Below the pieces are notes generated by a model that saw only the letters and a program-made list of their open reading frames with translations, had not been told where the DNA came from and made no database searches. The translations under genes were made by a program, and so were the position numbers. Shown here in pieces: positions 1 through 64,000 of a stretch of 64,000 bases of DNA (its first letter is position 1; every line of letters begins with the position of its first letter). Origin of the DNA: Halomonas sp. HL-93 (GTDB lineage Bacteria > Pseudomonadota > Gammaproteobacteria > Pseudomonadales > Halomonadaceae); contig NZ_LT593974.1 of the NCBI RefSeq assembly GCF_900086985.1, forward strand, positions 1,922,001-1,986,000. The letters are read 5' to 3'.

Positions 1-1
1 G

Positions 2-1552
2 CTGGTTACCCAATACGCTGAAGAAGGGGGCCTCTACGTATCGGAAGACCAGGTCGACCAACTTATAGTCGGTATCCCCGAATTTCAGGATGACGACGGA
101 CGCTTCTCCCCGGAAGTGTTTCGTAATCGTTTATCCGGCGCTGGGTATACTCCCCTTTCATTTCGTGAAGAACTTGAAGTGGACGTAAAACGTCAACAGC
201 TTCAGCAGGGCCTAGCGTTCAGCGATTTTTCGCTGGAGGGCGAACGCCAGCGCTTAGCAGAGCTTCAGCGTCAGCAGCGTAGCTTTCGTTACGTGATATT
301 GGATACTGATGATGTTGACGATGATAATGAGATCAGTGAAGAGGCGCTTGAAACGTATTACGAAGCCAACGCCGACCGTTTTGAACGGCCTGAGCAGGTG
401 CGCCTCGAGTACGTATTAGTTGATCGTCGCGACATGGCCAGCGACACCGAAGTTGACGAGGACGCGCTACGCGAGGCTTGGCGCGAGCAAAATAAAGATG
501 CTGACCGTCGCGTCTCCCATATTATGGTTACGTTCGGCGATGAGCGGGAACGAGAAGAAGCCCAACAGAAAGCTGATGAGGCCCTTCAGGCCCTCGAAGA
601 TGGCGATTCTTTTGCCGATACGGCGGTACGTTACTCAGATGATACGGCCAGCGCAGAAGAAGGCGGCGATCTAGGGACGATTAGTCGCGGCTTTTTTGGC
701 GATGCGTTTGATGAAGCCGCATTTTCTATCGATGAAGGCGAGACATCCTCGGTTGTGGAGATGGATGGCGCCTTTCACATCATTCAAGTCACCGATATTG
801 ATCGGCCGGCGTTTGAAGACCAGCGCGACTCACTCCGTGAAGACGTGGCGATGGGCGACGTGAATGATGAGTTTAACGAGAAAGTACAGCGGTTGATTGA
901 TGAAAGCTTTGCTGCCGACGATCTACAAAGCGTAGCGGAAGATCTATCGTTGTCTCTTGAGGAAAGTGACTGGCTTGCCCGTGACGACGAGGGTGACAGC
1001 GTTCTTTTTGAGCCAGGCGTTATGGAGCAAGCTTTCAGTGGCGATGTGCTGGAAGAAGGCTATAACAGCGAAGTGATCGAACTCGACGAAGATCGTCGAT
1101 TGGTTGTTCGTGTTGCTGAGCATCGGGAGCAAACCCAACTACCGCTGGATGACGTCCGCGATGAAGTCGAAACCGCCGTGCGTGCCCAACAGCAGCAAGA
1201 GCGGCTAAAGGATCAAGCTGACGACATGATCGGTCGGCTTAAAGACGGCGAATCCATCGATATGGAATGGCTGGAAGCAGCCGACGTGCGCCGCCAGGAT
1301 GACGTGACCGCATCGCAGTTGATTGTTCAGGCCGCTTTCCGTATGCCGCATCCTGATGAGGGTGAGAGCACTTATCAAACGGTGGTAATGCCCAGCGGTG
1401 TTGCGCTTGTCGCCCTTGACGAGGTGACCAGCGGTGATGTCGATGAAGAGCGTGAGCGCTTTGCTGCCCAGATGTCGGAGCAATTACGGTCGCAGTCGAT
1501 TATCCAGGGGCTAATCGATGACCTACGCCGTGATGCGGACATAGAACGTTAA
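2..1552 (+). CDS. ppiD: Peptidyl-prolyl cis-trans isomerase D, 5' end missing
   Basis: The frame is open from base 2, so the start and the N-terminal membrane anchor lie outside the window; 516 residues remain of a family of a little over 600. PpiD is an inner-membrane-anchored periplasmic chaperone that assists folding of proteins emerging from the Sec translocon. A parvulin (PpiC-type) domain is visible at about residues 165-265 (SHIMV, then GGDLG, then VVEMDGAFHI). Helical SurA/PpiD-like segments flank it on both sides. The protein is very rich in Asp and Glu, as expected for a periplasmic protein of a halophile. A terminator follows at once, so this is the last gene of its transcript. Confidence 0.93.
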   Translation: MVTQYAEEGGLYVSEDQVDQLIVGIPEFQDDDGRFSPEVFRNRLSGAGYTPLSFREELEVDVKRQQLQQGLAFSDFSLEGERQRLAELQRQQRSFRYVILDTDDVDDDNEISEEALETYYEANADRFERPEQVRLEYVLVDRRDMASDTEVDEDALREAWREQNKDADRRVSHIMVTFGDEREREEAQQKADEALQALEDGDSFADTAVRYSDDTASAEEGGDLGTISRGFFGDAFDEAAFSIDEGETSSVVEMDGAFHIIQVTDIDRPAFEDQRDSLREDVAMGDVNDEFNEKVQRLIDESFAADDLQSVAEDLSLSLEESDWLARDDEGDSVLFEPGVMEQAFSGDVLEEGYNSEVIELDEDRRLVVRVAEHREQTQLPLDDVRDEVETAVRAQQQQERLKDQADDMIGRLKDGESIDMEWLEAADVRRQDDVTASQLIVQAAFRMPHPDEGESTYQTVVMPSGVALVALDEVTSGDVDEERERFAAQMSEQLRSQSIIQGLIDDLRRDADIER

Positions 1553-1573
1553 CCGTAGTCTTTGCCGCCAATT

Positions 1574-1603
1574 AAAAAGCCGATCGTCATGATCGGCTTT
1601 TTT
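1574..1603. terminator. Bidirectional intrinsic terminator between ppiD and lpxH
   Basis: AAAGCCGATC and GATCGGCTTT form a perfect stem around a GTCAT loop. A run of A lies on the left and a run of T on the right, so it can end transcription of ppiD (+) and of lpxH (-), which converge here. Confidence 0.88.
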
Positions 1604-1613
1604 ATGCCTTCAA

Positions 1614-2384
1614 TTAGGGCGATGGCGGGTTTTTTAAGGGAAATTGACGTAACCGTGGCTCGGTATGATTGGTTTTTTCAATGACGATATCCCAACCGTG
1701 TTGGTCATCCCAATCGCCAAGTACGAAGCGTTTAGCGGGCACGTCTTCTACGGTCAAGTCATGCACTTTGGGACGATGGGTGTGCCCATGAATCATGGTT
1801 GCAACCCCATGACTTTCCATTAGTGCAACGACTTCACTGTGGGTAACATCCATAATGGCGTCCGCCTTGCCAGCATTGGCATCGCCTGACTGCATCCGCA
1901 GGCTGCTGGCTAACGCCACCCGCTGTTCCAATGGCAAGGCAAGTATTTGAGCTTGCCACTCAGGGTCCCGTGATTGTCGGCGAAATGCCATATAGTCGTC
2001 ATCTTGGGTGCAAAGGCTGTCACCATGCAGAATGACGGCGGGCAGACCTTGGAGCTCGACTTCTTCTATATCAGGCAATAGAGTCGCCTGACATGCGGTA
2101 ATAAAGCGCTCGCCGATCAGGAAGTCTCGGTTTCCGTGTATAAAATAAATAGCGGTTCCGTCGCTGCTAAGCTTATGTAACCGCTGAATGACCTCACGAG
2201 CGATAGCCCCCAGCGGATGGGGGGCATCGATAAGGTCATCGCCAATCCAGGCGTCAAACAGGTCACCCAAAATGTACAGGGCATCAGCCCCTTTAGCAGT
2301 GTGCTCCAAGTAATCATAGAACCCCTGATTAATCTCAGGGGTATCATCACTCAGGTGCATATCAGCTATCAGCAGAGTACGCAT
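1614..2384 (-). CDS. lpxH: UDP-2,3-diacylglucosamine diphosphatase LpxH
   Basis: LpxH hydrolyses UDP-2,3-diacylglucosamine to lipid X and UMP, the fourth step of lipid A synthesis, at the inner face of the cytoplasmic membrane. The calcineurin-like metallophosphatase signature is complete: D8-x-H10, GDLFD with D41, GNRD at 84-87, H120-G-D and HGHTHRP at 199-205. The length of 256 residues is somewhat above the E. coli enzyme. The ATG is preceded by GGGAG at good spacing. It lies 14 bp downstream of ppiB on the same strand, and the two probably share a transcript, as in many gammaproteobacteria. Confidence 0.95.
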   Translation of the reverse strand: MRTLLIADMHLSDDTPEINQGFYDYLEHTAKGADALYILGDLFDAWIGDDLIDAPHPLGAIAREVIQRLHKLSSDGTAIYFIHGNRDFLIGERFITACQATLLPDIEEVELQGLPAVILHGDSLCTQDDDYMAFRRQSRDPEWQAQILALPLEQRVALASSLRMQSGDANAGKADAIMDVTHSEVVALMESHGVATMIHGHTHRPKVHDLTVEDVPAKRFVLGDWDDQHGWDIVIEKTNHTEPRLRQFPLKNPPSP

Positions 2385-2398
2385 AGAGCTCCCAGGGG

Positions 2399-2899
2399 TT
2401 ATTCCGCTTCTTTGATATAGGCGCGCTCGATAATCACGTCCTCTGCGGGAACATCGGCATGCATGCCACGGCGGGTAGTGCTGAGGCTCTTGATGGCGTC
2501 AACAACAGACATTCCGTCGACGACTTCACCAAAAACGGCGTAACCCCAGCCCTGCAGATTTTTCCCGCTATGGTTTAAAAAGCTGTTATCGCCAACGTTA
2601 ATAAAAAACTGTGCGGTGGCCGAGTGCGGATCCTGGGTACGGGCCATTGCCAGGGTGCCTTGGGTATTTTTAAGCCCGTTATCCGCCTCGTTTTCGATCG
2701 GATCGCGAGTGGGCTTTTGATTGAAATCCTGATCAAACCCGCCACCTTGCACCATGAAGCCATCAATGACGCGGTGAAAAAGAGTGCCGTCGTAAAAGCC
2801 ATCGCGAACGTATTGCTCAAAATTGGCGGCGGTGGCAGGCGCTTTTTCGTGATTAAGCGCAATCGTGATGTCACCATGGTTAGTCTGTAATACGATCAT
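2399..2899 (-). CDS. ppiB: Peptidyl-prolyl cis-trans isomerase B (cytoplasmic cyclophilin)
   Basis: Cyclophilin A-type isomerase that speeds cis-trans isomerisation of X-Pro bonds; no signal peptide, hence cytoplasmic. Typical motifs are seen: [15 protein letters not shown], then GTLAMART and [10 protein letters not shown] longer frame begins six codons upstream, but the ATG at 2899 is chosen because AGGAA sits eight bases before it and the resulting 166 residues match E. coli PpiB (164). The gene is directly upstream of lpxH. It is divergent from glnS, with about 155 bp between them holding the two promoter regions; no clear -35/-10 pair could be assigned there. Confidence 0.94.
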
Positions 2900-3055
2900 A
2901 GATAAATTCCTGTTCAATAAAGGCGTTCGCCTTGGCGCTGTGCATCGGCGTCACGTTATAATAACGGTTTTGCTTGGCACCGCGAAGCGCTATACCGTTA
3001 GCGTAGAGCAGACGATGCCAGGCACGCCATCCACCATGAGGTTATCAACACCACC

Positions 3056-4735
3056 ATGACCAACGAGACCACCCCAGCGCCGAACTTCATTCGCAACCAA
3101 GTACGCGACGAAATTGAGGGCGGCCAGGTCACAAAAATCGTGACGCGCTTTCCCCCGGAGCCCAATGGTTTCCTGCATATCGGCCATGCCAAGTCGATCT
3201 GTCTCAACTTTGGGTTGGCGGAGCAGATGGGTGGTGAGTGTCATTTGCGCTTTGACGACACCAACCCGGCCAAAGAAGAGCAGGCCTATATTGACGCGAT
3301 CAAGGATGACGTCAGTTGGCTGGGGTTTGAATGGGCGGGTCCCGTACGGTTTGCCTCGGACTACTTTGATCAGCTCTACGCCTGGGCGCAGCATTTGATC
3401 CGTGAGGGTAAGGCCTACGTCGATGATCTGACACCCGATGAGATCCGTGAATATCGCGGAACGCTGACCGAGCCGGGCCAGCCGAGTCCCTATCGCGAAC
3501 GCAGCGTCGACGAAAACCTGGACCTTCTGGAGCGCATGCGCAAAGGCGAGTTTGGCGAGGGCGAGAAAGTCTTGCGGGCCAAGATCGACATGGCCTCGCC
3601 AAACATCAATCTACGCGACCCGATTCTCTACCGTATCCGCCACGCCAGCCATCATCAGACCGGTGATAAATGGAAAATCTATCCGTCCTACGATTTCACC
3701 CATGGCCAGTCTGACGCCCTGGAAGGCGTGACCCACTCTATTTGTACCCTCGAGTTTGAAGACCACCGCCCGCTATACGAGTGGTTCCTGGATAACCTGC
3801 CGGTGCCGGCCAAACCCCGCCAGATCGAGTTTGCCCGGTTAAACCTCAACTATACGCTGACCTCCAAGCGCAAGTTGAAAATGCTGGTCGACGAACAGAT
3901 CGTGGACGGCTGGGACGACCCCCGCATGCCGACGATCTCGGGGATGCGCCGGCGGGGCTACACGCCCGCGTCAATCCGCAAGTTCTGCGACATGATCGGG
4001 GTGACCCGCGCCGACGGCGGCCTGGTTGACATAGCCATGTTGACCCACGCGATTCGTTCGGACCTGGAGGACAATGCGCCGCGGGCGATGTGTGTGCTCA
4101 AGCCGCTCAAAGTGGTGCTCACCAACGTGCCGGAAGACCATGAAGAAATCTACGAGGTGGCTGGCCACCCCGCGCGTGAGGATATGCCGGTGCGCAAGGT
4201 GCCCCTGACCCGCGAGCTGTACATCGATCAGGATGACTTCATGGAAGACGCACCGAAAAAATTCTTCCGTCTTGCGCCCGGTAAAGAAGTTCGTCTGCGT
4301 AACAGCTACGTCATCCGTTGCGATGAGGTGATCAAGAACGAAGCAGGTGACGTCACGGAACTGCATTGCTCGGTCGATTTTGACACCCTGGGGAAAAACC
4401 CGGAAGGTCGCAAAGTGAAAGGGGTCATTCACTGGGTAAGTGCCGAGCACGGTATTCCGCTAGAAGTGCGCCTGTACGACAACTTGTTCATGGTCGAGCA
4501 GCCCGACCGCGATAAAGATGTCGACTTTTTGGATCATTTAAACCCTGAGTCGCTAACTGTTTGCAACGCTATTGGTGAGCCCAGTCTGGCTGATGCGGGG
4601 CCTGAGGCACGCTTCCAATTTGAGCGGATCGGTTATTTCTGCGCAGATCGTCACGTCTCGGTACCAGGCCAGTTGGTGTTTAACCGTACCGTGGGTTTAA
4701 AAGATAGCTGGGCGAAAATCAAACAGAAAGGTTAA
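3056..4735 (+). CDS. glnS: Glutamine--tRNA ligase
   Basis: Class I aminoacyl-tRNA synthetase that charges tRNA-Gln. The HIGH signature is at residues 41-44 (FLHIGHAKS) and the KMSKS-type loop appears as TSKRKLK, as is usual for GlnRS. The C-terminal beta-barrel anticodon-binding domains are present, ending with [14 protein letters not shown]. The length of 559 residues is close to E. coli (554). The start codon has only a distant GAGG. It is followed after 11 bp by cysS, so two synthetase genes are probably co-transcribed. Confidence 0.97.
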
Positions 4736-4746
4736 GGAACCGGCAT

Positions 4747-6153
4747 ATGCATATTTACAATACGCTGACACGTCGCAAGGAGCCTTTCACCCCGCTGGTA
4801 AAGGGCAAGGTAAGTATGTATGTCTGCGGCATGACGGTGTATGACTACTGCCACCTTGGCCATGCCCGCGTTATGGTCGCGTTCGATGTCATTACCCGCT
4901 ATTTACGTGAGCGTGGTTATGACGTTAATTATGTGCGCAACATTACCGATATAGACGATAAAATCCTCAAGCGTGCTGATGAAAATAACGAGAGTATCTC
5001 GGCGCTTACTGAGCGCATGATTGAGGCGATGCACGAGGATGAAGCTCGTCTGTATGTGTTGCCGCCTAGCCATGAGCCACGAGCGACTGGGCACGTCGAC
5101 AATATCATTTCCATGATCGAGACTCTGGTTGAAAAAGGCTATGCATACTCGGCAGATAACGGCGACGTGTATTATCGCGTTCGGCGTTTTGCCGACTACG
5201 GCAAGCTCAATAACCGCCAGCTGGATGACATGCGTTCCGGTGCCCGCGTCGACGTTGACGTGCACAAGGAAGATCCTCTCGACTTTGTGTTATGGAAGGC
5301 CGCCAAGCCTGGTGAAGCTCATTGGCATTCCCCATGGGGAAATGGCCGACCTGGCTGGCATATTGAATGCTCGGCGATGTCGACCTGCTGCCTGGGTGAT
5401 ACCTTCGATATTCATGGCGGGGGACCGGACTTGACGTTTCCCCACCATGAAAATGAAATAGCTCAATCTGAAGCGGCTACGGGCAAGCCCTACGTAAACA
5501 CCTGGATGCACGCAGGTGCTGTCAGGGTTGATCAGGAAAAGATGTCGAAATCGTTGGGTAATTTCTTCACGATTCGTGAAGTGCTGACAGAACATGACCC
5601 TGAAGTGGTGCGCTATTTATTGGTCGCCAGCCACTACCGCAGCGCAATCAACTACTCGCAGGATTCGCTTTTAGAGGCCCGGAAATCATTAACGCGGCTT
5701 TATACAGCGCTTGAGGGGGTGGAGATTTGCCCCCCAAGTACGGCTAATAACCAGGGTGTTGCTGCCTACCGTGAACGTTTTACGGCGGCGATGGACGACG
5801 ATTTCAATACCCCTGACGCGTTAGCGGTAATGTTCGACTTGGCGCGTGATATTAACCGAGCTAAGCAAGAGACACCTGAAAAAGCGTCAAGTTTGGCGGC
5901 TGAGTTAAGGGAGTTAGCCAGCGTGTTAGGGCTTCTCCAGCAATCGCCTGACGCATTCTTGAAGGGCTCACAGCAACAAAATCTGGCAATCAGTGAATCC
6001 GCAATTAATGACAAAATTGCTCAGCGTCAGGCGGCAAAGGCCAATAAAGATTTTGCTCAAGCCGATGCGATTCGCGATGAACTGGCGGCACAGGGCGTTA
6101 TTCTTAAAGATTCACGGGAAGGGACGACCTGGGTGGTTGATACTTCTCACTAG
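4747..6153 (+). CDS. cysS: Cysteine--tRNA ligase
   Basis: Class I synthetase charging tRNA-Cys. The zinc ligands C27, C208 and H233/H234 are seen, with the HIGH variant HLGH at 36-39 and KMSKS at 265-269. The length of 468 residues matches the family (E. coli 461). The start at 4747 overlaps an NdeI-like CATATG with AAGGAA upstream. It lies 11 bp after glnS. Confidence 0.97.
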
Positions 6154-6172
6154 ATTGCCCGGCGAGAGGAAT

Positions 6173-6201
6173 CTGACTTCAACGCACGACGGGCATATAC
6201 T
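6173..6201 (+). promoter_or_regulatory. Sigma70-type promoter of the osmoprotectant ABC operon
   Basis: CTGACT (6173-6178) and TATACT (6196-6201) are separated by exactly 17 bp. Transcription would start near 6208, about 25 bases before the chosen start codon of the binding-protein gene. It lies in the only gap between cysS and the operon. Confidence 0.6.
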
Positions 6202-6233
6202 CCTAAAGAGTTCATGCTAAAAGGATGATAACA

Positions 6234-7148
6234 ATGCGCTTTGTCACCAAATCAACTATCGCTATCGGTTGTTTTTCATTTATACCGTTATCTTTGGTTA
6301 ATGCTGACGATGAGGTAGTGGTCTCGTCGAAAATTGACACGGAAGGGTCAGTGCTCGGTGAGCTGATCATCCAAACACTGGAGCGGCAGGACATTCCTAC
6401 CGAAGACCGTTTGCAACTTGGCGGTACCAGTGTCGTACGTAGCGCTTTAGAAGCAGGAGAAATAGACCTTTACCCCGAATATACGGGTAATGGGGCCTTT
6501 TTCTTCGATATGGCCGACAGTTACGTGTGGAAAGATGCCGAGCAAGCCTATGAGACTGTCCGCGAACGCGACGCAGAACAGGGCTTGATCTGGTTAACCC
6601 CGGCGAGTGCTAATAATACCTGGGCTATGAGCGTGCGTAGCGACGTAGCAGAGGAGAACGACCTATCAACGCTCGACGACTTGGCTACCTACCTTGAGGA
6701 GGGCGGCGAATTTAAATTTGCGGCAAGTGCGGAGTTTGTCGAGTCTGAGCAGGCACTGCCCGCATTTCAGGAAGCATACGGGTTTGAGCTCAGCGAAGAC
6801 CAGCTTCTCGTGCTTTCTGGCGGTAACACGGCGGCCACTATGCGAGCAGCAGCCGAGCAAACCAACGGTGTCAATGCAGCGATGACTTATGGTACTGATG
6901 GTGGTTTAAGTGCCCTAGGGCTTGTGGTGCTTGAAGATTCAAAGGGCGTACAACCGGTATACCAGCCTGCCCCGGTGGTGCGCGAAAGTGTGTTAGAAGC
7001 GTATCCTGACATCGATTCGTTGCTTGAAGATGTATTTAGCACCCTGGACCTCGAAACGCTACAGAAGCTCAATGCCGATGTAGCAGTGAATGGCATGTCA
7101 CCGGATAAGGTCGCAAGCGATTACCTCGATAGCTTGGACGACGACTGA
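6234..7148 (+). CDS. Glycine betaine/osmoprotectant ABC transporter, substrate-binding protein
   Basis: OpuAC-family periplasmic binding protein of the YehZ/OsmX group, which captures betaine-type compatible solutes. An earlier in-frame ATG at 6225 overlaps the AAGGA ribosome binding site; the ATG at 6234, eight bases after it, is preferred and gives 304 residues. A signal peptide is clear (KSTIAIGCF..SLVNA, cut near residue 23-25). The mature part starts with VVVSSKIDTEGSVLGE, the usual opening of the family. No lipobox is seen, so it is soluble in the periplasm. It is the first gene of a four-gene operon, with the next start codon abutting its stop. Confidence 0.88.
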   Translation: MRFVTKSTIAIGCFSFIPLSLVNADDEVVVSSKIDTEGSVLGELIIQTLERQDIPTEDRLQLGGTSVVRSALEAGEIDLYPEYTGNGAFFFDMADSYVWKDAEQAYETVRERDAEQGLIWLTPASANNTWAMSVRSDVAEENDLSTLDDLATYLEEGGEFKFAASAEFVESEQALPAFQEAYGFELSEDQLLVLSGGNTAATMRAAAEQTNGVNAAMTYGTDGGLSALGLVVLEDSKGVQPVYQPAPVVRESVLEAYPDIDSLLEDVFSTLDLETLQKLNADVAVNGMSPDKVASDYLDSLDDD

Positions 7149-8369
7149 ATGTCGTTATTGGATGCATTGCCAAGTCCCCCTCAGGTGTCTTGGCGGCAGT
7201 GGCAGCCAAATAGTGTTTTGGTGTTGCTATTCAGCGTGATGCTGTTGGCTATTTGGGTGTTTGATCTAGTTAGCATAGCGCCTAATCGTATCGTGAGTGG
7301 GGAAGGCGCTGGCTTGATTGAGGCAGTCGGCTGGTTGGGGGCACTGTTAGTCAGTAGTGTCATTATCACTTTACTGGCGCTAGCCTTCCAGCCAAACCAG
7401 CAGGGTTATCGTATTGCTTTAGTCGGCGTTTCCTTACTGCTTTTTTTAATGCCATTTGGCTTAATGGTTGCCAGTAATCGGCTGATAAGCAGCGATACCC
7501 CTCAGGCACGACTTAATCTTGGGATGGCCTATTGGGTAACGCTATCACTATTGCTGCTATGTTGGATTGAACTGCGTTTGCGCTTGATGCTACCCCGGCG
7601 ATGGACCGTCATGTTATTGCTAGGCGTAGTACTCATATGGTGGCTGTGCGCTATGCTGGGACTCGAGGCTTTGGCGTTGGGGCAGGAGTTTCGCGCCCGA
7701 GACGATGAGTTTTGGCGAGCATTGCGCCAACATATAACATTGGTGAGCGTTTCCGTTGCTATCAGTATTGGTTTAGGACTGACGTTAGCCATGCTGATGC
7801 GGCGCTACGCTAAATTTCAAAAGATCGCCTTTGGGCTACTTAACTTCTTGCAAACGATACCCAGCATTGCACTGTTCGGGTTAATGCTAGGCCCTTTGGC
7901 GTGGCTAGCGGCTCAATGGCCATTGCTGTCACAGCTCGGCGTTAGCGGTATTGGCTGGGCACCGGCATTGCTGGCGCTCGTCGCTTATAGCTTATTACCC
8001 ATGGTGCGTAATACCTATGTTGCCCTTGAGCAGGTAAGCCCGGAGACCCTCGAAGCCGCAAGGGGGATGGGTATGCGCAATAGCCAACGTTTCTGGCAAG
8101 TCCGCTTACCGCTTGCCTTACCGGTGCTGCTGGAAGGTATACGGATTACCGCGGTTCAAGCGATTGGTCTAACGGCTGTTGCTGCGTTGATCGGCGCGGG
8201 AGGGTTGGGGGCTTTTATTTTCCAAGGTTTGGGACAGGCGGCCATGGATATGGTGCTATTGGGTGCACTGCCGATTCTAATACTTGCGCTGATGGCCGAT
8301 GCCGGGCTGGGGGCTTTAGCTGATGCTCTTCGGCCGAAAGACACCATACGGCCTGGAGAAAACGAATGA
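7149..8369 (+). CDS. Osmoprotectant ABC transporter permease (YehY-like, with N-terminal membrane extension)
   Basis: Inner-membrane permease of the betaine/osmoprotectant importer. The C-terminal half (about residues 195-395) is a BPD_transp_1 domain with the EAA loop LEAARGMGMR. The N-terminal half adds about five hydrophobic segments, as in YehY. The ATG abuts the stop of the binding-protein gene, and the last four bases overlap the ATPase gene (ATGA), implying translational coupling. Confidence 0.87.
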   Translation: MSLLDALPSPPQVSWRQWQPNSVLVLLFSVMLLAIWVFDLVSIAPNRIVSGEGAGLIEAVGWLGALLVSSVIITLLALAFQPNQQGYRIALVGVSLLLFLMPFGLMVASNRLISSDTPQARLNLGMAYWVTLSLLLLCWIELRLRLMLPRRWTVMLLLGVVLIWWLCAMLGLEALALGQEFRARDDEFWRALRQHITLVSVSVAISIGLGLTLAMLMRRYAKFQKIAFGLLNFLQTIPSIALFGLMLGPLAWLAAQWPLLSQLGVSGIGWAPALLALVAYSLLPMVRNTYVALEQVSPETLEAARGMGMRNSQRFWQVRLPLALPVLLEGIRITAVQAIGLTAVAALIGAGGLGAFIFQGLGQAAMDMVLLGALPILILALMADAGLGALADALRPKDTIRPGENE

Positions 8370-9331
8370 TCGAGCTCGCCCACGTTTCCAAACATTTTGG
8401 TGACGTTGCGGCAGTGGATAACATTTCACTGCGCATTGCAAAAGGAAAATTTTGTGCGCTCGTGGGTACCTCCGGGTGCGGCAAGTCAACGACGTTGCGG
8501 ATGATTAATCGTCTTATTGAGCATGGCGATGGTGAGATCATATTAGACGGTCAACCGATTACAGCCTACGATCCAGTTAAGCTGCGGCGGCGTATTGGCT
8601 ATGTTATTCAGCATACCGGGCTATTTCCGCATTGGACGGTGGCACGCAATATTGGCTTGGTACCTCGCTTGCTTAATTGGTCAACGGCCGATGTTCAGGC
8701 AAAGGTTGCAGAGTTAATGAGCCTTCTAGGCTTGCCGATAGACGAATTCGCTCATAAATACCCTCATCAACTTTCAGGAGGCCAGGCGCAGCGTGTTGGC
8801 GTTGCACGTGCGTTGGCCGCTGATCCGGATATTTTATTGATGGATGAGCCGTTTGGTGCTTTGGATCCCATTACTCGAGAGAAGCTGCAGGACGAGCTTG
8901 CCAAGCTACAGGCGCGAATGCATAAAACAGTGGTGTTTGTTACTCACGATATGGATGAAGCGCTAAGGCTGGCCGACCATTTAGTGGTGATGCGCGAGGG
9001 TCGTATCGTCCAGCAGGGATCACCGCTGTCATTGCTGCAGCACCCAAAAGATCCTTTTGTCGAATCGTTGCTGGGTGGTCTTGAGCGCGGTCTAAAGCAA
9101 GCAGCACTAACCCGCGTCCAGGATCATATGTCGCCGATGGGGCCAACGTTACCCGCACAGTCGCGAATTCCCGCTGCGTTTTCCCTGCGTCAGGGGCTTT
9201 CCATGATGCTGCGCGATCATACCGATCGCCTCACAGTCGTGGATCAACACGACATACCCGTTGGTGAACTCACGTTGCGCAAAATAGTAAAAGAAGCTCA
9301 ACCTGAGCAAGGAAAAGTGCGTGAGTCATAG
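8366..9331 (+). CDS. Osmoprotectant ABC transporter, ATP-binding protein
   Basis: Drives the osmoprotectant importer. Walker A GTSGCGKST is at 34-42, the signature LSGGQ at 136-140, Walker B LLMDEP at 157-162, and the switch motif VTHDMDEA near 193-200. After the ATPase core there is a C-terminal region resembling only part of a CBS pair (RLTVVDQHDIPVGELT). In OpuA/OpuC-type ATPases this region senses ionic strength or c-di-AMP; here it looks reduced. Overlaps are 4 bp with the gene before and 11 bp with the gene after. Confidence 0.9.
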   Translation: MIELAHVSKHFGDVAAVDNISLRIAKGKFCALVGTSGCGKSTTLRMINRLIEHGDGEIILDGQPITAYDPVKLRRRIGYVIQHTGLFPHWTVARNIGLVPRLLNWSTADVQAKVAELMSLLGLPIDEFAHKYPHQLSGGQAQRVGVARALAADPDILLMDEPFGALDPITREKLQDELAKLQARMHKTVVFVTHDMDEALRLADHLVVMREGRIVQQGSPLSLLQHPKDPFVESLLGGLERGLKQAALTRVQDHMSPMGPTLPAQSRIPAAFSLRQGLSMMLRDHTDRLTVVDQHDIPVGELTLRKIVKEAQPEQGKVRES

Positions 9332-10097
9332 CACGTTGAAACGTTCGCATACATCGCTTGGCGTTAACCAAGCAATGTGGCCGGCTATCTGGTTCACACT
9401 CTTGATGGTAAGCGTTTGGGGGTTTCCCTACGCCGATGCGCTTCTGCGTGCTATTGAGCCGAGCGCTAATGAGGTTGTTTACCGGCGGGCGAGTCTTGCC
9501 TCACTATTGGTACAGCATCTCCTCGTGGTCAGCGTTGCCGCTTTGCTTACCACTGTGTGTGGGGTGCTGGCGGCGATTATGGTAACGCGCACGTGGGGGC
9601 GAAACTTTTTGCCTTTAGTTGCTCAGGTCGCCTCGCTGGGTCAAACTTTTCCACCGGTGGCGGTGCTGGCGCTCGCAGTGCCTGCTTTAGGGTTTGGCAC
9701 GCTTCCGATCATCGTTGCCCTGGTACTTTATGGCACGCTGCCGATTGTGCGCAACACGCTAGGGGGGCTGCAAGGCGTTGATAAAGAGATTAAAAGTGCT
9801 GCAATTGCCATGGGCATGACACCCTGGCAAGTCCTACGCCAAGTAGAGTTACCGCTAGCGGCGCCAGTCATTTTGGCGGGTATTCGTACTTCCATCACCA
9901 TCAATATTTCAACGGCCGCGATCGGGGCCACGGTAGGCGCACGCAATTTGGGTGACCCCATTATTGCCGGTATTGTGAATGGCAATATGGCGTATATCGT
10001 TCAGGGTGCTCTGACGATTGCGTTGCTGGCGTTGACCGTTGATAGTCTGTTTGAACGAATCCAAGAACGGCTGCGCTTGCGCCTCTATACCTCTTAA
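9321..10097 (+). CDS. Osmoprotectant ABC transporter, second permease (YehW-like)
   Basis: Second inner-membrane subunit of the importer, 258 residues with about six membrane segments and a BPD_transp_1 domain (EAA loop IKSAAIAMGMTPWQVLRQV). The GTG at 9321 is chosen because AAGGAA lies a few bases upstream and the frame overlaps the ATPase gene by 11 bp; the next in-frame ATG would remove 18 residues. Two different permeases (406 and 258 residues) suggest a heterodimeric channel as in YehYW or OsmWY. The operon ends here. Confidence 0.87.
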   Translation: MSHSTLKRSHTSLGVNQAMWPAIWFTLLMVSVWGFPYADALLRAIEPSANEVVYRRASLASLLVQHLLVVSVAALLTTVCGVLAAIMVTRTWGRNFLPLVAQVASLGQTFPPVAVLALAVPALGFGTLPIIVALVLYGTLPIVRNTLGGLQGVDKEIKSAAIAMGMTPWQVLRQVELPLAAPVILAGIRTSITINISTAAIGATVGARNLGDPIIAGIVNGNMAYIVQGALTIALLALTVDSLFERIQERLRLRLYTS

Positions 10098-10228
10098 GTC
10101 GAATCCCTAATGTGTCTCAGCTGCGTTATTGTCGCAGGTGTTGCGTTGACCAATGGCAGATAAATCCACTGGCATAAATGGTCATCACCGACAACACTGC
10201 CCTCAAAAGGGGTACGACAAGGACAATA

Positions 10229-11434
10229 ATGATGACACAGCAATCGCACCAGCCTGTTTTTCTAACAGGCGATGAATTCTCGATTCCCACCTTTAGTTTG
10301 CTAAGCCCTGAGGGCGAACTTTATAGCGAGGCTGACGCTCCTCAGCTAGAACAAGCTCATGCGAGGCGTATGTACTACGCTATGCTTGCCACGCGTATTC
10401 TTGATGAACGCATGCTCGCGGCCCAGCGCCAGGGGCGACTGTCTTTCTACATGCAATGCACGGGCGAAGAAGCCGCCGTGGTGGGTGCTACCGCCGCACT
10501 TGACGATGCCGATATGATCATGGCCCAGTACCGTGAGCAGGGTGCATTGATGTACCGCGGTTTCTCCATCGACGAGTTTATGAATCAGCTATTTGGCAAT
10601 GAACTGGATTACGGCAAGGGCCGCCAGATGCCAATTCACTACGGCTCGCGCAAGCTTCACTACATGACGATTTCGTCACCGCTCGCCACCCAGATTCCCC
10701 AAGCGACCGGATACGCCTACGGTCAAAAAATGGCCGAAAATGGGCACTGTACACTGACCTTTTTTGGCGAAGGCGCTGCATCGGAGGGTGACTTTCACGC
10801 GGCGCTCAATATGGCCTCGGTGCATCAGGTGCCGGTGATTTTTTTCTGCCGCAACAACGGCTACGCCATTTCGACCCCAGCGGTCGAGCAGTTCGCCGCC
10901 GATGGCATCGCTCCCCGGGCGTTTGGCTACCACATGCACGTCATTCGGGTGGACGGCAACGATGTGCTGGCGGTCTATGAAGCCACCCGACAGGCACGCA
11001 AGCTTGCCGTTGAACGCAATCAGCCGGTACTCATTGAGGCCATGACATACCGACTGGCCGCGCATTCTTCCTCCGATGATCCGTCAGGCTATCGCTCGAA
11101 AAATGAAGAAGAAGCCTGGCGAATAAAAGATCCGCTGTTACGAATGCAGAAATGGCTTTTGGCCAAAGGCTGGTGGAGCGAGGAAGAGGAAACCCGCGAG
11201 CAGGAAAGTCTGCGCCGCGAAGTGTTGGATACTATGAAGCGCGCTGAAAAGCGTTCGCCCCCGCCTCTCGATTCATTGATTAGCGATGTCTATGCCGACG
11301 TAACACCGGCGTTGCAGCGTCAATTTGATCAGCTCAAGCAGCATATTCGCCGTTACCCGGATGCCTATCCCCGCGGTGCCAAGTCGTTGGACCTTGGCGT
11401 AAGCACGGATACCGACTCACAGGGGGAGGCGTAA
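10229..11434 (+). CDS. bkdA1: Branched-chain 2-oxoacid dehydrogenase E1 component, alpha subunit
   Basis: Thiamine-diphosphate decarboxylase subunit that starts oxidation of the 2-oxoacids of Val, Leu and Ile to acyl-CoA. The TPP motif GEGAASEGD...RNN is present. The sequence [10 protein letters not shown], then [20 protein letters not shown] is of the branched-chain type rather than the pyruvate type. Two adjacent ATG codons (10229 and 10232) follow AAGGA at 5 and 8 bases; either could be used. A longer frame back to 10178 has no ribosome binding site. It forms an operon with E1beta (1-bp gap) and E2. Confidence 0.9.
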
Positions 11435-11435
11435 C

Positions 11436-12413
11436 ATGCCCACAATGAACATGCTGCAGGCGATCAATAATGCCCTCGACATCGCTATGGCGGAAGACGA
11501 AAAAGTCATCTGCTTTGGCGAAGACGTGGGTATCTTTGGCGGTGTTTTTCGCGCCACCAGCCATCTACAGGAAAAATACGGCAAAGCTCGCTGTTTCAAT
11601 ACGCCACTGGTTGAGCAGGGCATCATTGGCTTTGCCAACGGCTTGGCTGCTCAAGGCTCAGTGCCGGTCGCTGAAATTCAGTTCGCCGACTATATTTTTC
11701 CCGCCTTCGACCAGATCGTTAACGAAACTGCCAAGTACCGCTACCGCTCAGGAGATCTGTTTAACGTTGGCGGTTTGACCATTCGGACGCCGTACGGTGG
11801 TGGTATTTCCGGCGGGCTTTATCACTCGCAATCGCCCGAGGCTTATTTTACCCATACGCCGGGTTTAAAAGTCGTCGTGCCGCGCAATCCCTATCAAGCC
11901 AAAGGACTTTTGCTAGCGGCGATTCGTGACCCAGATCCGGTGCTTTTTTTAGAACCTAAACGGCTTTATCGCGCAGCGGTAGGCGAGGTGCCGGAAGACG
12001 ATTATCAACTGCCCATTGGCGAAGCCGAAATCATCAAGGAAGGCACTGACATTACCTTGGTGGGCTGGGGTGCGCAAATGGAAGTGATCGGCAAGGCGGT
12101 GGAGCTGGCAGAAGAGCAGGGCATTAACTGTGAGGTTATCGACCTGCGTTCGCTGTTGCCCTGGGATGCCGATACGGTGGCTGAATCAGTGCTCAAAACC
12201 GGCCGCCTGGTGGTGAGCCATGAAGCGCCACTGACCGGTGGCTTTGCCGGTGAAATCGCCGCGACGATACAGGAACGTTGTTTTCTCTACCTGGAATCGC
12301 CCATTGCACGGGTGACCGGGCTGGATACGCCTTTCCCGCTGGTGCTGGAAAAAGAGTATCTGCCCGATCATCTCAAAATCTTTGAAGCGATTCGCGAAAG
12401 CGTCAACTTTTAG
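11436..12413 (+). CDS. bkdA2: Branched-chain 2-oxoacid dehydrogenase E1 component, beta subunit
   Basis: Completes the alpha2-beta2 E1 enzyme. The transketolase pyrimidine domain ([14 protein letters not shown], then [16 protein letters not shown]) and the C-terminal transketolase domain ([11 protein letters not shown]) are both intact in 325 residues. GGGGGAGG sits just before the ATG. It begins 1 bp after the E1alpha stop, so the two subunits are made from one message in equal amounts. Confidence 0.92.
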
Positions 12414-12451
12414 CGGCTTAAAAGGCCGAAGAACGCATGGGGAGAAACACA

Positions 12452-13705
12452 ATGAGCGATTTTATGCTGCCGGATATCGGCGAAGGCATTGTTGAATGTG
12501 AAGTGGTCGAATGGCGCGTCGCGGAAGGCGATCGCATTGAAGAAGATCAGCCCATCGTCGAGGTGATGACCGATAAGGCGCTGGTGGAAATTACCGCACC
12601 TGAGGCGGGTGTGGTCAGCAAACTGTATGTCGAGCAGGGGCAAATTGCCAAAGTTCACGCGCCGCTTTATGCCTACCAGGCGGAAGGTGAAGTGACCATC
12701 GAGACCAACGCGTCGAAGGATGAACAAGTCGCGCCCCAAGCCTCTCAAGCGTCAAGCACCGGAAAACCAGCCGAGGTGCCAGCGTCTGGATTGTCAACAC
12801 CTGTAAAAGGGCATGGAAAAGTGCCTGCCAGCCCGGCGGTCAGAAGGCTGGTGCGGGAACATCACCTCAGTCTGGCGGAGATTTCAGGCAGCGGTAAAGA
12901 GGGTCGGGTACTCAAGGAAGACGTATTGGCGCACCTAGACCAACCGGCTGAGGCATCAGTGTCGCCCGCTGGGTACACCGCTTCACGAGGGAGTGGTGAA
13001 GCGGCCAGAGTCGAGCCACTGCGCGGCATGCGAGCGGTGATGGCCAAGCGTATGGTAGAAGCGGCCAGTACTATTCCGCACTTTCACTATGGCGATGAGA
13101 TAGACGTGACGGCACTTCTCGCCATGAGAGAGCGTTTGAAGCCTCTAGCAGAGGCTCACGGTGAGCGCTTAACGCTGATGCCGTTTTTCATGAAAGCGAT
13201 GGCCCTGGCCGTAGCAGAGCAGCCGATTATCAATGCACAACTCAACCCCGCAGGCGATGAACTGCATTACTATGCCCAGTGCAATATCGGCATGGCAGTG
13301 GATAGCAAAGCCGGTTTGTTAGTGCCAAATGTAAAAGGCGTTGAACGCTTGACGCTATTGGACATTGCCAGGGAGGTAGGACGCTTAACCAACGCGGCTA
13401 GGGAGGGGCGAGTTGATCAGGCCGACCTCAAGGGCGGCACCATCAGCATTTCCAACATTGGGGCGCTGGGAGGGACCTACGCGGCACCAATTATTAACGC
13501 TCCAGAAGCCGCCATTGTAGCGCTTGGCAAAACCCAGTGGCTGCCGCGCTTTGATGAACAGGGCGACGTGCAGCGGCGCGCGATCATGACCATCACCTGG
13601 GCGGGGGATCACCGGTTTATCGATGGCGGCACTATCGCGCGTTTCTGCAATGCCTGGAAAGCGTTCCTGGAAGCCCCGGAGACCATGCTTCTTCATCTAG
13701 GCTAA
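12452..13705 (+). CDS. bkdB: Branched-chain 2-oxoacid dehydrogenase E2 (dihydrolipoamide acyltransferase)
   Basis: Core of the complex, moving the acyl group from lipoate to CoA. It has one lipoyl domain (residues 1-80, lipoylated K42 in MTDKALVE), a linker, a peripheral-subunit-binding domain (about 115-155, VPASPAVRRLVREH), and the catalytic domain ending in the active-site motif DHRFIDGG. The ATG at 12452, seven bases after GGGGAG, is preferred over a frame starting five codons earlier. No lipoamide dehydrogenase (E3) gene follows, so E3 must be encoded elsewhere. Confidence 0.92.
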   Translation: MSDFMLPDIGEGIVECEVVEWRVAEGDRIEEDQPIVEVMTDKALVEITAPEAGVVSKLYVEQGQIAKVHAPLYAYQAEGEVTIETNASKDEQVAPQASQASSTGKPAEVPASGLSTPVKGHGKVPASPAVRRLVREHHLSLAEISGSGKEGRVLKEDVLAHLDQPAEASVSPAGYTASRGSGEAARVEPLRGMRAVMAKRMVEAASTIPHFHYGDEIDVTALLAMRERLKPLAEAHGERLTLMPFFMKAMALAVAEQPIINAQLNPAGDELHYYAQCNIGMAVDSKAGLLVPNVKGVERLTLLDIAREVGRLTNAAREGRVDQADLKGGTISISNIGALGGTYAAPIINAPEAAIVALGKTQWLPRFDEQGDVQRRAIMTITWAGDHRFIDGGTIARFCNAWKAFLEAPETMLLHLG

Positions 13706-13717
13706 CGCAGGCGAACT

Positions 13718-15553
13718 ATGGCCCAGGCACCGCTTCAGCAGTTCTACATACCCGAAGAACAATCGGTCTATCTGCTGAGTCATCACGATGCCCGAAAGCT
13801 CAAGGACTGGGTGGCGCTGTGCCAGGCACAGCTTGCCCAGTTGGGGTATCAAGACATTGAGCTGATTGGCAAAGGTGCCTATGGGTTTGTGTTCGCCGGT
13901 AGCGCGTCCAGCCTAGGCGCGACCGACCATTATGTATTTAAATTTTCACGTATTACGCTACCCACTCACCTGCAAGAACGCCTGGAAGAAGAGGCTTTCA
14001 TGCTGGAGCAGGTCTCGCACCCACGCATTCCCAGGCTGATCACCTATCAACGGTCACGAGGTCAATCCATTCTGGTGATGGAACGTGCGCCGGGCTGGAA
14101 TCTGGAGCAGATATCCCTCAAAGAGGGGCGATTATCGCCCCGTTTGATCATGCGCATTGCGGCCCAGTTGGCGGATATTCTCGCCGCTCTGCGCTGTGAG
14201 GCAGGGCCCCAGGCTCGGCCCGTCGTACACGGCGATATCAAACCCTCCAACTTGGTCTTTGACCCTGCTGAGGAGTCCATTGCATTGATTGACTGGGGCT
14301 CGTCGGTATTTGCCCAGCTCGATGCCCAGTTGCAGTTCGTCGGCGCTAACGTGATGGAACTGATGTCGGACAACCTGCAACAAACCAATGCTCGGCTGGG
14401 CGACGTTTACTTTATCGGCGAAGATCAATTAAACGGCGCGCTTTCTTCACCGCGCTTTGACGAGCAGGGCGTGGCTGGCACTCTTTATGCGTTGGCGTCG
14501 GCGCAATCGTGCCGTTTTGGACACCGCGCCATTCCTGCAAACTCCTTGGGCTTGCCCATGGAGTTTGCCCGCACACTCGACGGTATGCTGGATCCTGACC
14601 CCCACATTCGCCGCCAGGCCGGCGACTACTTCCTGCAGGCGATGCCTCGCATGGCCAGGGTGGTAATGATTGATCTGCCCGGCCGGGCACAATCACCGCT
14701 GGTGCCGGTGTGGGGGCGCCCCGCTGAATATGAAATCGATACCGTCGTGTACAGTTCGCGCAAGGCCTTTCTGCGTGAAGCCAATGCGCCGGAAACCCTT
14801 AACGACGTCAACGATGTACAGCTGGACCGCTATTACAAACAGTTCATGCAAGGCATGGGCGAAACAGAAAAAGCTTTTTTGGCCTCGGTCAGTCGCCTTG
14901 GTAAATATCCCGTGGTGGGTGGCTTGGCGGTGCGCTGGGAGCGGGAAGGGGTGTATATCGATTCGTCATTAAACCTGCACAACCCTGAGCTTAAGCCCGC
15001 GTTTATCGAAGCGGTTAACAATATGGTCCACTTGGCGCGGGCGATTCACCGTCAAGGGGTATTCAAAAGTTGCTTATTTAATGCCCGCCAAACGTTGCAC
15101 CTGGAAAGGGAAGCAGCCACAGAGCCTTTTTATTGCGAACCGGGTATGGCGATCAGCTATGAAATGAGCGCCGTCCCCGAGCTAGAAGACCAAACGCGGC
15201 AGCATAGCTATTTCGAGGATGGCCCTGATCCCGAGGAGCTATTAGTGCTTCCAGCGTCGATTATGCGGGTATTACAGCAACTTAATGAGATACACCACAC
15301 CGGCATGATCATTTTTGAAGCACTCCCCAGGCACCTCAAAATTCATAGCTACTACCGTCTTCTCGATCCCGTCAGGGAAAATGAGTTTCGTAAGTTACTG
15401 GCGCGAATGCTTGCATCGGTAAGCCAAATTGAAGGGTTGGGAGTTTCAGGTTTTATGAAAATGCCCTACAAAGACACCCGCTACTTTACCCATCTGGAAA
15501 GCCAGCCCGAACGCTATTATCCGCGTAATCCGCGGGAATATATTAGCAATTGA
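13718..15553 (+). CDS. Atypical Ser/Thr protein kinase-like protein
   Basis: A 611-residue protein with a Hanks-type kinase fold in its first third. The glycine-rich loop GKGAYGFV is at 51-58 and the likely ATP lysine is K75 (YVFKFSR). The catalytic loop is HGDIKPSN at 171-178 (HGD replaces HRD) and the metal site is DWG at 192-194 instead of DFG. The C-terminal 300 residues match nothing I recognise and lack membrane segments. It begins 12 bp after bkdB on the same strand, so it is probably in the same transcript; a role in controlling the dehydrogenase is only an inference from this position. It may also be a pseudokinase or a small-molecule kinase. Confidence 0.72.
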   Translation: MAQAPLQQFYIPEEQSVYLLSHHDARKLKDWVALCQAQLAQLGYQDIELIGKGAYGFVFAGSASSLGATDHYVFKFSRITLPTHLQERLEEEAFMLEQVSHPRIPRLITYQRSRGQSILVMERAPGWNLEQISLKEGRLSPRLIMRIAAQLADILAALRCEAGPQARPVVHGDIKPSNLVFDPAEESIALIDWGSSVFAQLDAQLQFVGANVMELMSDNLQQTNARLGDVYFIGEDQLNGALSSPRFDEQGVAGTLYALASAQSCRFGHRAIPANSLGLPMEFARTLDGMLDPDPHIRRQAGDYFLQAMPRMARVVMIDLPGRAQSPLVPVWGRPAEYEIDTVVYSSRKAFLREANAPETLNDVNDVQLDRYYKQFMQGMGETEKAFLASVSRLGKYPVVGGLAVRWEREGVYIDSSLNLHNPELKPAFIEAVNNMVHLARAIHRQGVFKSCLFNARQTLHLEREAATEPFYCEPGMAISYEMSAVPELEDQTRQHSYFEDGPDPEELLVLPASIMRVLQQLNEIHHTGMIIFEALPRHLKIHSYYRLLDPVRENEFRKLLARMLASVSQIEGLGVSGFMKMPYKDTRYFTHLESQPERYYPRNPREYISN

Positions 15554-15581
15554 TGTCAGCAATGGCTGCCGGTTGTGAAAT

Positions 15582-17288
15582 CTATGGCTGATAAAACTCC
15601 CGCCATGCAGCGTAGGTGCTGAGAAAGACGCGACCGGTGAGGGCGTCGAGAAAGTCACTTTTCTTAAGTTGGTCCATTACAGGGCCTTTTACCTCAGAAA
15701 GGTGCAGTTTCACATTTGAATCTTTTAAGCGGGCATTGATGGCGTCAAGGCTCTCGAGGGCCGATGCATCGATCAGGTTAACCGCGGAGCAGATCAACAC
15801 GACGTGCTCGAGTTCGGGACGACTAGCCACCAAGTTATAGAGGGTATCTTCCAGGTATCGGGCGTTGGCGAAGTAAAGGCTTTCATCAATACGCAGCAGC
15901 GCTACACGGCTGACGGTTTCGACATCGTGGCGTTCGACGTTGCGAAAATGCTCTGTATCAGGCACTCGCCCGACCAATGCACTGTGCGGGCGACTGGTGC
16001 GGTATAGGTAGAGTGCGATGGACAGGGTAACGCCTCCCAGGATGCCCGCCTCAATACCCTCAACAAGTGTAAGGGTGATGGTTAACGCCATGGCGGAAAA
16101 ATCGCTGCGCGAATAGCGCCACGTCTGGCGCAGCATGGGAATATCCACGAGGGTTAAAATAGATACGGTAATCGTCGCCGCCAGAGTGGCAATCGGCAGG
16201 TAGTAAAGCCAACCGGTAAACGCCATCGTCACCAATGCAATGCCTAGGGCGGCAAAAGCGCCAGCGGCTGGCGTTTGGGCGCCCGCATCGAAATTAATCA
16301 CCGTGCGTGAAAGGCCCCCGGTGACTGGCATACCGTTGTTGATGGCAGCGGCTATGTTAGTAGCACCGAGCCCGATCAATTCCTGATTAGGGGAAATACG
16401 CTGGCGCCGTTTAGCAGCCAACATTTGCCCCATCGAAACCGACTCGACGAAGCCGACCAGGCTGATTAACAAAGCCGGTATGAAAAGCGCTCGCCACAGT
16501 GAGGTGTCGGCCCAAGGTAGGCTGAAAGCGGGGAGGCCAGCGGGTACATCACCCACGACGCTGACCCCCTGGTTCGAGAGTCCCCAATACCAAGTAGCCA
16601 GCGTGGTGGCAACAACGGCGATAACGGGCCCTGCCTTGGCCACCAGATCAGCCACGCTGTCACGCAGTCCCAGTCGCCGAAGCGTCGATTTTCCATGTCG
16701 TCGAAGCCAGACTAAAAACACCAGTGTGCTAACGCCCAAGGCACACGTAGGCACATTGATGGCATTAAGGTGAGGGGTGAGCGTTATCAAGCGTTCGACC
16801 AGGGTAAACCCGCTGCTTTCAATGCCTAACAGGCTGCCGAGCTGGCTGACCGCAATCAAAATGCCAGAGGCTGTTAAAAAACCCGAAATCACAGGGTGGC
16901 TCAAGAAATTGCTGAAAAAGCCCATTTTGAGTAGCCCCATGGCTACCAGCATGACGCCCGAAAGCAACGACAGTACCAGCGCAGCCTGAAGATAGGCATC
17001 GCTACCAGGCGTGGCGACAGCCGAAAGGGCGGCCCCGGTCATCAGCGCAATGATGGCCACCGGGCCAATGGCCAGGGTGCGGCTGGTGCCAAATAGGGTG
17101 TATACCAGTTGTGGCAGGATACTGGCGTACAAACCCACTACCGCAGGCAGACCTGCGAGTAGCGCATAAGCGAGCGATTGCGGTATCACCATGACGGTAA
17201 CAATCAAGCCGGCGAGTAAATCCGCCCCTAGTAACCGTTTATGGTAGTAAGGCAGCCACGAAAGGATGGGCAAGTAGCGCTTTAGCAT
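15582..17288 (-). CDS. SulP-family anion transporter with STAS domain
   Basis: Inner-membrane SLC26/SulP transporter for sulfate, bicarbonate or another anion. The first 420 residues hold the membrane segments and the signature region PQSLAYALLAGLPAVVGLYAS. A cytoplasmic STAS domain fills roughly 440-550. The ATG at 17288 is taken; a TTG three codons earlier would have no ribosome binding site, and GGAG lies close before the ATG. It converges with the kinase-like gene (28-bp gap). The substrate cannot be fixed from sequence. Confidence 0.88.
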   Translation of the reverse strand: MLKRYLPILSWLPYYHKRLLGADLLAGLIVTVMVIPQSLAYALLAGLPAVVGLYASILPQLVYTLFGTSRTLAIGPVAIIALMTGAALSAVATPGSDAYLQAALVLSLLSGVMLVAMGLLKMGFFSNFLSHPVISGFLTASGILIAVSQLGSLLGIESSGFTLVERLITLTPHLNAINVPTCALGVSTLVFLVWLRRHGKSTLRRLGLRDSVADLVAKAGPVIAVVATTLATWYWGLSNQGVSVVGDVPAGLPAFSLPWADTSLWRALFIPALLISLVGFVESVSMGQMLAAKRRQRISPNQELIGLGATNIAAAINNGMPVTGGLSRTVINFDAGAQTPAAGAFAALGIALVTMAFTGWLYYLPIATLAATITVSILTLVDIPMLRQTWRYSRSDFSAMALTITLTLVEGIEAGILGGVTLSIALYLYRTSRPHSALVGRVPDTEHFRNVERHDVETVSRVALLRIDESLYFANARYLEDTLYNLVASRPELEHVVLICSAVNLIDASALESLDAINARLKDSNVKLHLSEVKGPVMDQLKKSDFLDALTGRVFLSTYAAWREFYQP

Positions 17289-17378
17289 GAGCTCCAAGGG
17301 CGATTCGCCGTCAAATTATCTAAACAATAAGCTACGTCATAGCCTAACGCGAACGTAGCGCTTTATATTAACGCGTTA

Positions 17379-17406
17379 TAAGCCAATTTACGGTACTCGC
17401 CGATAA
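17379..17406 (+). promoter_or_regulatory. Possible flagellar sigma28 (FliA) promoter for the chemoreceptor
   Basis: GCCGATAA at 17399-17406 is an exact match to the FliA -10 element. TAAG at 17379-17382 lies 16 bases before it, one base off the usual spacing. It is 128 bases upstream of the chemoreceptor start, in the gap between two divergent genes. Confidence 0.5.
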
Positions 17407-17534
17407 ATTCATGCCCTGGACAGGTTCTTCCCCCAAAGTGTTACTTATTTAATCCTGATTAGTGGGTAAGCTTAACGCTAAGCCCATTCAAGGGTTTGGG
17501 ACCTCATTTCACGTTAATAACAAGAGTACTGACT

Positions 17535-19184
17535 ATGCGTGTCATTCGATGGATGGTTCCCATAGTGCTATTGGCACTTGCCGGCTGGCTGGTGTCTTAC
17601 GGTACCGTCGGGGGATATATTGCGGTTGGTTTGTCGGCACTTGCCGGTGCACTGAGCGTTTGGATCGCATGGTGGGGACTCTATCAAGCCGATCAGCAGC
17701 AGTTAGAAGGCAAGCGCACTGGCAATCGCCTCATGGCGGATTACGCGTCGCTTCGGGCGATGGCGTTTCGACTTATGCGTCGCGCCAGCAGCACCGCTAT
17801 TGCTTCAGCTGAAGTGTCGCACTATGCCGATTTGATGGACCAGCGTCTCAGTAAGCAAGAAAAAATGGCGCGTGAGTCATCAGCTAGTATGGGCGCGATC
17901 AACACAGCCATTATGCAAGTCAGCGCCAGCGCCTCCCAGGTGGCGGCGCTGGCAGAAAGCGCGCGTGAGTCCAGTCACCATAATCAAGAAGCCTTGACTG
18001 ATATTATCAATGAGATGAGCGAGGTCTCTGAGCAATCCCAGCAAGCACTGGAAATGTTGACGTCGCTCAATGATAAAATTGAGCGCGTTCGCAACGTTAC
18101 GTCAATGATTGAAGACATTGCCGAACAAACGCATCTATTGTCGCTCAATGCGTCCATTGAAGCCGCACGGGCGGGCGAGCACGGACGCGGGTTTGCGGTA
18201 GTGGCCGGAGAGGTTCGTAATCTGGCGCACAAAACGTCAACGGCCACCCAAAGCGTCGATGAACTCGTTAAGGATATGCATCAAAGCGGTCAGAATGTCG
18301 TTTCATCAATGGGCAGTTTGATGAGCCGCATTAGCCATCGCTCGGCTGATATGCAGCACGTTGGCACCAGTTTGGGCACTATTACCCAAGAATTTGATCA
18401 GGTGCAACGCGAAATCAGCAGTGTAGCGCAAGCCATTGATAATACGCGCGAGCATAGCCAAACCGTCGCGGATACCCTGCATCAGCTAGAGGCGGATGTT
18501 GATGAAGGCAACCGCAATATGCACGACCTGGCAAACCAGGCACGTGCTTTGATGGAGGCGGCTGAAGGCGTCGATGGAGAGCTGGCGCAACAGCGTCTTA
18601 ACGGCCGTCATCAGCAAGTTTTCCATGCGGCGCGTAAAACAGCAGATCGTTTGGGCAAGTTATTTGAAAGTGCTCTTAAACGAGGAGAATTAAGCGAGTC
18701 GGCACTTTTTCAGCCTGAATATCAGCAGATCCCCGATACTCAGCCACCGCTTTATCGCACGTCTTTTGATTCTTTCACCGATAAACATCTCCCCGATATT
18801 CAAGAACCGTTGCTCAGCCAGCTTGAGCTGAGCTATGCCATTACCTGCGATCGGCAAGGCTATGTGCCAACCCATAATCAGGCGGTGAGCCGTAAACCCA
18901 CCGGTGACTATGATCACGATTTGAAATTTTGTCGCAGCAAACGTATTTTCGATGATCCTACTGGGCGTCGGTGCGGTGCCCACGAGAAACCATTGCTACT
19001 ACAAACCTATAAACGTGATACCGGTGAAATTATGCACGATCTATCAGTGCCTATTTATATCAATGGTCGGCACTGGGGAGGGTTTCGCATCGGCTATCAG
19101 CCAGAGCGTGAACCAACGCCTCAACTAACAGTTGATGATCAAGAGGCGCTGGCATTACCTAGTCGCCAGTTAGCGAGTGCGTGA
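17535..19184 (+). CDS. Methyl-accepting chemotaxis protein with C-terminal sensor module
   Basis: Chemoreceptor of 549 residues. One or two hydrophobic segments occupy residues 4-45. The cytoplasmic signalling hairpin follows, with the highly conserved tip [22 protein letters not shown] split by the usual adaptation heptads. There is no large periplasmic domain and no clear HAMP. Instead, about 150 residues after the hairpin form a conserved module ([34 protein letters not shown]) known at the C-termini of other MCPs, probably a cytoplasmic sensor. The start at 17535 was chosen because the hydrophobic segment follows directly. The 3' end overlaps the convergent rarD gene by 15 bp. Confidence 0.85.
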
Positions 19185-20063
19185 TTGCCATGCTGACCAC
19201 GAATAGAGGGCCAGTCCTGTCCAAATCATGACGAACGTCACTAACTGGATAAGACTCAGGGGTTCGTTGAAAATCGTCAGCGCAATAAAAAACTGAATGC
19301 TGGGGTTGATGTACATTAGAAACCCCAGCGTGGCGAGACGTAAACGCCGCGCTGCACCCGCGAAAGCCATGAGAGGGAGGGCCGTCATAATGCCACTAGC
19401 AACGAGCAGGGCGGTGGTTGGTGTATCGCTTAAAAAATGGGAAACCCCTTGCCAACTCAGCCCTGCCAACGCAAGCAGTGCAATAGGAAACAGCAGTAAC
19501 GTTTCCACAAAAAGTCCTGATAGACCATCAAGCGGCACTTGTTTGCGAAATAGTCCGTAACTTCCAAAGCTCAATGCCAGTAGCAGACTAATCCACGGCA
19601 ACTCACCGAGCATGACAAACTGGATGGCGATGGCAAGGCTAGCCAAGCCCAAGGCAACCAGCTGCAGTCGCGCCATTACTTCACGTAGCACCAGTATACC
19701 TAGCGCCACGTTCACCAGTGGCGACAAAAAATAGCCTAAACTTGCCTGTAATACTTGATGGGTTTCCACCGAGTAAATGTAAATTCCCCAATTGAATGCG
19801 ATCAGCAAAGCGCAGGCGAGGACACGCCAGAGTCGCCTGGGTTCCACCAGAGCGGCAACAACGGGAGGCCAGCGACGCAAGAGGCTGATAAGACCCACCA
19901 AAAACAGACACGACCACAGAATGCGGTGAATCAGCACCTCGACAGCCGGCACGCCATCAAACAGTGCAAAAAAAAGCGGGAAACAACCCCACATGATATA
20001 GGCCGTCAGGGCAAAGGTAACGCCTTTGACTGCTTCAGGATCGCGTGATGGAGTAGGAAGCAT
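19170..20063 (-). CDS. rarD: EamA-family transporter RarD
   Basis: Ten-segment inner-membrane protein of the drug/metabolite transporter superfamily, 297 residues, matching RarD ([17 protein letters not shown], then LIHRILWS). The frame is open for 89 more codons upstream, but the ATG at 20063 has GAGG seven bases before it and gives the family length. The true substrate of RarD is not settled. It is divergent from the nitrilase gene with only 72 bp between the starts. Confidence 0.86.
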
Positions 20064-20135
20064 AGCAGCCTCATTATTTAAAAATGCTAATCTAACACAC
20101 CCGTGACAACGTGAGCGGCGTAAAGGAGTGATTCG

Positions 20136-20951
20136 ATGAGCCAACTTAGAACTAGCCTGGTGCAATGCGATTTGCGCTGGGAAAACCCCCACGCCAACCA
20201 TACCCATCTTGAAACACTGCTTGGCGATCTTGATGGCCGGGATACCGACCTGATTGTGCTTCCCGAAATGTTTGCCACTGGGTTTACGATGAACTCCCGT
20301 GAGATGGCGCAGCCCATGGAAGACAGCCAAAGCGTAGCGTGGCTATTGGATCAGGCGCGGTCGCGTAACTGTGTGATGACCGGTAGCGTTGCTATCCAGC
20401 AGGGCGGAGAATTCTATAACCGTTTAATCTGGGCGACCCCTCAAGGTGCTCTGACCTACTACGATAAGCGACACCTGTTTCGCATGGCTGGCGAGCATGA
20501 ACGTTACGACATGGGGGAGCGGCGCAAAATTGTCGAGCTGAACGGTTTTAAAATACTACTGACGGTGTGCTATGACTTAAGATTTCCGGTTTGGCTGCGC
20601 CAGCAGCCTACACAAGGCGAGCATTTCGAGTATGATGCGCTGCTGTGCGTTGCCAACTGGCCTGCACCTCGCCGTCAACCCTGGCGTACGCTGTTGCAAG
20701 CTCGTGCTATTGAAAACCTGACTTACGTGATTGGCGTTAATCGCGTAGGCGAAGATGCCAAAGGAATGGCTTATAGCGGCGATTCCATGCTGGTGGATTT
20801 TAAAGGTGAACCACTTATCGATCATTCAGCGCATACGCCGTTTCTTGAAACGGGATGCCTCAATAAAACGGATTTAGATGCTTTTCGAGAAAAATTTCCT
20901 GCCTGGCAAGATGCCGACCGCTTTTCGCTACTGTCAGGAGTCGGCCACTAA
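20136..20951 (+). CDS. Nitrilase-superfamily omega-amidase (YafV-like)
   Basis: Carbon-nitrogen hydrolase of 271 residues with the Glu-Lys-Cys triad E44 (VLPEMF), K111 (YDKRHLF) and C145 (LTVCYDLRFP). These and the motif FRMAGE place it with YafV/Nit2, which deaminate 2-oxoglutaramate and 2-oxosuccinamate formed by glutamine or methionine-salvage transaminases. AAAGGAG precedes the ATG. Its stop overlaps the rsuA start by one base. Confidence 0.86.
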   Translation: MSQLRTSLVQCDLRWENPHANHTHLETLLGDLDGRDTDLIVLPEMFATGFTMNSREMAQPMEDSQSVAWLLDQARSRNCVMTGSVAIQQGGEFYNRLIWATPQGALTYYDKRHLFRMAGEHERYDMGERRKIVELNGFKILLTVCYDLRFPVWLRQQPTQGEHFEYDALLCVANWPAPRRQPWRTLLQARAIENLTYVIGVNRVGEDAKGMAYSGDSMLVDFKGEPLIDHSAHTPFLETGCLNKTDLDAFREKFPAWQDADRFSLLSGVGH

Positions 20952-21655
20952 TGCGTCTTGACCGCTTTTTAAGTGAAACGACCCCGTTAACGCGAAGCTT
21001 AGCAAAGCGAGCGCTAAAAAATGGTGAGGTCACCTTGAACGGTGAGCCGATCAAGCAAGCAGCGACACACATTGATACGGAAAACGATGTGGTGGTACAT
21101 AACGGTGTGACGTTGGCGCTGGTAGGGCTACGTTATATCATGCTGCACAAGCCTGCTGATGTAGAGTGTACTGCTAGGCGAGGGCTCTACCCGCGAGTGA
21201 TTGACTTGATCGACCTGCCCAAAGCGGAACGCTTGCAGCCCGTCGGTCGTCTTGATGTGGATACCACGGGTTTATTGCTGCTTACCGATGATGGTCAATG
21301 GTCGCACCGTGTGACGTCTCCACGTCACCGTTGTGCCAAGGTATATATTGCTGAGCTTGCCGAGCCCATGGAAGGCGCTACCGCTGATTGGGCTATACAC
21401 CAAGTATCAGAAGGGATCATGCTTGACGGTGAAGAAACGCCGACTCAGCCAGCGACACTGCGTTTTTTGTCGCCGCAACAAGCTGAGCTGACTATCACGG
21501 AAGGCCGCTACCATCAGGTTAAACGCATGTTTGTGGCGTTAGGCAACCATGTTGAGGCGCTGCATCGACGTTCCATCGGGGAGCTTGTGTTGACGGACGA
21601 CTTGGCACCCGGCGAATGGCGCGAACTAACCCCTGACGAAATAGCCAGCTTCTAA
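20951..21655 (+). CDS. rsuA: 16S rRNA pseudouridine(516) synthase RsuA
   Basis: Makes pseudouridine 516 in 16S rRNA. An N-terminal S4 RNA-binding domain (MRLDRFLSE...) is followed by the catalytic domain with D102 in GRLDVDTTGLLLL. The length of 234 residues equals the family (E. coli 231). RluB/E/F paralogues are longer or carry tails, which argues for RsuA. The start overlaps the stop of the nitrilase gene (TAATG), so the two are translationally coupled. Confidence 0.88.
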   Translation: MRLDRFLSETTPLTRSLAKRALKNGEVTLNGEPIKQAATHIDTENDVVVHNGVTLALVGLRYIMLHKPADVECTARRGLYPRVIDLIDLPKAERLQPVGRLDVDTTGLLLLTDDGQWSHRVTSPRHRCAKVYIAELAEPMEGATADWAIHQVSEGIMLDGEETPTQPATLRFLSPQQAELTITEGRYHQVKRMFVALGNHVEALHRRSIGELVLTDDLAPGEWRELTPDEIASF

Positions 21656-21676
21656 CTCTTTTATGGCTAACGTTCT

Positions 21677-21714
21677 GAGTTACTTGAATCGCTGAATAGT
21701 AACCTCTTTATTTA
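21677..21714 (+). terminator. Weak terminator candidate after rsuA
   Basis: GAGTTACT (21677-21684) can pair with AGTAACCTC (21698-21706) with one bulged C, around a 13-base loop, and T-rich sequence follows. The stem is short, so this is a low-confidence call in the gap between convergent rsuA and yejF. Confidence 0.3.
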
Positions 21715-21785
21715 GTTTTATACCGTTATCTTTGTTTCTAAAGCTAACACGCAAAAGACTGAGAGAACCTGGGTGGCGCAGAATA

Positions 21786-23378
21786 TTAGCCAACAAAGTC
21801 TTTTAGGTAAGCAGCCTCTATAAGTGCCTTGGTATACGGATGTTGAGGAGAGGCAAGCAGCTCCAGGCAAGGGCCTTGCTCGACCACTTCGCCTTCTTTA
21901 AGCACCATAACTCGGTGCGCCATGGCGCGGACCACTGCTAGATCATGGCTGATAAACAGATAACTAAGCTGGCGCCGTGCCTGAAGTTCACGCAACAGCG
22001 TCACCAGCTGTTTTTGAACGGTGCGATCCAACGCAGAGGTTGGTTCGTCCAATACCAACAGCTCAGGCTCGAGGATAATTGCCCGGGCGACAGCGATGCG
22101 CTGGCGCTGACCACCGGAAAATTCATGTGGGTAGCGCGCCGTACAGCTTTCCGGCAGCCCAACCTCGCTCAACGTTTGATGGACACGCTGAGTAACTTCC
22201 GTATCGGATAAATCAGGAGAGTGGAAGCGCAATCCTTCACTGACGATATCAAATACCGGCATGCGCGGTGATAATGCGCCATAAGGATCTTGGAATACCA
22301 TCTGCAATCGATGGCGCTGGCGGCGCAAATCGTTACCGCTCAGTTGGCTCAAGGGCGCCTCACCAAGGGTAATATCCCCCTGGCTAGCGACTAGGCGCAT
22401 GATCGCGGAGGCGAGGGTGGTTTTCCCCGAGCCCGATTCGCCCACGATGCCCAACGTTTCACCCGGGGCGACCGTTAAATCGGTGGCTTTTACCGCTTCA
22501 AATGCGGGCGGCTGGCGCTTGAATAAACCGGTTTTGGGCCGTTTAAAGCTGACGCTTAGCTGACGTACAGTCAGTAACGGTGGGCTCTCAGTAACCGGTG
22601 ATGGTCGTCCTTCCGGCTCAGCGGCCAGAAGACGCTGGGTGTATTCGCTCTGTGGCTGCTCAAAAACGCGCTCGACAGGCCCCGATTCTTGAATTTTCCC
22701 CTGATACATGACGCATACGCGGTCTGCGTGACGGCGTACCAGATTAAGATCGTGACTAATCAGCAACAACCCCATGCCATGCTGGTCGCGTAGCTCTTTA
22801 AGCAATCTCAGAATGTCTTGCTGGACAGTGACGTCAAGCGCTGTGGTGGGCTCATCGGCGATCAGCAACGATGGATTATTGGCAATGGCCATGGCAATCA
22901 TTACCCGCTGACGTTGACCACCTGATAGCTGATGAGGCCAAACATCAAGCAGTTCTTCAGATCGGGGTAGTTTAACCTGTTCGAGTAATGTTTTAGCCTT
23001 TGCTCGCGCAGCCTTTCCAGTGAGCCCTTGATGCAAACGAAGGGACTCGCCAATTTGCTTACCAATGCGATGGAGTGGGTTAAGCGATGTCATAGGCTCT
23101 TGGAAGACAACGCCCACTTTATTACCGCGCAAGTCGTTCCACTCGGCGTTGCTAAGCAAATCTAAGCGCGCGCCATTTAACCGTCGTTCACCGCTTACCT
23201 GAGCATTGGCAGGCAATAAGTTCATTAGCCCAAGGGCGGATACCGACTTACCCGAGCCGGACTCGCCGACAATCGCCAGTGTTTCACCTGCATGAAGTTC
23301 CAGGGAAAGTGAGTCGACAACACTAGTACCGTTAAAGGCAACGCTTAGGTTATCGACGCAAAGTAGGGGCTCAGGCAT
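21786..23378 (-). CDS. yejF: Peptide ABC transporter ATP-binding protein YejF (two ATPase domains)
   Basis: Energises the Yej peptide importer. It holds two complete ABC domains in 530 residues: Walker A GESGSGKS at 38-45 and GESGSGKT at 313-320, with signatures LSGGQRQR at 151-158 and FSGGQRQR near 423. This fused form is typical of YejF. In E. coli the system imports oligopeptides and microcin C. The start overlaps the end of yejE by 8 bp. It is the last gene of yejABEF. Confidence 0.93.
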   Translation of the reverse strand: MPEPLLCVDNLSVAFNGTSVVDSLSLELHAGETLAIVGESGSGKSVSALGLMNLLPANAQVSGERRLNGARLDLLSNAEWNDLRGNKVGVVFQEPMTSLNPLHRIGKQIGESLRLHQGLTGKAARAKAKTLLEQVKLPRSEELLDVWPHQLSGGQRQRVMIAMAIANNPSLLIADEPTTALDVTVQQDILRLLKELRDQHGMGLLLISHDLNLVRRHADRVCVMYQGKIQESGPVERVFEQPQSEYTQRLLAAEPEGRPSPVTESPPLLTVRQLSVSFKRPKTGLFKRQPPAFEAVKATDLTVAPGETLGIVGESGSGKTTLASAIMRLVASQGDITLGEAPLSQLSGNDLRRQRHRLQMVFQDPYGALSPRMPVFDIVSEGLRFHSPDLSDTEVTQRVHQTLSEVGLPESCTARYPHEFSGGQRQRIAVARAIILEPELLVLDEPTSALDRTVQKQLVTLLRELQARRQLSYLFISHDLAVVRAMAHRVMVLKEGEVVEQGPCLELLASPQHPYTKALIEAAYLKDFVG

Positions 23379-24444
23379 GATGCGCTTCCTTAGCGGGCGA
23401 CGGGCTTAGTTGAACGTGGCGAGGATCAAAGGCATCACGCAAGCCTTCGCCAATAAATACCAGTAACGACAGCATGGTGGCTAAGGTTATAAAGGCGGTA
23501 ATGCCCAGCCATGGGGCATGCAGGTTGTTTTTCCCCTGTGCGGCAAGTTCGCCCAGTGAAGGAGAACCAGGCGGCAGTCCAAACCCTAGAAAATCCAGTG
23601 CGGTTAAGGTACCGATCGCACCGGTAAATAGGAAAGGAATAAACGTCAGGGTAGCCACCATGGCATTGGGGAGTACATGCCGCCACATGATCAAGCGAGA
23701 GGGCAGCCCCATGGCCTTTGCCGCGCGAACATACTCAAGGTTCCGCGCGCGTAAAAACTCGGCCCGGACAATATCCACCAGCCCAAGCCAAGAAAACAGC
23801 AGCATAATACCCAGTAGCCACCAAAAACCAGGTTGCACAAAACTAGCCAGAATAATCAGCAGAAATAGCACAGGAAGGCCTGACCATATTTCGGTGATGC
23901 GCTGGCCCACCAAATCAACCTTGCCGCCAAAGTAGCCTTGCACACCACCCACGATAACTCCTATTACCAGAGAACCGGCGGTTAATACCAGAGCAAAAGC
24001 AACCGAGAGGCGAAAGCCATAGATTACCCGGGCGAGTACATCACGGCCTTGATCATCGGTGCCGAGCCAATGGCGTTCGTCGGGTGGCGCAGGCGAAGGC
24101 TGGGTCATCTGCATGTCGAGCGTTTGGTAGGAAAACGGGATCAGCGGCCATAGCGCCCAGCCATTTTCCGCTATCTGCTGCTGGACAAAGGGGTCCAGGT
24201 AGTCGGTACGTGTGGGCAAAAAACCGTCAAACTCGGTTTCCGGGTAGTCGACCAGCAGCGGCACATACCACTCGCCGTCATACTGCATGACGATTGGCTT
24301 GTCGTTGGCAATCAGCTCAGCAAACAGGCTAAGCACAAATACAACGCTAAACACCCATAGCGATACCCAGGCCCGTCGGTTCGATCTGAATGCCGCCAGA
24401 CGACGCTTGGTGATAGGTGAAAATCGAGACGAAAAGGCAGCCAT
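23371..24444 (-). CDS. yejE: Peptide ABC transporter permease YejE
   Basis: Inner-membrane permease of the Yej importer. Near the N-terminus is the conserved ELIANDKPIVMQYDGEWY, followed by a long periplasmic loop (WLGTDDQGRDVLARVIYG) and the BPD_transp_1 domain with DFLGFGLPPGSPSLGEL. The ATG at 24444 gives 358 residues starting MAAFSSRFSP, in line with E. coli YejE (341); the frame is open 15 codons further but would overlap yejB. The gap to yejB is 2 bp. Confidence 0.92.
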   Translation of the reverse strand: MAAFSSRFSPITKRRLAAFRSNRRAWVSLWVFSVVFVLSLFAELIANDKPIVMQYDGEWYVPLLVDYPETEFDGFLPTRTDYLDPFVQQQIAENGWALWPLIPFSYQTLDMQMTQPSPAPPDERHWLGTDDQGRDVLARVIYGFRLSVAFALVLTAGSLVIGVIVGGVQGYFGGKVDLVGQRITEIWSGLPVLFLLIILASFVQPGFWWLLGIMLLFSWLGLVDIVRAEFLRARNLEYVRAAKAMGLPSRLIMWRHVLPNAMVATLTFIPFLFTGAIGTLTALDFLGFGLPPGSPSLGELAAQGKNNLHAPWLGITAFITLATMLSLLVFIGEGLRDAFDPRHVQLSPSPAKEAHHA

Positions 24445-24446
24445 GA

Positions 24447-25520
24447 TCACGATTCCCGTGTTGCAAAGTCGATGCGCGGGTCCACCCACACATATGTCAG
24501 GTCCGACACCAGCTTGAGCAGCAAGCCAATCAACGTATAGAGAAACAGGGTGCCAAAAATGACCGGATAGTCGCGCTGCATGACCGCTTCAAACCCCAGC
24601 AGGCCGAGGCCGTCGAGGGAGAAAATCACCTCGATCAGCAGCGAGCCGGTGAAGAAAATGCCGATCAGGGCTGAGGGCAGGCCGGCGATAATGATCAGCA
24701 TGGCATTGCGAAACACATGACCGTAGAGAATACGTCGCTCATCGGCGCCTTTGGCGCGGGCGGTGAGCACGTATTGCTTATGGATTTCATCCAGGAAGCT
24801 GTTTTTGGTCAGCATGGTGAGCGTGGCAAAACTGCCGATCGCGGCGGCAATCACGGGGAGGGTGATATGCCAGAAATAGTCCTTGATTTTGCCCCAGATG
24901 GAGAGCTGGTCGAAATCCGGTGATGTCAGCCCCCTGAGCGGAAACCAGTCCAGGTAGGTGCCGCCGGCAAACACCACAATCAGCAAAATGGCGAATAAAA
25001 ACCCGGGAATGGCATAGCCGACGATCACCAGGCCAGAGGTCCAGACGTCAAAGCGCGAGCCGTGACGTAGCGCTTTACGAACGCCGAGCGGAATCGAGAT
25101 CAGGTAGACCAGCAGCGTCGTCCAGAGCCCCAGTGAGATCGACACCGGCAGGCGCTCGATCATCAGTTCCGTGACGGGGCGGTCACGGAAGAAACTGGTG
25201 CCAAAGTCGAACGTCAGATAGTCGCCCATCATGCCCAGAAAACGCTCATGGGCGGGCTTGTCAAAGCCGAACTGCTGTTCGAGCTGCTCGATGAAGCGCG
25301 GGTCAATCCCGCGAGCTCCGCGTGACTCGTCGTTCACCTGGACATCCGCGCCGCCCATGTCCAAGCGTGTGCTGGCCATGGCATCGGCGCCTTCGAAGCG
25401 TGCCAGCATCTGATCGATCGGGCCGCCGGGCGCAGCCTGCACGATAATGAAATTGAGCAGCATGATGCCTATCAGAGTAGGTATCATCAGCAGCAGTCGA
25501 CGTAGCGTGTAGCGTGCCAC
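24447..25520 (-). CDS. yejB: Peptide ABC transporter permease YejB
   Basis: First permease of the Yej importer, 357 residues with six membrane segments. It starts with the typical [21 protein letters not shown] and carries BPD_transp_1 motifs ([20 protein letters not shown]). AGGAG precedes the ATG. It lies 20 bp downstream of yejA. Confidence 0.93.
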
Positions 25521-25540
25521 AGCGTTCTCCTCACACCGGC

Positions 25541-27439
25541 TCAGCGTCGGGATTGACGCTGTAAAGCGGCTTCACGTTCGGGGTCTACCCACCACGCGTC
25601 TAGATCCATGGCATATTCAGGGAAAGGATCGGGATAACCGAATTTATCCCAAATGGCGATCCGCGTCTCGCCTGAATGGTAATGAGGAATAACATAAAAT
25701 CCCCAGCGCAACACCCGATCCAACGTCCGGGTAATGGTATTCAGTTCTTCGCGGTCGTCAGCGCGGATAAGCTGCTCGACCAGGTCATCGACCGCCGGAT
25801 GCGCAAGGCCCATGCGGTTGCGACTCTGGGGTGAATCGGCCGCTTGGCTGGTCCAGAAGTCACGCTGCTCATTCCCCGGATTATTGGACTGCGGAAAATG
25901 GCTGACCACCATGTCAAAGTCGAAATTGCGCTGACGGTTGTGATACTGGTTGATATCGACAATACGTAACGACGTCTGCACGCCCAGGCGGGCCATGTTA
26001 CGCAGCGTAGGCTGAACCACGCGCTCCATGCCTGAATCGTAGAGCAGGACTTCCAGACTCAACGGCTCTCCGGTGTCCTGGTGGACGAGAACGCCGTCCT
26101 CCACTCGGTATCCCGCCTCACGGAGCAGGTCCAGGGCAAGCCGCAGGCGTTCACGAAGGTCCTCGGGGTGGTCGATCGGCAGGGCCTCGGTGAACAGTCG
26201 GTCGGATTGATGGGAGTCCAGCAACGCTTCACGGTGTGGCTCCAGCAGTTCGAGGGCAGCGTCGCTGGGCGGCCCTTCGGCTTCCATCTCGGAGTTCTGG
26301 AAGAAGCTCTCGGTACGTTGATAGGTATCGTAGAAAATATTGGTATTCAGCCAGGAGAAATCAAACGCCAGACTGAGCGCTTCGCGAACCCGCGGGTCCT
26401 GGAATTTTTCCTTGCGCAGATTGAACACGAACCCCTGCATCATGGACGGATTCGCGTCGGGTACCGTGATGCGCTTGACCAGTCCCTCTTCATAGGCAGG
26501 AAAGTCATAGCCAATGGCCCAGGTGGCGGCACGGGCATCGGTGCGAAAATCTGTCAGTCCGGCCTTGAAAGCTTCCCAGGCAATCTCCCGGTCTCGGTAG
26601 TAATCGTAGATCACCCGGTCGATATTGTTGCGGCCCACGTTCACCGGCAGGTCTTTTGCCCAATAGTCTTCGTCGCGCTCGTAGACGATCTGCCGTCCCG
26701 GGTCCACTTCACTGATCTTGTAGGGGCCTGAGCCGGGGTGAATGGCCAGGGAGGGCGCGCTAAAATCATGCTGCTCCCAGTAGTGGCGCGGCAGAATGGG
26801 CAATTGGGCCACGATGAGCGGCAACTCCCGGGATTCGGTGTCGGTCAGGGTGAAGCGTACCTGGTGCTCATTGAGCGCGACGGCCTGCTCGACGCCTGCA
26901 TAGTAGCTGCTGTAGAACGGATTGCCTTCCTCACGCAACAGGTTCAGCGAAAATACCACGTCGTAGGCGGTGACCGGCTCACCGTCATGAAAGCGCGCCT
27001 CTGGGCGAATATCAAACTCGATCCATTCGCGATCGGGGTCTAGGCGCACGCCTTCGGCGAGTAGGCCGTAAAGGCTGAAGGGCTCGTTGGGGTTGCTCGC
27101 CATCAAGGTGTCATAAATCCGCGATACGCCGGTTGCCGGGGTGCCGCGAGTAATGAATGGGTTTGTCGAGTCGAAACTGCCGCCCACGGCCGTGTGCGTG
27201 ATACTGCCGCCTTTAGGGGCGTCTGGGTTGACGTGAGAAAAGTGTTCGAAATCCTCATCCAGCGCCGGTGAGCCGTAAAGCGAAAGCGCGTGGCGCGTTT
27301 CGATAGGCGCGGTGCCGTCCGTGGCCGTGGGGGCAATATCCGTGTCGCTATAGGCGAAAGAGCTTGCCAGTGAGCAGAGCACAAGCAAGGCGTTCCGGGC
27401 AATGCATAAAGCGGGACGCACAATAACGCCACAGTGCAT
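25541..27439 (-). CDS. yejA: Peptide ABC transporter substrate-binding protein YejA
   Basis: Periplasmic SBP_bac_5 protein (632 residues) that binds oligopeptides for YejBEF. A signal peptide is visible ([18 protein letters not shown]). The mature part begins with [19 protein letters not shown] and includes NPDAPKGG and [10 protein letters not shown], diagnostic of the YejA branch. It is the first gene of the operon; a putative lytic transglycosylase lies 33 bp upstream on the same strand and may share its transcript. Confidence 0.92.
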
Positions 27440-27472
27440 GGGGCAGTTTCCCTATTAACAAGGCGGATAATC

Positions 27473-28693
27473 TCAACGTTCTGAAAGTGTCAGGAGTTGA
27501 CCCGCTTGTAAAGCATCCGGACTGTCAATCGCGTTTAAGCGCATTAACTCCTGGGCGCTCAGGTTATAGCGACTGGCGATTGTCGATAAGCTGTCGCCAC
27601 TTTCCACACGGTAAGTGTCCGGCGCGTTGTCTCGGGTAGCGGTCTGACGATTACTACTATCGTTAGAAAGCTCAGCCAACATTTGTTGATCCACGTCTTC
27701 CGGAACCAGCAGCGTTTGAGCGCTTGACGGGTTGAGCGCACCATTTATAAGACCAGGATTGAGCTCAGCCAACGCCGATTTTTCTACGTCCAATAGCTGG
27801 GAGGCTTCAGTCAAGGTAACTGAATGCTCAAGCTTCACCTTGGCAAAAGCGGGCTCCGTATGAATTTCAGGCAAGCTGATGTCGTAGCGCTCTGGGTCAT
27901 CAATAATGGTGGCAATAGCGAGCAATTTTGGCAGGTACTGCATGGTCTCTTGAGGCAGGCTCAGATCCCAGTATTCACCGGTTAGGCCCTCGCTCTCGGC
28001 GCGCTGCTTAGCTTTATTGACCGTACCTGCGCCTGCGTTGTAGGCGGCGACCGATAGTTGCAAATCACCTTCGTACCACTGATCGGCCTGCGTTTCGAGA
28101 TAGTCAAGCGCCGCATTGGTTGAGGAGACAACGTCCAGTCTGCCATCGTAGTTCCCATTGCGCACGAGTCCTAAGGCATCGCCGGTGCCGGGCATAAACT
28201 GCCATAGCCCGGCAGCGCCACTATGGCTGCGCGCGCCGGGGTCAAATGAGCTTTCCACGAAAGGAATGAGGGCCATCTCTCCCGGCAAATTGCGCTCACT
28301 GATTTGCTGAGTGATCCAGGCAAGCCATGGACTTGCGCGTTCGGTGATTTCAACAATGTTTTCCGGGCGTGATCTGTAGTGATCAATCCATTCATCTACA
28401 CGTGCTTGAGCCTCGGCGGGCAACGATTGCTCACGCCAGTGGAAGCTTTCGCGCAGTTTCCCCCAAGCATCCTGCGGCTCCAGCATAAGTTCTTCCCAGA
28501 AATGCATTTGGAAAGATGAGGGGCGAGCGTTACGCGACTCGTTAGTCGCGCTGGACGTTGAGGTAGCGCGGGGAGAGGTATCATAGCTAGTCGCAGAGGC
28601 CTGCGAGTTTGCCGCAGCTGCCAAAAGCAGGCTCATGATCACTGTACTACCGGCGCTTAATAATAGGCGTTGGCGAATCGTGCGATACGTCAT
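27473..28693 (-). CDS. mltD: Membrane-bound lytic murein transglycosylase (MltD-type), single LysM
   Basis: Periplasmic peptidoglycan-cleaving enzyme of 406 residues. After a signal peptide (GSTVIMSLLLAAAANSQA, no clear lipobox) comes a low-complexity Ser/Thr/Ala stretch. The SLT domain follows with catalytic E147 in VESSFDP and the motifs GLWQFMPGT and AAYNAGAGTV. One LysM repeat (YRVESGDSLSTIASRYNL) is at the C-terminus; E. coli MltD has two. It sits between gloB and yejA on the same strand; E. coli also has mltD beside gloB. Confidence 0.88.
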   Translation of the reverse strand: MTYRTIRQRLLLSAGSTVIMSLLLAAAANSQASATSYDTSPRATSTSSATNESRNARPSSFQMHFWEELMLEPQDAWGKLRESFHWREQSLPAEAQARVDEWIDHYRSRPENIVEITERASPWLAWITQQISERNLPGEMALIPFVESSFDPGARSHSGAAGLWQFMPGTGDALGLVRNGNYDGRLDVVSSTNAALDYLETQADQWYEGDLQLSVAAYNAGAGTVNKAKQRAESEGLTGEYWDLSLPQETMQYLPKLLAIATIIDDPERYDISLPEIHTEPAFAKVKLEHSVTLTEASQLLDVEKSALAELNPGLINGALNPSSAQTLLVPEDVDQQMLAELSNDSSNRQTATRDNAPDTYRVESGDSLSTIASRYNLSAQELMRLNAIDSPDALQAGQLLTLSER

Positions 28694-28719
28694 AGTGGGT
28701 TACGTCGTTGCGATAGCGT

Positions 28720-29487
28720 TTAGTAACGATTCTTCCACTCGCGAAGAGTGGCGAACGTTGCGAGATCATTATCAATAGAACCCTGTTTGCTTGCAGCATT
28801 ACGGACACTTTCGGTGCCGACGCGCAAATAGGGGTTGATTTTCAGCTCGCGTCCTATCGTGCTGGGTAAGGTGGGGCGGTCTAAGGCCCGCGCCTTATCA
28901 CACTCCATTAAGGCGTGTTTGACGTCTTCGTTCTCAGGATCTGCTTCGCTGGCAAAGCGAAGGTTAGCCTGAGTGTATTCGTGCGCGGCGAAAACAAAGG
29001 TTTCTTCGGGTAGCGCCGCAAGACGCTTTAAGGCCGCGTGCATTTGCTCGGGTGTTCCCTCAAAGAGGCGACCGCAACCGGCGCAAAATAAGGTGTCACC
29101 ACAAAACAGCAGTGGGGGAATCCCTGGTGTAAAATAACTAATATGGTCTAACGTATGCCCAGGTGTCTCAAAGACTTCAAATAATCGGCCCATGACGCGA
29201 ACTTCATCGCCATCGCCTACGCGCTCTTCGACACCATTAATTGAAGGATTTTTCGGGCCGATTACCCGTGGAGCGTAGCGCTTGATCAGTTCTCCCAGCC
29301 CGTCAGTATGATCAGGGTGGTGATGGGTGATCAAAACAGTGCTAAGCGATAACGACTCGCGCTCCAGAAACTCAATAACGGGAAGCGCTTCACCTGGATC
29401 CACCACGCATACTTCTTGGCTGGTATCTTGTCGAAGCAGCCAAATATAGTTGTCGCTTAAGGCGGGGATCGGTGTCACGCTCATCAT
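28720..29487 (-). CDS. gloB: Hydroxyacylglutathione hydrolase (glyoxalase II)
   Basis: Hydrolyses S-lactoylglutathione to D-lactate and glutathione, the second glyoxalase step. The metal-binding motif THHHPDH is at 54-60. Later ligands lie in GHTLDHISYF and the C-terminal HAGH domain is present (HEYTQANLRFA, then NPYLR). The length is 255 residues. Two ATGs are adjacent; AAGGA eight bases before 29487 favours the first. Confidence 0.94.
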   Translation of the reverse strand: MMSVTPIPALSDNYIWLLRQDTSQEVCVVDPGEALPVIEFLERESLSLSTVLITHHHPDHTDGLGELIKRYAPRVIGPKNPSINGVEERVGDGDEVRVMGRLFEVFETPGHTLDHISYFTPGIPPLLFCGDTLFCAGCGRLFEGTPEQMHAALKRLAALPEETFVFAAHEYTQANLRFASEADPENEDVKHALMECDKARALDRPTLPSTIGRELKINPYLRVGTESVRNAASKQGSIDNDLATFATLREWKNRY

Positions 29488-29594
29488 AGGCGAGATCCTT
29501 TAACGATGAATTAGCGCTTACGGTTAGTTTGATAGCGCTTTCGTGGTGCATGCAAGACGTCAAAAAGCCGTTACTTTGGAGGGTTGTGCGGTAC

Positions 29595-30341
29595 ATGTCA
29601 AATTCAGCAGCGACAGAGACACTTGCCAAGCAGTTATTCGCGAGTCGAGCTTACTGGGAATCTGAGGCAGGCAAATCGTTATGGGATTCCCAGCGAGCCT
29701 GCCTGGGGCCCCTGGTTGACTCACGTTCTGGCGGCCATAGCCTTGAGATGGCCATGGGGCCTACGATGATGTCCATGTCGGGAATTGCACACACGCTTCA
29801 ATGGGCGCCCAACCGAAAGAGTGCCCCCCACGAGCAGACGTTGGTTTGTCCAGCTGAACGATTGGCATTGCCTGATCGGTGCCTGGATGTTGTGGTGCTT
29901 CATCACTGGCTTGAGCACCTGCCGGATGCCCACCACACATTGCAAGAGGCCGCGCGCGTCACCTCTGATAGCGGTATTTTGGTGCTGTTTGGTTTCAATC
30001 CCATCGGCGTTAGCGGCGTGGTTAAGCAATGGCGCAAACGTCAAGGCCAATATCCCTGGAATGGGCAATGGCGCACGGCCAGCCGAATGGGTGACTGGTT
30101 AGCATTTGTCGACTTTGAGGTCGAACGCGTAGACTACTGCTGTTTTAGAAGCTGGCCTGGAGGGCGCTGCGTGGAGCATTGGGAGTCCCTGGGGCGGCGC
30201 TATAACTGTCCACTGGGAGAAAGCTATATAGTGTTGGCCAAGCGTCGCCAGCCCAGAGCGCCTATGCAACGCATCAAATTTGGTTTGAAATCTCCAGTAG
30301 CAGCAAATTCGCTTGGTGCGACACGCACCAAAAATGACTGA
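29595..30341 (+). CDS. yafS: SAM-dependent methyltransferase (YafS-like)
   Basis: Class I SAM methyltransferase of unknown substrate, about 248 residues. The Methyltransf_11-type core is recognisable from LPDRCLDVVVLHHWLEHLPD and the strand ILVLFGFNPIG; the usual glycine-rich motif I is weak (HSLEMAMGPTM). The start at 29595 follows GGAGGG by 11 bases. A GTG three codons earlier lies too close to that site. Its place between gloB and rnhA matches E. coli yafS, which supports the name. It is divergent from gloB. Confidence 0.75.
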   Translation: MSNSAATETLAKQLFASRAYWESEAGKSLWDSQRACLGPLVDSRSGGHSLEMAMGPTMMSMSGIAHTLQWAPNRKSAPHEQTLVCPAERLALPDRCLDVVVLHHWLEHLPDAHHTLQEAARVTSDSGILVLFGFNPIGVSGVVKQWRKRQGQYPWNGQWRTASRMGDWLAFVDFEVERVDYCCFRSWPGGRCVEHWESLGRRYNCPLGESYIVLAKRRQPRAPMQRIKFGLKSPVAANSLGATRTKND

Positions 30342-30394
30342 CGGTTTCATTAGGCGCTAAGCACGCGATAATTTCGATTTAAGGACTCTCAAAC

Positions 30395-30856
30395 GTGACT
30401 GAAACAGAGCGGTTGCCTCAGGTAACCGTGTATACCGATGGAGCCTGCCGTGGAAATCCTGGCCCTGGCGGGTGGGGGGTTGTGCTGGCAAGTGGGCAGC
30501 ATGAGAAAACCTTGTATGGGTATGAAGCACAGACGACCAATAACCGAATGGAATTAATGGCGGCTATTATGGCGTTGCGCACGTTGAATAAACCCTGCCA
30601 GGTGGCGATTTGGACGGATTCACAATACGTCCGCCAAGGCATTACACAGTGGATTCATAATTGGCGTAAGCGCCAATGGAAAACCGCCGCGAAACAACCC
30701 GTCAAAAACGCTGAGCTATGGAAGCAGCTAGATGCCGAAGCCCAGCGGCATCAGGTTGAGTGGCATTGGGTCAAAGGGCACAGCGGACACCCTGGCAATG
30801 AACAAGCCGATGCACTTGCAAACCAAGCCATTGATGAAGCAACACAACGCGCGTAG
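30395..30856 (+). CDS. rnhA: Ribonuclease HI
   Basis: Degrades RNA in RNA-DNA hybrids. The active-site residues D15 ([11 protein letters not shown]), E53 (NRMELMA), D75 (IWTDSQYV), H129 and D139 are all present in 153 residues. It starts with GTG. It lies 6 bp upstream of dnaQ, the arrangement seen in many proteobacteria, although in E. coli the two are divergent. Confidence 0.96.
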
Positions 30857-30865
30857 GAGACCATG

Positions 30866-31597
30866 ATGCGCCAAGTCATATTGGATACAGAAACGACGGG
30901 GATCGATCCTAAAGATGGCCATCGTTTGGTGGAAATTGGTGCCGTGGAAATGGTCAACCGGCGTTATACCGGCCGTACTTACCACCAATATATCAACCCA
31001 GAGCGCCATATCGATGCTGAGGTAGTCGCCGTTCACGGCATTGATGACGCCAAAGTCGCCAACGAGCCGGTATTTGCGCAGGTGGCCGATGACTTTTGGG
31101 CATTCATCGAAGGCGCGGAATTGGTCATTCATAACGCGCCTTTCGATGTGGGATTCATTGATCATGAGTTGAAAATGCTCAAGGGCCGTGCACAACCACT
31201 AGGTCCTGTCAGGGATCATTGCCGTATTCTTGATACGCTAGTCATGGCCAGAAAAATGCACCCTGGCCAGCGCAACAGTCTTGATGCGCTATGCAAACGT
31301 TACGATATTGATAACGGTCATCGCGTATTACACGGCGCACTGCTAGATGCCGAGATCCTGGCTGATGTTTATTTGGCCATGACGGGAGGGCAAACGGCGC
31401 TAACGCTGGATGCGGAAGCTAATCAATCTCAGCGCAGTGATGCACCCGCTGAATCAGGGCTTTCGATTCAACGGATGACGCTAACGCCTGGGCAGCTTAG
31501 GGTCATTGCGCCTAATGATGAAGAGCGTCGAGCACATCAGGCTAAATGCCAAGCGCACCAACTGCGTTGGAGTGAGGGCACGGTAAGCGATGCTTAG
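30866..31597 (+). CDS. dnaQ: DNA polymerase III epsilon subunit (proofreading exonuclease)
   Basis: 3'-5' proofreading exonuclease of the replicative polymerase. The Exo I motif ILDTETTG (D7, E9), Exo II HNAPFDVGF and Exo III HGALLDAEILADVY are present. After the 180-residue nuclease core there is the short C-terminal tail that binds the alpha subunit. Two ATGs are adjacent; GGAG lies 3 bases before 30863 and 6 before 30866, so the second is preferred. The 3' end overlaps the next gene by 8 bp. Confidence 0.94.
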   Translation: MRQVILDTETTGIDPKDGHRLVEIGAVEMVNRRYTGRTYHQYINPERHIDAEVVAVHGIDDAKVANEPVFAQVADDFWAFIEGAELVIHNAPFDVGFIDHELKMLKGRAQPLGPVRDHCRILDTLVMARKMHPGQRNSLDALCKRYDIDNGHRVLHGALLDAEILADVYLAMTGGQTALTLDAEANQSQRSDAPAESGLSIQRMTLTPGQLRVIAPNDEERRAHQAKCQAHQLRWSEGTVSDA

Positions 31598-32369
31598 AAG
31601 AGAGATACCCCATCAGGTACATGAAGGCCGCGTCCTATATCTCTCGCGTAGCCGGTTGGCACCTGCGTTACCTGCTGATGGCGATGTATTAACCCCGCTC
31701 CACCCTTGGCAGCCATGGACCAGCGACATGCAGCCGTTGTGTTATTGGCAGGACGAGCCGGTTGCGTTGCAATTGGCCGCTAAACCTGGGGATGAATGGA
31801 TAGATGGGCGTCAATGGATGGGCGAGTTGCCATCGGAATGGTATGCGCTGTTATCAACGGCTTTGCAGGTCGGGGCATGGCTGGAAAATCATCGCTTTTG
31901 CGGCCGCTGTGGCGCCGAGGCCACTAAGCTGGCAACCGAGTTTGCGATGCATTGCCACGCCTGCGGCCATCGTAACTATCCACGAATTTCGCCCTGCATT
32001 ATTACTCTGGTCACTAGTGGTGAGGCGATGTTGCTGGCTCGTAGCCCGCGTTTTCCGCCAGGCCGCTACTCGACCTTAGCCGGGTTTATTGAACCAGGTG
32101 AAACGGCCGAAGAGGCTGTGCATCGGGAGATTTTTGAGGAAGTCGGCGTTCATGTCAGCCAACTGCGGTACTACCAAAGCCAAGCGTGGCCATTTCCTCA
32201 CTCACTAATGCTGGGCTTCTTTGCCGAGGCCACCACGCGGCGTATACGTATTGATGAGGTGGAAATTAGCGATGCGGCTTGGTTTTCACCACGCCAACTA
32301 CCCGCCTTGCCGCCTGTGTACTCGATTTCTCGCGAATTGATTGAAACCCACTTAGCACGCTGGCGATAA
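31590..32369 (+). CDS. nudC: NAD(+) diphosphatase / NAD-capped RNA hydrolase NudC
   Basis: Nudix hydrolase that splits NAD(H) and removes NAD caps from RNA. A four-cysteine zinc ribbon (CGRCG...CHACG) precedes the Nudix box GFIEPGETAEEAVHREIFEE, followed by the NudC marker YYQSQAWPFPHSLMLGF. The length is 259 residues. It overlaps dnaQ by 8 bp in a different frame, indicating coupled translation. Confidence 0.94.
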   Translation: MLRREIPHQVHEGRVLYLSRSRLAPALPADGDVLTPLHPWQPWTSDMQPLCYWQDEPVALQLAAKPGDEWIDGRQWMGELPSEWYALLSTALQVGAWLENHRFCGRCGAEATKLATEFAMHCHACGHRNYPRISPCIITLVTSGEAMLLARSPRFPPGRYSTLAGFIEPGETAEEAVHREIFEEVGVHVSQLRYYQSQAWPFPHSLMLGFFAEATTRRIRIDEVEISDAAWFSPRQLPALPPVYSISRELIETHLARWR

Positions 32370-32386
32370 GTAAGGCAGGCTGTCGA

Positions 32387-32698
32387 TTATTCGCTAGGGA
32401 ATAGCGTGGTTAGCTTGGTGGCCAGCATCACGTTACCCGTGGCTTTCAGCTTGCCCGTCATAAATGCCGTCATGCCGTTGATATCACCATTCATGATGCC
32501 TTTTAGCGTATCTGTGCTCAGACTCAGGCTAACGGAGGGATCATCATGCTCACCCTGTTGAACGTCGAGTTTTCCATCCTGAATATCGAGGTAATAACTG
32601 TCTGCATCAGAAAAATGAAACTGGAAAATCTCATGTATCCCCTGAGCTGCTTTCGGATCAAAGCGAGCCTGCAACTTTTCGAGGGTATTCGTTGACAT
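32387..32698 (-). CDS. SCP2 sterol-binding domain protein
   Basis: A single SCP2-fold lipid-binding domain of 103 residues with no signal peptide (DSYYLDIQDGKLDV, then DPSVSLSLSTDTLKGIMNGD, then GKLKATGNV). Such proteins bind acyl chains or acyl-CoA in the cytoplasm; the ligand here is unknown. It converges with nudC and is divergent from sohB. A palindrome resembling a PsrA (fatty-acid regulator) box lies about 90 bp upstream. Confidence 0.86.
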   Translation of the reverse strand: MSTNTLEKLQARFDPKAAQGIHEIFQFHFSDADSYYLDIQDGKLDVQQGEHDDPSVSLSLSTDTLKGIMNGDINGMTAFMTGKLKATGNVMLATKLTTLFPSE

Positions 32699-32789
32699 AA
32701 TAGCGTTCCATTAAATGCGAGAAGAAAATTCTTGGCGTATAAAGCGCCAAACAATTGTAAAATTTGCGGCCTTTGATAAGAGAATATTT

Positions 32790-32803
32790 CAAACATATGT
32801 TTC
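32790..32803. promoter_or_regulatory. Palindromic site fitting the PsrA-box pattern
   Basis: CAAACATATGTTTC fits the pattern published for PsrA in Pseudomonas, [G/C]AAAC-N2-4-GTTT[G/C]; the core AAACATATGTTT is a perfect 12-base palindrome. TTGATA and TATCAA flank it symmetrically. It lies in the 178-bp gap between the divergent SCP2 and sohB genes. Confidence 0.4.
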
Positions 32804-32876
32804 ATATCAAGCACCGTTTTCAATGCATTGCCCAACGGTGTCGGCTTAGCGCTAAATTGTAAGCAAGGAGATGCAC

Positions 32877-33908
32877 GTGAACGAATGGGTAGTAGAAATT
32901 GGTACATTTATCGTACAAGCCTGCATTGTCGTCGCCGTTATCGGCATCAGCGTATTGCTTATCGCACGTGCTAAGGCGGAGGGTGAGAGAGATTTAACCT
33001 TGCATGTGGAACCGTTGCACGAAAGACGGCGAAGCCGGGCACGGCGCCTACGGCTGGCTGCAACGCCTGCAGGCATTCGCAAAAAGCTACTCAAAACGTT
33101 CCGGCGAGAAGATAAACATCGCCGTAAAGAAAAAGCTGATACTGACACTCCCAATGTGTGGGTACTAACGTTCAAGGGTGATATGAAAGCCTCAGCGACC
33201 GAGCATTTCGCCCAAGAAATTTCAGCGCTGATTGAAGTAGCCAGCCCTGAGGATGAGGTGGTGATTTGTCTTGAGTCCCCTGGCGGATTAGTTCATGCCT
33301 ATGGGTTAGCGGCGGCCCAGCTTGACCGGCTTCGCGACGCGGGTCTTACGACTACCGTTTGCGTAGATAAAGTAGCCGCGAGTGGCGGCTACTTGATGGC
33401 TTGCACGGCGCACCACATCAAAGCGGCACCTTTTGCCGTGATTGGTTCGATTGGAGTGGTTGCTCAAATCCCTAATATTCACCGCTTGCTGAAGCGCCAC
33501 GACGTGGACGTTGAACTGCTAACGGCTGGAAAGTACAAGCGCACACTTACCTTGCTGGGTGAAAACACCGATGAGGGACGTGAAAAATTCCTCGAAGATC
33601 TTGAGAACACGCATCGCTTGTTCAAGCATTATGTTGGCGAGCGTCGACCCGACATGGATATTGATGCCTTGGCGACGGGCGAAATTTGGTACGGCAGTGA
33701 GGCGCTTGATCGCAAGCTGGTGGATAGCGTCGGCACCAGTGAGGCGTATTTGATGGAGCGTATCGCACAAGCTCATGTATATCGCGTGAAGTTAGAGCCC
33801 CCCAAAACAGTGGGGCGTAAGTTTGGGCTGGCGATTGCAAGCGGTGTAGAGAACGCCGTGCTTAAAGGACTAAGTATGCTCGAAGCGACAGGCTGGCATC
33901 GTCGTTAG
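32877..33908 (+). CDS. sohB: Inner-membrane signal peptide peptidase-like protease SohB
   Basis: S49-family protease anchored by one N-terminal membrane segment, 343 residues. The catalytic serine is S169 (VAASGGYLMA) and the general base is the lysine in AGKYKRTLT (about K221). An S49_N domain lies before the protease core. An ATG at 32871 directly touches the AAGGAG ribosome binding site, leaving no spacer; the GTG at 32877, six bases after AAGGAG, is therefore taken as the start. The protease core is followed by the conserved ALATGEIWYGSEALDRKLVD. Confidence 0.9.
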   Translation: MNEWVVEIGTFIVQACIVVAVIGISVLLIARAKAEGERDLTLHVEPLHERRRSRARRLRLAATPAGIRKKLLKTFRREDKHRRKEKADTDTPNVWVLTFKGDMKASATEHFAQEISALIEVASPEDEVVICLESPGGLVHAYGLAAAQLDRLRDAGLTTTVCVDKVAASGGYLMACTAHHIKAAPFAVIGSIGVVAQIPNIHRLLKRHDVDVELLTAGKYKRTLTLLGENTDEGREKFLEDLENTHRLFKHYVGERRPDMDIDALATGEIWYGSEALDRKLVDSVGTSEAYLMERIAQAHVYRVKLEPPKTVGRKFGLAIASGVENAVLKGLSMLEATGWHRR

Positions 33909-33949
33909 GCGCCCTCGAACAATACCAAGCACTTATCGCTTAGGTGTCA

Positions 33950-34267
33950 TTATCCCGCAAAATGGTCCGCCAAGGTCGTAATAATGGCCTTGGCGCTCGC
34001 ACTGCTAAGAGAATAATAAATCGTTTGTGATTCCCGCCGGGTCTCCACTAAATGGTCACGTCGCAAAATCGCCAAGTGTTGTGAAAGCGCCGACTGGCTT
34101 AATGCCAGCTGCTGGTTGATTTGCGTTACCGACAGTTCCTTCCTGGCAAGCAAGCACAATATTTGCAACCTTTTTTCATTGGCTAGGGCTTTTAATAAGT
34201 TGGTTCCCGCCTCAATGGCGTGGCCATTGTGTTCAAGCAGGCGTGCAGCACTTGTGGAAGCCGACAT
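33950..34267 (-). CDS. ArsR-family transcriptional regulator
   Basis: A 105-residue winged-helix repressor (LLKALANEKRLQILCLLARKELSVTQINQQLALSQSAL split across helices 2-4; recognition helix QSALSQHLAILRR). The metal-binding CxC pair of classical ArsR/SmtB sensors is absent; a single Cys lies in helix 3, so it may respond to something other than metal, for instance a redox or sulfur signal. It is divergent from prpE with 288 bp between; its own leader is its likeliest target. Confidence 0.85.
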   Translation of the reverse strand: MSASTSAARLLEHNGHAIEAGTNLLKALANEKRLQILCLLARKELSVTQINQQLALSQSALSQHLAILRRDHLVETRRESQTIYYSLSSASAKAIITTLADHFAG

Positions 34268-34555
34268 GGATATCTCCTGGCCTACCTATCAAGGTAGCTT
34301 TGTTATTGGTTGTTGAAGGCATCGCCGCGTGTAGGATCTGATTATTTAATGATCAGTAATTTAGCGGGATTTGTCCAAGTCGTTGTTTAACGGTTAATCA
34401 ATGGTAATAAATGCATTTTTAGCGACAGTAGAATCAGCCTCGGCTGAATTGCCACGGGGGTGTAGCCCATAGTTGTAGGGTAAAACGACGTTTTAGCGCA
34501 TAAAGTGTCAACAATTCTACAAGCCTCATCTAATCACAATAAAGATAGGTACCCC
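34268..34555. other. 288-bp gap between arsR-like gene and prpE
   Basis: AT-rich non-coding DNA with the divergent promoter regions. The clearest element is a 15-base inverted repeat at 34481-34495. No RNA gene or convincing -35/-10 pair was found. Confidence 0.6.
34481..34495. promoter_or_regulatory. Inverted repeat upstream of prpE
   Basis: TAAAACG-A-CGTTTTA is a perfect seven-base inverted repeat with a one-base spacer, 60 bp before the prpE start. Its size suits a dimeric repressor or activator. The regulator is unknown. Confidence 0.35.
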
Positions 34556-36469
34556 ATGCGTCGCTACCAGCAGATTTATCAGCAATCTATCGAGCAGCCC
34601 GAGCACTTCTGGGCTGAACAGGCTAAGCGAATCCCATGGTTCACACCGCCTGCGACCATTTTGAGCTACGACGAACAGCAGCATGCACGCTGGTTTTCCG
34701 ACGGTGAAATGAATCTTTGCTACGCGGCACTGGATTACCATGTCGAGCAAGGCCGTGGCGAACAAACTGCTATCTTCTGGGACTCTCCAGTGACCCAGGC
34801 TCAGCAAACCATTACTTATCGCCAGCTACTGGAGCGGGTGGCCACCTTTGCAGGCGTGCTTAAGCAGTTAGGGGTCGAGAAAGGCGACCGTGTTGTCATT
34901 TATATGCCGATGATTCCGGAAGCCGTGGTCGCCATGTACGCCTGTGCCCGACTGGGTGCGATTCACTCTGTCGTGTTTGGCGGCTTTGCACCCCATGAGC
35001 TGGCAGCGCGTATTGAAGACGCTGCGCCCAAGGTGGTCGTCGCGGCATCCTGCGGTATCGAGGCAGGCAACGTCGTGGCTTATAAGCCAATCATTGATCA
35101 AGCACTTGCATTAAGCCCGCATCAGCCGGATGCCTGCATTATTAAAGTCCGCCCTGAGTGCGAGGTTGAGTTTAATGAGCGGGATTACGATTGGGAAACG
35201 CTCGTCAGCCAAGCCACCCCCGCTGACTGTGTGCCGGTAAAAGGGACTGACCCGCTTTACGTGCTGTACACCTCAGGCACGACGGGAAAACCTAAGGGCA
35301 TTGTGCGGGATACTGCCGGCTACGCCGTTGCACTGGCTTATTCCATGGAGGCTATCTATGCCTTGGCGCCTGGCGATGTGTTCTTTACCGCATCGGATGT
35401 TGGCTGGGTCGTAGGGCATTCCTATATTGTTTACGGCCCACTGCTGCATGGATGTTCGACAGTGCTGTATGAGGGCAAACCGGTTAAAACACCCGATGCA
35501 GGGAGTTTTTGGCGGCTTATCGAAAAATATAGCGTCACCAGCTTCTTTAGTGCACCGACTGCCTTTCGTGCGATTAAAAAAGAAGACCCAGACGCTCATT
35601 GGCTGGCAAAGTACGACATCAGTAGTCTCAAGCATCTTTATGTGGCAGGTGAGCGGCTTGATCCACCGACCTATCATTGGCTGAATGACCTGCTCGACGT
35701 CCCGGTCATCGACCATTGGTGGCAAACTGAAACCGGTTGGCCCATTGCCGCTAATCTGCCAGGTATCGAAGCCATGCCCACCAAGGCTGGATCAGCCACC
35801 GTGCCCGTGCCCGGTTTTAATGTCCAAGTACTGAACCGGGATGGTCAGCAGGCCGCGCCCATGGAGCAGGGTAGTGTGGTCATCAAGCAACCGATGCCAC
35901 CGGGCTGCTTAACGGGTGTTTGGGGTGACCCAAAGCGCTTTCACTCTGCCTACATGGCTGCGTTTCCGGGCTATTACTTAACCGGCGACGGCGGTTTTTT
36001 TGATGAGCAAGGCTATCTGTTCATCATGGGGCGCACCGATGATGTCATTAACGTCGCAGGGCACCGGCTTTCCACCGGCGAGATGGAAGAAGTCGTTGGC
36101 GGCCACCCGGCAGTTGCAGAGTGCGCGGTGATCGGGATCCATGATGACCTAAAGGGGCAATTGCCCGTCGGCTTTGTGATTCCCAAAGATGGCTATATAG
36201 AAGGTGAAGCGGCCTTGGAGGCCGCTTTAATTGCCCGTGTTCGGGAGCAAATTGGCCCGATTGCCTGTTTTAAACACGTTATCGTCGTGGACCGTCTGCC
36301 CAAAACACGCTCGGGGAAAATTCTGCGTAAACTGTTGCGCAACCTGGCCGATGGTCAGGAGGTGGGCATCCCCTCCACGATTGATGACCCCACCAGCGTG
36401 GATGATGTATATCGCGCCATGCGTGACCATCAGGTCGGTAGTGCGAATAAGACGCCTCCACTTGTCTAA
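34556..36469 (+). CDS. prpE: Propionate--CoA ligase (acyl-CoA synthetase)
   Basis: Adenylate-forming enzyme that activates propionate (or acetate) to its CoA ester. P-loop YTSGTTGKPKG, DHWWQTETGW, GRTDDVINVAGHR and the catalytic lysine in KTRSGKILRK (about K588) are intact. The start sequence MRRYQQIYQQS and the overall sequence point to PrpE rather than Acs. A GTG 17 codons earlier is open, but AGG six bases before the ATG at 34556 and the family start favour the latter (637 residues). No other 2-methylcitrate genes are nearby. Confidence 0.88.
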   Translation: MRRYQQIYQQSIEQPEHFWAEQAKRIPWFTPPATILSYDEQQHARWFSDGEMNLCYAALDYHVEQGRGEQTAIFWDSPVTQAQQTITYRQLLERVATFAGVLKQLGVEKGDRVVIYMPMIPEAVVAMYACARLGAIHSVVFGGFAPHELAARIEDAAPKVVVAASCGIEAGNVVAYKPIIDQALALSPHQPDACIIKVRPECEVEFNERDYDWETLVSQATPADCVPVKGTDPLYVLYTSGTTGKPKGIVRDTAGYAVALAYSMEAIYALAPGDVFFTASDVGWVVGHSYIVYGPLLHGCSTVLYEGKPVKTPDAGSFWRLIEKYSVTSFFSAPTAFRAIKKEDPDAHWLAKYDISSLKHLYVAGERLDPPTYHWLNDLLDVPVIDHWWQTETGWPIAANLPGIEAMPTKAGSATVPVPGFNVQVLNRDGQQAAPMEQGSVVIKQPMPPGCLTGVWGDPKRFHSAYMAAFPGYYLTGDGGFFDEQGYLFIMGRTDDVINVAGHRLSTGEMEEVVGGHPAVAECAVIGIHDDLKGQLPVGFVIPKDGYIEGEAALEAALIARVREQIGPIACFKHVIVVDRLPKTRSGKILRKLLRNLADGQEVGIPSTIDDPTSVDDVYRAMRDHQVGSANKTPPLV

Positions 36470-36507
36470 CCCGATTGCCCATGACTTTTATTGCGGTTGA
36501 GAAGGCG

Positions 36508-36513
36508 TATAAT
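36508..36513 (+). promoter_or_regulatory. -10 element of the yhhQ promoter
   Basis: A perfect TATAAT lies 35 bases before the riboswitch-like structure; no good -35 box is seen 16-18 bp upstream (CTTTTA region). Confidence 0.4.
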
Positions 36514-36547
36514 GCGCCTCTCACTGCACCTAGGTGCGCAATGCGTT

Positions 36548-36582
36548 GAGGGTTCCCTAACCCCTCGTCAACACAAAAAAGG
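36548..36582 (+). promoter_or_regulatory. preQ1-I riboswitch candidate in the yhhQ leader
   Basis: Stem P1 is GAGGG (36548-36552) with CCCTC (36562-36566) around the loop TTCCCTAAC. An A-rich tail (36570-36580) leads to GG at 36581-36582. This layout lines up with the well-studied Thermoanaerobacter tengcongensis preQ1-I aptamer: the loop ends in UAAC, whose final C contacts preQ1, and the tail is A-rich and ends in AAGG. Loop cytosines 36555-36557 can pair with the tail GG to make the pseudoknot. That GG is also the ribosome binding site (AAGG, eight bases before the ATG), so ligand binding would shut off translation. The downstream gene is a queuosine-precursor transporter, a known class of preQ1 target. 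Confidence 0.72.
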
Positions 36583-36590
36583 CCCGCCGT

Positions 36591-37259
36591 ATGTTTGTTT
36601 TAAGCGACGCTCAGCACCGCCGTTGCCTCGCCGTGATGGTGGCGTTCCACATTGGTATTATCGCCGCCAGTAACTACCTCGTTCAGCTTCCGTTTACCCT
36701 GTTCGGCTTCCATACCACCTGGGGTGCTTTCAGCTTTCCATTCATTTTTTTGGCCACCGACTTGACCGTCCGACTGTTTGGCAAAGAGCCGGCTCGCGCT
36801 ATTGTACTGCGCGTGATGCTCCCTGCGCTGATCGTCTCGTATGTGGTATCGGTGGTCTTTCCCCAAGGACGTTTCGCGGGTATAGAAGCGTTGAGTGACT
36901 GGAACCTGTTTGTCGCCCGTATCGCGCTGGCGAGCTTTTTGGCTTACGTTATTGGCCAGTTGTTAGATGTGCAGGTGTTTGATCGTTTGCGGCAGTGGGT
37001 TTGGTGGGTCGCCCCGGTGTTTTCTACCGTACTGGGCAACTTGGCCGATACTTTTGCATTTTTCTCAGTCGCGTTTTACCAAAGCCCAGACACCTTCATG
37101 GCTACCCATTGGGTTGAAATTGCCGCTGTCGATTACGCCATTAAGCTTGCCATCAGCCTGCTATTTTTCCTGCCACTTTATGGCCTGTTGCTATCATGGT
37201 TGACGCGCCGCTTGGTGGTCTGGACCGACCAGGCAGATCTCGCACCGCGTACAGCCTGA
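36591..37259 (+). CDS. yhhQ: Queuosine precursor transporter YhhQ
   Basis: Inner-membrane importer of the 7-deazaguanine precursors preQ0 and preQ1 used to make queuosine in tRNA; 222 residues with about six membrane segments (COG1738/DUF165). Typical motifs are FPFIFLATDLTVRLFGKE, FLAYVIGQLLDVQVFD and the conserved TVLGNLADTFAFFSVAF. The leader carries a preQ1-I riboswitch candidate. It is followed after 27 bp by a YbfF-type hydrolase that may be co-transcribed. Confidence 0.93.
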   Translation: MFVLSDAQHRRCLAVMVAFHIGIIAASNYLVQLPFTLFGFHTTWGAFSFPFIFLATDLTVRLFGKEPARAIVLRVMLPALIVSYVVSVVFPQGRFAGIEALSDWNLFVARIALASFLAYVIGQLLDVQVFDRLRQWVWWVAPVFSTVLGNLADTFAFFSVAFYQSPDTFMATHWVEIAAVDYAIKLAISLLFFLPLYGLLLSWLTRRLVVWTDQADLAPRTA

Positions 37260-37286
37260 TTTCCCTTCAACTGATAAGGAGCTTAG

Positions 37287-38093
37287 ATGACTGATGCCAC
37301 GCCAGTAGATTTGCATTATCTGGACCAGCCATCGGATGAGCACCCCGATGCCATTCCCCTGGTGGTGATTCATGGGCTTCTGGGGAGTGCCGACAACTGG
37401 CGCTCGCATCTCAAGACGTGGCAGACCTCGCGTCGAGTGATTGCGGTCGACTTGCGCAATCATGGTCGCTCGCCCCATGCGGCAGGTATGAGTTACGCGC
37501 AGATGAGCGCTGACGTAGTTGATGTAATGGATAAGCTATCGCTTGCTCGCGTACATCTACTGGGGCACTCAATGGGCGGTAAGGTGGCCATTAGCTTAGC
37601 GCGCCAACATCCTGAGCGTGTCGCTTCGCTGGTGGTAGCTGACATTGCTCCAGTGGCCTACCAGCACGGCCATGATGATGTCTTTGCTGCGTTAGAGCGC
37701 GTTAGAGAAGGGCAGCCTGCTAATCGGCGAGAAGCTGATGATTTACTCGCTGAACACGTCGATTCTCGTCCAACCCGGCTCTTTCTTGCCACCAATCTGG
37801 TGCGCGCAGAGCAAGGCGGGCTCACGCTGCGCGTCGGCTTGGATCATATCCGCCAAGACTACGAAAGGATTATCGGATTGCCATCGGGGGACGCTGCTTA
37901 TAATGGGCCAACGCTGGTGCTGCGCGGCGATGAGTCGCCCTACGTGACCGACGCCATGCTGCCAGCGCTGCGTGAGATACTCCCCACCGCGCGGGTCGTG
38001 ACGCTAAAGCAAGCCGGGCACTGGTTACATGCCGATCAACCCGCCGCCTTTCAGCAGTCAGTCGACGCGTTTTTGACAGCACAAACACCCTGA
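37287..38093 (+). CDS. ybfF: Alpha/beta-fold hydrolase (YbfF-like esterase)
   Basis: Cytoplasmic alpha/beta hydrolase of 268 residues. The nucleophile is S95 in GHSMGG; the oxyanion region is VIHGLLGSADNW; the acid lies in LRGDESPYV and the histidine in QAGHWLHAD. These match the YbfF family, acyl-CoA or short-chain thioesterases of uncertain physiological role. AAGGAG precedes the ATG. Confidence 0.86.
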   Translation: MTDATPVDLHYLDQPSDEHPDAIPLVVIHGLLGSADNWRSHLKTWQTSRRVIAVDLRNHGRSPHAAGMSYAQMSADVVDVMDKLSLARVHLLGHSMGGKVAISLARQHPERVASLVVADIAPVAYQHGHDDVFAALERVREGQPANRREADDLLAEHVDSRPTRLFLATNLVRAEQGGLTLRVGLDHIRQDYERIIGLPSGDAAYNGPTLVLRGDESPYVTDAMLPALREILPTARVVTLKQAGHWLHADQPAAFQQSVDAFLTAQTP

Positions 38094-38100
38094 GCTTCGC

Positions 38101-38925
38101 TTATAGCGGCATAATGGATACGCCATATTGATCAGGGTGGCGTAAAAAGCGCTGAAGGATGCGATAGCTGTCGATATCGAAACTGACATCGCTGCTGCCC
38201 AGTTCTTTGGCTTCCGCAAGGGACCCTACACTTCCCAGGTAGCACCACTGGTTCACCACGTGCCAAGCCACTGCCTTATGTGCCGGAGGGGATTCCCTGA
38301 TGACAATTCGTCCCGGCCATGGCCAGGTGTTGACCTGAAGCGGCTGCAGGGCTGACTGCGCGCGTTGTGTATGAGCGCCCATCGTTTCATTACCGAAACA
38401 GGCGCCAAGGCACTTACCTATCTGACTGCCAAAGCAACGGCCTTTACCTGCTTCCAGACCAAGCACTCGCGGACAAAGCCGGTGTGTTTCGGCCAGCGTT
38501 CGCAACGCTTTTTTTGCGGCGGAGGCATTACGGTAGAGGCCGTAGAACGCGCCCGTTACCGGTTGATTAAGCGCTGTGCCGCTGAGCAGTTGTGGCTTTA
38601 TCGCTTCCTCAGGCCAATGCCAGGTGGTCAGGTTGCGTTGCTTGCGCAATTGACGGTTCATAATCGGCAGCAATGACTTTACCAGCTGTGCTTCACGTAG
38701 TTGAGCGCCCAGGTCACCCGCTGTTTCTTCCCACTCTATATGCTGTATCTGCTCGACCATTCGCATGGTCTTGTGATGGTGGTGGGCACGCTGAAAATGA
38801 TCGCGCACGCGATCACGCAGCCGGATACTTTTACCGACGTAAAGCGGCAGCCGGTTATGCCCATAGAAAAGATACACCCCAGGTGCGCACGGTAGCTGCC
38901 TAAAAATATCACTTTCAATATTCAT
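38101..38925 (-). CDS. cho: GIY-YIG nuclease, excinuclease Cho-like
   Basis: A homologue of the N-terminal half of UvrC that makes the 3' incision in nucleotide excision repair. The GIY-YIG motif (PGVYLFYG...LYVGKS) is at residues 15-33, followed by ETAGDLGAQLREAQLVK. The C-terminal part has three conserved Cys-containing segments (CPRVLGLEAGKGRCFGSQIGKC split). The ATG at 38925 is preferred over a GTG seven codons earlier because neither has a clear ribosome binding site and the ATG gives the family start. E. coli cho is LexA-regulated; no LexA box is visible here. Confidence 0.82.
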   Translation of the reverse strand: MNIESDIFRQLPCAPGVYLFYGHNRLPLYVGKSIRLRDRVRDHFQRAHHHHKTMRMVEQIQHIEWEETAGDLGAQLREAQLVKSLLPIMNRQLRKQRNLTTWHWPEEAIKPQLLSGTALNQPVTGAFYGLYRNASAAKKALRTLAETHRLCPRVLGLEAGKGRCFGSQIGKCLGACFGNETMGAHTQRAQSALQPLQVNTWPWPGRIVIRESPPAHKAVAWHVVNQWCYLGSVGSLAEAKELGSSDVSFDIDSYRILQRFLRHPDQYGVSIMPL

Positions 38926-38958
38926 TGAGGTACGTGTCAATATCACACAACGGCCTTT

Positions 38959-40098
38959 CTACTGGGCATGTGGGTCGATGGCTAAACGTGATACCGGAAG
39001 CAACTCATCGCTAACGCCTTGCTTTTGTAGATACTGCTCAAATGCTTGATAACGACGGCTGTCCACCGCGCCAGGCGACAACGCTATACGCCTGAGCAAG
39101 TCTTGCCAGCTCGACTCATTGATGGCGTTGTCGAGCACCGGTTCGGCGCTAATCAGTAATTCCCATGCGGCGTCGGGGTTTTCCAGCATCCAGTGATGCG
39201 CGTCTTCAATAGCCATTACGACGTGAGACCATGTGTCTGCACGCCGCATGGCCCCATCACGGTTGGCCAATAACACAAGGCCGTCATAGCGGGGGATGTC
39301 GAGCGCCTCGTGGCGAATAACCTGCGTATTGATCCCTTCACTGGCTAACTGTGCAGGCAATGAGTGAAAAGGTGCATCGACGACTGCATCCACTTGCTCC
39401 TCAACGAAAGCGCGTCGAGTGTCAAAGTGGAGGTTAACCGGTGGCGCAACGTTGCCCGACTGTGTCAGGGCGTCAGGAATTAAGTGCGGTATGAACAAGT
39501 CGCGGCCTTCGAGGCTTGAATAGCCATAGCGCAGCGGCGCCAGCTTTTCCTTGAGAGGCTCTTCAAGCTCGCCTGCCACGACCACCGCTGTAAGCGGTGT
39601 TTCAATCAGCGTCGCGATACGCACGATGGGCGCACCATCGTGCGCATAAAGATGCAGGGCAGGCTGGCGGCTTAACGCGAAATCAATCTCACCGGCGACC
39701 AATAATTTAAGCGCTATGGCAGGGTCCGCCGGGGTTTGGAGCTCCACCTCCATGCCCTGCGCCGTAAATAAGCCGCGTTGTTGCGCAATAACAAGGCCTG
39801 CATGCTGCGGGCTTAAAAACCAATCCAGCATGATGCGGATTTGTTTGAGCGGCGGTGGCTCAAGCGGTGGCGGTGGCGTGGCGGCGGCGGTAGGGGCTCC
39901 CTGATGCGCCTCCTCGGCCTCGGCTTCGACTGTCCACCACATGGGAGGCACCAATACACTACTGTTCAGTTCGCGATTATCTTCACTAGGATCATTGTCA
40001 ACTTGTGGCTCATTTGCGTATGTCATTGAACTTACGAGTAATAAAACGGCCTTTAAAAGCAGTGAAAAATACCAAGCGCGACATACACAGGTCAGCAT
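38959..40098 (-). CDS. NMT1/THI5-type ABC transporter substrate-binding protein (orphan)
   Basis: Exported binding protein of 379 residues: signal peptide (AWYFSLLLKAVLLLVSSMTYA), a proline-rich linker (TPPPPLEPPPLK), then the NMT1 domain (IRIMLDWFLSPQHAGLVIAQQRGLF, split here by its conserved W). Relatives bind thiamine precursors, sulfonates or taurine. No permease or ATPase gene is adjacent, so the partner is unknown. The ATG at 40098 has GGAG nine bases upstream; a TTG two codons earlier is less likely. Confidence 0.78.
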   Translation of the reverse strand: MLTCVCRAWYFSLLLKAVLLLVSSMTYANEPQVDNDPSEDNRELNSSVLVPPMWWTVEAEAEEAHQGAPTAAATPPPPLEPPPLKQIRIMLDWFLSPQHAGLVIAQQRGLFTAQGMEVELQTPADPAIALKLLVAGEIDFALSRQPALHLYAHDGAPIVRIATLIETPLTAVVVAGELEEPLKEKLAPLRYGYSSLEGRDLFIPHLIPDALTQSGNVAPPVNLHFDTRRAFVEEQVDAVVDAPFHSLPAQLASEGINTQVIRHEALDIPRYDGLVLLANRDGAMRRADTWSHVVMAIEDAHHWMLENPDAAWELLISAEPVLDNAINESSWQDLLRRIALSPGAVDSRRYQAFEQYLQKQGVSDELLPVSRLAIDPHAQ

Positions 40099-40248
40099 CG
40101 TCAATAACTCCCAGTAACAGAAACCAAAGTGTATCTGCCGCGCTAAGCATCTGACCAGCCTTCAATTGCGTCTTGTCGAGCCATAAGCCGCAGTAAATTC
40201 AACGCTGACATGCGATAATAGACATGCTTTAGGAAGAGATGGAGAGTC

Positions 40249-41955
40249 ATGGACGCAATCTATACGTTTTTTTTGATCGGCGGCTCATTAATGGCGCTCA
40301 GTATTCTGGGGAGCCGCTTGTCCGCCATGATGGGCGTGCCGCTTCTTCTTATCTTCCTGGGATTGGGCATGGTGGCCGGCGAAGAAGGGCTGCTGGGTCT
40401 CGAGTTCGATGACTACTTTATGGCTTTCACGATCGGCCATCTCGCCCTGGCGATGATCCTGCTTGATGGTGGTCTTCGCACACGCCTCAAAACCTTTCGC
40501 GTCGGCTTCAGGCCGGCGCTTTCGCTTGCTACCTTTGGGGTGTTTATCACCAGCGCCATTGTCGGCGGCATCGCGATGCTGGTGTTCGATTTAACCTTGG
40601 TGGAAGGGTTGCTGGTAGGCGCCATTGTTGGCTCCACCGATGCCGCGGCAGTATTTTCGATGCTCAGTGGGCGAGGAGTAAACCTCAATGAGCGGGTAGG
40701 GGCCACGCTGGAAATTGAGTCGGGTACCAACGACCCGATGGCGATTTTCCTGACCTTGATGCTGGTCGATATTTTAGTTGGTGATATCGGCGGCCCCGTC
40801 GAAACACTAATGTTTTTTATTAGCCAATTCGGCATTGGGCTGGTAGTGGGTATTGGTGGCGGCTGGCTCAGTGCCAAGCTGCTGCGCTGGCTTGATTTAG
40901 CACCAGGCCTCTACGCCATGTTGGCGCTTGCCTTGGGCTTTAGCGTGTTCGGGCTTACCAGCGTTATAGGCGGTAGTGGTTTTTTGGCAATCTACTTGGC
41001 AGGTCTGATGATTGGCAACCAGCCGGGGCGCCACCTCAATTTTATTTTACCCGTCCACGATGGCTTGGCGTGGTTGAGCCAAATCGGGCTCTTCCTGGTA
41101 TTGGGGCTGCTCGTCACCCCAAGCGAGCTCTGGGAAGTCGCCCTCCCAGCGGGATTAGTGGCATTGGCGCTGATTTTTATTGCCCGCCCCCTGGCGGTTC
41201 TGATCACCATCAAGCCGTTTTTTAAATTTCGTTGGCGGGAAACATGGTTTATTGCTTGGGTAGGGCTGCGCGGTGCGGTGCCTATTGTACTGGCGATTTT
41301 CCCTCTGATTGGCGGGGTAGAGAACGCGTCACTGTACTTTAACATTGCCTTTGCGGTGGTATTAATGTCGCTGCTGATCCAGGGTGGCTCACTCTCATTA
41401 ATAGCTCGATGGTTAAAAGTCGAGGTGCCAACGGGCACTACACCGGACAGGCGAGGTCCGCTGGGGATATTGCCGGAAAACGACTACGAGATGTTTGTTT
41501 ACCCGGTTGAAAATAAAGACCTGGACGACGTGCCTATTCGTTTGCTGCGCTTTCCCTCTGGCGCACTTATCTCAGCGTTATTCCGTGAACATGCCATGCT
41601 GCATCCTAAAGGCAGCACACGGCTAAAATTAGGCGATGTGATATGCGTGATAGGCCGTTCGGAAGACCTAAACGCCCTCAACCGCCTGTTCAACGGAGAC
41701 TCTAAGCTAAAGCAAGAACGCGCCTTCTTCGGTACCTTTACGCTTGATGGTAGTGCGCACATGCAGGATATTGCGCAGGCCTACGGGCTGACCCTAAGCC
41801 CAGGTGAGAAAGACATGACCCTGGCCGACTTTGTATCGCTACGCGTTGGCGGCCATCCAGTGGTTGGCGACGATGTGGATTGGCACGGCATTCACTGGGT
41901 CGTCAGCGATATGCAGGGCGGAAAAATCACCCGGGTCGGGCTAAGATTGTACTAA
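40249..41955 (+). CDS. cvrA: Potassium/sodium-proton antiporter (NhaP2/CvrA-type)
   Basis: CPA1-family antiporter with about 12 membrane segments (GSTDAAAVFSML and ESGTNDPMAIFLT carry the transport-site Asp residues; WVGLRGAVPIVLA follows). After them is a cytoplasmic TrkA_C domain (about 405-485, HPKGSTRLKLGDVICVIGR) and a CorC/HlyC-type domain at the end. This matches E. coli CvrA/NhaP2 in order and length (568 against 578). Such proteins export K+ or Na+ in exchange for protons, fitting salt adaptation. Confidence 0.9.
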   Translation: MDAIYTFFLIGGSLMALSILGSRLSAMMGVPLLLIFLGLGMVAGEEGLLGLEFDDYFMAFTIGHLALAMILLDGGLRTRLKTFRVGFRPALSLATFGVFITSAIVGGIAMLVFDLTLVEGLLVGAIVGSTDAAAVFSMLSGRGVNLNERVGATLEIESGTNDPMAIFLTLMLVDILVGDIGGPVETLMFFISQFGIGLVVGIGGGWLSAKLLRWLDLAPGLYAMLALALGFSVFGLTSVIGGSGFLAIYLAGLMIGNQPGRHLNFILPVHDGLAWLSQIGLFLVLGLLVTPSELWEVALPAGLVALALIFIARPLAVLITIKPFFKFRWRETWFIAWVGLRGAVPIVLAIFPLIGGVENASLYFNIAFAVVLMSLLIQGGSLSLIARWLKVEVPTGTTPDRRGPLGILPENDYEMFVYPVENKDLDDVPIRLLRFPSGALISALFREHAMLHPKGSTRLKLGDVICVIGRSEDLNALNRLFNGDSKLKQERAFFGTFTLDGSAHMQDIAQAYGLTLSPGEKDMTLADFVSLRVGGHPVVGDDVDWHGIHWVVSDMQGGKITRVGLRLY

Positions 41956-41960
41956 AGACG

Positions 41961-41988
41961 TTGACTTCCAAGGAAAAGCTGGTAGTCT
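41961..41988 (+). promoter_or_regulatory. Probable promoter of tRNA-Ser
   Basis: TTGACT (41961-41966) and TAGTCT (41983-41988) are 16 bp apart, followed by a short GC-rich discriminator (GCACCCG), with transcription starting shortly before the tRNA at 42004. Confidence 0.4.
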
Positions 41989-42003
41989 ATGCACCCGTAA
42001 GCC

Positions 42004-42094
42004 GGAGGGATGGCAGAGCGGTTGAATGCACCGGTCTTGAAAACCGGCAAAGGTGAATAGCCTTTCCAGGGTTCGAATCCCTGTCCCTCCGCCA
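42004..42094 (+). tRNA. tRNA-Ser (anticodon UGA)
   Basis: The acceptor stem is GGAGGGA with TCCCTCC; the anticodon stem CCGGT/ACCGG holds the loop CTTGAAA with anticodon TGA at 42038-42040. A long class II variable arm (AAAGGTGAATAGCCTTT) and the T loop GGTTCGAATCC follow. The gene ends with the discriminator G and an encoded CCA. It marks the left side of the accessory region. Confidence 0.97.
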
Positions 42095-42106
42095 AGTATT
42101 ACGATT

Positions 42107-42132
42107 AAGCCGCTGATTTCAGCGGCTTTTTT
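42107..42132 (+). terminator. Intrinsic terminator of tRNA-Ser
   Basis: AAGCCGCTGA and TCAGCGGCTT form a perfect ten-base stem around a two-base centre, followed by TTTT. Confidence 0.9.
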
Positions 42133-42441
42133 ATGTCTTTATGATTTTAACCCACATTCTGACCCACACCATTGAGTTGGCTTCCACTGAAAATCACAGG
42201 ATGGTATTGGACTGTCCTTCCTTTTGTAATGATCTTGATCGCGTTGAGCTAGAGTATGCCAATGAGCATTGGCTGCTAAAGACGGTGCTTTAGTTCTGGC
42301 GCTGGATAGTCATTCTACCGACCTGAGTCAGTACGCAACAGATACGGTTACTGGAGCGCTTACCAAGCGGGAGAAAAGAATACCAAGCACGGTACCACTA
42401 GCTACACTTAGATGAATCCACTCCACAACCGAGCCCTCATC
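42133..42441. other. Gene-poor stretch beside tRNA-Ser
   Basis: No gene was recognised. Just after the terminator lies a short near-repeat (ACCCACATTC, TGACCCACACC), of the kind left near attachment sites, but no second copy of the tRNA end was found. A frame of 47 codons ending at 42415 reads LVLALDSHSTDLSQY; it has no start signal and may be a gene remnant. Confidence 0.4.
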
Positions 42442-43686
42442 ATGTCTACCTTCCGTTTCATCATGCGCTTTCTGACAGTGCCGGTGATGGTTGGACTGGC
42501 TAGCTCTGGCCTGGCCAGGGAGACATTCATCGACGGTAACTTAACCCCTCAGTCCCGAGTACTCGCTCTTGATAGCCATGATTCGGCCAAGCTGTTCGAT
42601 ACAGTCGACAACATCGACTCATTGGGCGACGATGCCTTCGAACTGGTCATCAAGTCGCCGCCAAGTTTTCTCGAGCCCTTAGCAGTCGGCTGGCGGCTGG
42701 TTGCCGCTACCGACGCGCCACTTCATCCGCTAGGGCAGGCCGAAGGGCAGCTGGTGGACTCAGGTCTGCTCGCGCACGTTGCAGCGACCGATACAGACGA
42801 AGATGGCACCTTGAGGCTATCGATAGAGTCCGCCGAGCTGGGAGATGTGGTGGAAGACGGCACGTTAACAATCATCGTCGTGGAGCGCGTCACCTCAGAA
42901 GAGGATGATTTTCCAGTAGAGAGCTTGCTGGGTAAAGCGCCCTCAGCGACAGGTCGATGGCTGCTGACCACTTTTCAGGATCGAAGCTGGGAACCATGCC
43001 CACCCGAAGACACCTCCTTCGAGCACGAGAAAACTCTTTACTTTACACCGCAAGCCAGCGCCGCAATTCGCTTACAAGCCACTTTCGCCTTGAAACGACA
43101 GATGACGTTTGAAGGCGGTCGTTTGAAAGAGGCCAAGTTGGAAGGTCGCATGTGCCAGGGTACCGAAATCACACCAAGCTTCGAAGAGAAGCTCCAGAGA
43201 GACGAAACAATCTGGTTACGCCAGCAAGGGCCATTCTACCGCATGGTGGGCTGGCTACCCATCATGTTTACCGTGAATGCTCGTCTCAATGCATTGCTGT
43301 CTACCAGTGGGCGTCTCAGTATTAGCGAACCGATTCAACTACACTACGATAGTGCTGGTGCCTTACAGCTTCAAAACGGCAAGTGGCAACCCCAGCCGCG
43401 TCATTCTCAACATCAAGGCCCTGAGCTACCCTCCTTGATGCTGAATTCCAGCCTAAATGCAAGCTTTGCCCTCGAACCGCGGCTGGAACTGATCCTCTAC
43501 GGTACAGGTGGTCCTTACTTGGAGGCCAACGCCACTACGAGCGCCGTATGGAAGCCCGGCCAGCAAATCGATAGCGATCTCAGCCTAACTCTGCTTGGCG
43601 GTCTTACTTATCGCAATAGCCTTTGGAGCGATGACTGGCGAGACGAAGAACTGAAGCCAGCATTGTACCTTTGGCCTGAAGAGTAA
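42442..43686 (+). CDS. Exported protein of unknown function
   Basis: A 414-residue protein I do not recognise. The N-terminus is a signal peptide (FIMRFLTVPVMVGLASSGLA, cut before RETF), so it is periplasmic or outer-membrane associated. The body is rich in alternating hydrophobic residues and looks mainly beta. It has two cysteines far apart (EPCPPED and GRMCQGTE) that may form a disulfide. An ATG ten codons earlier (42412) is open; neither start has a good ribosome binding site, and the later one gives a better signal peptide. No neighbour suggests a role. Confidence 0.6.
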   Translation: MSTFRFIMRFLTVPVMVGLASSGLARETFIDGNLTPQSRVLALDSHDSAKLFDTVDNIDSLGDDAFELVIKSPPSFLEPLAVGWRLVAATDAPLHPLGQAEGQLVDSGLLAHVAATDTDEDGTLRLSIESAELGDVVEDGTLTIIVVERVTSEEDDFPVESLLGKAPSATGRWLLTTFQDRSWEPCPPEDTSFEHEKTLYFTPQASAAIRLQATFALKRQMTFEGGRLKEAKLEGRMCQGTEITPSFEEKLQRDETIWLRQQGPFYRMVGWLPIMFTVNARLNALLSTSGRLSISEPIQLHYDSAGALQLQNGKWQPQPRHSQHQGPELPSLMLNSSLNASFALEPRLELILYGTGGPYLEANATTSAVWKPGQQIDSDLSLTLLGGLTYRNSLWSDDWRDEELKPALYLWPEE

Positions 43687-44039
43687 AGGCTCTCTTCGTG
43701 CTCATAGGAATCCAAGAGTTGGTTGAAGACCTATGCTCAGGTACGCTTACGGTCTTAGACTTTGTGAGCCTGTTTCATCAGGGGGCTTTGGTCGTACTAG
43801 AGAGTTTTCGCTGGATTCCCGCTTGTTACGCTTGAGTCTGCATCGCATGCTAAAGCGGCGCGAGGTGCCGACACTGGCGAAATTGGCTCGGCAGAAGGGC
43901 GATGACGCGAAAACCGGAAGCCCCGATACAAGCCCTTCAAAGACTACTAACTGGGCTTGATGAACCAACAGCCCAACCGATAATGAGCTCGAGAGGGGCA
44001 GTTTTATGGCGGCGATTTGATCCCCAGAAGGAGCACATT
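43687..44039. other. 353-bp stretch without a recognised gene
   Basis: Short frames exist on both strands (for example 43733-43960 on +), but none has a ribosome binding site, a known motif or codon use that convinces. It separates the unknown exported protein from the 3' end of mcrC and may hold fragments of a lost gene. Confidence 0.5.
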
Positions 44040-45437
44040 TCATTCGGCGTTGACATTTTTAGTCGAAGCAGAGGTCTCGAACTGCGTGCTTGCGGGCAAT
44101 CTCTTGCCCACGAGCACATCCGCAAAAGGGGCGTTTTCAGGAACCGACAACCGCCGGGTCCTGAGGCAGAACGGCAGCACCCACAGTCGCAGCCCCTTAG
44201 ACTTCGGAAAGTCGAACACGGAGAGCGCGTATTCCAGCGTATCTGTGCGGGGATAGATCAGCACTACATCGCCTTCGCCGTCGAGATAGCCCTGGCCGTA
44301 GGCGTATAACTGGTAGAAGTCACCCTGGTCGAGACCGTACTTGTCCGTACCGTTCCCCTTTGCGGCGTCGATCAATTTCCACTTTGTGTCCAATACCACC
44401 CGTTTCTTCTTCCCCTCGGTGATCAGCAGATCGGGTTTTAAGCGGAACCAGTTCTGCCCAATGTGCTTCACCAGCGAAAAGACCCGTGTCTGGGTTTTCA
44501 AGGTGAATGAAGGGGCCAACTGGCGGGCAAGGTGCTTGGCTACGTAGGCCTCGAACACGACTTCCATCGGGAACATCAACGATGGCGCGTGGTGGTTGCC
44601 CATCCCTGTCAGGGGCGAGGAGTTTTCCAGTATCAGCCGTGCCCATGCCAACGCGCCGGCATATTGCGTCATGCCGCGATCAAGTCGAACCTGCTGAAAG
44701 TCTCGGGCGGGAACGTCGGAAACAGGCACCTCCGCGAACACGAAGCAAAACTCACGGGCGAGACGCTGATTTGCATGCGAGGCGGAGGCTGAGAGAACCA
44801 CCCTCAGCGCCGCGTGGAGTAGACGGTTCTCGGGGCGGTTGGAGGTGAACTCGTCGTACTTGGTGAAGAAGCGATCCCGGCGGACCAGGTTCTCGCGCAG
44901 ATGCTGCGCCATCTGCAACTTCCCCCGTAGGGCGAATAAATTGCCCTCGTGAACCTCGTATCCGCCGTGCAGTCCTCGTTTGACCACCTGGTCGACGCTC
45001 TGCAGAAACTCCGCGATGAACACCTCGAGCAGCGGCATGCGTGTTGCTTTGAGGCGGGCGCTGGCGGTCTGTAAGTGGCGGAATGGGCCCAGGCAGCGCA
45101 GCATGTCGATCAGCAGGCTACGCGCCTCCACGATGCCTCCCCCGATGGCCTTGCCCACCTTTGGCAGTACCTCGATCTGAAAGCCGTTCGGTGCCTGTAT
45201 CACGCCGACGAAACTCGTCATCTGCACCCCGCGGCGTCCTCGCCGTTGCGTCAGACGCACCCAGCGGTTGGGTGTGCCTCGCGACGGATCGGTCAGGCGC
45301 AGCGCCTCAGCTTCAAGCCAATCGAAAACCGCGGAAGGCATAGCACACAGATTGCCACCGACGGACTGCCCGGGCTCATCCCGGACGAGGATGTCATACT
45401 CGAAACAGGTAATGCTGCGTATCGGACGACCGACCAT
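44040..45437 (-). CDS. mcrC: McrC, nuclease subunit of an McrBC modification-dependent restriction system
   Basis: Partner and nuclease of McrB, 465 residues. The PD-(D/E)xK active site is visible as PDLLI (D336) and LDTKWK (D350, K352). The N-terminal region is long and contains the McrC-typical FIAEFLQSVDQVVKRGLHGGY and GKLQM segments. McrBC cuts DNA carrying modified cytosine, so it acts mainly against phage or foreign DNA methylated by other systems. Its ATG overlaps the mcrB stop (TGATG), so the two proteins are made together. Confidence 0.9.
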   Translation of the reverse strand: MVGRPIRSITCFEYDILVRDEPGQSVGGNLCAMPSAVFDWLEAEALRLTDPSRGTPNRWVRLTQRRGRRGVQMTSFVGVIQAPNGFQIEVLPKVGKAIGGGIVEARSLLIDMLRCLGPFRHLQTASARLKATRMPLLEVFIAEFLQSVDQVVKRGLHGGYEVHEGNLFALRGKLQMAQHLRENLVRRDRFFTKYDEFTSNRPENRLLHAALRVVLSASASHANQRLAREFCFVFAEVPVSDVPARDFQQVRLDRGMTQYAGALAWARLILENSSPLTGMGNHHAPSLMFPMEVVFEAYVAKHLARQLAPSFTLKTQTRVFSLVKHIGQNWFRLKPDLLITEGKKKRVVLDTKWKLIDAAKGNGTDKYGLDQGDFYQLYAYGQGYLDGEGDVVLIYPRTDTLEYALSVFDFPKSKGLRLWVLPFCLRTRRLSVPENAPFADVLVGKRLPASTQFETSASTKNVNAE

Positions 45438-47959
45438 CAGGGAGACGGAGACTCGTAGATTCCGAGATAGGATCGGGGATTGTCAAAGGCGGTTTCCCGA
45501 ATCTCGTAGCGCCGTTTGGCGGCGTAGAAGTCGAAGTCATCCTCACCGCCGAACAGTGATGCCAGATCCTGCTCATGGTCCTCCTTCTCGGCAATGAACT
45601 GGGTCGCCGGGTCGGTTTTCTGGTTGTCGGCCAGCACTAGGCGGATCTTCTGCCAGTCCTCGAAGAAATACTCCTCGAGCAGCGGCAAGATACGTTTGCG
45701 AAAAATTCGTGCCAGGGCGGCGAACTGTTCCCCTTCGTCGGTCATACCACGAAGCTGGGTCAAGTAGGCGTGGCCGATGGTATGGTCTCGATCGTAAAGG
45801 GCCTCGATCCGGTCGTTGATGCGTTCCAACATACGCCGCACATCAATCAAAACGCCGGAGGAGGTAACGGTTAAACCAGCCAGCGGAGCGCTGTCGGGTT
45901 CATCTGGGGCCTTCTCGGCACGGGTGTCCGGCATCAGGGGTTCGAACTCGAAGCGACGACGCAGCGCAGTATCCAGCAGGGCCAATGAGCGATCCGCCGT
46001 GTTCATCGTGCCGATAATGTCCACGTTGGCCGGTACCAGGAAAGGTTCTCCGGAATACGCCAGCCTGACCGGTGTTGGCGATGAACTCGCGCCCATGGGA
46101 TCGCGCTTGTCCTGTTCGATCAGCGTGATCAACTCGCCAAAAATCTTGCTGATGTTGCCCCGGTTGATCTCGTCGATCACCAGCGCGAACCGCTTGTCCG
46201 GTGATTGCCGGGCCTCCAGGCACATCTCCTTGAGCACACCAGCCCGAAGTTCGTAGGCGATGCCGCCAACCTCGGTTTCGTCATCCAAAGCCAGTACGGG
46301 ACGGAGCCCCTCGATGAACTCCTCGTAACCGTAGGACTGGTGGAAGGTCACGAAGCGATAGCGCTTGCGCTCGGGGCGGCCGGTTTCGCCTTTGTTGATC
46401 GAGTCCACCCACTCTGCCAGGTCCGAGCAGACTTCCTGCCATTCGCCGGCAAACCCCCAGACCGAATTCTCTCCCTTGTCGAAGATGGCCGGGGCGAGTC
46501 TCAACGTGATGTTCACGGTTTCAGAATCCGTGATGGTGTGACGCTGCAGCATGCCCCACAACGTCTGCTTGATTCCCGTCGTCCGTCCTTTGGCCTGGGC
46601 GATTGCCTCGATGAACGGGTGCTCAGCCAGTTGGGGCACCTTGGCCTCTCCGCCCATGTCATACAGCGCGGCGGCGGCCGCCTCCCACCACCGTGCCGTC
46701 GCCATGCGCTGGGCGATGGCTTGTCGCTTCCGTTCCTCGGCGTTGATGTGCTGAGGTTCATCGGTGTATTCGGTGCGGAGTAGGTCGAGCACGGCCTTGG
46801 TCTTTCCCGTGCCCGGCGGCCCGTAGTAGATGCGGTTGATGCAGGCGGCCATGGGCTTGTTCACCGTTGGCGACTCTGGCTCTGAGATTGGTTCGGCCAC
46901 ACCCTTTCCATCCAAACTTTTCGTTTCCAGCAGCTCGCCGGCCAATGTTGCCAGTTCGCCCAAATCGGTGTCGAAGTAGGGATTCAGCAGGGTGTTCTCG
47001 AACAGTGGAAGATCGTTTTCGCCGACTCTCCAGAAAGTGGAGTTGCCTTGCGGCGACCAACCCTTAGAATTATCCTTGTAGCGGTCCTTTCGTGTTGCGG
47101 TCTTTAGCACGCGGTATTCTCGTTGTACCCAGCCATCGCCTTTAGAGGAAGGCTTGGCTTTGGAGACAAACAGGCCCACCAGTTGTGGGCTGTTGCCATG
47201 GCCTAAGAAGAAAAGGGTTCCGACAGGGGCATTTATGAAGTTCTCGCCTTGCTTTTTTGCCGTGTTGCCGTAAATCACGGCTAAGCGATTATGCATATAT
47301 CGTTGCCGCTCGTCGTCGGAGAAGTCCGTTCCCCCATGGGAGAGCTTCCAGATTGCCAGATTCTTCTGACTCCATGCCTCCCAGACCTGCTTACCGAATT
47401 CCAGGACCCCCAAACCGGGCGGTTTCTGGGCAAGGGTTGCCTGTTGCAGGCTGCCCATGGGGTCCTTCGCGGTACTGCCAACATACATGGCCAACGGCGC
47501 CCGCTTGAAGACACCCACGATCACCGGCGCCTGCCGATCCTGGTAGTGAAACGCGATCTTCCACTTGAAGGCTTCGCCCAGATACTCGAAGGCCTCGATG
47601 CTCGCCACGTTGCCTCGGGCAGCAAGTTCCGCCACCTGTGCCACGTAGCTGCGAACCTTCTCGAAGGCCTCTTCGGCTGACTCACCGAGCGAGGAATACC
47701 ACCCATGGGTCTCGGAGTAGCTGAGCTTGGCACCCGATGATTTTTCATCGTTGGCCTTTCTCGAGTACACGCCGAACTTGAATGCCGAACCACCCCAGAT
47801 GCTACCCAGTTCTTCGAGGCCGGCCTCGATCCAGTAGGTAAAGGTGTCCGTCGACCCCGCCTGGGTGTATTCGTCCAGCGTCATGGTCGCCAGGCGCTCG
47901 CGGGGCCAGGCGGCCAGAAATTCGTCCCATTTGGCGTATTGCTTCTGAAAGTCGGTCAT
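45437..47959 (-). CDS. mcrB: McrB-type AAA+ GTPase, restriction subunit
   Basis: 840 residues. The AAA+ motor begins near 375: Walker A YYGPPGTGKTKAVLDLL, then after an unusually long insertion RYRFVTFHQSYGYEEFIEGL (split), Walker B FALVIDEINRGNISKIFGEL, and the McrB hallmark MNTADRSLALLDTALRRRF. The N-terminal 370 residues should recognise modified DNA; they are not the usual MrcB_N domain of E. coli. They contain a part around FKFGVYSRK and a later part (GLFVSKAKPSSKGDGWVQREY) that may be EVE/PUA-like. No methyltransferase gene is adjacent, as expected for a type IV system. Confidence 0.9.
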   Translation of the reverse strand: MTDFQKQYAKWDEFLAAWPRERLATMTLDEYTQAGSTDTFTYWIEAGLEELGSIWGGSAFKFGVYSRKANDEKSSGAKLSYSETHGWYSSLGESAEEAFEKVRSYVAQVAELAARGNVASIEAFEYLGEAFKWKIAFHYQDRQAPVIVGVFKRAPLAMYVGSTAKDPMGSLQQATLAQKPPGLGVLEFGKQVWEAWSQKNLAIWKLSHGGTDFSDDERQRYMHNRLAVIYGNTAKKQGENFINAPVGTLFFLGHGNSPQLVGLFVSKAKPSSKGDGWVQREYRVLKTATRKDRYKDNSKGWSPQGNSTFWRVGENDLPLFENTLLNPYFDTDLGELATLAGELLETKSLDGKGVAEPISEPESPTVNKPMAACINRIYYGPPGTGKTKAVLDLLRTEYTDEPQHINAEERKRQAIAQRMATARWWEAAAAALYDMGGEAKVPQLAEHPFIEAIAQAKGRTTGIKQTLWGMLQRHTITDSETVNITLRLAPAIFDKGENSVWGFAGEWQEVCSDLAEWVDSINKGETGRPERKRYRFVTFHQSYGYEEFIEGLRPVLALDDETEVGGIAYELRAGVLKEMCLEARQSPDKRFALVIDEINRGNISKIFGELITLIEQDKRDPMGASSSPTPVRLAYSGEPFLVPANVDIIGTMNTADRSLALLDTALRRRFEFEPLMPDTRAEKAPDEPDSAPLAGLTVTSSGVLIDVRRMLERINDRIEALYDRDHTIGHAYLTQLRGMTDEGEQFAALARIFRKRILPLLEEYFFEDWQKIRLVLADNQKTDPATQFIAEKEDHEQDLASLFGGEDDFDFYAAKRRYEIRETAFDNPRSYLGIYESPSP

Positions 47960-48026
47960 GCCTCGATTTCCTTGGCGTTGGTGATAACGGCGTCTGAATC
48001 ACCCCGGTTCTGCCGGCAGATTGGAC

Positions 48027-48307
48027 TCAGTGAACAGCCTGCTCGACGACCGTTTCGGCAAGATGGGTGCGGATTTTGCGGGCTTCGCGGAGGCTGGTTC
48101 TGAGCTGTTCGCAGAAGGCCATGAGTTTTTCGACTTTTTTGACAATGCGACGCTGCTACTCAAGTGGCGACATAGATATTAGGATCTCTTTAAGTTTGGC
48201 CGCCTTGATCCCTGTGGCCATCATGCCTGTGGCGTTCTTAACAAGCTGTTTCTGGAACGGCATAGCCAGTATTTGTATTAACATGAGCTCCGTCACATCT
48301 ATTAAGC
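48027..48307 (-). pseudogene. hsdS: Remnant of HsdS (type I restriction specificity subunit), C-terminal part
   Basis: Minus-strand translation gives the end of an HsdS protein: FQKQLVKNATG...IKAAKLKEILISMSPLE, an amber stop at 48156-48158, then in the same frame QRRIVKKVEKLMAFCEQL and a natural end at 48027. The pattern (I..PPLxEQRRIVxKVExLM) is the conserved C-terminal repeat boundary of HsdS. The codon that became TAG normally encodes Gln or Glu. Upstream the frame is closed at about 48308 and no hsdR or hsdM is present, so this is a fossil. It is directly upstream of the McrBC operon on the same strand. Confidence 0.75.
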
Positions 48308-48394
48308 CACTTCAATCATCATTCTAAGCATACCCAATTATACCTTGACTCTGAGCGCCCATCTTGCCTCCGGCCGGAGGGGACAGGTTTTACA

Positions 48395-48620
48395 TTCCCT
48401 CTCTGCTGCAACTTTCTGGAGAGCTTCGACAGCATCTCGGCGGCTAAGGTCACGAACATACATTTTTCCGAGTGGCTTCTCAAGATAAAGCCTCCAGCGG
48501 CGTCTGTGTTGGGTTACGGTTTTATCTTTTGGTAAATGTCCGCCTTTGCCAGCCGACTGAGCGTACCATTCAATCCAATTTTCAAAAGCTTGGAATAGTA
48601 TCTCGCTTGAAGGCAATGAG
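48395..48620 (-). pseudogene. Fragment of a tyrosine recombinase (integrase), core-binding domain
   Basis: The minus strand encodes about 75 residues resembling the SAM-like core-binding domain of P4-type integrases (FENWIEWYAQ, then TVTQHRRRWRLYLEKPLGKMYVRDLSRRDAVEAL, split). There is no catalytic domain (no RxxR...Y), and the frame runs into unrelated sequence on both sides. It is probably what remains of the integrase that brought in the island next to tRNA-Ser. Confidence 0.55.
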
Positions 48621-48674
48621 TTAACCGAAGCACCGAATAGCCTGCGGCATGTGTCCTGATGAAGGAGAGGAGCG

Positions 48675-49475
48675 ATGCGTCTGACACTTGCTGCCACTGT
48701 TGTGGGTCATACTGTTTTTTGTGTTTCTGGCGGGCTGTGAAAAGACGCCAACTGGGCGTTCCCCAGCTGGTCTTGGTGCCTGAAAGCTTAATGGCACATG
48801 GGCGAGGATGCCTTCGACCAGTTGCTTCGTCGCCAAACGGAGTCACATGACACGAATGTTAATCGCCAAGTAAAGTGTGTAGCTCGGGAGGTAGTGGCTG
48901 CCGCCAAAGCAATCTACTCGCACCTCGAATTACTGAAGTCCTAGGAGGTCGTGGTCTTCGAGAATCCTTCACCCAATGCCTTTGCCCTGCCGGGTGGACG
49001 CATCGGCGTGCATACCGGATTGCTGCGGGTGGCCGAAACCCCGGCCCAGCTCGCAACCGTGATCGGTCACGAGGTGGCGCATGTGCTGGCTGACCATGGC
49101 AATGAGCGGCTTACCCAGCAGCTGGGCATTAAAGCCGGATTGCTGCTGGTAGGTTAATTAGGAGAGGGGGATCTTGGTCAGCAACAGTCGATGCAGGCCC
49201 TGGGCCTTGGCTCCCAACTCGGTATCCGCCTGCCGTTCAGCCGCGCCCATGGAGAGGAGGCCGATCTAATGGGGTTGGAAATCATGGCGCGGGCGGGGTT
49301 TGACCCGCAACAGAGCGTGGCGCTATGGTGCAACATGGCCGCCGCCGGTGGTGATCAGCCCCCTGAATTCCTCTCAACTCACCCTGCCCATGGATCACGT
49401 ATCGAGGCATTGCAGCAGGGCATGGAAGCGGTCGTAGCAGCCTATCGCGATGCTTCACCGACTAACTGTTCCTGA
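48675..49475 (+). pseudogene. M48-family lipoprotein metalloprotease (LoiP/YcaL-like), heavily degraded
   Basis: The pieces of one M48 protease can be read across three frames. The start ATG at 48675 follows AAGGAGAGG. The lipobox LAGC at 48727-48738 lies in frame +1 relative to it. QLVLVPESLMAH follows in frame +2, and from 48798 the first frame returns (MGEDAFDQLLRRQ, then VKCVAREVV). That frame is broken by an amber codon at 48942, where relatives have Trp, and by an ochre at 49155. In between and after are NAFALPGGRIGVHTGLL, the zinc motif HEVAH, and the rest to STHPAHGSRIEAL. With three frame changes and two stops the gene cannot be functional. In living relatives it is a periplasmic quality-control protease. 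Confidence 0.8.
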
Positions 49476-49668
49476 TAGCGGCAGGCTGGGGTCGTCCATC
49501 ACCTGAAATCCAATACATGCTGGATCCCAGACTATCAAATGAGCAGTTTCCCTCGAAAATTTGGTTTAAAACGCGATCTGGTGAAAAGTGCGGGTATGTA
49601 TATGCGTAGGTGCTGAAAGACCGCTTTTGACCGATAGCTGACATAAAAAGAAAGAAAACATCCAACTT

Positions 49669-49692
49669 GGATCCGCCCCGGCGGGCGGATCC
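49669..49692 (-). terminator. Hairpin terminator downstream of radC
   Basis: GGATCCGCCC and GGGCGGATCC form a perfect ten-base stem with a CGGC loop. On the minus strand it lies 20 bases after the radC stop and is followed by T-rich sequence. The remaining 49476-49711 DNA shows no gene. Confidence 0.65.
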
Positions 49693-49711
49693 ATTTCGAT
49701 CTACCATACCG

Positions 49712-50209
49712 CTACAAATACCCCATCTCTGCAAACGACGTGCATCCTTCACTTCCTACCACCACGTGATCAATCACCCGAATGTCCATCAGCCCCAGGG
49801 CTTCCTTGAGTTGCTGGGTGATTTGCCTATCCGAATCGCTGGGTTCCGGGTCACCACTGGGGTGGTTATGCACCAGAATGACGGCAGCCGCGTTGTAGGC
49901 TAGCGCCGCTTTCAACACTTCACGCGGATAGACGCTGGCGGTGTCGATGGTACCCCGAAACATTTCCTCGAAGCGTATGACACGGTGCAGGGTGTCGAGA
50001 AACAGAACGCTGAATACCTCGTGCTCGTAGTCCTGAAGCAGCAGCCGCAAGTGCTCAAACGCTTGTGACGGCTGAGTGATCTTGCAGCCTTTGGCAAGCT
50101 TGCGTCGTGCAAAGCCTTTGGCGAGGTTGATGATGTCAGCTTCGGTAACCGGTTCTACGACATGGTAAGTGCCAGCTACTTCACCGGCTTTGAGCTTGCT
50201 GTTCGTCAT
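49712..50209 (-). CDS. radC: RadC-like JAB/JAMM domain protein
   Basis: 165-residue RadC-family protein of the short form found on islands and phages (E. coli YkfG/YeeS type), lacking the N-terminal HhH domain of chromosomal RadC. The JAMM zinc motif is complete: VHNHPSGDPEPSDSD with H114, H116 and D127. Its biochemical role is unknown; it is often near recombination genes. The ATG at 50209 follows GGAG; a TTG four codons earlier overlaps that site. A strong terminator sits immediately before the ribosome binding site. Confidence 0.88.
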   Translation of the reverse strand: MTNSKLKAGEVAGTYHVVEPVTEADIINLAKGFARRKLAKGCKITQPSQAFEHLRLLLQDYEHEVFSVLFLDTLHRVIRFEEMFRGTIDTASVYPREVLKAALAYNAAAVILVHNHPSGDPEPSDSDRQITQQLKEALGLMDIRVIDHVVVGSEGCTSFAEMGYL

Positions 50210-50219
50210 GGTTGTCTCC

Positions 50220-50253
50220 AAAAAAAGAAAACGCCGGGTGGTGGCCCCGGCGT
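50220..50253 (-). terminator. Intrinsic terminator abutting the radC ribosome binding site
   Basis: On the minus strand ACGCCGGG and CCCGGCGT pair around a seven-base loop and are followed by TTTC and seven T. The next base begins the GGAG of radC. It lies after the YqaJ exonuclease gene. Confidence 0.75.
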
Positions 50254-50297
50254 CTATGTCGTTATGTGATAGAGGGTTCGTCGATGATGAGGTTGGC

Positions 50298-50909
50298 TCA
50301 TGCCACCATCACTTGGCTGATGCGTCGCTCCATCTCTTCATGGAACGCCTCAACCCGCTCGGCAATGGTGCTAATCATGATGTCGTCGCGGTAGGCGCGC
50401 TTGATGAACAGCGGCATACCGGGCCAGTAGCTGACAAAGTCGATCCATTCCCGCTCGCTGACCCATAAGCCGCCCTGGCACTGGGCAACGTGCTCTGCCG
50501 GAATCTCCCCGCTCAGCAGTACCTCGATCTGGAACTTGGGCAGTTTGGTCTTGATTTCCAGCAGCCCGTTAGCGCCGACCAGGCTGTCGGGCGAGTAGCC
50601 CACGTCATGGTTGAGGATGATGCCCACTTCCTGGGGTTTCGGCTCACCGGATGTATTGACGTAGAGCGAGCGGGCCACGCCTTCCAACTCATGACCGCGG
50701 CGAGTATGCGCATTGCCCTGGAACGGCTCGGCCAATTCGCCGGTCATCCGCTCACCCATCAACTGGTGCATGTAGGTAATGGCCCCGGCACCGAATCCAC
50801 CAGGGCCTTTGCCGTTGACCAGCAAGGTATTGAGCTCCGACATGGTGACGCGCCCCAAACGCGCCGCCAGCCACTCGGGGGAGCCTTGCGCCATGTTGAG
50901 GATCTGCAT
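50298..50909 (-). CDS. YqaJ-family viral-type recombinase exonuclease
   Basis: 203-residue relative of lambda exonuclease, which resects DNA 5'-3' to load an annealing protein. It starts with the family opening QGSPEWLAARLGRVTMSEL; the catalytic core shows GYSPDSLVG and LEIKTKLPKFQIEVLLSGEIP with the metal-binding Asp, Glu and Lys. The ATG follows AAAGGAGG at perfect spacing. It lies 41 bp after the ERF annealing gene, and the two form an exonuclease-annealase pair as in phage Red systems. Confidence 0.86.
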   Translation of the reverse strand: MQILNMAQGSPEWLAARLGRVTMSELNTLLVNGKGPGGFGAGAITYMHQLMGERMTGELAEPFQGNAHTRRGHELEGVARSLYVNTSGEPKPQEVGIILNHDVGYSPDSLVGANGLLEIKTKLPKFQIEVLLSGEIPAEHVAQCQGGLWVSEREWIDFVSYWPGMPLFIKRAYRDDIMISTIAERVEAFHEEMERRISQVMVA

Positions 50910-50950
50910 GGTCGCCTCCTTTACTTGGATAGATAGGACTAAAAGGCCAG

Positions 50951-51736
50951 TTACTTAACGGCCCGCTTGGAAAGGGACGCCCGCAGCTTGTCGAAGTCGC
51001 TATAGGGCACCTGCACGGCAGACCCGTACTTGCCGCTGAACCATTCCTGGGTCGTCGCCGGGCACTGACTGATCAGCCTCTGTATTTGCCCCGCCTGGAA
51101 AGCGGTGACTGTCTTGGTACCCGTTTTAGTACTGGCATTGCCGTTATCGTCCTGGCCGCGGGTGGTGATATTGAGCAGCGCGCACAGCACGTAACGCTTG
51201 CCGTAGCTGGTGGAGGAGCCAAACGCCTGTACCGCGTTCTTGTTACCGCTGATATCGGCGGGTAGCAGCATGCTGGTTTCTTCACGGTGGCCATCCTTGT
51301 GCATCAGGACACCGGTGATCTGGATACCATGCTCCTGCGTCTGAATACGGAAGCTCACCGCAAAGCCATGTTTCTGCATTATCGGGCGCACGGTATCGAC
51401 GATATCCTCCAGGGTGGCGTAGAAGCCGTTGTTGGTTTGCCCTCGCTCCTCGATGCTTGGCAGTTCGGTCTGCATCGCTGCCATGGCCGCGCTATAGGCC
51501 ATCATGGCCTGGCGATCCATCACCCGCTCCTGCATCTGCAGCAAACGCTCCATCTTGTCGATGTCGACGTCCGGGTTCAGCGCGGCACGCTCGATCACCT
51601 GAATGATCGCAGTGCTGTCGGCGGTGGGATGTGCCTCCAAGGAGGCCGGTGTGTTTGTCGAGGCAGCGTCTGGCTGAATAGCTGATGACGATGTTTCGGG
51701 GTGATTGGAATTGATGACATGGGTGCGTTGTGCCAT
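50951..51736 (-). CDS. ERF-family single-strand annealing protein
   Basis: 261 residues. The central domain QMQERVMDRQAMMAYSAAMAAMQTELPSI and GFYATLEDIVDTVRPIMQKHGF (each split) is typical of ERF superfamily proteins that anneal single-stranded DNA. GNKNAVQAFGSSTSYGKRYVLCALLNI follows; the motif SSTSYGKRY is the family hallmark. The N-terminal 50 residues are low in complexity. The frame is open for 98 codons upstream, but the ATG at 51736 has GGAGG six bases before it. It probably works with the adjacent YqaJ exonuclease. Confidence 0.87.
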   Translation of the reverse strand: MAQRTHVINSNHPETSSSAIQPDAASTNTPASLEAHPTADSTAIIQVIERAALNPDVDIDKMERLLQMQERVMDRQAMMAYSAAMAAMQTELPSIEERGQTNNGFYATLEDIVDTVRPIMQKHGFAVSFRIQTQEHGIQITGVLMHKDGHREETSMLLPADISGNKNAVQAFGSSTSYGKRYVLCALLNITTRGQDDNGNASTKTGTKTVTAFQAGQIQRLISQCPATTQEWFSGKYGSAVQVPYSDFDKLRASLSKRAVK

Positions 51737-51825
51737 GAGGCACCTCCGGTTATCTCGAATCGATACAGGGATAATCCAACGCCCAAACGTTGCTGGGCTG
51801 GTTGGAAGCGGTAAGGCGGGTAGGG

Positions 51826-52002
51826 TTAGTCGCCCAGGTGATCGGCCAATGTCTCGGCATCCAGGGGCTCCAGGTGGACTTCCGCCCGGTAGAACTTCCC
51901 CTGGGCGCAGACGACGGTCTCGGCGTGATGTTTTTGGTTGGCCAGCAGGGCTTCGGTCAGTTGTGTCAGCCCGGTTTCGACGGTGTGGGAAACGAATGTC
52001 AT
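51826..52002 (-). CDS. Small protein of unknown function in the recombination cassette
   Basis: 58 residues, starting MTFVSHTVETGLTQL. The ATG at 52002 has GAGGAA six bases upstream, which is the main evidence that it is real. It is mostly helical, without Cys or membrane segments, and ends in an acidic tail (EPLDAETLADHLGD). It lies between ERF and DUF932 genes on the same strand. Confidence 0.6.
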   Translation of the reverse strand: MTFVSHTVETGLTQLTEALLANQKHHAETVVCAQGKFYRAEVHLEPLDAETLADHLGD

Positions 52003-52035
52003 GGCAGTTCCTCGTATAGGGTAAGCCCACAGCAA

Positions 52036-52064
52036 AACGCCCGGCCTTGATGGGGCCGGGCGTT
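52036..52064 (-). terminator. Strong hairpin between DUF932 gene and small-protein gene
   Basis: AACGCCCGGCC and GGCCGGGCGTT form a perfect 11-base stem with a seven-base loop. On the minus strand only four T follow, so it may be a weak terminator or an mRNA-processing structure. Confidence 0.6.
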
Positions 52065-52154
52065 TATGCCGTGGAGGTGGTTAGTGTCACTGGATAGGGA
52101 ATAGCGTGATAATGGGATATCCGGGAAATCGATGAAGCGACGTTAAGGGGCTGA

Positions 52155-53123
52155 TTAAGCCACCAGCGCAAGTGCGGCATCGAGCGCTTCCTGCTTTAGC
52201 TGCGCGCCCTGTCCGAACCAAGCCGAGTCCATGCGGGTATCGTTGCTACGCGCCCGTTTCTCGTGATCGACATACTCGGTGACCGCATTGAGCAGGCCCC
52301 AGGCCGTGTCCTTGGCGGTGACCAGGTGCGAGCCCCGACCTTCGCCGCTATAAAGCTTCTGCACTTTATTCAGTGCCCGGTAGTTCGGCAGCTTGGAAGG
52401 ATCATCCAGAGGCTTTTCGGCCCCGCAAATCACCGACTGCAGGTACTGCTGGGCTTCACGGCGGTTGATCTTGCGTTCCGACAGGGCCTTCATGCGGTAC
52501 ATGAAATCGTTCCACTGGGACACGGAAATCCCCAGCTGTCGCTTGACGGCCCGCGGGTCGAACTCCGACCGGTGGGGGACCTTCACCGCCTGCGATGTAC
52601 CATCAACGGCGATCTGCAACGTGTTGTTGCACACCACCCGTACCGTGGTGGGTGTCGCCATGGTGGCCAAGGTGCCATCACACGAGGTGGCCAGCAGCAG
52701 GTAGTCGTTCACCTCATCCTGGCCTTGCAGCGATGTGCTCAAGCCACTGCGCGCCAGGGCCCAGAACTTGCGCCCGCCCTTGAGCACCCCCGCAGTTTCC
52801 AGTTCATACCCCGCGTACTCGGTCAGGTCACGGTAAAACTCCAGGATCTCTTCCGGCTGCACCACCTTGTAGCGCTGCGATACCACGGAGAGCGGTGCTT
52901 TGTTGTCCGAACGGTAGAGTACCTTTTGCTCGGGGAAGGAATGAATGCTGCCCAGGTGGCTTGCGCCTTCGGCAATAAAGCGTACCGGCGCTTCTTCGAT
53001 GTGCCAGTTCATACCGGCCTGTTGCTGCCAGACTTCTAGTGGTTGATGACGGGTCAGTTGCTGCCCCAGGCCATGCCAGGGGGTAGCGCCGACGTAAGCC
53101 ATTTGTTCAACGAGATGTGCCAT
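52155..53123 (-). CDS. DUF932 phage/plasmid-like protein
   Basis: 323-residue protein of the DUF932 family (also called TIGR03299), common on phages, plasmids and ICEs and of unknown function. Typical segments are TPWHGLGQQLT, YRSDNKAPLSVVSQRYKVVQPEEILEFYRDL (split), GRKFWALAR, DYLLLATSCDGTLATMATPT and VRVVCNNTLQ. The ATG at 53123 lies seven bases after GGAGA; the frame is open 52 codons further with no signal. A terminator lies just before its ribosome binding site. Confidence 0.87.
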   Translation of the reverse strand: MAHLVEQMAYVGATPWHGLGQQLTRHQPLEVWQQQAGMNWHIEEAPVRFIAEGASHLGSIHSFPEQKVLYRSDNKAPLSVVSQRYKVVQPEEILEFYRDLTEYAGYELETAGVLKGGRKFWALARSGLSTSLQGQDEVNDYLLLATSCDGTLATMATPTTVRVVCNNTLQIAVDGTSQAVKVPHRSEFDPRAVKRQLGISVSQWNDFMYRMKALSERKINRREAQQYLQSVICGAEKPLDDPSKLPNYRALNKVQKLYSGEGRGSHLVTAKDTAWGLLNAVTEYVDHEKRARSNDTRMDSAWFGQGAQLKQEALDAALALVA

Positions 53124-53140
53124 GGTCATTCTCCAGACGT

Positions 53141-53169
53141 AAAAAAAGCGCTGACAGAGCTGCCAGCGC
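53141..53169 (-). terminator. Intrinsic terminator just upstream of the DUF932 gene
   Basis: On the minus strand GCGCTGGCA and TGTCAGCGC pair (one G-T) around GCTC, followed by seven T. The GGAG of the DUF932 gene begins six bases later. It terminates the small double-CxxC gene. Confidence 0.75.
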
Positions 53170-53212
53170 ATGGGTAGGTGTTGAATAAGCTGTATCGCTA
53201 TAAAGCGGTGTA

Positions 53213-53551
53213 TCAGCGTGCGGATGCCAGGGGCGGAAAGGGGTGACGAAAGATATGCCCGCACGATAGGCAGAGCCACGGGGTGCCTTCACCGGGCGGC
53301 AGCCATTGCGAGAAGAACAGGGCGGCGACCCGCGCCCCCGACTGTCCACCGGCAATCGCACCCATCATCGCGACGGGCAGCTTGGCGAGCGGAAAGCGCG
53401 CAGTGGCTATCGACAAGGGCCCCGTGACCGCGACTGATCGCCAGGCACCGATCGCCCCGCCAATCAGGCAACTCCCCGTGGTGCCGATCCGTTGAGCGGT
53501 ATCAAGGTTGAGCATGCGCGTTTCAGCACAGTTAAAGCAGGGTGGTGGCAT
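53213..53551 (-). CDS. Small protein with two CxxC motifs flanking a glycine-rich hydrophobic region
   Basis: 112 residues. CFNC near the N-terminus and CLSC near the C-terminus could form one zinc ribbon. Between them are two Gly/Ala-rich hydrophobic stretches (GSCLIGGAIGAW and VAMMGAIAGGQSGARVAALFF), which look like a glycine-zipper membrane hairpin. No family was recognised. The ATG at 53551 follows AGGAG by eight bases. It is divergent from umuD and first in the minus-strand recombination cassette. Confidence 0.6.
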   Translation of the reverse strand: MPPPCFNCAETRMLNLDTAQRIGTTGSCLIGGAIGAWRSVAVTGPLSIATARFPLAKLPVAMMGAIAGGQSGARVAALFFSQWLPPGEGTPWLCLSCGHIFRHPFPPLASAR

Positions 53552-53665
53552 AAGTGGCACTCCTATGGTCAGGGAAGCGATCCCTGTGGTGGGTTCATGG
53601 GAGTGATATAGATCTCAAAATAAGTGGCGTTGACCTTGTTGGTGTTGCGTCAACCGGCGTCTTTC

Positions 53666-53694
53666 TTGATACTGGCTATATATACAGTTATAGA
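53666..53694 (+). promoter_or_regulatory. umuDC promoter with LexA (SOS) box
   Basis: TTGATA (53666-53671) and TATAGA (53689-53694) are 17 bp apart. The spacer is filled by the LexA box CTGGCTATATATACAG (53672-53687), which fits CTG-N10-CAG exactly. LexA binding would cover the promoter. The predicted transcription start near 53701 leaves only about seven bases before the umuD ATG. Confidence 0.8.
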
Positions 53695-53707
53695 GAGACG
53701 CCTTACC

Positions 53708-54157
53708 ATGTCATTGCCCGTTTCCCTGCTGGGCCGAGCAGACGTTGCAGCCCCGTTATGCCCGTTACCGCTTTATTCGAGTGCCGTGCGTGCAGGCTTT
53801 CCGTCCCCCGCCGATGATCACCTGGATACCGACCTAGACCTTCACCAGTATGTGGTCAAACGCCCGGCATCGACCTACTTCGTGCGCTCTGAGGGGGACT
53901 CCATGATAGGGGATGGCATCCATCACGGTGACTTGTTGGTCGTGGACCGCAGCCTGGATGCGTTGCCAGGCCGGATTGTGGTGATCTGCGTTGATGGCGA
54001 GCTGACCGTGAAACGACTGGAACGGGTTGGCCAACGCACCTACCTCAAAGCAAGCAATCCCGCTTACCCACCCATTCCCATTGACGGGCGGGAGTACCAC
54101 GTCTGGGGTGTCGTCACTCATGTGCTGCACAGCCTGCCCGGGGCAACCCTGCAATGA
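53708..54157 (+). CDS. umuD: UmuD-type translesion polymerase accessory protein
   Basis: 149-residue S24-family protein that is self-cleaved on RecA filaments to the active form of the polymerase V accessory subunit. The cleavage site A29-G30 ([12 protein letters not shown]), nucleophile S65 ([10 protein letters not shown]) and K102 (GELTVKRL) are intact. The frame is open upstream for 28 codons through the promoter and LexA box, so the ATG at 53708 is chosen. It overlaps umuC by 4 bp (ATGA). Confidence 0.93.
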
Positions 54158-55431
54158 TGGCCTTGGTCGATTGCAACAATTTCTATGTGTCCTGCGAGCG
54201 GGTCTTCAACCCGGCACTGGAAGGTCGGCCGGTGGGCGTGCTCTCAAATAACGATGGGTGCGTGGTGGCTCGTTCCAACGAACTGAAAGCCCTTGGCGTC
54301 GAGATGGGCGCGGCAATGCACCTGCTGTCGCCCCAGATCCGCCGTCAAGCCATCCTACTGTCGAGTAATTACGCTTTGTACGGCGACATGTCCCGGCGCG
54401 TCACGGAGGTGCTGGGCGAGTTTTCACCCCATGTCGAGGTGTACTCGATTGACGAGAGCTTCGTAGGGTTCCAGGGCTTTGACTCCGACAAGCTGGAGGA
54501 TTACGGGCAAAAATTGCGAGAGACGGTTAAACAGTGGACGGGCATTCCGGTCTCGGTGGGCTTTGCACCCTCCCGCGTCCTGGCCAAGGTCGCCAACCAT
54601 GCCGCCAAGAAACACCCCGCCTACAGGGAGCAGGGCGTATGCAAGCTGATGGCTGACAGCATCGAGACCCAGGCGCTGTTGAAACAGTTGCCCGTCATGG
54701 AGCTGTGGGGTGTGGCCCGCCGCACTGGCGAGCGCCTGCGGGTCATGGGCATCGAGACAGCGTGGGATCTACGCGAAGCCGATCCGAAGCACATACGGCG
54801 GCATTTTAGCGTGGTCCAGGAACGCATCGTGTGGGAGCTGAGGGGTCAACCGGTGATACAGCTGGACAACATGAGCGAACCCAAACAACAGATCATGGTA
54901 TCGCGTTCGTTCGGACGACTGACCAATAATCCGCATGATCTTCGCGAAGCGCTTAGGCAGCATGCCGCCAGGGCCGGGGAGAAGCTTCGCAAGCAAGGCA
55001 GCGTGACCAGTGCCGTGATGGTCTTCATCCGCACCAATCCCTTCCGCAACGACTTGCCGCAGTACACCAACCGCGTCGTCATCTCATTGGAACGACCCAC
55101 CGACGATAATCGGGAGATCACGGCCGCTGCGGTACAGGGCTTGCGGCAACTTTGGCGTAAGGGCTACGCCTACCAAAAAGCCGGCCTGATGCTGCTCGAC
55201 CTTTCCCCCAAGGCCAATCGCCAGCTCACTCTCGCCGAGACCCCGCAAACCGAAGCAGACGCCAAGCGAAGCGAGCGTCTGATGGCCACGGTTGATAAGC
55301 TCAATCGGGAGCTGGGGCGAGGCACCATCCAGATGGGCCTGCCCCGCAAAGGGAACGCTTGGGCGCTACGCAGTGAGCGGCGTACGCCACGTTACACGAC
55401 ACAGTGGAATGAGCTGCTGGCTGTTAAGTAA
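54154..55431 (+). CDS. umuC: UmuC, Y-family DNA polymerase V catalytic subunit
   Basis: 425 residues. The catalytic metal ligands are in [15 protein letters not shown] (D6) and YSIDESF. A palm-fingers core, HhH region ([21 protein letters not shown]) and little-finger domain follow; the C-terminal DUF4113 ends [19 protein letters not shown]. It copies damaged DNA during the SOS response. Its start overlaps the umuD stop, ensuring coupled synthesis. Confidence 0.95.
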
Positions 55432-55506
55432 GACGGCTACATTCAATTCAAAACTTGTAGGCCGCTTTCTAAGGACAAAATACTCCCATAGAGAGATTTT
55501 GGAAAT

Positions 55507-55526
55507 TATAGAATACGTATTCACTA
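55507..55526. promoter_or_regulatory. LacI-type operator, distal copy
   Basis: The 12-base perfect palindrome GAATACGTATTC with a central CG, the mark of LacI-family operators. It shares 17 of 20 positions with the copy centred 92 bp downstream. Confidence 0.6.
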
Positions 55527-55598
55527 AATAATACTAAAGTATATTTTCAATATTATCATGGGTTTATATTTTATGTTTGCCAAATATTTAATAGGCTT

Positions 55599-55618
55599 TA
55601 TTGCATACGTATTCATTA
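55599..55618. promoter_or_regulatory. LacI-type operator, proximal copy
   Basis: GCATACGTATTC differs by one base from the distal copy and overlaps a possible -35 box (TTGCAT), so a repressor bound here would block transcription of the dctP operon. Confidence 0.6.
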
Positions 55619-55747
55619 TTTACTACAACTTTACTTGGGCTTGAGCAGCGTGACAGAGTCTCGACTGTTAGCCCATATCGAATTAAGTAACTGACTACAA
55701 ACACAAAACAGACAGCTTTATTGCTGGACTACGACCAGGAGTGCTGC

Positions 55748-56746
55748 ATGACACATTTCCTCAAAAAGACCTTACCTCTTACATCTCTGGCCGCTGCCGT
55801 CGCTTTAGCCACTTCTAGCTCATCTTTTGCGCAGGAAGAGCGTGTCATTGAAGTGAGTCTACCGCTTGGTCCCGAATCACAGCAGGGCGTCGGGGTGCTT
55901 AAATTTGGTGAAGAACTTGAACGCCTATCTGATGGCCGCCTAACTATTGATCCTCAGTATGACAATGCTCTAGGTGCTGAGCGTGAGGTCATCGAAGGCA
56001 TGGGTTTAGGTATGATTGATGCTGGCATTGCATCGACTGGCCCGATGGGTGGTTTTGTGGACGAGTTCCTGCTCTTCGATCTTCCATACATTTTTGAAAA
56101 TCATGAGCATGCCTATGCTTTCCTGGACAGTGAGCATGGTGAGGAGCTTGCTCAGTTGGCCGAAGAAGAGATGAACGTTAAGTTTCTTGCTTGGATGGAA
56201 AATGGTTTCCGTCATAACACTAACTCGGTACGCCCACTTGAGAAACCAAGCGATTTAGATGGTATTGATCACCGCACGCAGGAAAGTCGCGTTCAAGTTG
56301 ATACTTGGGAAGCTTTAGGTGCCGACGCCACTCCAATGGCCTGGACTGAGGTGTACACGGCACTGCAACAAGGCGTTATGGAAAGCCAGGAAAATCCTCT
56401 GGCCACAATCTATGACGTCAACTTCTACGAAGTGCAGGATTACCTGAACCTGACTCAGCATGTTTACTCACCAGCACCTCTAATGATGGGCCTGGATCTC
56501 TTCAATTCGTTCAGTGAAGAAGATCAGGCCATCATCATGGAGGCGGCTCAGGCTGCTCTCCCCGTTCAGCGTGAAGCAAGTCAGGAACTGGAGGAGCGCT
56601 TCCAAGGAGAGCTTGAGGAACTGGGAATGACGGTGACCGAGCCCGACCTTGATCCCTTCCGCGAGGCGGTTCGTCCGGTGATCGATGAATGGAGCTCTAC
56701 TGTCGGTGAAGATCTCGTCGACGATGCCATCAACTTCGACTACTGA
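55748..56746 (+). CDS. dctP: TRAP transporter substrate-binding protein DctP
   Basis: Periplasmic receptor of a tripartite ATP-independent importer, 332 residues. The signal peptide is KKTLPLTSLAAAVALATSSSSFA, cut near residue 28. DctP motifs include DPQYDNALGAEREVIEGMGLGMIDAG (split) and the conserved Arg/Asn region WMENGFRHNTNSVRPLEKPSDLDG (split), which binds the substrate carboxylate. The ATG follows AGGAG by a good distance. It heads the operon and is followed by a strong hairpin and dctQ. Confidence 0.91.
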   Translation: MTHFLKKTLPLTSLAAAVALATSSSSFAQEERVIEVSLPLGPESQQGVGVLKFGEELERLSDGRLTIDPQYDNALGAEREVIEGMGLGMIDAGIASTGPMGGFVDEFLLFDLPYIFENHEHAYAFLDSEHGEELAQLAEEEMNVKFLAWMENGFRHNTNSVRPLEKPSDLDGIDHRTQESRVQVDTWEALGADATPMAWTEVYTALQQGVMESQENPLATIYDVNFYEVQDYLNLTQHVYSPAPLMMGLDLFNSFSEEDQAIIMEAAQAALPVQREASQELEERFQGELEELGMTVTEPDLDPFREAVRPVIDEWSSTVGEDLVDDAINFDY

Positions 56747-56756
56747 AATCGCTATA

Positions 56757-56781
56757 CCCGCAGGGGTTAAGCCTCTGCGGG
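56757..56781 (+). other. Strong intercistronic hairpin between dctP and dctQ
   Basis: CCCGCAGGGG pairs with CCTCTGCGGG (one mismatch) around TTAAG. No T-tract follows. Such structures usually protect the upstream message from 3' decay and let the binding protein be made in excess over the membrane subunits. Confidence 0.6.
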
Positions 56782-56805
56782 GCTACGCTTGAATGTGAGG
56801 CAGCT

Positions 56806-57318
56806 ATGAAGAAATATCTATTGCTAGCCAACAGGGTCATCGATCATTTCAACAAGCTGATTGGTTGGGGGCTAGCCACGCTTCTGCTGGTGATGACCGT
56901 GCTCATCTTCTGGCAGGTATTTGCTCGATTCGTTATAGGCAGCCCACTGCATTTCTCTGATGAAATCGCTCGTTTCTGCATGTTATGGCTGACGTTTCTT
57001 GGTGCCGGGTATGCCTATCGAAATGGGTTGCTAATTTCCGTAGATATCCTGCTTGAATATTCCGGCAATAAGTTGGCTAGCCTGCTGAGAATTGCCGTCG
57101 TTCTGTGTTCATTCCTCTTTGCCTTCATCATGGTGAAATACGGGTTTGAATTGACTGATCGTGTTTCAACCCAAACCGCACCCAGCACTCGGATTTCTAT
57201 GATGTGGCCATATCTCGCAGTTCCAGTAGGTGGCATCGTAATTATGATTAATAGCGTGGGCTTGCTGATAGACGAAGTGCTCGGCACACCGCCAAGTCCC
57301 AAGCAGGAGGTGATTTGA
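56806..57318 (+). CDS. dctQ: TRAP transporter small membrane subunit DctQ
   Basis: 170 residues with four membrane segments. The family motif FWQVFARFVIGSPLHFSDEIARFCMLWLTFLGAGYAYRNG (split) is clear. It joins DctM in the inner membrane. The ATG follows GAGGCAGC. It ends two bases before the chosen dctM start. Confidence 0.9.
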   Translation: MKKYLLLANRVIDHFNKLIGWGLATLLLVMTVLIFWQVFARFVIGSPLHFSDEIARFCMLWLTFLGAGYAYRNGLLISVDILLEYSGNKLASLLRIAVVLCSFLFAFIMVKYGFELTDRVSTQTAPSTRISMMWPYLAVPVGGIVIMINSVGLLIDEVLGTPPSPKQEVI

Positions 57319-57320
57319 CT

Positions 57321-58589
57321 ATGGCTATTCTCCTGTTCTTGTTATTGATATCACTGTTCATCATCGGTGTACCAATCGCCTTCTCTCTTGGGTTAGCCTC
57401 TGCGGTTACAGTCTGGCAGGGCGACATAATGCCATTGGTAGTCGTAGCCCAGCAGATCGTAGCATCTGTGAACTCATTTCCATTGATGGCGATCCCGTTT
57501 TTCATTCTGGCGGGTTATTTGATGCAGGGGGGTGGGATATCTAAACGCCTGGTAGATTTCTCGGATACGCTAGTCGGTGGCATGACGGGTGGGTTAGCGA
57601 TGGTAGCCATCGTTACTTCATTGTTCTTTGCAGCCATCTCGGGATCAGGCGCCGCCACTACAGCAGCCATCGGCTCCATTCTTATCCCAGCAATGTTGTC
57701 CAAGGGTTATCCAAGTGGTTATGCAGCTGCCAATCAAGCCGCTTCCGGCGCTCTTGGCGTAATCATTCCACCTAGTATTCCGCTAATTCTCTACGGGATT
57801 GCGGCAAACGTTTCCGTAGGTGACATGTTCATCGCCGGCATCCTGCCTGGAGTTTTGGTCACACTGACTTTGATAATCTTTGCCTACTTTTTTGCTAAGG
57901 CAAATGGCCTTAAAGGTAACGAAAAGAGTTCCCTTAAGGATATTTTTCGCGCTGGGCGAAAGGCCATCCTAGCTATTTTTATGCCAGTCATAATCCTAGG
58001 TGGTATTTACGGTGGTATTTTTACACCGACCGAAGCCGCAGTTATTGCAGTGGTTTACTCATTCATGGTCGGCTTCGTGATTTATCGCGAAATTAAGTTG
58101 GTTGACCTAGTCGGCATCCTCAAGCAGTCGGCAGTTACCACCGCTGTGGTGCTTAGTATTATTGGCACCGCAGGGCTCTATGGGCGCATTCTTCAACGCC
58201 TTAGAGTGCCGGATATGATATCCGAGTTCGCGATTTCTGCCATTGATAGCCCGTTGCTCTTCATTATCCTAGCGAATCTGTTGCTGTTAGTAGCCGGTAT
58301 GTTCATAGAGGCTGCAGCTGCGATCCTCATTTTCGTGCCAATCCTTTTACCTATTGCTATCGATTTCGGATTCGATCCGATCCACTTCGGCATCATCATG
58401 GTAGTCAATTTGGCCATGGGCATGTTCACTCCACCGGTTGGTCTCAACCTCTTTGTAGCGTCTCAGATATCCAATGTTGGTATCTCGCGCCTCACTTGGG
58501 CTGTATTGCCCTTTGTCGGCATCGTACTAATAAATCTATTAATCATCAGCTTGCTGCCTTTCCTTTCCACTTGGTTGCCTTCGCTGTAA
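57321..58589 (+). CDS. dctM: TRAP transporter large permease DctM
   Basis: Channel-forming subunit of the sodium-driven importer, 422 residues with about 12 membrane segments. Hallmarks are FPLMAIPFFILAGYLMQGGGIS (split), FAAISGSGAATTAAIGSILIPAM (split), IIPPSIPLILYGI and MGMFTPPVGLNLFVAS. The ATG at 57321 follows a perfect AGGAGGTGAT; a TTG two codons earlier is also possible. Confidence 0.93.
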   Translation: MAILLFLLLISLFIIGVPIAFSLGLASAVTVWQGDIMPLVVVAQQIVASVNSFPLMAIPFFILAGYLMQGGGISKRLVDFSDTLVGGMTGGLAMVAIVTSLFFAAISGSGAATTAAIGSILIPAMLSKGYPSGYAAANQAASGALGVIIPPSIPLILYGIAANVSVGDMFIAGILPGVLVTLTLIIFAYFFAKANGLKGNEKSSLKDIFRAGRKAILAIFMPVIILGGIYGGIFTPTEAAVIAVVYSFMVGFVIYREIKLVDLVGILKQSAVTTAVVLSIIGTAGLYGRILQRLRVPDMISEFAISAIDSPLLFIILANLLLLVAGMFIEAAAAILIFVPILLPIAIDFGFDPIHFGIIMVVNLAMGMFTPPVGLNLFVASQISNVGISRLTWAVLPFVGIVLINLLIISLLPFLSTWLPSL

Positions 58590-58611
58590 GTCCCTTTAAG
58601 GAGAAAACTCT

Positions 58612-59385
58612 ATGACCGTCTTAGAAAGCCTGACACCGCGCTATGGCCTAAGAGTGCTGATTACAGCAGGCGCCAATGGCATCGGCTTGGCAATAGCCAA
58701 GGCCTTCAAGGAAGCAGGTGCACAAGTGCACGTATGTGATATCGACACCCAAGCATTGGCCTCGCTGCCCGAGGGAATATCACACACTGTGGCTGATGTC
58801 AGCCTAGAAGAAGACATCAACCGGCTGTTCCAAGATGTCGCCTCTCTGGGTGGGCTTGACGTTGTGGTTAATAATGCCGGCATCGCGGGGCCAACCGGGG
58901 GGATCGATGAGATCGACAATGACACCTGGACCCGCACCATCGACATCAATCTCAATGGTCAGTACCGGGTTGCTCACCGGGCGACGCCGTTACTGAAGGA
59001 AAGCCAGGGACTGCTTATCAACCTGGCTTCGGTCGCAGGCCGCCTGGGCTTCGCCTACCGTACGCCTTATGCCGCCAGCAAATGGGCTGTGGTCGGCCTG
59101 ACCAAGAGCTTGGCTAGCGAGCTCGGCCCAGAGGGAGTGAGAGTCAACGCAATTTTACCCGGCATCGTGCGTGGGCCACGTATCGAAAAGGTCATTGAAG
59201 ACCGAGCGGCCAAGCGCGGGCTCAGCTATGCCGAAATGGAACAGGAAAATCTTTCCAAGATATCCATGCGACGCATGGTCGAGCCTTCCGATATTGCGGC
59301 TATGGCTCTGTTCCTGTCAGCTCCGGGGGGCACCAATATTTCGGGTCAGGCGCTGAGTGTCTGTGCCAACGTCGAATCTTTGTGA
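58612..59385 (+). CDS. SDR-family NAD(P)-dependent oxidoreductase
   Basis: Short-chain dehydrogenase of 257 residues. The cofactor loop is TAGANGIG at 18-25, with NNAG at 87-90 and the catalytic S140, Y153 and K157 (SVAGRLGFAYRTPYAASKWA). D43 after the second strand favours NAD. In this operon it probably oxidises a hydroxyl of the imported acid or of an intermediate. AAGGAG precedes the ATG. Confidence 0.88.
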   Translation: MTVLESLTPRYGLRVLITAGANGIGLAIAKAFKEAGAQVHVCDIDTQALASLPEGISHTVADVSLEEDINRLFQDVASLGGLDVVVNNAGIAGPTGGIDEIDNDTWTRTIDINLNGQYRVAHRATPLLKESQGLLINLASVAGRLGFAYRTPYAASKWAVVGLTKSLASELGPEGVRVNAILPGIVRGPRIEKVIEDRAAKRGLSYAEMEQENLSKISMRRMVEPSDIAAMALFLSAPGGTNISGQALSVCANVESL

Positions 59386-59404
59386 CCGATATAGGAGCCA
59401 TCCC

Positions 59405-60340
59405 ATGACAGCACGTATAGGAATAATCGGCGCAGGCTTGATTGGTCGCGCTTGGGCCATTGTTTTTGCCCGAAGCGGTATGACTGTATGCCTGTATGAC
59501 GTTGATGCTAATGCTCTGGACCAAGCCCGAGACGCTATTCGTCAATCTCTTCAGGACTTACAACAGGTGGGCTTGATCGAGGACGTTGAGGCACCTCTAT
59601 CCCTCATTCAGACAGAAAGTGACCTCGCACACGCCATGATGGGTGTTGAATACGTTCAGGAATGTGGGCCAGAAGACGTTGCTGCCAAACGGCGTATTTA
59701 TAACGAGCTTGAGTCGGTGGTAGCGCCAGATACCGTGCTGGCTAGTTCCACCTCCGGTATCTCCGCGTCCCGGTTCACGGATCACCTGAAACACCCTGCG
59801 CGCTGCTTGGTAGCCCATCCTGTCAATCCACCTTACTTGATTCCTTTAGTTGAAGTAGCCCCATCACCCGCTACTTCGGAAGTATCGGTTAACAGCACCA
59901 TGCAATTGATGGAAGAAGCGCAGCAGACCCCAATCCTGGTTCGCAAGGAAATTCAAGGCTTCATACTCAATCGTTTGCAAGGCGCATTACTGAACGAATC
60001 GTTACGCTTGTTTCGTGATGGCTATGTTTCCGCTGAGGATCTGGACAAGACTGTCAAACACGGTCTTGGACTGCGCTGGTCGTTTATGGGGCCATTCGAA
60101 ACCATCGACCTTAATGCGCCTAACGGAGTCGTAGATTATGGCGATCGCTATGGCCCACTTTACCGCGATGTCGACCGACAGCGCGGGGATGATGACCCCT
60201 GGGATGTCACCACCCTGGCTGCCCTAGGACAGGAACGACGAGAGCAGCTACCTTCCGAAGGCCTAGCAAAGCGGCAAGCTTGGCGCGACCGCCGCCTAAT
60301 GGCATTGATGGCGCATCAGCGTCATATCGAGACCCAATAA
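59405..60340 (+). CDS. 3-hydroxyacyl-CoA dehydrogenase-like enzyme (L-gulonate/carnitine dehydrogenase group)
   Basis: 311 residues. The Rossmann motif GAGLIG is at 9-14, with D-containing strand VCLYDVDANAL selecting NAD. The catalytic histidine is in CLVAHPVNPPYLIPLVEV, with the family signature RKEIQGFILNRLQGALLNESLRL (split). The short form and HPVNPP motif resemble lambda-crystallin (L-gulonate 3-dehydrogenase) and L-carnitine 3-dehydrogenase, which oxidise free 3-hydroxy acids to 3-keto acids. This fits the next gene, which cleaves beta-keto acids. The ATG at 59405 follows AGGAG by seven bases; the frame is open 16 codons earlier into the SDR gene. Confidence 0.85.
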   Translation: MTARIGIIGAGLIGRAWAIVFARSGMTVCLYDVDANALDQARDAIRQSLQDLQQVGLIEDVEAPLSLIQTESDLAHAMMGVEYVQECGPEDVAAKRRIYNELESVVAPDTVLASSTSGISASRFTDHLKHPARCLVAHPVNPPYLIPLVEVAPSPATSEVSVNSTMQLMEEAQQTPILVRKEIQGFILNRLQGALLNESLRLFRDGYVSAEDLDKTVKHGLGLRWSFMGPFETIDLNAPNGVVDYGDRYGPLYRDVDRQRGDDDPWDVTTLAALGQERREQLPSEGLAKRQAWRDRRLMALMAHQRHIETQ

Positions 60341-60368
60341 TTTTTGATCTTGCAAGGAGAGACTTTCA

Positions 60369-61301
60369 ATGGCTAACAAGCGCAAAGTCATCATTACCTG
60401 CGCCGTAACCGGTGCCATCCATACGCCGTCCATGTCTCCACACCTGCCGGTGACACCTGAGGAAATTGCCGAGGCCGGCATTGCTGCTGCTGAGGAGGGC
60501 GCTTCCATACTTCACCTTCATGCCCGCGATCCTAATAATGGTAAGCCCACACAAGATCCAGCGATCTACGAGCGCTTTCTACCGCGTATCAAGAAAGCCA
60601 CCGATGCGGTCATCAATCTTACCACTGGTGGCAGCCCGCATATGACCGTGGAAGAACGCATGAGGCCAGCCATGGAGTTCAAACCCGAGCTTGCCTCTAT
60701 GAACATGGGGTCGATCAACTTTGGGCTGTTCCCCATGCTCAACCGCTATGAAAATCTCGAGTACGAATGGGAGCGTGCCCATCTAGAGAATAGTCGTGAC
60801 CTGGTCTTCAAGAACACTTTTGCTGATATCGAAAAGGCCATGACGCTTGGTGCAAAGAACGGCACCCGATTTGAGTGCGAATGCTACGATATTGGCCATC
60901 TCTACAATCTACGCAATCTGATGGACCGTGGCATTATTAGCGGAAAAGTGTTTGTGCAAAGTGTGTTTGGCATCCTGGGCGGTATCGGCCCCCACCCTGA
61001 GGATGTTATGCATATGCGCCGAACCGCCAACCGCCTATTCGGAGACGACTACGAATGGTCGGTTCTGGGTGCCGGAGGTAACCAGATGCGTATTGCCGCT
61101 CAAGCGACGGCCATTGGGAGCCATGTACGCGTCGGTCTTGAAGATTCGCTATGGCTTTCCCCCGGAAAGCTAGCTGAAAGCAACGCAGATCAAGTAGCCA
61201 AAGTTCGCGAAATACTCGAGGGTCTTTCCTTTGAAGTAGCAACGCCCGAAGAAGCACGAGAAATGCTTCAGCTTAAAGGAGCCGACCAAGTCGGCTTCTA
61301 A
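60369..61301 (+). CDS. BKACE (DUF849) beta-keto acid cleavage enzyme
   Basis: 310-residue zinc enzyme. Members condense a beta-keto acid with acetyl-CoA and split it into acetoacetate and a new CoA ester. The N-terminal ITCAVTGAIHTPSMSPHLPVTPEEIA (split), zinc ligands H49 and H51 (LHLHARDP) and INLTTGGSP are characteristic; FGILGGIGPHPEDV and the C-terminal VRVGLEDSLWLSPG complete the fold. The substrate class depends on active-site residues I cannot assign without an alignment. It directly follows the dehydrogenase that would make the keto acid. Confidence 0.9.
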   Translation: MANKRKVIITCAVTGAIHTPSMSPHLPVTPEEIAEAGIAAAEEGASILHLHARDPNNGKPTQDPAIYERFLPRIKKATDAVINLTTGGSPHMTVEERMRPAMEFKPELASMNMGSINFGLFPMLNRYENLEYEWERAHLENSRDLVFKNTFADIEKAMTLGAKNGTRFECECYDIGHLYNLRNLMDRGIISGKVFVQSVFGILGGIGPHPEDVMHMRRTANRLFGDDYEWSVLGAGGNQMRIAAQATAIGSHVRVGLEDSLWLSPGKLAESNADQVAKVREILEGLSFEVATPEEAREMLQLKGADQVGF

Positions 61302-61313
61302 GGAGGTTATCAA

Positions 61314-61838
61314 ATGCCAGTGTATCGACTTGAAGGCAACACTCCCGACATAGCGTCGGGCGCCTTGGTGATGGAAGAAGCTACGCTGATTGGGCGTGTT
61401 CATCTTGCCAATAAAGTATCTGTCTGGCCTGGCGCTGTGCTACGCGGAGATAATGAACCTATCAGCGTTGGAGATGGGAGTAATTTGCAGGATGGCTGTG
61501 TGGTACACACCGATCCCGGACATCCAGTCAACATCGGTTGTCAGGTAACTGTTGGCCACCTAGCCATGCTACATGGTTGTAAAGTTGGCGACGGCGTACT
61601 AGTGGGCATGAACGCCACGCTACTTAACGGTGCTGAGATTGGTGATCATTGCATCATCGGTGCAGGGGCTCTAGTCACCTCAGGCAAACGATTTCCTCCG
61701 CGCTCGTTAATTGTGGGTGTACCCGCTAAGGTGGTCAGAGAGCTTACCGATGAAGAAGTGCAAGGCGCATTAGATAACAGCACGGTTTACGTGAAAAAGA
61801 TCGATCAGTATCGGTCACTTGAAAAGCTGTGCGAGTGA
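61314..61838 (+). CDS. Gamma-carbonic anhydrase/PaaY-CaiE-like hexapeptide protein
   Basis: 174 residues of left-handed beta-helix. The zinc histidines H65, H82 and H87 are conserved (VVHTDPGH, VTVGHLAMLHGC). Relatives include YrdA, gamma-carbonic anhydrases and the catabolic-operon proteins PaaY and CaiE; PaaY is a CoA thioesterase. As it lies 12 bp after the BKACE gene, a role in hydrolysing the CoA ester formed there is a reasonable guess. AGGAGG precedes the ATG. Confidence 0.85.
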   Translation: MPVYRLEGNTPDIASGALVMEEATLIGRVHLANKVSVWPGAVLRGDNEPISVGDGSNLQDGCVVHTDPGHPVNIGCQVTVGHLAMLHGCKVGDGVLVGMNATLLNGAEIGDHCIIGAGALVTSGKRFPPRSLIVGVPAKVVRELTDEEVQGALDNSTVYVKKIDQYRSLEKLCE

Positions 61839-61913
61839 GGGCGGTAAGCCACCGCCTTTGGTTCTGGTGAATCGGGCTGTCTAACACTAGTTGGCCCTCT
61901 GAGAGCGTGATGC

Positions 61914-62978
61914 ATGAAAAGAAAATCCGTAACCTCCCGCGATGTGGCGAAGCTTGCTGGTGTGTCGCAATCAGCAGTGAGTCGCAGCTTTTCGCCTAAT
62001 GCCAAGGTAGCGGAGAAAACCCGCAAAAAGGTAATGCAGGCAGCTCGGGAACTGGGGTATCGCCCCAACTCTATTGCACGTTCGCTGATCACCAGGTCGA
62101 GTCGTACCATTGCTGTGGTGACTTACAGTCTCGAAAACCCTTTTTACAGTTTCATGTTGGAAAAAGCGTCACGCTATTTTCAGCAACAGGGGTACCATCT
62201 TCAGCTTTTCTTCGCTCCATCAGATAGCGGTTTCGCCACAGTAATCGACGACATTATCAGAAGCCAAGTGGAGGGTGTTTTGATGTTGGCTATTACTCTG
62301 GACAGCGCTCAAGCCGAAGAGGTGGCGGATTTTGGTATACCTTTCGTTGTGATCAACCGTACCGTCAACTTTGATGGCATCAGCCAGGTCGGCAGCGACA
62401 ACCACAGCGGGGGTTATTGGGCAGGCCATTACCTTGCCTCACTTGGTCATCGCCGCATTGCCTATTTGGCAGGATTGCCAGACTCTTCCACCGATCTCCA
62501 ACGCAAAGCTGGCTTTCTAGAAGGGCTCGCCGACGAGGGGTTAGCCTGCCACGCAGCGGAAATTGGTAACTACCGCTATGCAGATGCCTGCCATGCGACG
62601 AGACGGCTGTTTGCCAATTCGTCACAACCCGATGCACTTTTTTGTGCAAATGACCTGATGGCAATCGCAGCTATTGATACTTTGCGTCATGAATTTGGTC
62701 TTGCAGTACCCGATGACGTTTCGGTTATTGGTTTTGACGATGTGCCGATGGCGGCTTGGCCGAGTCATTCTCTGACGACGCTGAAACAGCCAGTCGAATT
62801 GATGGCGTCAAAGGCTACTGAGTTATTGATGGCGCAGATCAACCAGATTGACACTGCTCCAGAACATATCATGCTCCCGGTGACACCGATGCTGCGCAAC
62901 AGTACCCGGCGGTCAATTCGCCATTCCAAAGAGAATCTAAAGGAGCCGAGTGATGCGCATCATCGTAGCGCCCGATAG
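61914..62978 (+). CDS. LacI-family transcriptional regulator
   Basis: 354 residues. The N-terminal helix-turn-helix (VTSRDVAKLAGVSQSAVSRSF, split after AGV) and hinge helix (YRPNSIARSL) are typical, followed by a periplasmic-binding-protein-like effector domain (FVVINRTV, then DALFCANDLMAIAAIDTL and SVIGFDDVPMAAWPSHSLTTLKQP, split). It probably represses the dctP operon by binding the two sites at 55507-55526 and 55599-55618. Its last 26 bp overlap the glycerate kinase gene in another frame. Confidence 0.9.
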   Translation: MKRKSVTSRDVAKLAGVSQSAVSRSFSPNAKVAEKTRKKVMQAARELGYRPNSIARSLITRSSRTIAVVTYSLENPFYSFMLEKASRYFQQQGYHLQLFFAPSDSGFATVIDDIIRSQVEGVLMLAITLDSAQAEEVADFGIPFVVINRTVNFDGISQVGSDNHSGGYWAGHYLASLGHRRIAYLAGLPDSSTDLQRKAGFLEGLADEGLACHAAEIGNYRYADACHATRRLFANSSQPDALFCANDLMAIAAIDTLRHEFGLAVPDDVSVIGFDDVPMAAWPSHSLTTLKQPVELMASKATELLMAQINQIDTAPEHIMLPVTPMLRNSTRRSIRHSKENLKEPSDAHHRSAR

Positions 62979-64000
62979 CTATAAAGATGCATTATCGGCT
63001 AGGGAAGCCGTCAGCGCGATCGCTGACGGCATTCGGAGAGCATTACCCTCTGCACAGTGGGATGCTTGCCCGATGGGGGATGGTGGAGAAGGAACTTTAG
63101 ATGCTCTGATTGGTGCGACGGGAGCGGAGCGACGTTATCAGAAGGTGAATGATCCCCTAGGTCGACCTCGGCAAGCAGAGTGGGGCTGGCACTCCGTCAA
63201 TCGTACAGCCTATATTGAGCTAGCTGAGGCATCTGGGCTTCAGCATCTGACACCTCTTGAACGCACGGCATTGCATAGTTCCACGCATGGGGTAGGTGAG
63301 ATGATTCTCGCCGCCATGGACGCTGATGCAGAGCGCGTAATACTCACGCTTGGGGGGAGTGCGACCAATGACGCGGGCGCAGGCATGTTGCAGGCTTTGG
63401 GGGCAAAATTGCTTGATGATCAAGGACGACCTTTGCCACCGGGCGGGGCGGCTCTGACCAATCTTGCTCGAGTGGAGCTTGAAGGCCTAGATTCGCGCCT
63501 GTCAGAGGTGATCTTTGAGACGGCCGTGGATGTAGATAATCCGCTAGTTGGTGAACACGGCGCCAGTGTAGTGTTCGGTCCCCAAAAAGGCGCTAGCGAC
63601 AAAAATGTCGTCATGCTGGATGCTGCGCTTGCACATTTCGCAGACAAGGTAGCTGAGGCTCAGGGAGGCGACTTCCGTGAATTACCTGGTTCAGGGGCAG
63701 CCGGAGGGATGGGCTTTGCAGCACGCACCTTTCTCGGGGCAGAGCTGCGTCCAGGTATTGAACTGGTAATGCATCAGGTGGGGTTTCGGCAACGACTTGA
63801 GTATGCAGACTTGGTCATTACAGGTGAGGGGAGGCTGGATGGTCAGAGCATGTCAGGGAAAACACCTATTGGTATTGCTCGCTGCGCAAGGGAAATGGGA
63901 GTGCCAGTAGTGGTGCTGGCGGGTAGCCTTGGTGAAGGATGGCAGTCTGCTTACAACGAAGGCGTTACTGCTGCCATGTCCTTAGCCGATGGACCTATGG
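62953..64000 (+). CDS. glxK: Glycerate kinase, 3' end cut by the window
   Basis: 349 codons are visible of a family of about 380. The start ATG (MRIIVAPDSYKDALSA) follows AGGAG by seven bases and lies inside the end of the LacI gene. Motifs of GlxK-type glycerate 2-kinase are MGDGGEGTLDAL, LGGSATNDAGAGMLQALGA and the C-terminal ITGEGRLDGQSMSGKTPIG. It phosphorylates D-glycerate to 2-phosphoglycerate, linking the operon to glycolysis, and suggests glycerate as one end product. Confidence 0.92.
   Translation, partial: MRIIVAPDSYKDALSAREAVSAIADGIRRALPSAQWDACPMGDGGEGTLDALIGATGAERRYQKVNDPLGRPRQAEWGWHSVNRTAYIELAEASGLQHLTPLERTALHSSTHGVGEMILAAMDADAERVILTLGGSATNDAGAGMLQALGAKLLDDQGRPLPPGGAALTNLARVELEGLDSRLSEVIFETAVDVDNPLVGEHGASVVFGPQKGASDKNVVMLDAALAHFADKVAEAQGGDFRELPGSGAAGGMGFAARTFLGAELRPGIELVMHQVGFRQRLEYADLVITGEGRLDGQSMSGKTPIGIARCAREMGVPVVVLAGSLGEGWQSAYNEGVTAAMSLADGPM

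Follow-up and report, generated by a model that had tools for sequence, protein, structure and literature searches.

The window analysed here is the whole 64,000-nucleotide stretch of the Halomonas sp. HL-93 genome. On its forward strand, positions 36591..37259 hold yhhQ, encoding a 7-cyano-/7-aminomethyl-7-deazaguanine transporter of 222 aa that matches NCBIfam NF008406 with 337.2 bits (cut-off 252) and Pfam Vut_1 with 118.9 bits; the preliminary description of this DNA had named yhhQ as the regulated gene, and these scores bear it out. The 5' neighbour of yhhQ, on the same strand, encodes an acyl-CoA synthetase of the acetate/propionate ligase kind, and the 3' neighbour an alpha/beta hydrolase. 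The probable -10 element of the yhhQ transcript, TATAAT, would lie at 36508..36513 (+); TATAAT or TATACT occurs no more than 120 nt upstream in 66 of the 68 leaders examined, and a scan for paired hexamers detected no complete sigma-70 site. In the stretch from the -10 box to the aptamer, Halomonadaceae leaders (L001-L066) frequently have stem-loops, which differ in sequence, with a mean z of -1.81 and 34 values below -1 among the 61 leaders folded from these 68. In the window, the possible stem-loop at this place, TGCAC-CTAG-GTGCG at 36525..36538 (+), has a z of 0.35, which is not better than shuffled sequences. Further downstream, a tRNA gene at 42004-42091 is the sole Rfam match at gathering threshold in the window.

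Directly before yhhQ, an aptamer of 35 bases can be read from the sequence at 36548-36582 (+). It finishes in the Shine-Dalgarno sequence that serves the gene, 8 bases away from the ATG at 36591; the end at 36590 given in the preliminary description lies too far downstream. The aptamer begins with the 5' strand of P1, GAGGG (36548..36552), continues with the pyrimidine-rich loop TTCCCTAAC (36553..36561), and completes P1 with CCCTC (36562..36566). The variable L3 linker GTCAACACA, at 36567..36575, has 9 nt and leaves no room for an inserted hairpin. It is followed by the poly-A and Shine-Dalgarno segment AAAAAGG (36576..36582), which is the same in all 23 leaders of our alignment A1 (described below) and whose last three bases, AGG (36580-36582), constitute the 3' strand of P2. 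Mapped on the numbering used in PMC10622847 for the E. coli riboswitch (Eco), the UU of the loop corresponds to U6 and U7, the antiSD bases are C36556, C36557 and U36558, and the specificity base C36561 corresponds to C14. The minimum-energy fold of the window leader, computed with a program that does not reach pseudoknots, is no better than that of shuffled sequences (z -0.04).

The reference for these parts is the type III preQ1-I riboswitch of E. coli, crystallised and assayed in 2023 (PDB 8FZA; PMC10622847). According to that report, the Eco 36-mer RNA binds preQ1 1:1 at 57.9 nM, favours preQ1 over preQ0 about 138-fold, and regulates yhhQ, with a 6.1-fold repression in a reporter (PMC10622847). 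The hallmarks given for it are a pyrimidine-rich loop, UU adjoining the 5' strand of P1 and AC preceding the 3' strand, followed by a variable linker, a poly-A of 4-5 A, and an AAGG that is at once P2 strand and Shine-Dalgarno; such type III elements are described as lying upstream of yhhQ and as nearly confined to Gammaproteobacteria (PMC10622847, PMC11625349). In the window, the loop at 36553-36561, UUCCCUAAC, has UU by the 5' strand of P1 and AC before its 3' strand; positions 36567-36582 contain a linker, an A-run and an AAGG serving as P2 and Shine-Dalgarno; P1 has five base pairs with compensatory changes among relatives; and the gene downstream is yhhQ.

The E. coli leader in our set (L081) has the published linker GGTTAATC and aligns with the window leader. 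Setting G36548 as Eco position 1, C36561 as 14 and G36582 as 30, we compared the positions to which PMC10622847 assigns a role in contacting ions or the ligand, in the floor of the pocket, in the ceiling or in P2. Identical in the window are G4, G5, U6, U7, C8, C9, C10, U11, A13, C14 and C15, as well as A26, A27, A28, G29 and G30. The two RNAs share the 5-bp P1, the 9-nt pyrimidine-rich loop, the poly-A, the AAGG and the gene yhhQ, and they differ in the sequence of P1 (GAGGG/CCCTC in the window, TTGGG/CCCAA in Eco), in the linker sequence and in loop position 12, which is A in the window and C in Eco. Because the architecture, the gene and the contact bases are those of a crystallised and reporter-tested riboswitch, type III identity is the best reading, and the window element is almost certainly a class I type III preQ1 riboswitch that controls translation initiation of yhhQ. 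On the same architecture and contact bases, the preliminary description was right about class, gene, pairing and logic when it proposed a preQ1-I riboswitch hiding the yhhQ ribosome binding site.

The subtype that it had assigned has to be replaced. The leader had been said to match the T. tengcongensis (Tte) type II aptamer almost base for base, a claim that is right for the length of P1, for the specificity C and for the A-rich tail. With type II the window element shares the H-type pseudoknot, the specificity C, an A-rich L3 and the tail GG near P2, and the AC before the 3' strand of P1 and the tail ending in AAGG would also be in keeping with a Tte-like type II preQ1-I riboswitch. However, the pyrimidine-rich loop at 36553-36561 lacks G altogether, and its first purine is A36559; the ceiling pair G11-C30 of Tte and its contacts through G8 and A10 can therefore not be made. 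The Tte loop is, in addition, one base longer than that of the window. A UU next to the first strand of P1 follows the type III pattern (PMC11625349), and more of the Shine-Dalgarno is described as paired in type III than in Tte type II (PMC10622847). Given the lack of loop purines before A36559 and the UU pattern, a type II assignment is extremely improbable, and type III takes its place. The window element also shares the UU adjoining the 5' strand of P1 and an A-rich L3 with the type I riboswitch Can; type I is described as having UC before the 3' strand of P1, an enlarged loop and a stack of two ligands, whereas the window has AC at that place and a 9-nt loop.

RF00522 (PreQ1), nominally the Rfam family of class I preQ1 riboswitches, had been proposed in the preliminary description as one check of the assignment. 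The model gives no preQ1 match for the window copy, either at the gathering threshold or with E up to 10, and matches no place in the genome of the window; in fact, no Rfam family reaches threshold for the window element. Across 14 control genomes, B. subtilis alone was matched, and the model (Rfam release 15) misses six type III loci, namely those of E. coli, Ferrimonas, Oceanospirillum and three others, so that the type III loci tried score nothing. Since the crystallised E. coli copy is missed as well, the absence of a match, although it is what the check returned, says nothing on type III, for which this test is invalid. Annotation that relies on the current Rfam PreQ1 model omits type III copies such as that of E. 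coli, and a simple 36-position covariance model recovers the type III element.

Two covariance models were used. R1 was built from alignment A1, which comprises 23 diverse leaders including the window copy (L082), and R2 is a control model of 16 leaders from outside the family of the window, the 7 Halomonadaceae leaders having been dropped; in the R2 alignment, the tail of L086 stands one column out of place. R1 scores the window element with 43.5 bits, a value inflated by the presence of the window copy among its training leaders, and the next place reaches 9.6 bits in the window and 15.8 in the genome. Under R2 the element obtains 26.3 bits, the next place having 9.3 in the window and 16.9 in the genome, and the genome search gives an E of 0.008, a clear but modest score. 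The element is thus first-ranked in the genome with R2 too, with a smaller margin than with R1. The lower R2 score leaves our confidence in the type III identity unchanged, since the base identity with Eco and the conservation in relatives are independent of that score.

The pairing was analysed in 137 loci with 104 distinct leaders, all of which fit the final pattern; 47 of the 137 were found with R1, which rewards P1 pairs, and the other 90 through the gene. The two outer positions of P1 are paired in 103 and 93 of the 104 distinct leaders, compared with shuffled means of 48.3 and 51.8 and maxima of 65 and 66. When only the gene-found set is considered (90 loci, 68 distinct leaders), the corresponding counts are 68 and 64 of 68, against shuffled means of 41.8 and 44.7 and maxima of 53 and 54; the leaders being related, the shuffles overstate the significance of these P1 counts. 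At the first outer position the pairs observed include A-T, T-A, C-G and T-G, and at the second G-C, C-G, T-A and A-T; the inner pairs are G-C, except in the related L087 and L088, whose GAG/CTC makes the middle inner pair A-T. In A1, 20 cells are changed on both sides, compared with 7.2 in shuffles, and 3 pairs show both-sided change, a number reached in 86 of 500 shuffles. The third and fourth outer positions are paired in 34 and 33 of the 104 leaders (shuffled means 28.1 and 39.1) and are thus little constrained or unconstrained, so that P1 has 5 bp, as published. P1 is supported by covariation.

The three P2 pairs are possible in 23 of 23 A1 leaders, and P2 shows no variation in that alignment. 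The sole P2 variant among the 137 leaders, L184, changes CCCT/AGG to CTCT/AGA with the pairs kept, and has an AGG after one further base beyond the AGA; it is the one leader that is informative on P2 covariation. The comparison of P1 and P2 among relatives, also suggested in the preliminary description, speaks for the riboswitch: P1 is maintained by covarying pairs, and P2 is maintained with hardly any variation. A conserved DNA operator, or a protein-binding RNA site of yhhQ with no metabolite sensor, would account for the nearly invariant core GGGTTCCCTNNCCCC and for the position of every strong match examined before yhhQ, but P1 covaries among several pair types, and the poly-A and AGG tail is kept while the linker that precedes it ranges from 2 to 37 nt. 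Moreover, the E. coli copy, as RNA alone, is reported to bind preQ1 (57.9 nM; PMC10622847). We give such a site hardly any credence beside a type III riboswitch.

In a search made with the protein only, the motif is present at 80 of 80 yhhQ loci, these being the best 80 of 574 and mostly from Halomonadaceae. In the phylum draw, R1 at an E of 1e-4 matched 50 of 398 genomes; 48 of the 50 leaders are outside the training set, and all the matches fall within the same class or nearer. In the class draw, R1 at an E of 0.01 or better matched 18 of 369 genomes (19 matches), and the strong matches, of 38.8 bits or more, come from 9 of the 369 genomes, with 8 of the 9 leaders in the training set. The 10 weak matches of the class draw (21-24 bits) were judged by eye to be chance, several of them being tRNA T-arms by a terminator; for one, L132, which precedes a very short reading frame, no explanation was found, and it was set aside as chance. 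At all 56 distinct strong R1 loci of both draws, yhhQ lies directly downstream.

The protein search of the class draw found a relative of YhhQ in 27 of the 369 genomes, of which 14 have a close orthologue (E of 1.7e-59 or better). The switch is present before 9 of these 14 and missing from 5, one of the latter in the family of the window, so the switch is not obligatory for yhhQ; a strong R1 match occurs in none of the 13 class-draw genomes with only a more distant relative. A YhhQ match was also found in 12 phage records, and Vibrio 2.275.O, Pantoea Vid5, Providencia PSTCR7 and PSTCR4 (L186-L189) carry yhhQ beside 7-deazaguanine genes. R1 found nothing before yhhQ in these four phages, those examined among the 12, its best score being 10.5 bits on the other strand. 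A pattern scan of IMG/VR gave 4 virus-borne matches, each of which falls inside a long reading frame, in the case of L110 on the opposite strand; all 4 were judged by eye to be chance.

If the window RNA works as its E. coli homologue, from which the ligand, the 1:1 binding and the direction of the switch would follow, the AAGG at 36579-36582 would be free when preQ1 is scarce, and yhhQ would be translated. When preQ1 is plentiful, one molecule would bind between P1, formed by 36548-36552 with 36562-36566, and P2, with the predicted pairs C36556-G36582, C36557-G36581 and U36558-A36580. The bound preQ1 would be read by C36561, U36553 and A36579, and the ligand-bound pseudoknot would lock up the Shine-Dalgarno, with less YhhQ being made. 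We infer from the E. coli homologue that the window switch represses yhhQ, and very likely it shuts off uptake of the imported compound, a building block for tRNA modification, once this is abundant. In E. coli, YhhQ is described as required for preQ0 transport (PMC5372724). Searches for QueC, QueF and TGT found proteins of the three families encoded in the genome, which therefore probably makes its own preQ1; uptake through YhhQ would then be an extra supply, worth shutting at high preQ1. The approximately 138-fold preference of the E. coli type III switch points to preQ1 as the signal. A genuine aptamer whose ligand has drifted, for example to the preQ0 carried by YhhQ, or whose switching was lost in this lineage, is unlikely. 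The A in place of C at loop position 12, where the phosphate contacts the ligand in Eco (PMC10622847), would be compatible with such a drift, but the other named bases are unchanged, and an A at that position is common, AAC being found in 29 of the 104 distinct leaders.

The type III riboswitch of the window is thus a genuine and well conserved member of a subtype already described and structurally solved, and it is new as an instance only. With it, a very small riboswitch of solved structure is extended to a halophile lineage.

Some relatives depart from the plain form that the window copy has. From loci L001-L108 we folded 16 distinct linkers, whose length is 20-39 nt when the two outer bases of P1 are included. 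Of the 16, 14 (L030-L033, L035, L038, L043-L045, L049, L051, L052, L054 and L062) form a stem at least as stable as -5 kcal/mol that stops 1-4 nt short of the poly-A, and the stem sequences differ between lineages. The z-scores of these long linkers are modest, with 12 of 16 at -1.18 or lower and the lowest at -2.31; among the 14 stem-forming linkers, L030 and L045 do not surpass shuffled sequences, and the long linkers of L064 and L075 have virtually no stem. The passages of PMC10622847 on linker and hairpin make no mention of such stems, and no paper on them was recognised by title or opening of the abstract, the 2014 description of type III being represented here by two later papers.

A second variation is found in 22 of the 137 loci, in which one extra base, mostly a fifth C, stands between the antiSD and the 3' strand of P1 (L068, L070, L072-L074, L076-L079, L090, L093, L094, L136-L142, L173, L183 and L184); alternatively, this base could be a mismatch or a bulge in P1. 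We tentatively suggest, as a possibility somewhat short of an even chance, that three unreported variants of the type III preQ1-I riboswitch may be represented: a stem-loop in L3 that shortens an over-long linker in some Halomonadaceae, a base that lengthens L2 in Vibrionaceae and others, and the P2 change of L184, which, with its nearby AGG, would partly uncouple the Shine-Dalgarno from the pseudoknot in at least this leader. The length of L3 in Eco was studied through short deletions and one redesigned linker (PMC10622847), and the leaders with linker hairpins provide a natural test of how this length sets affinity.
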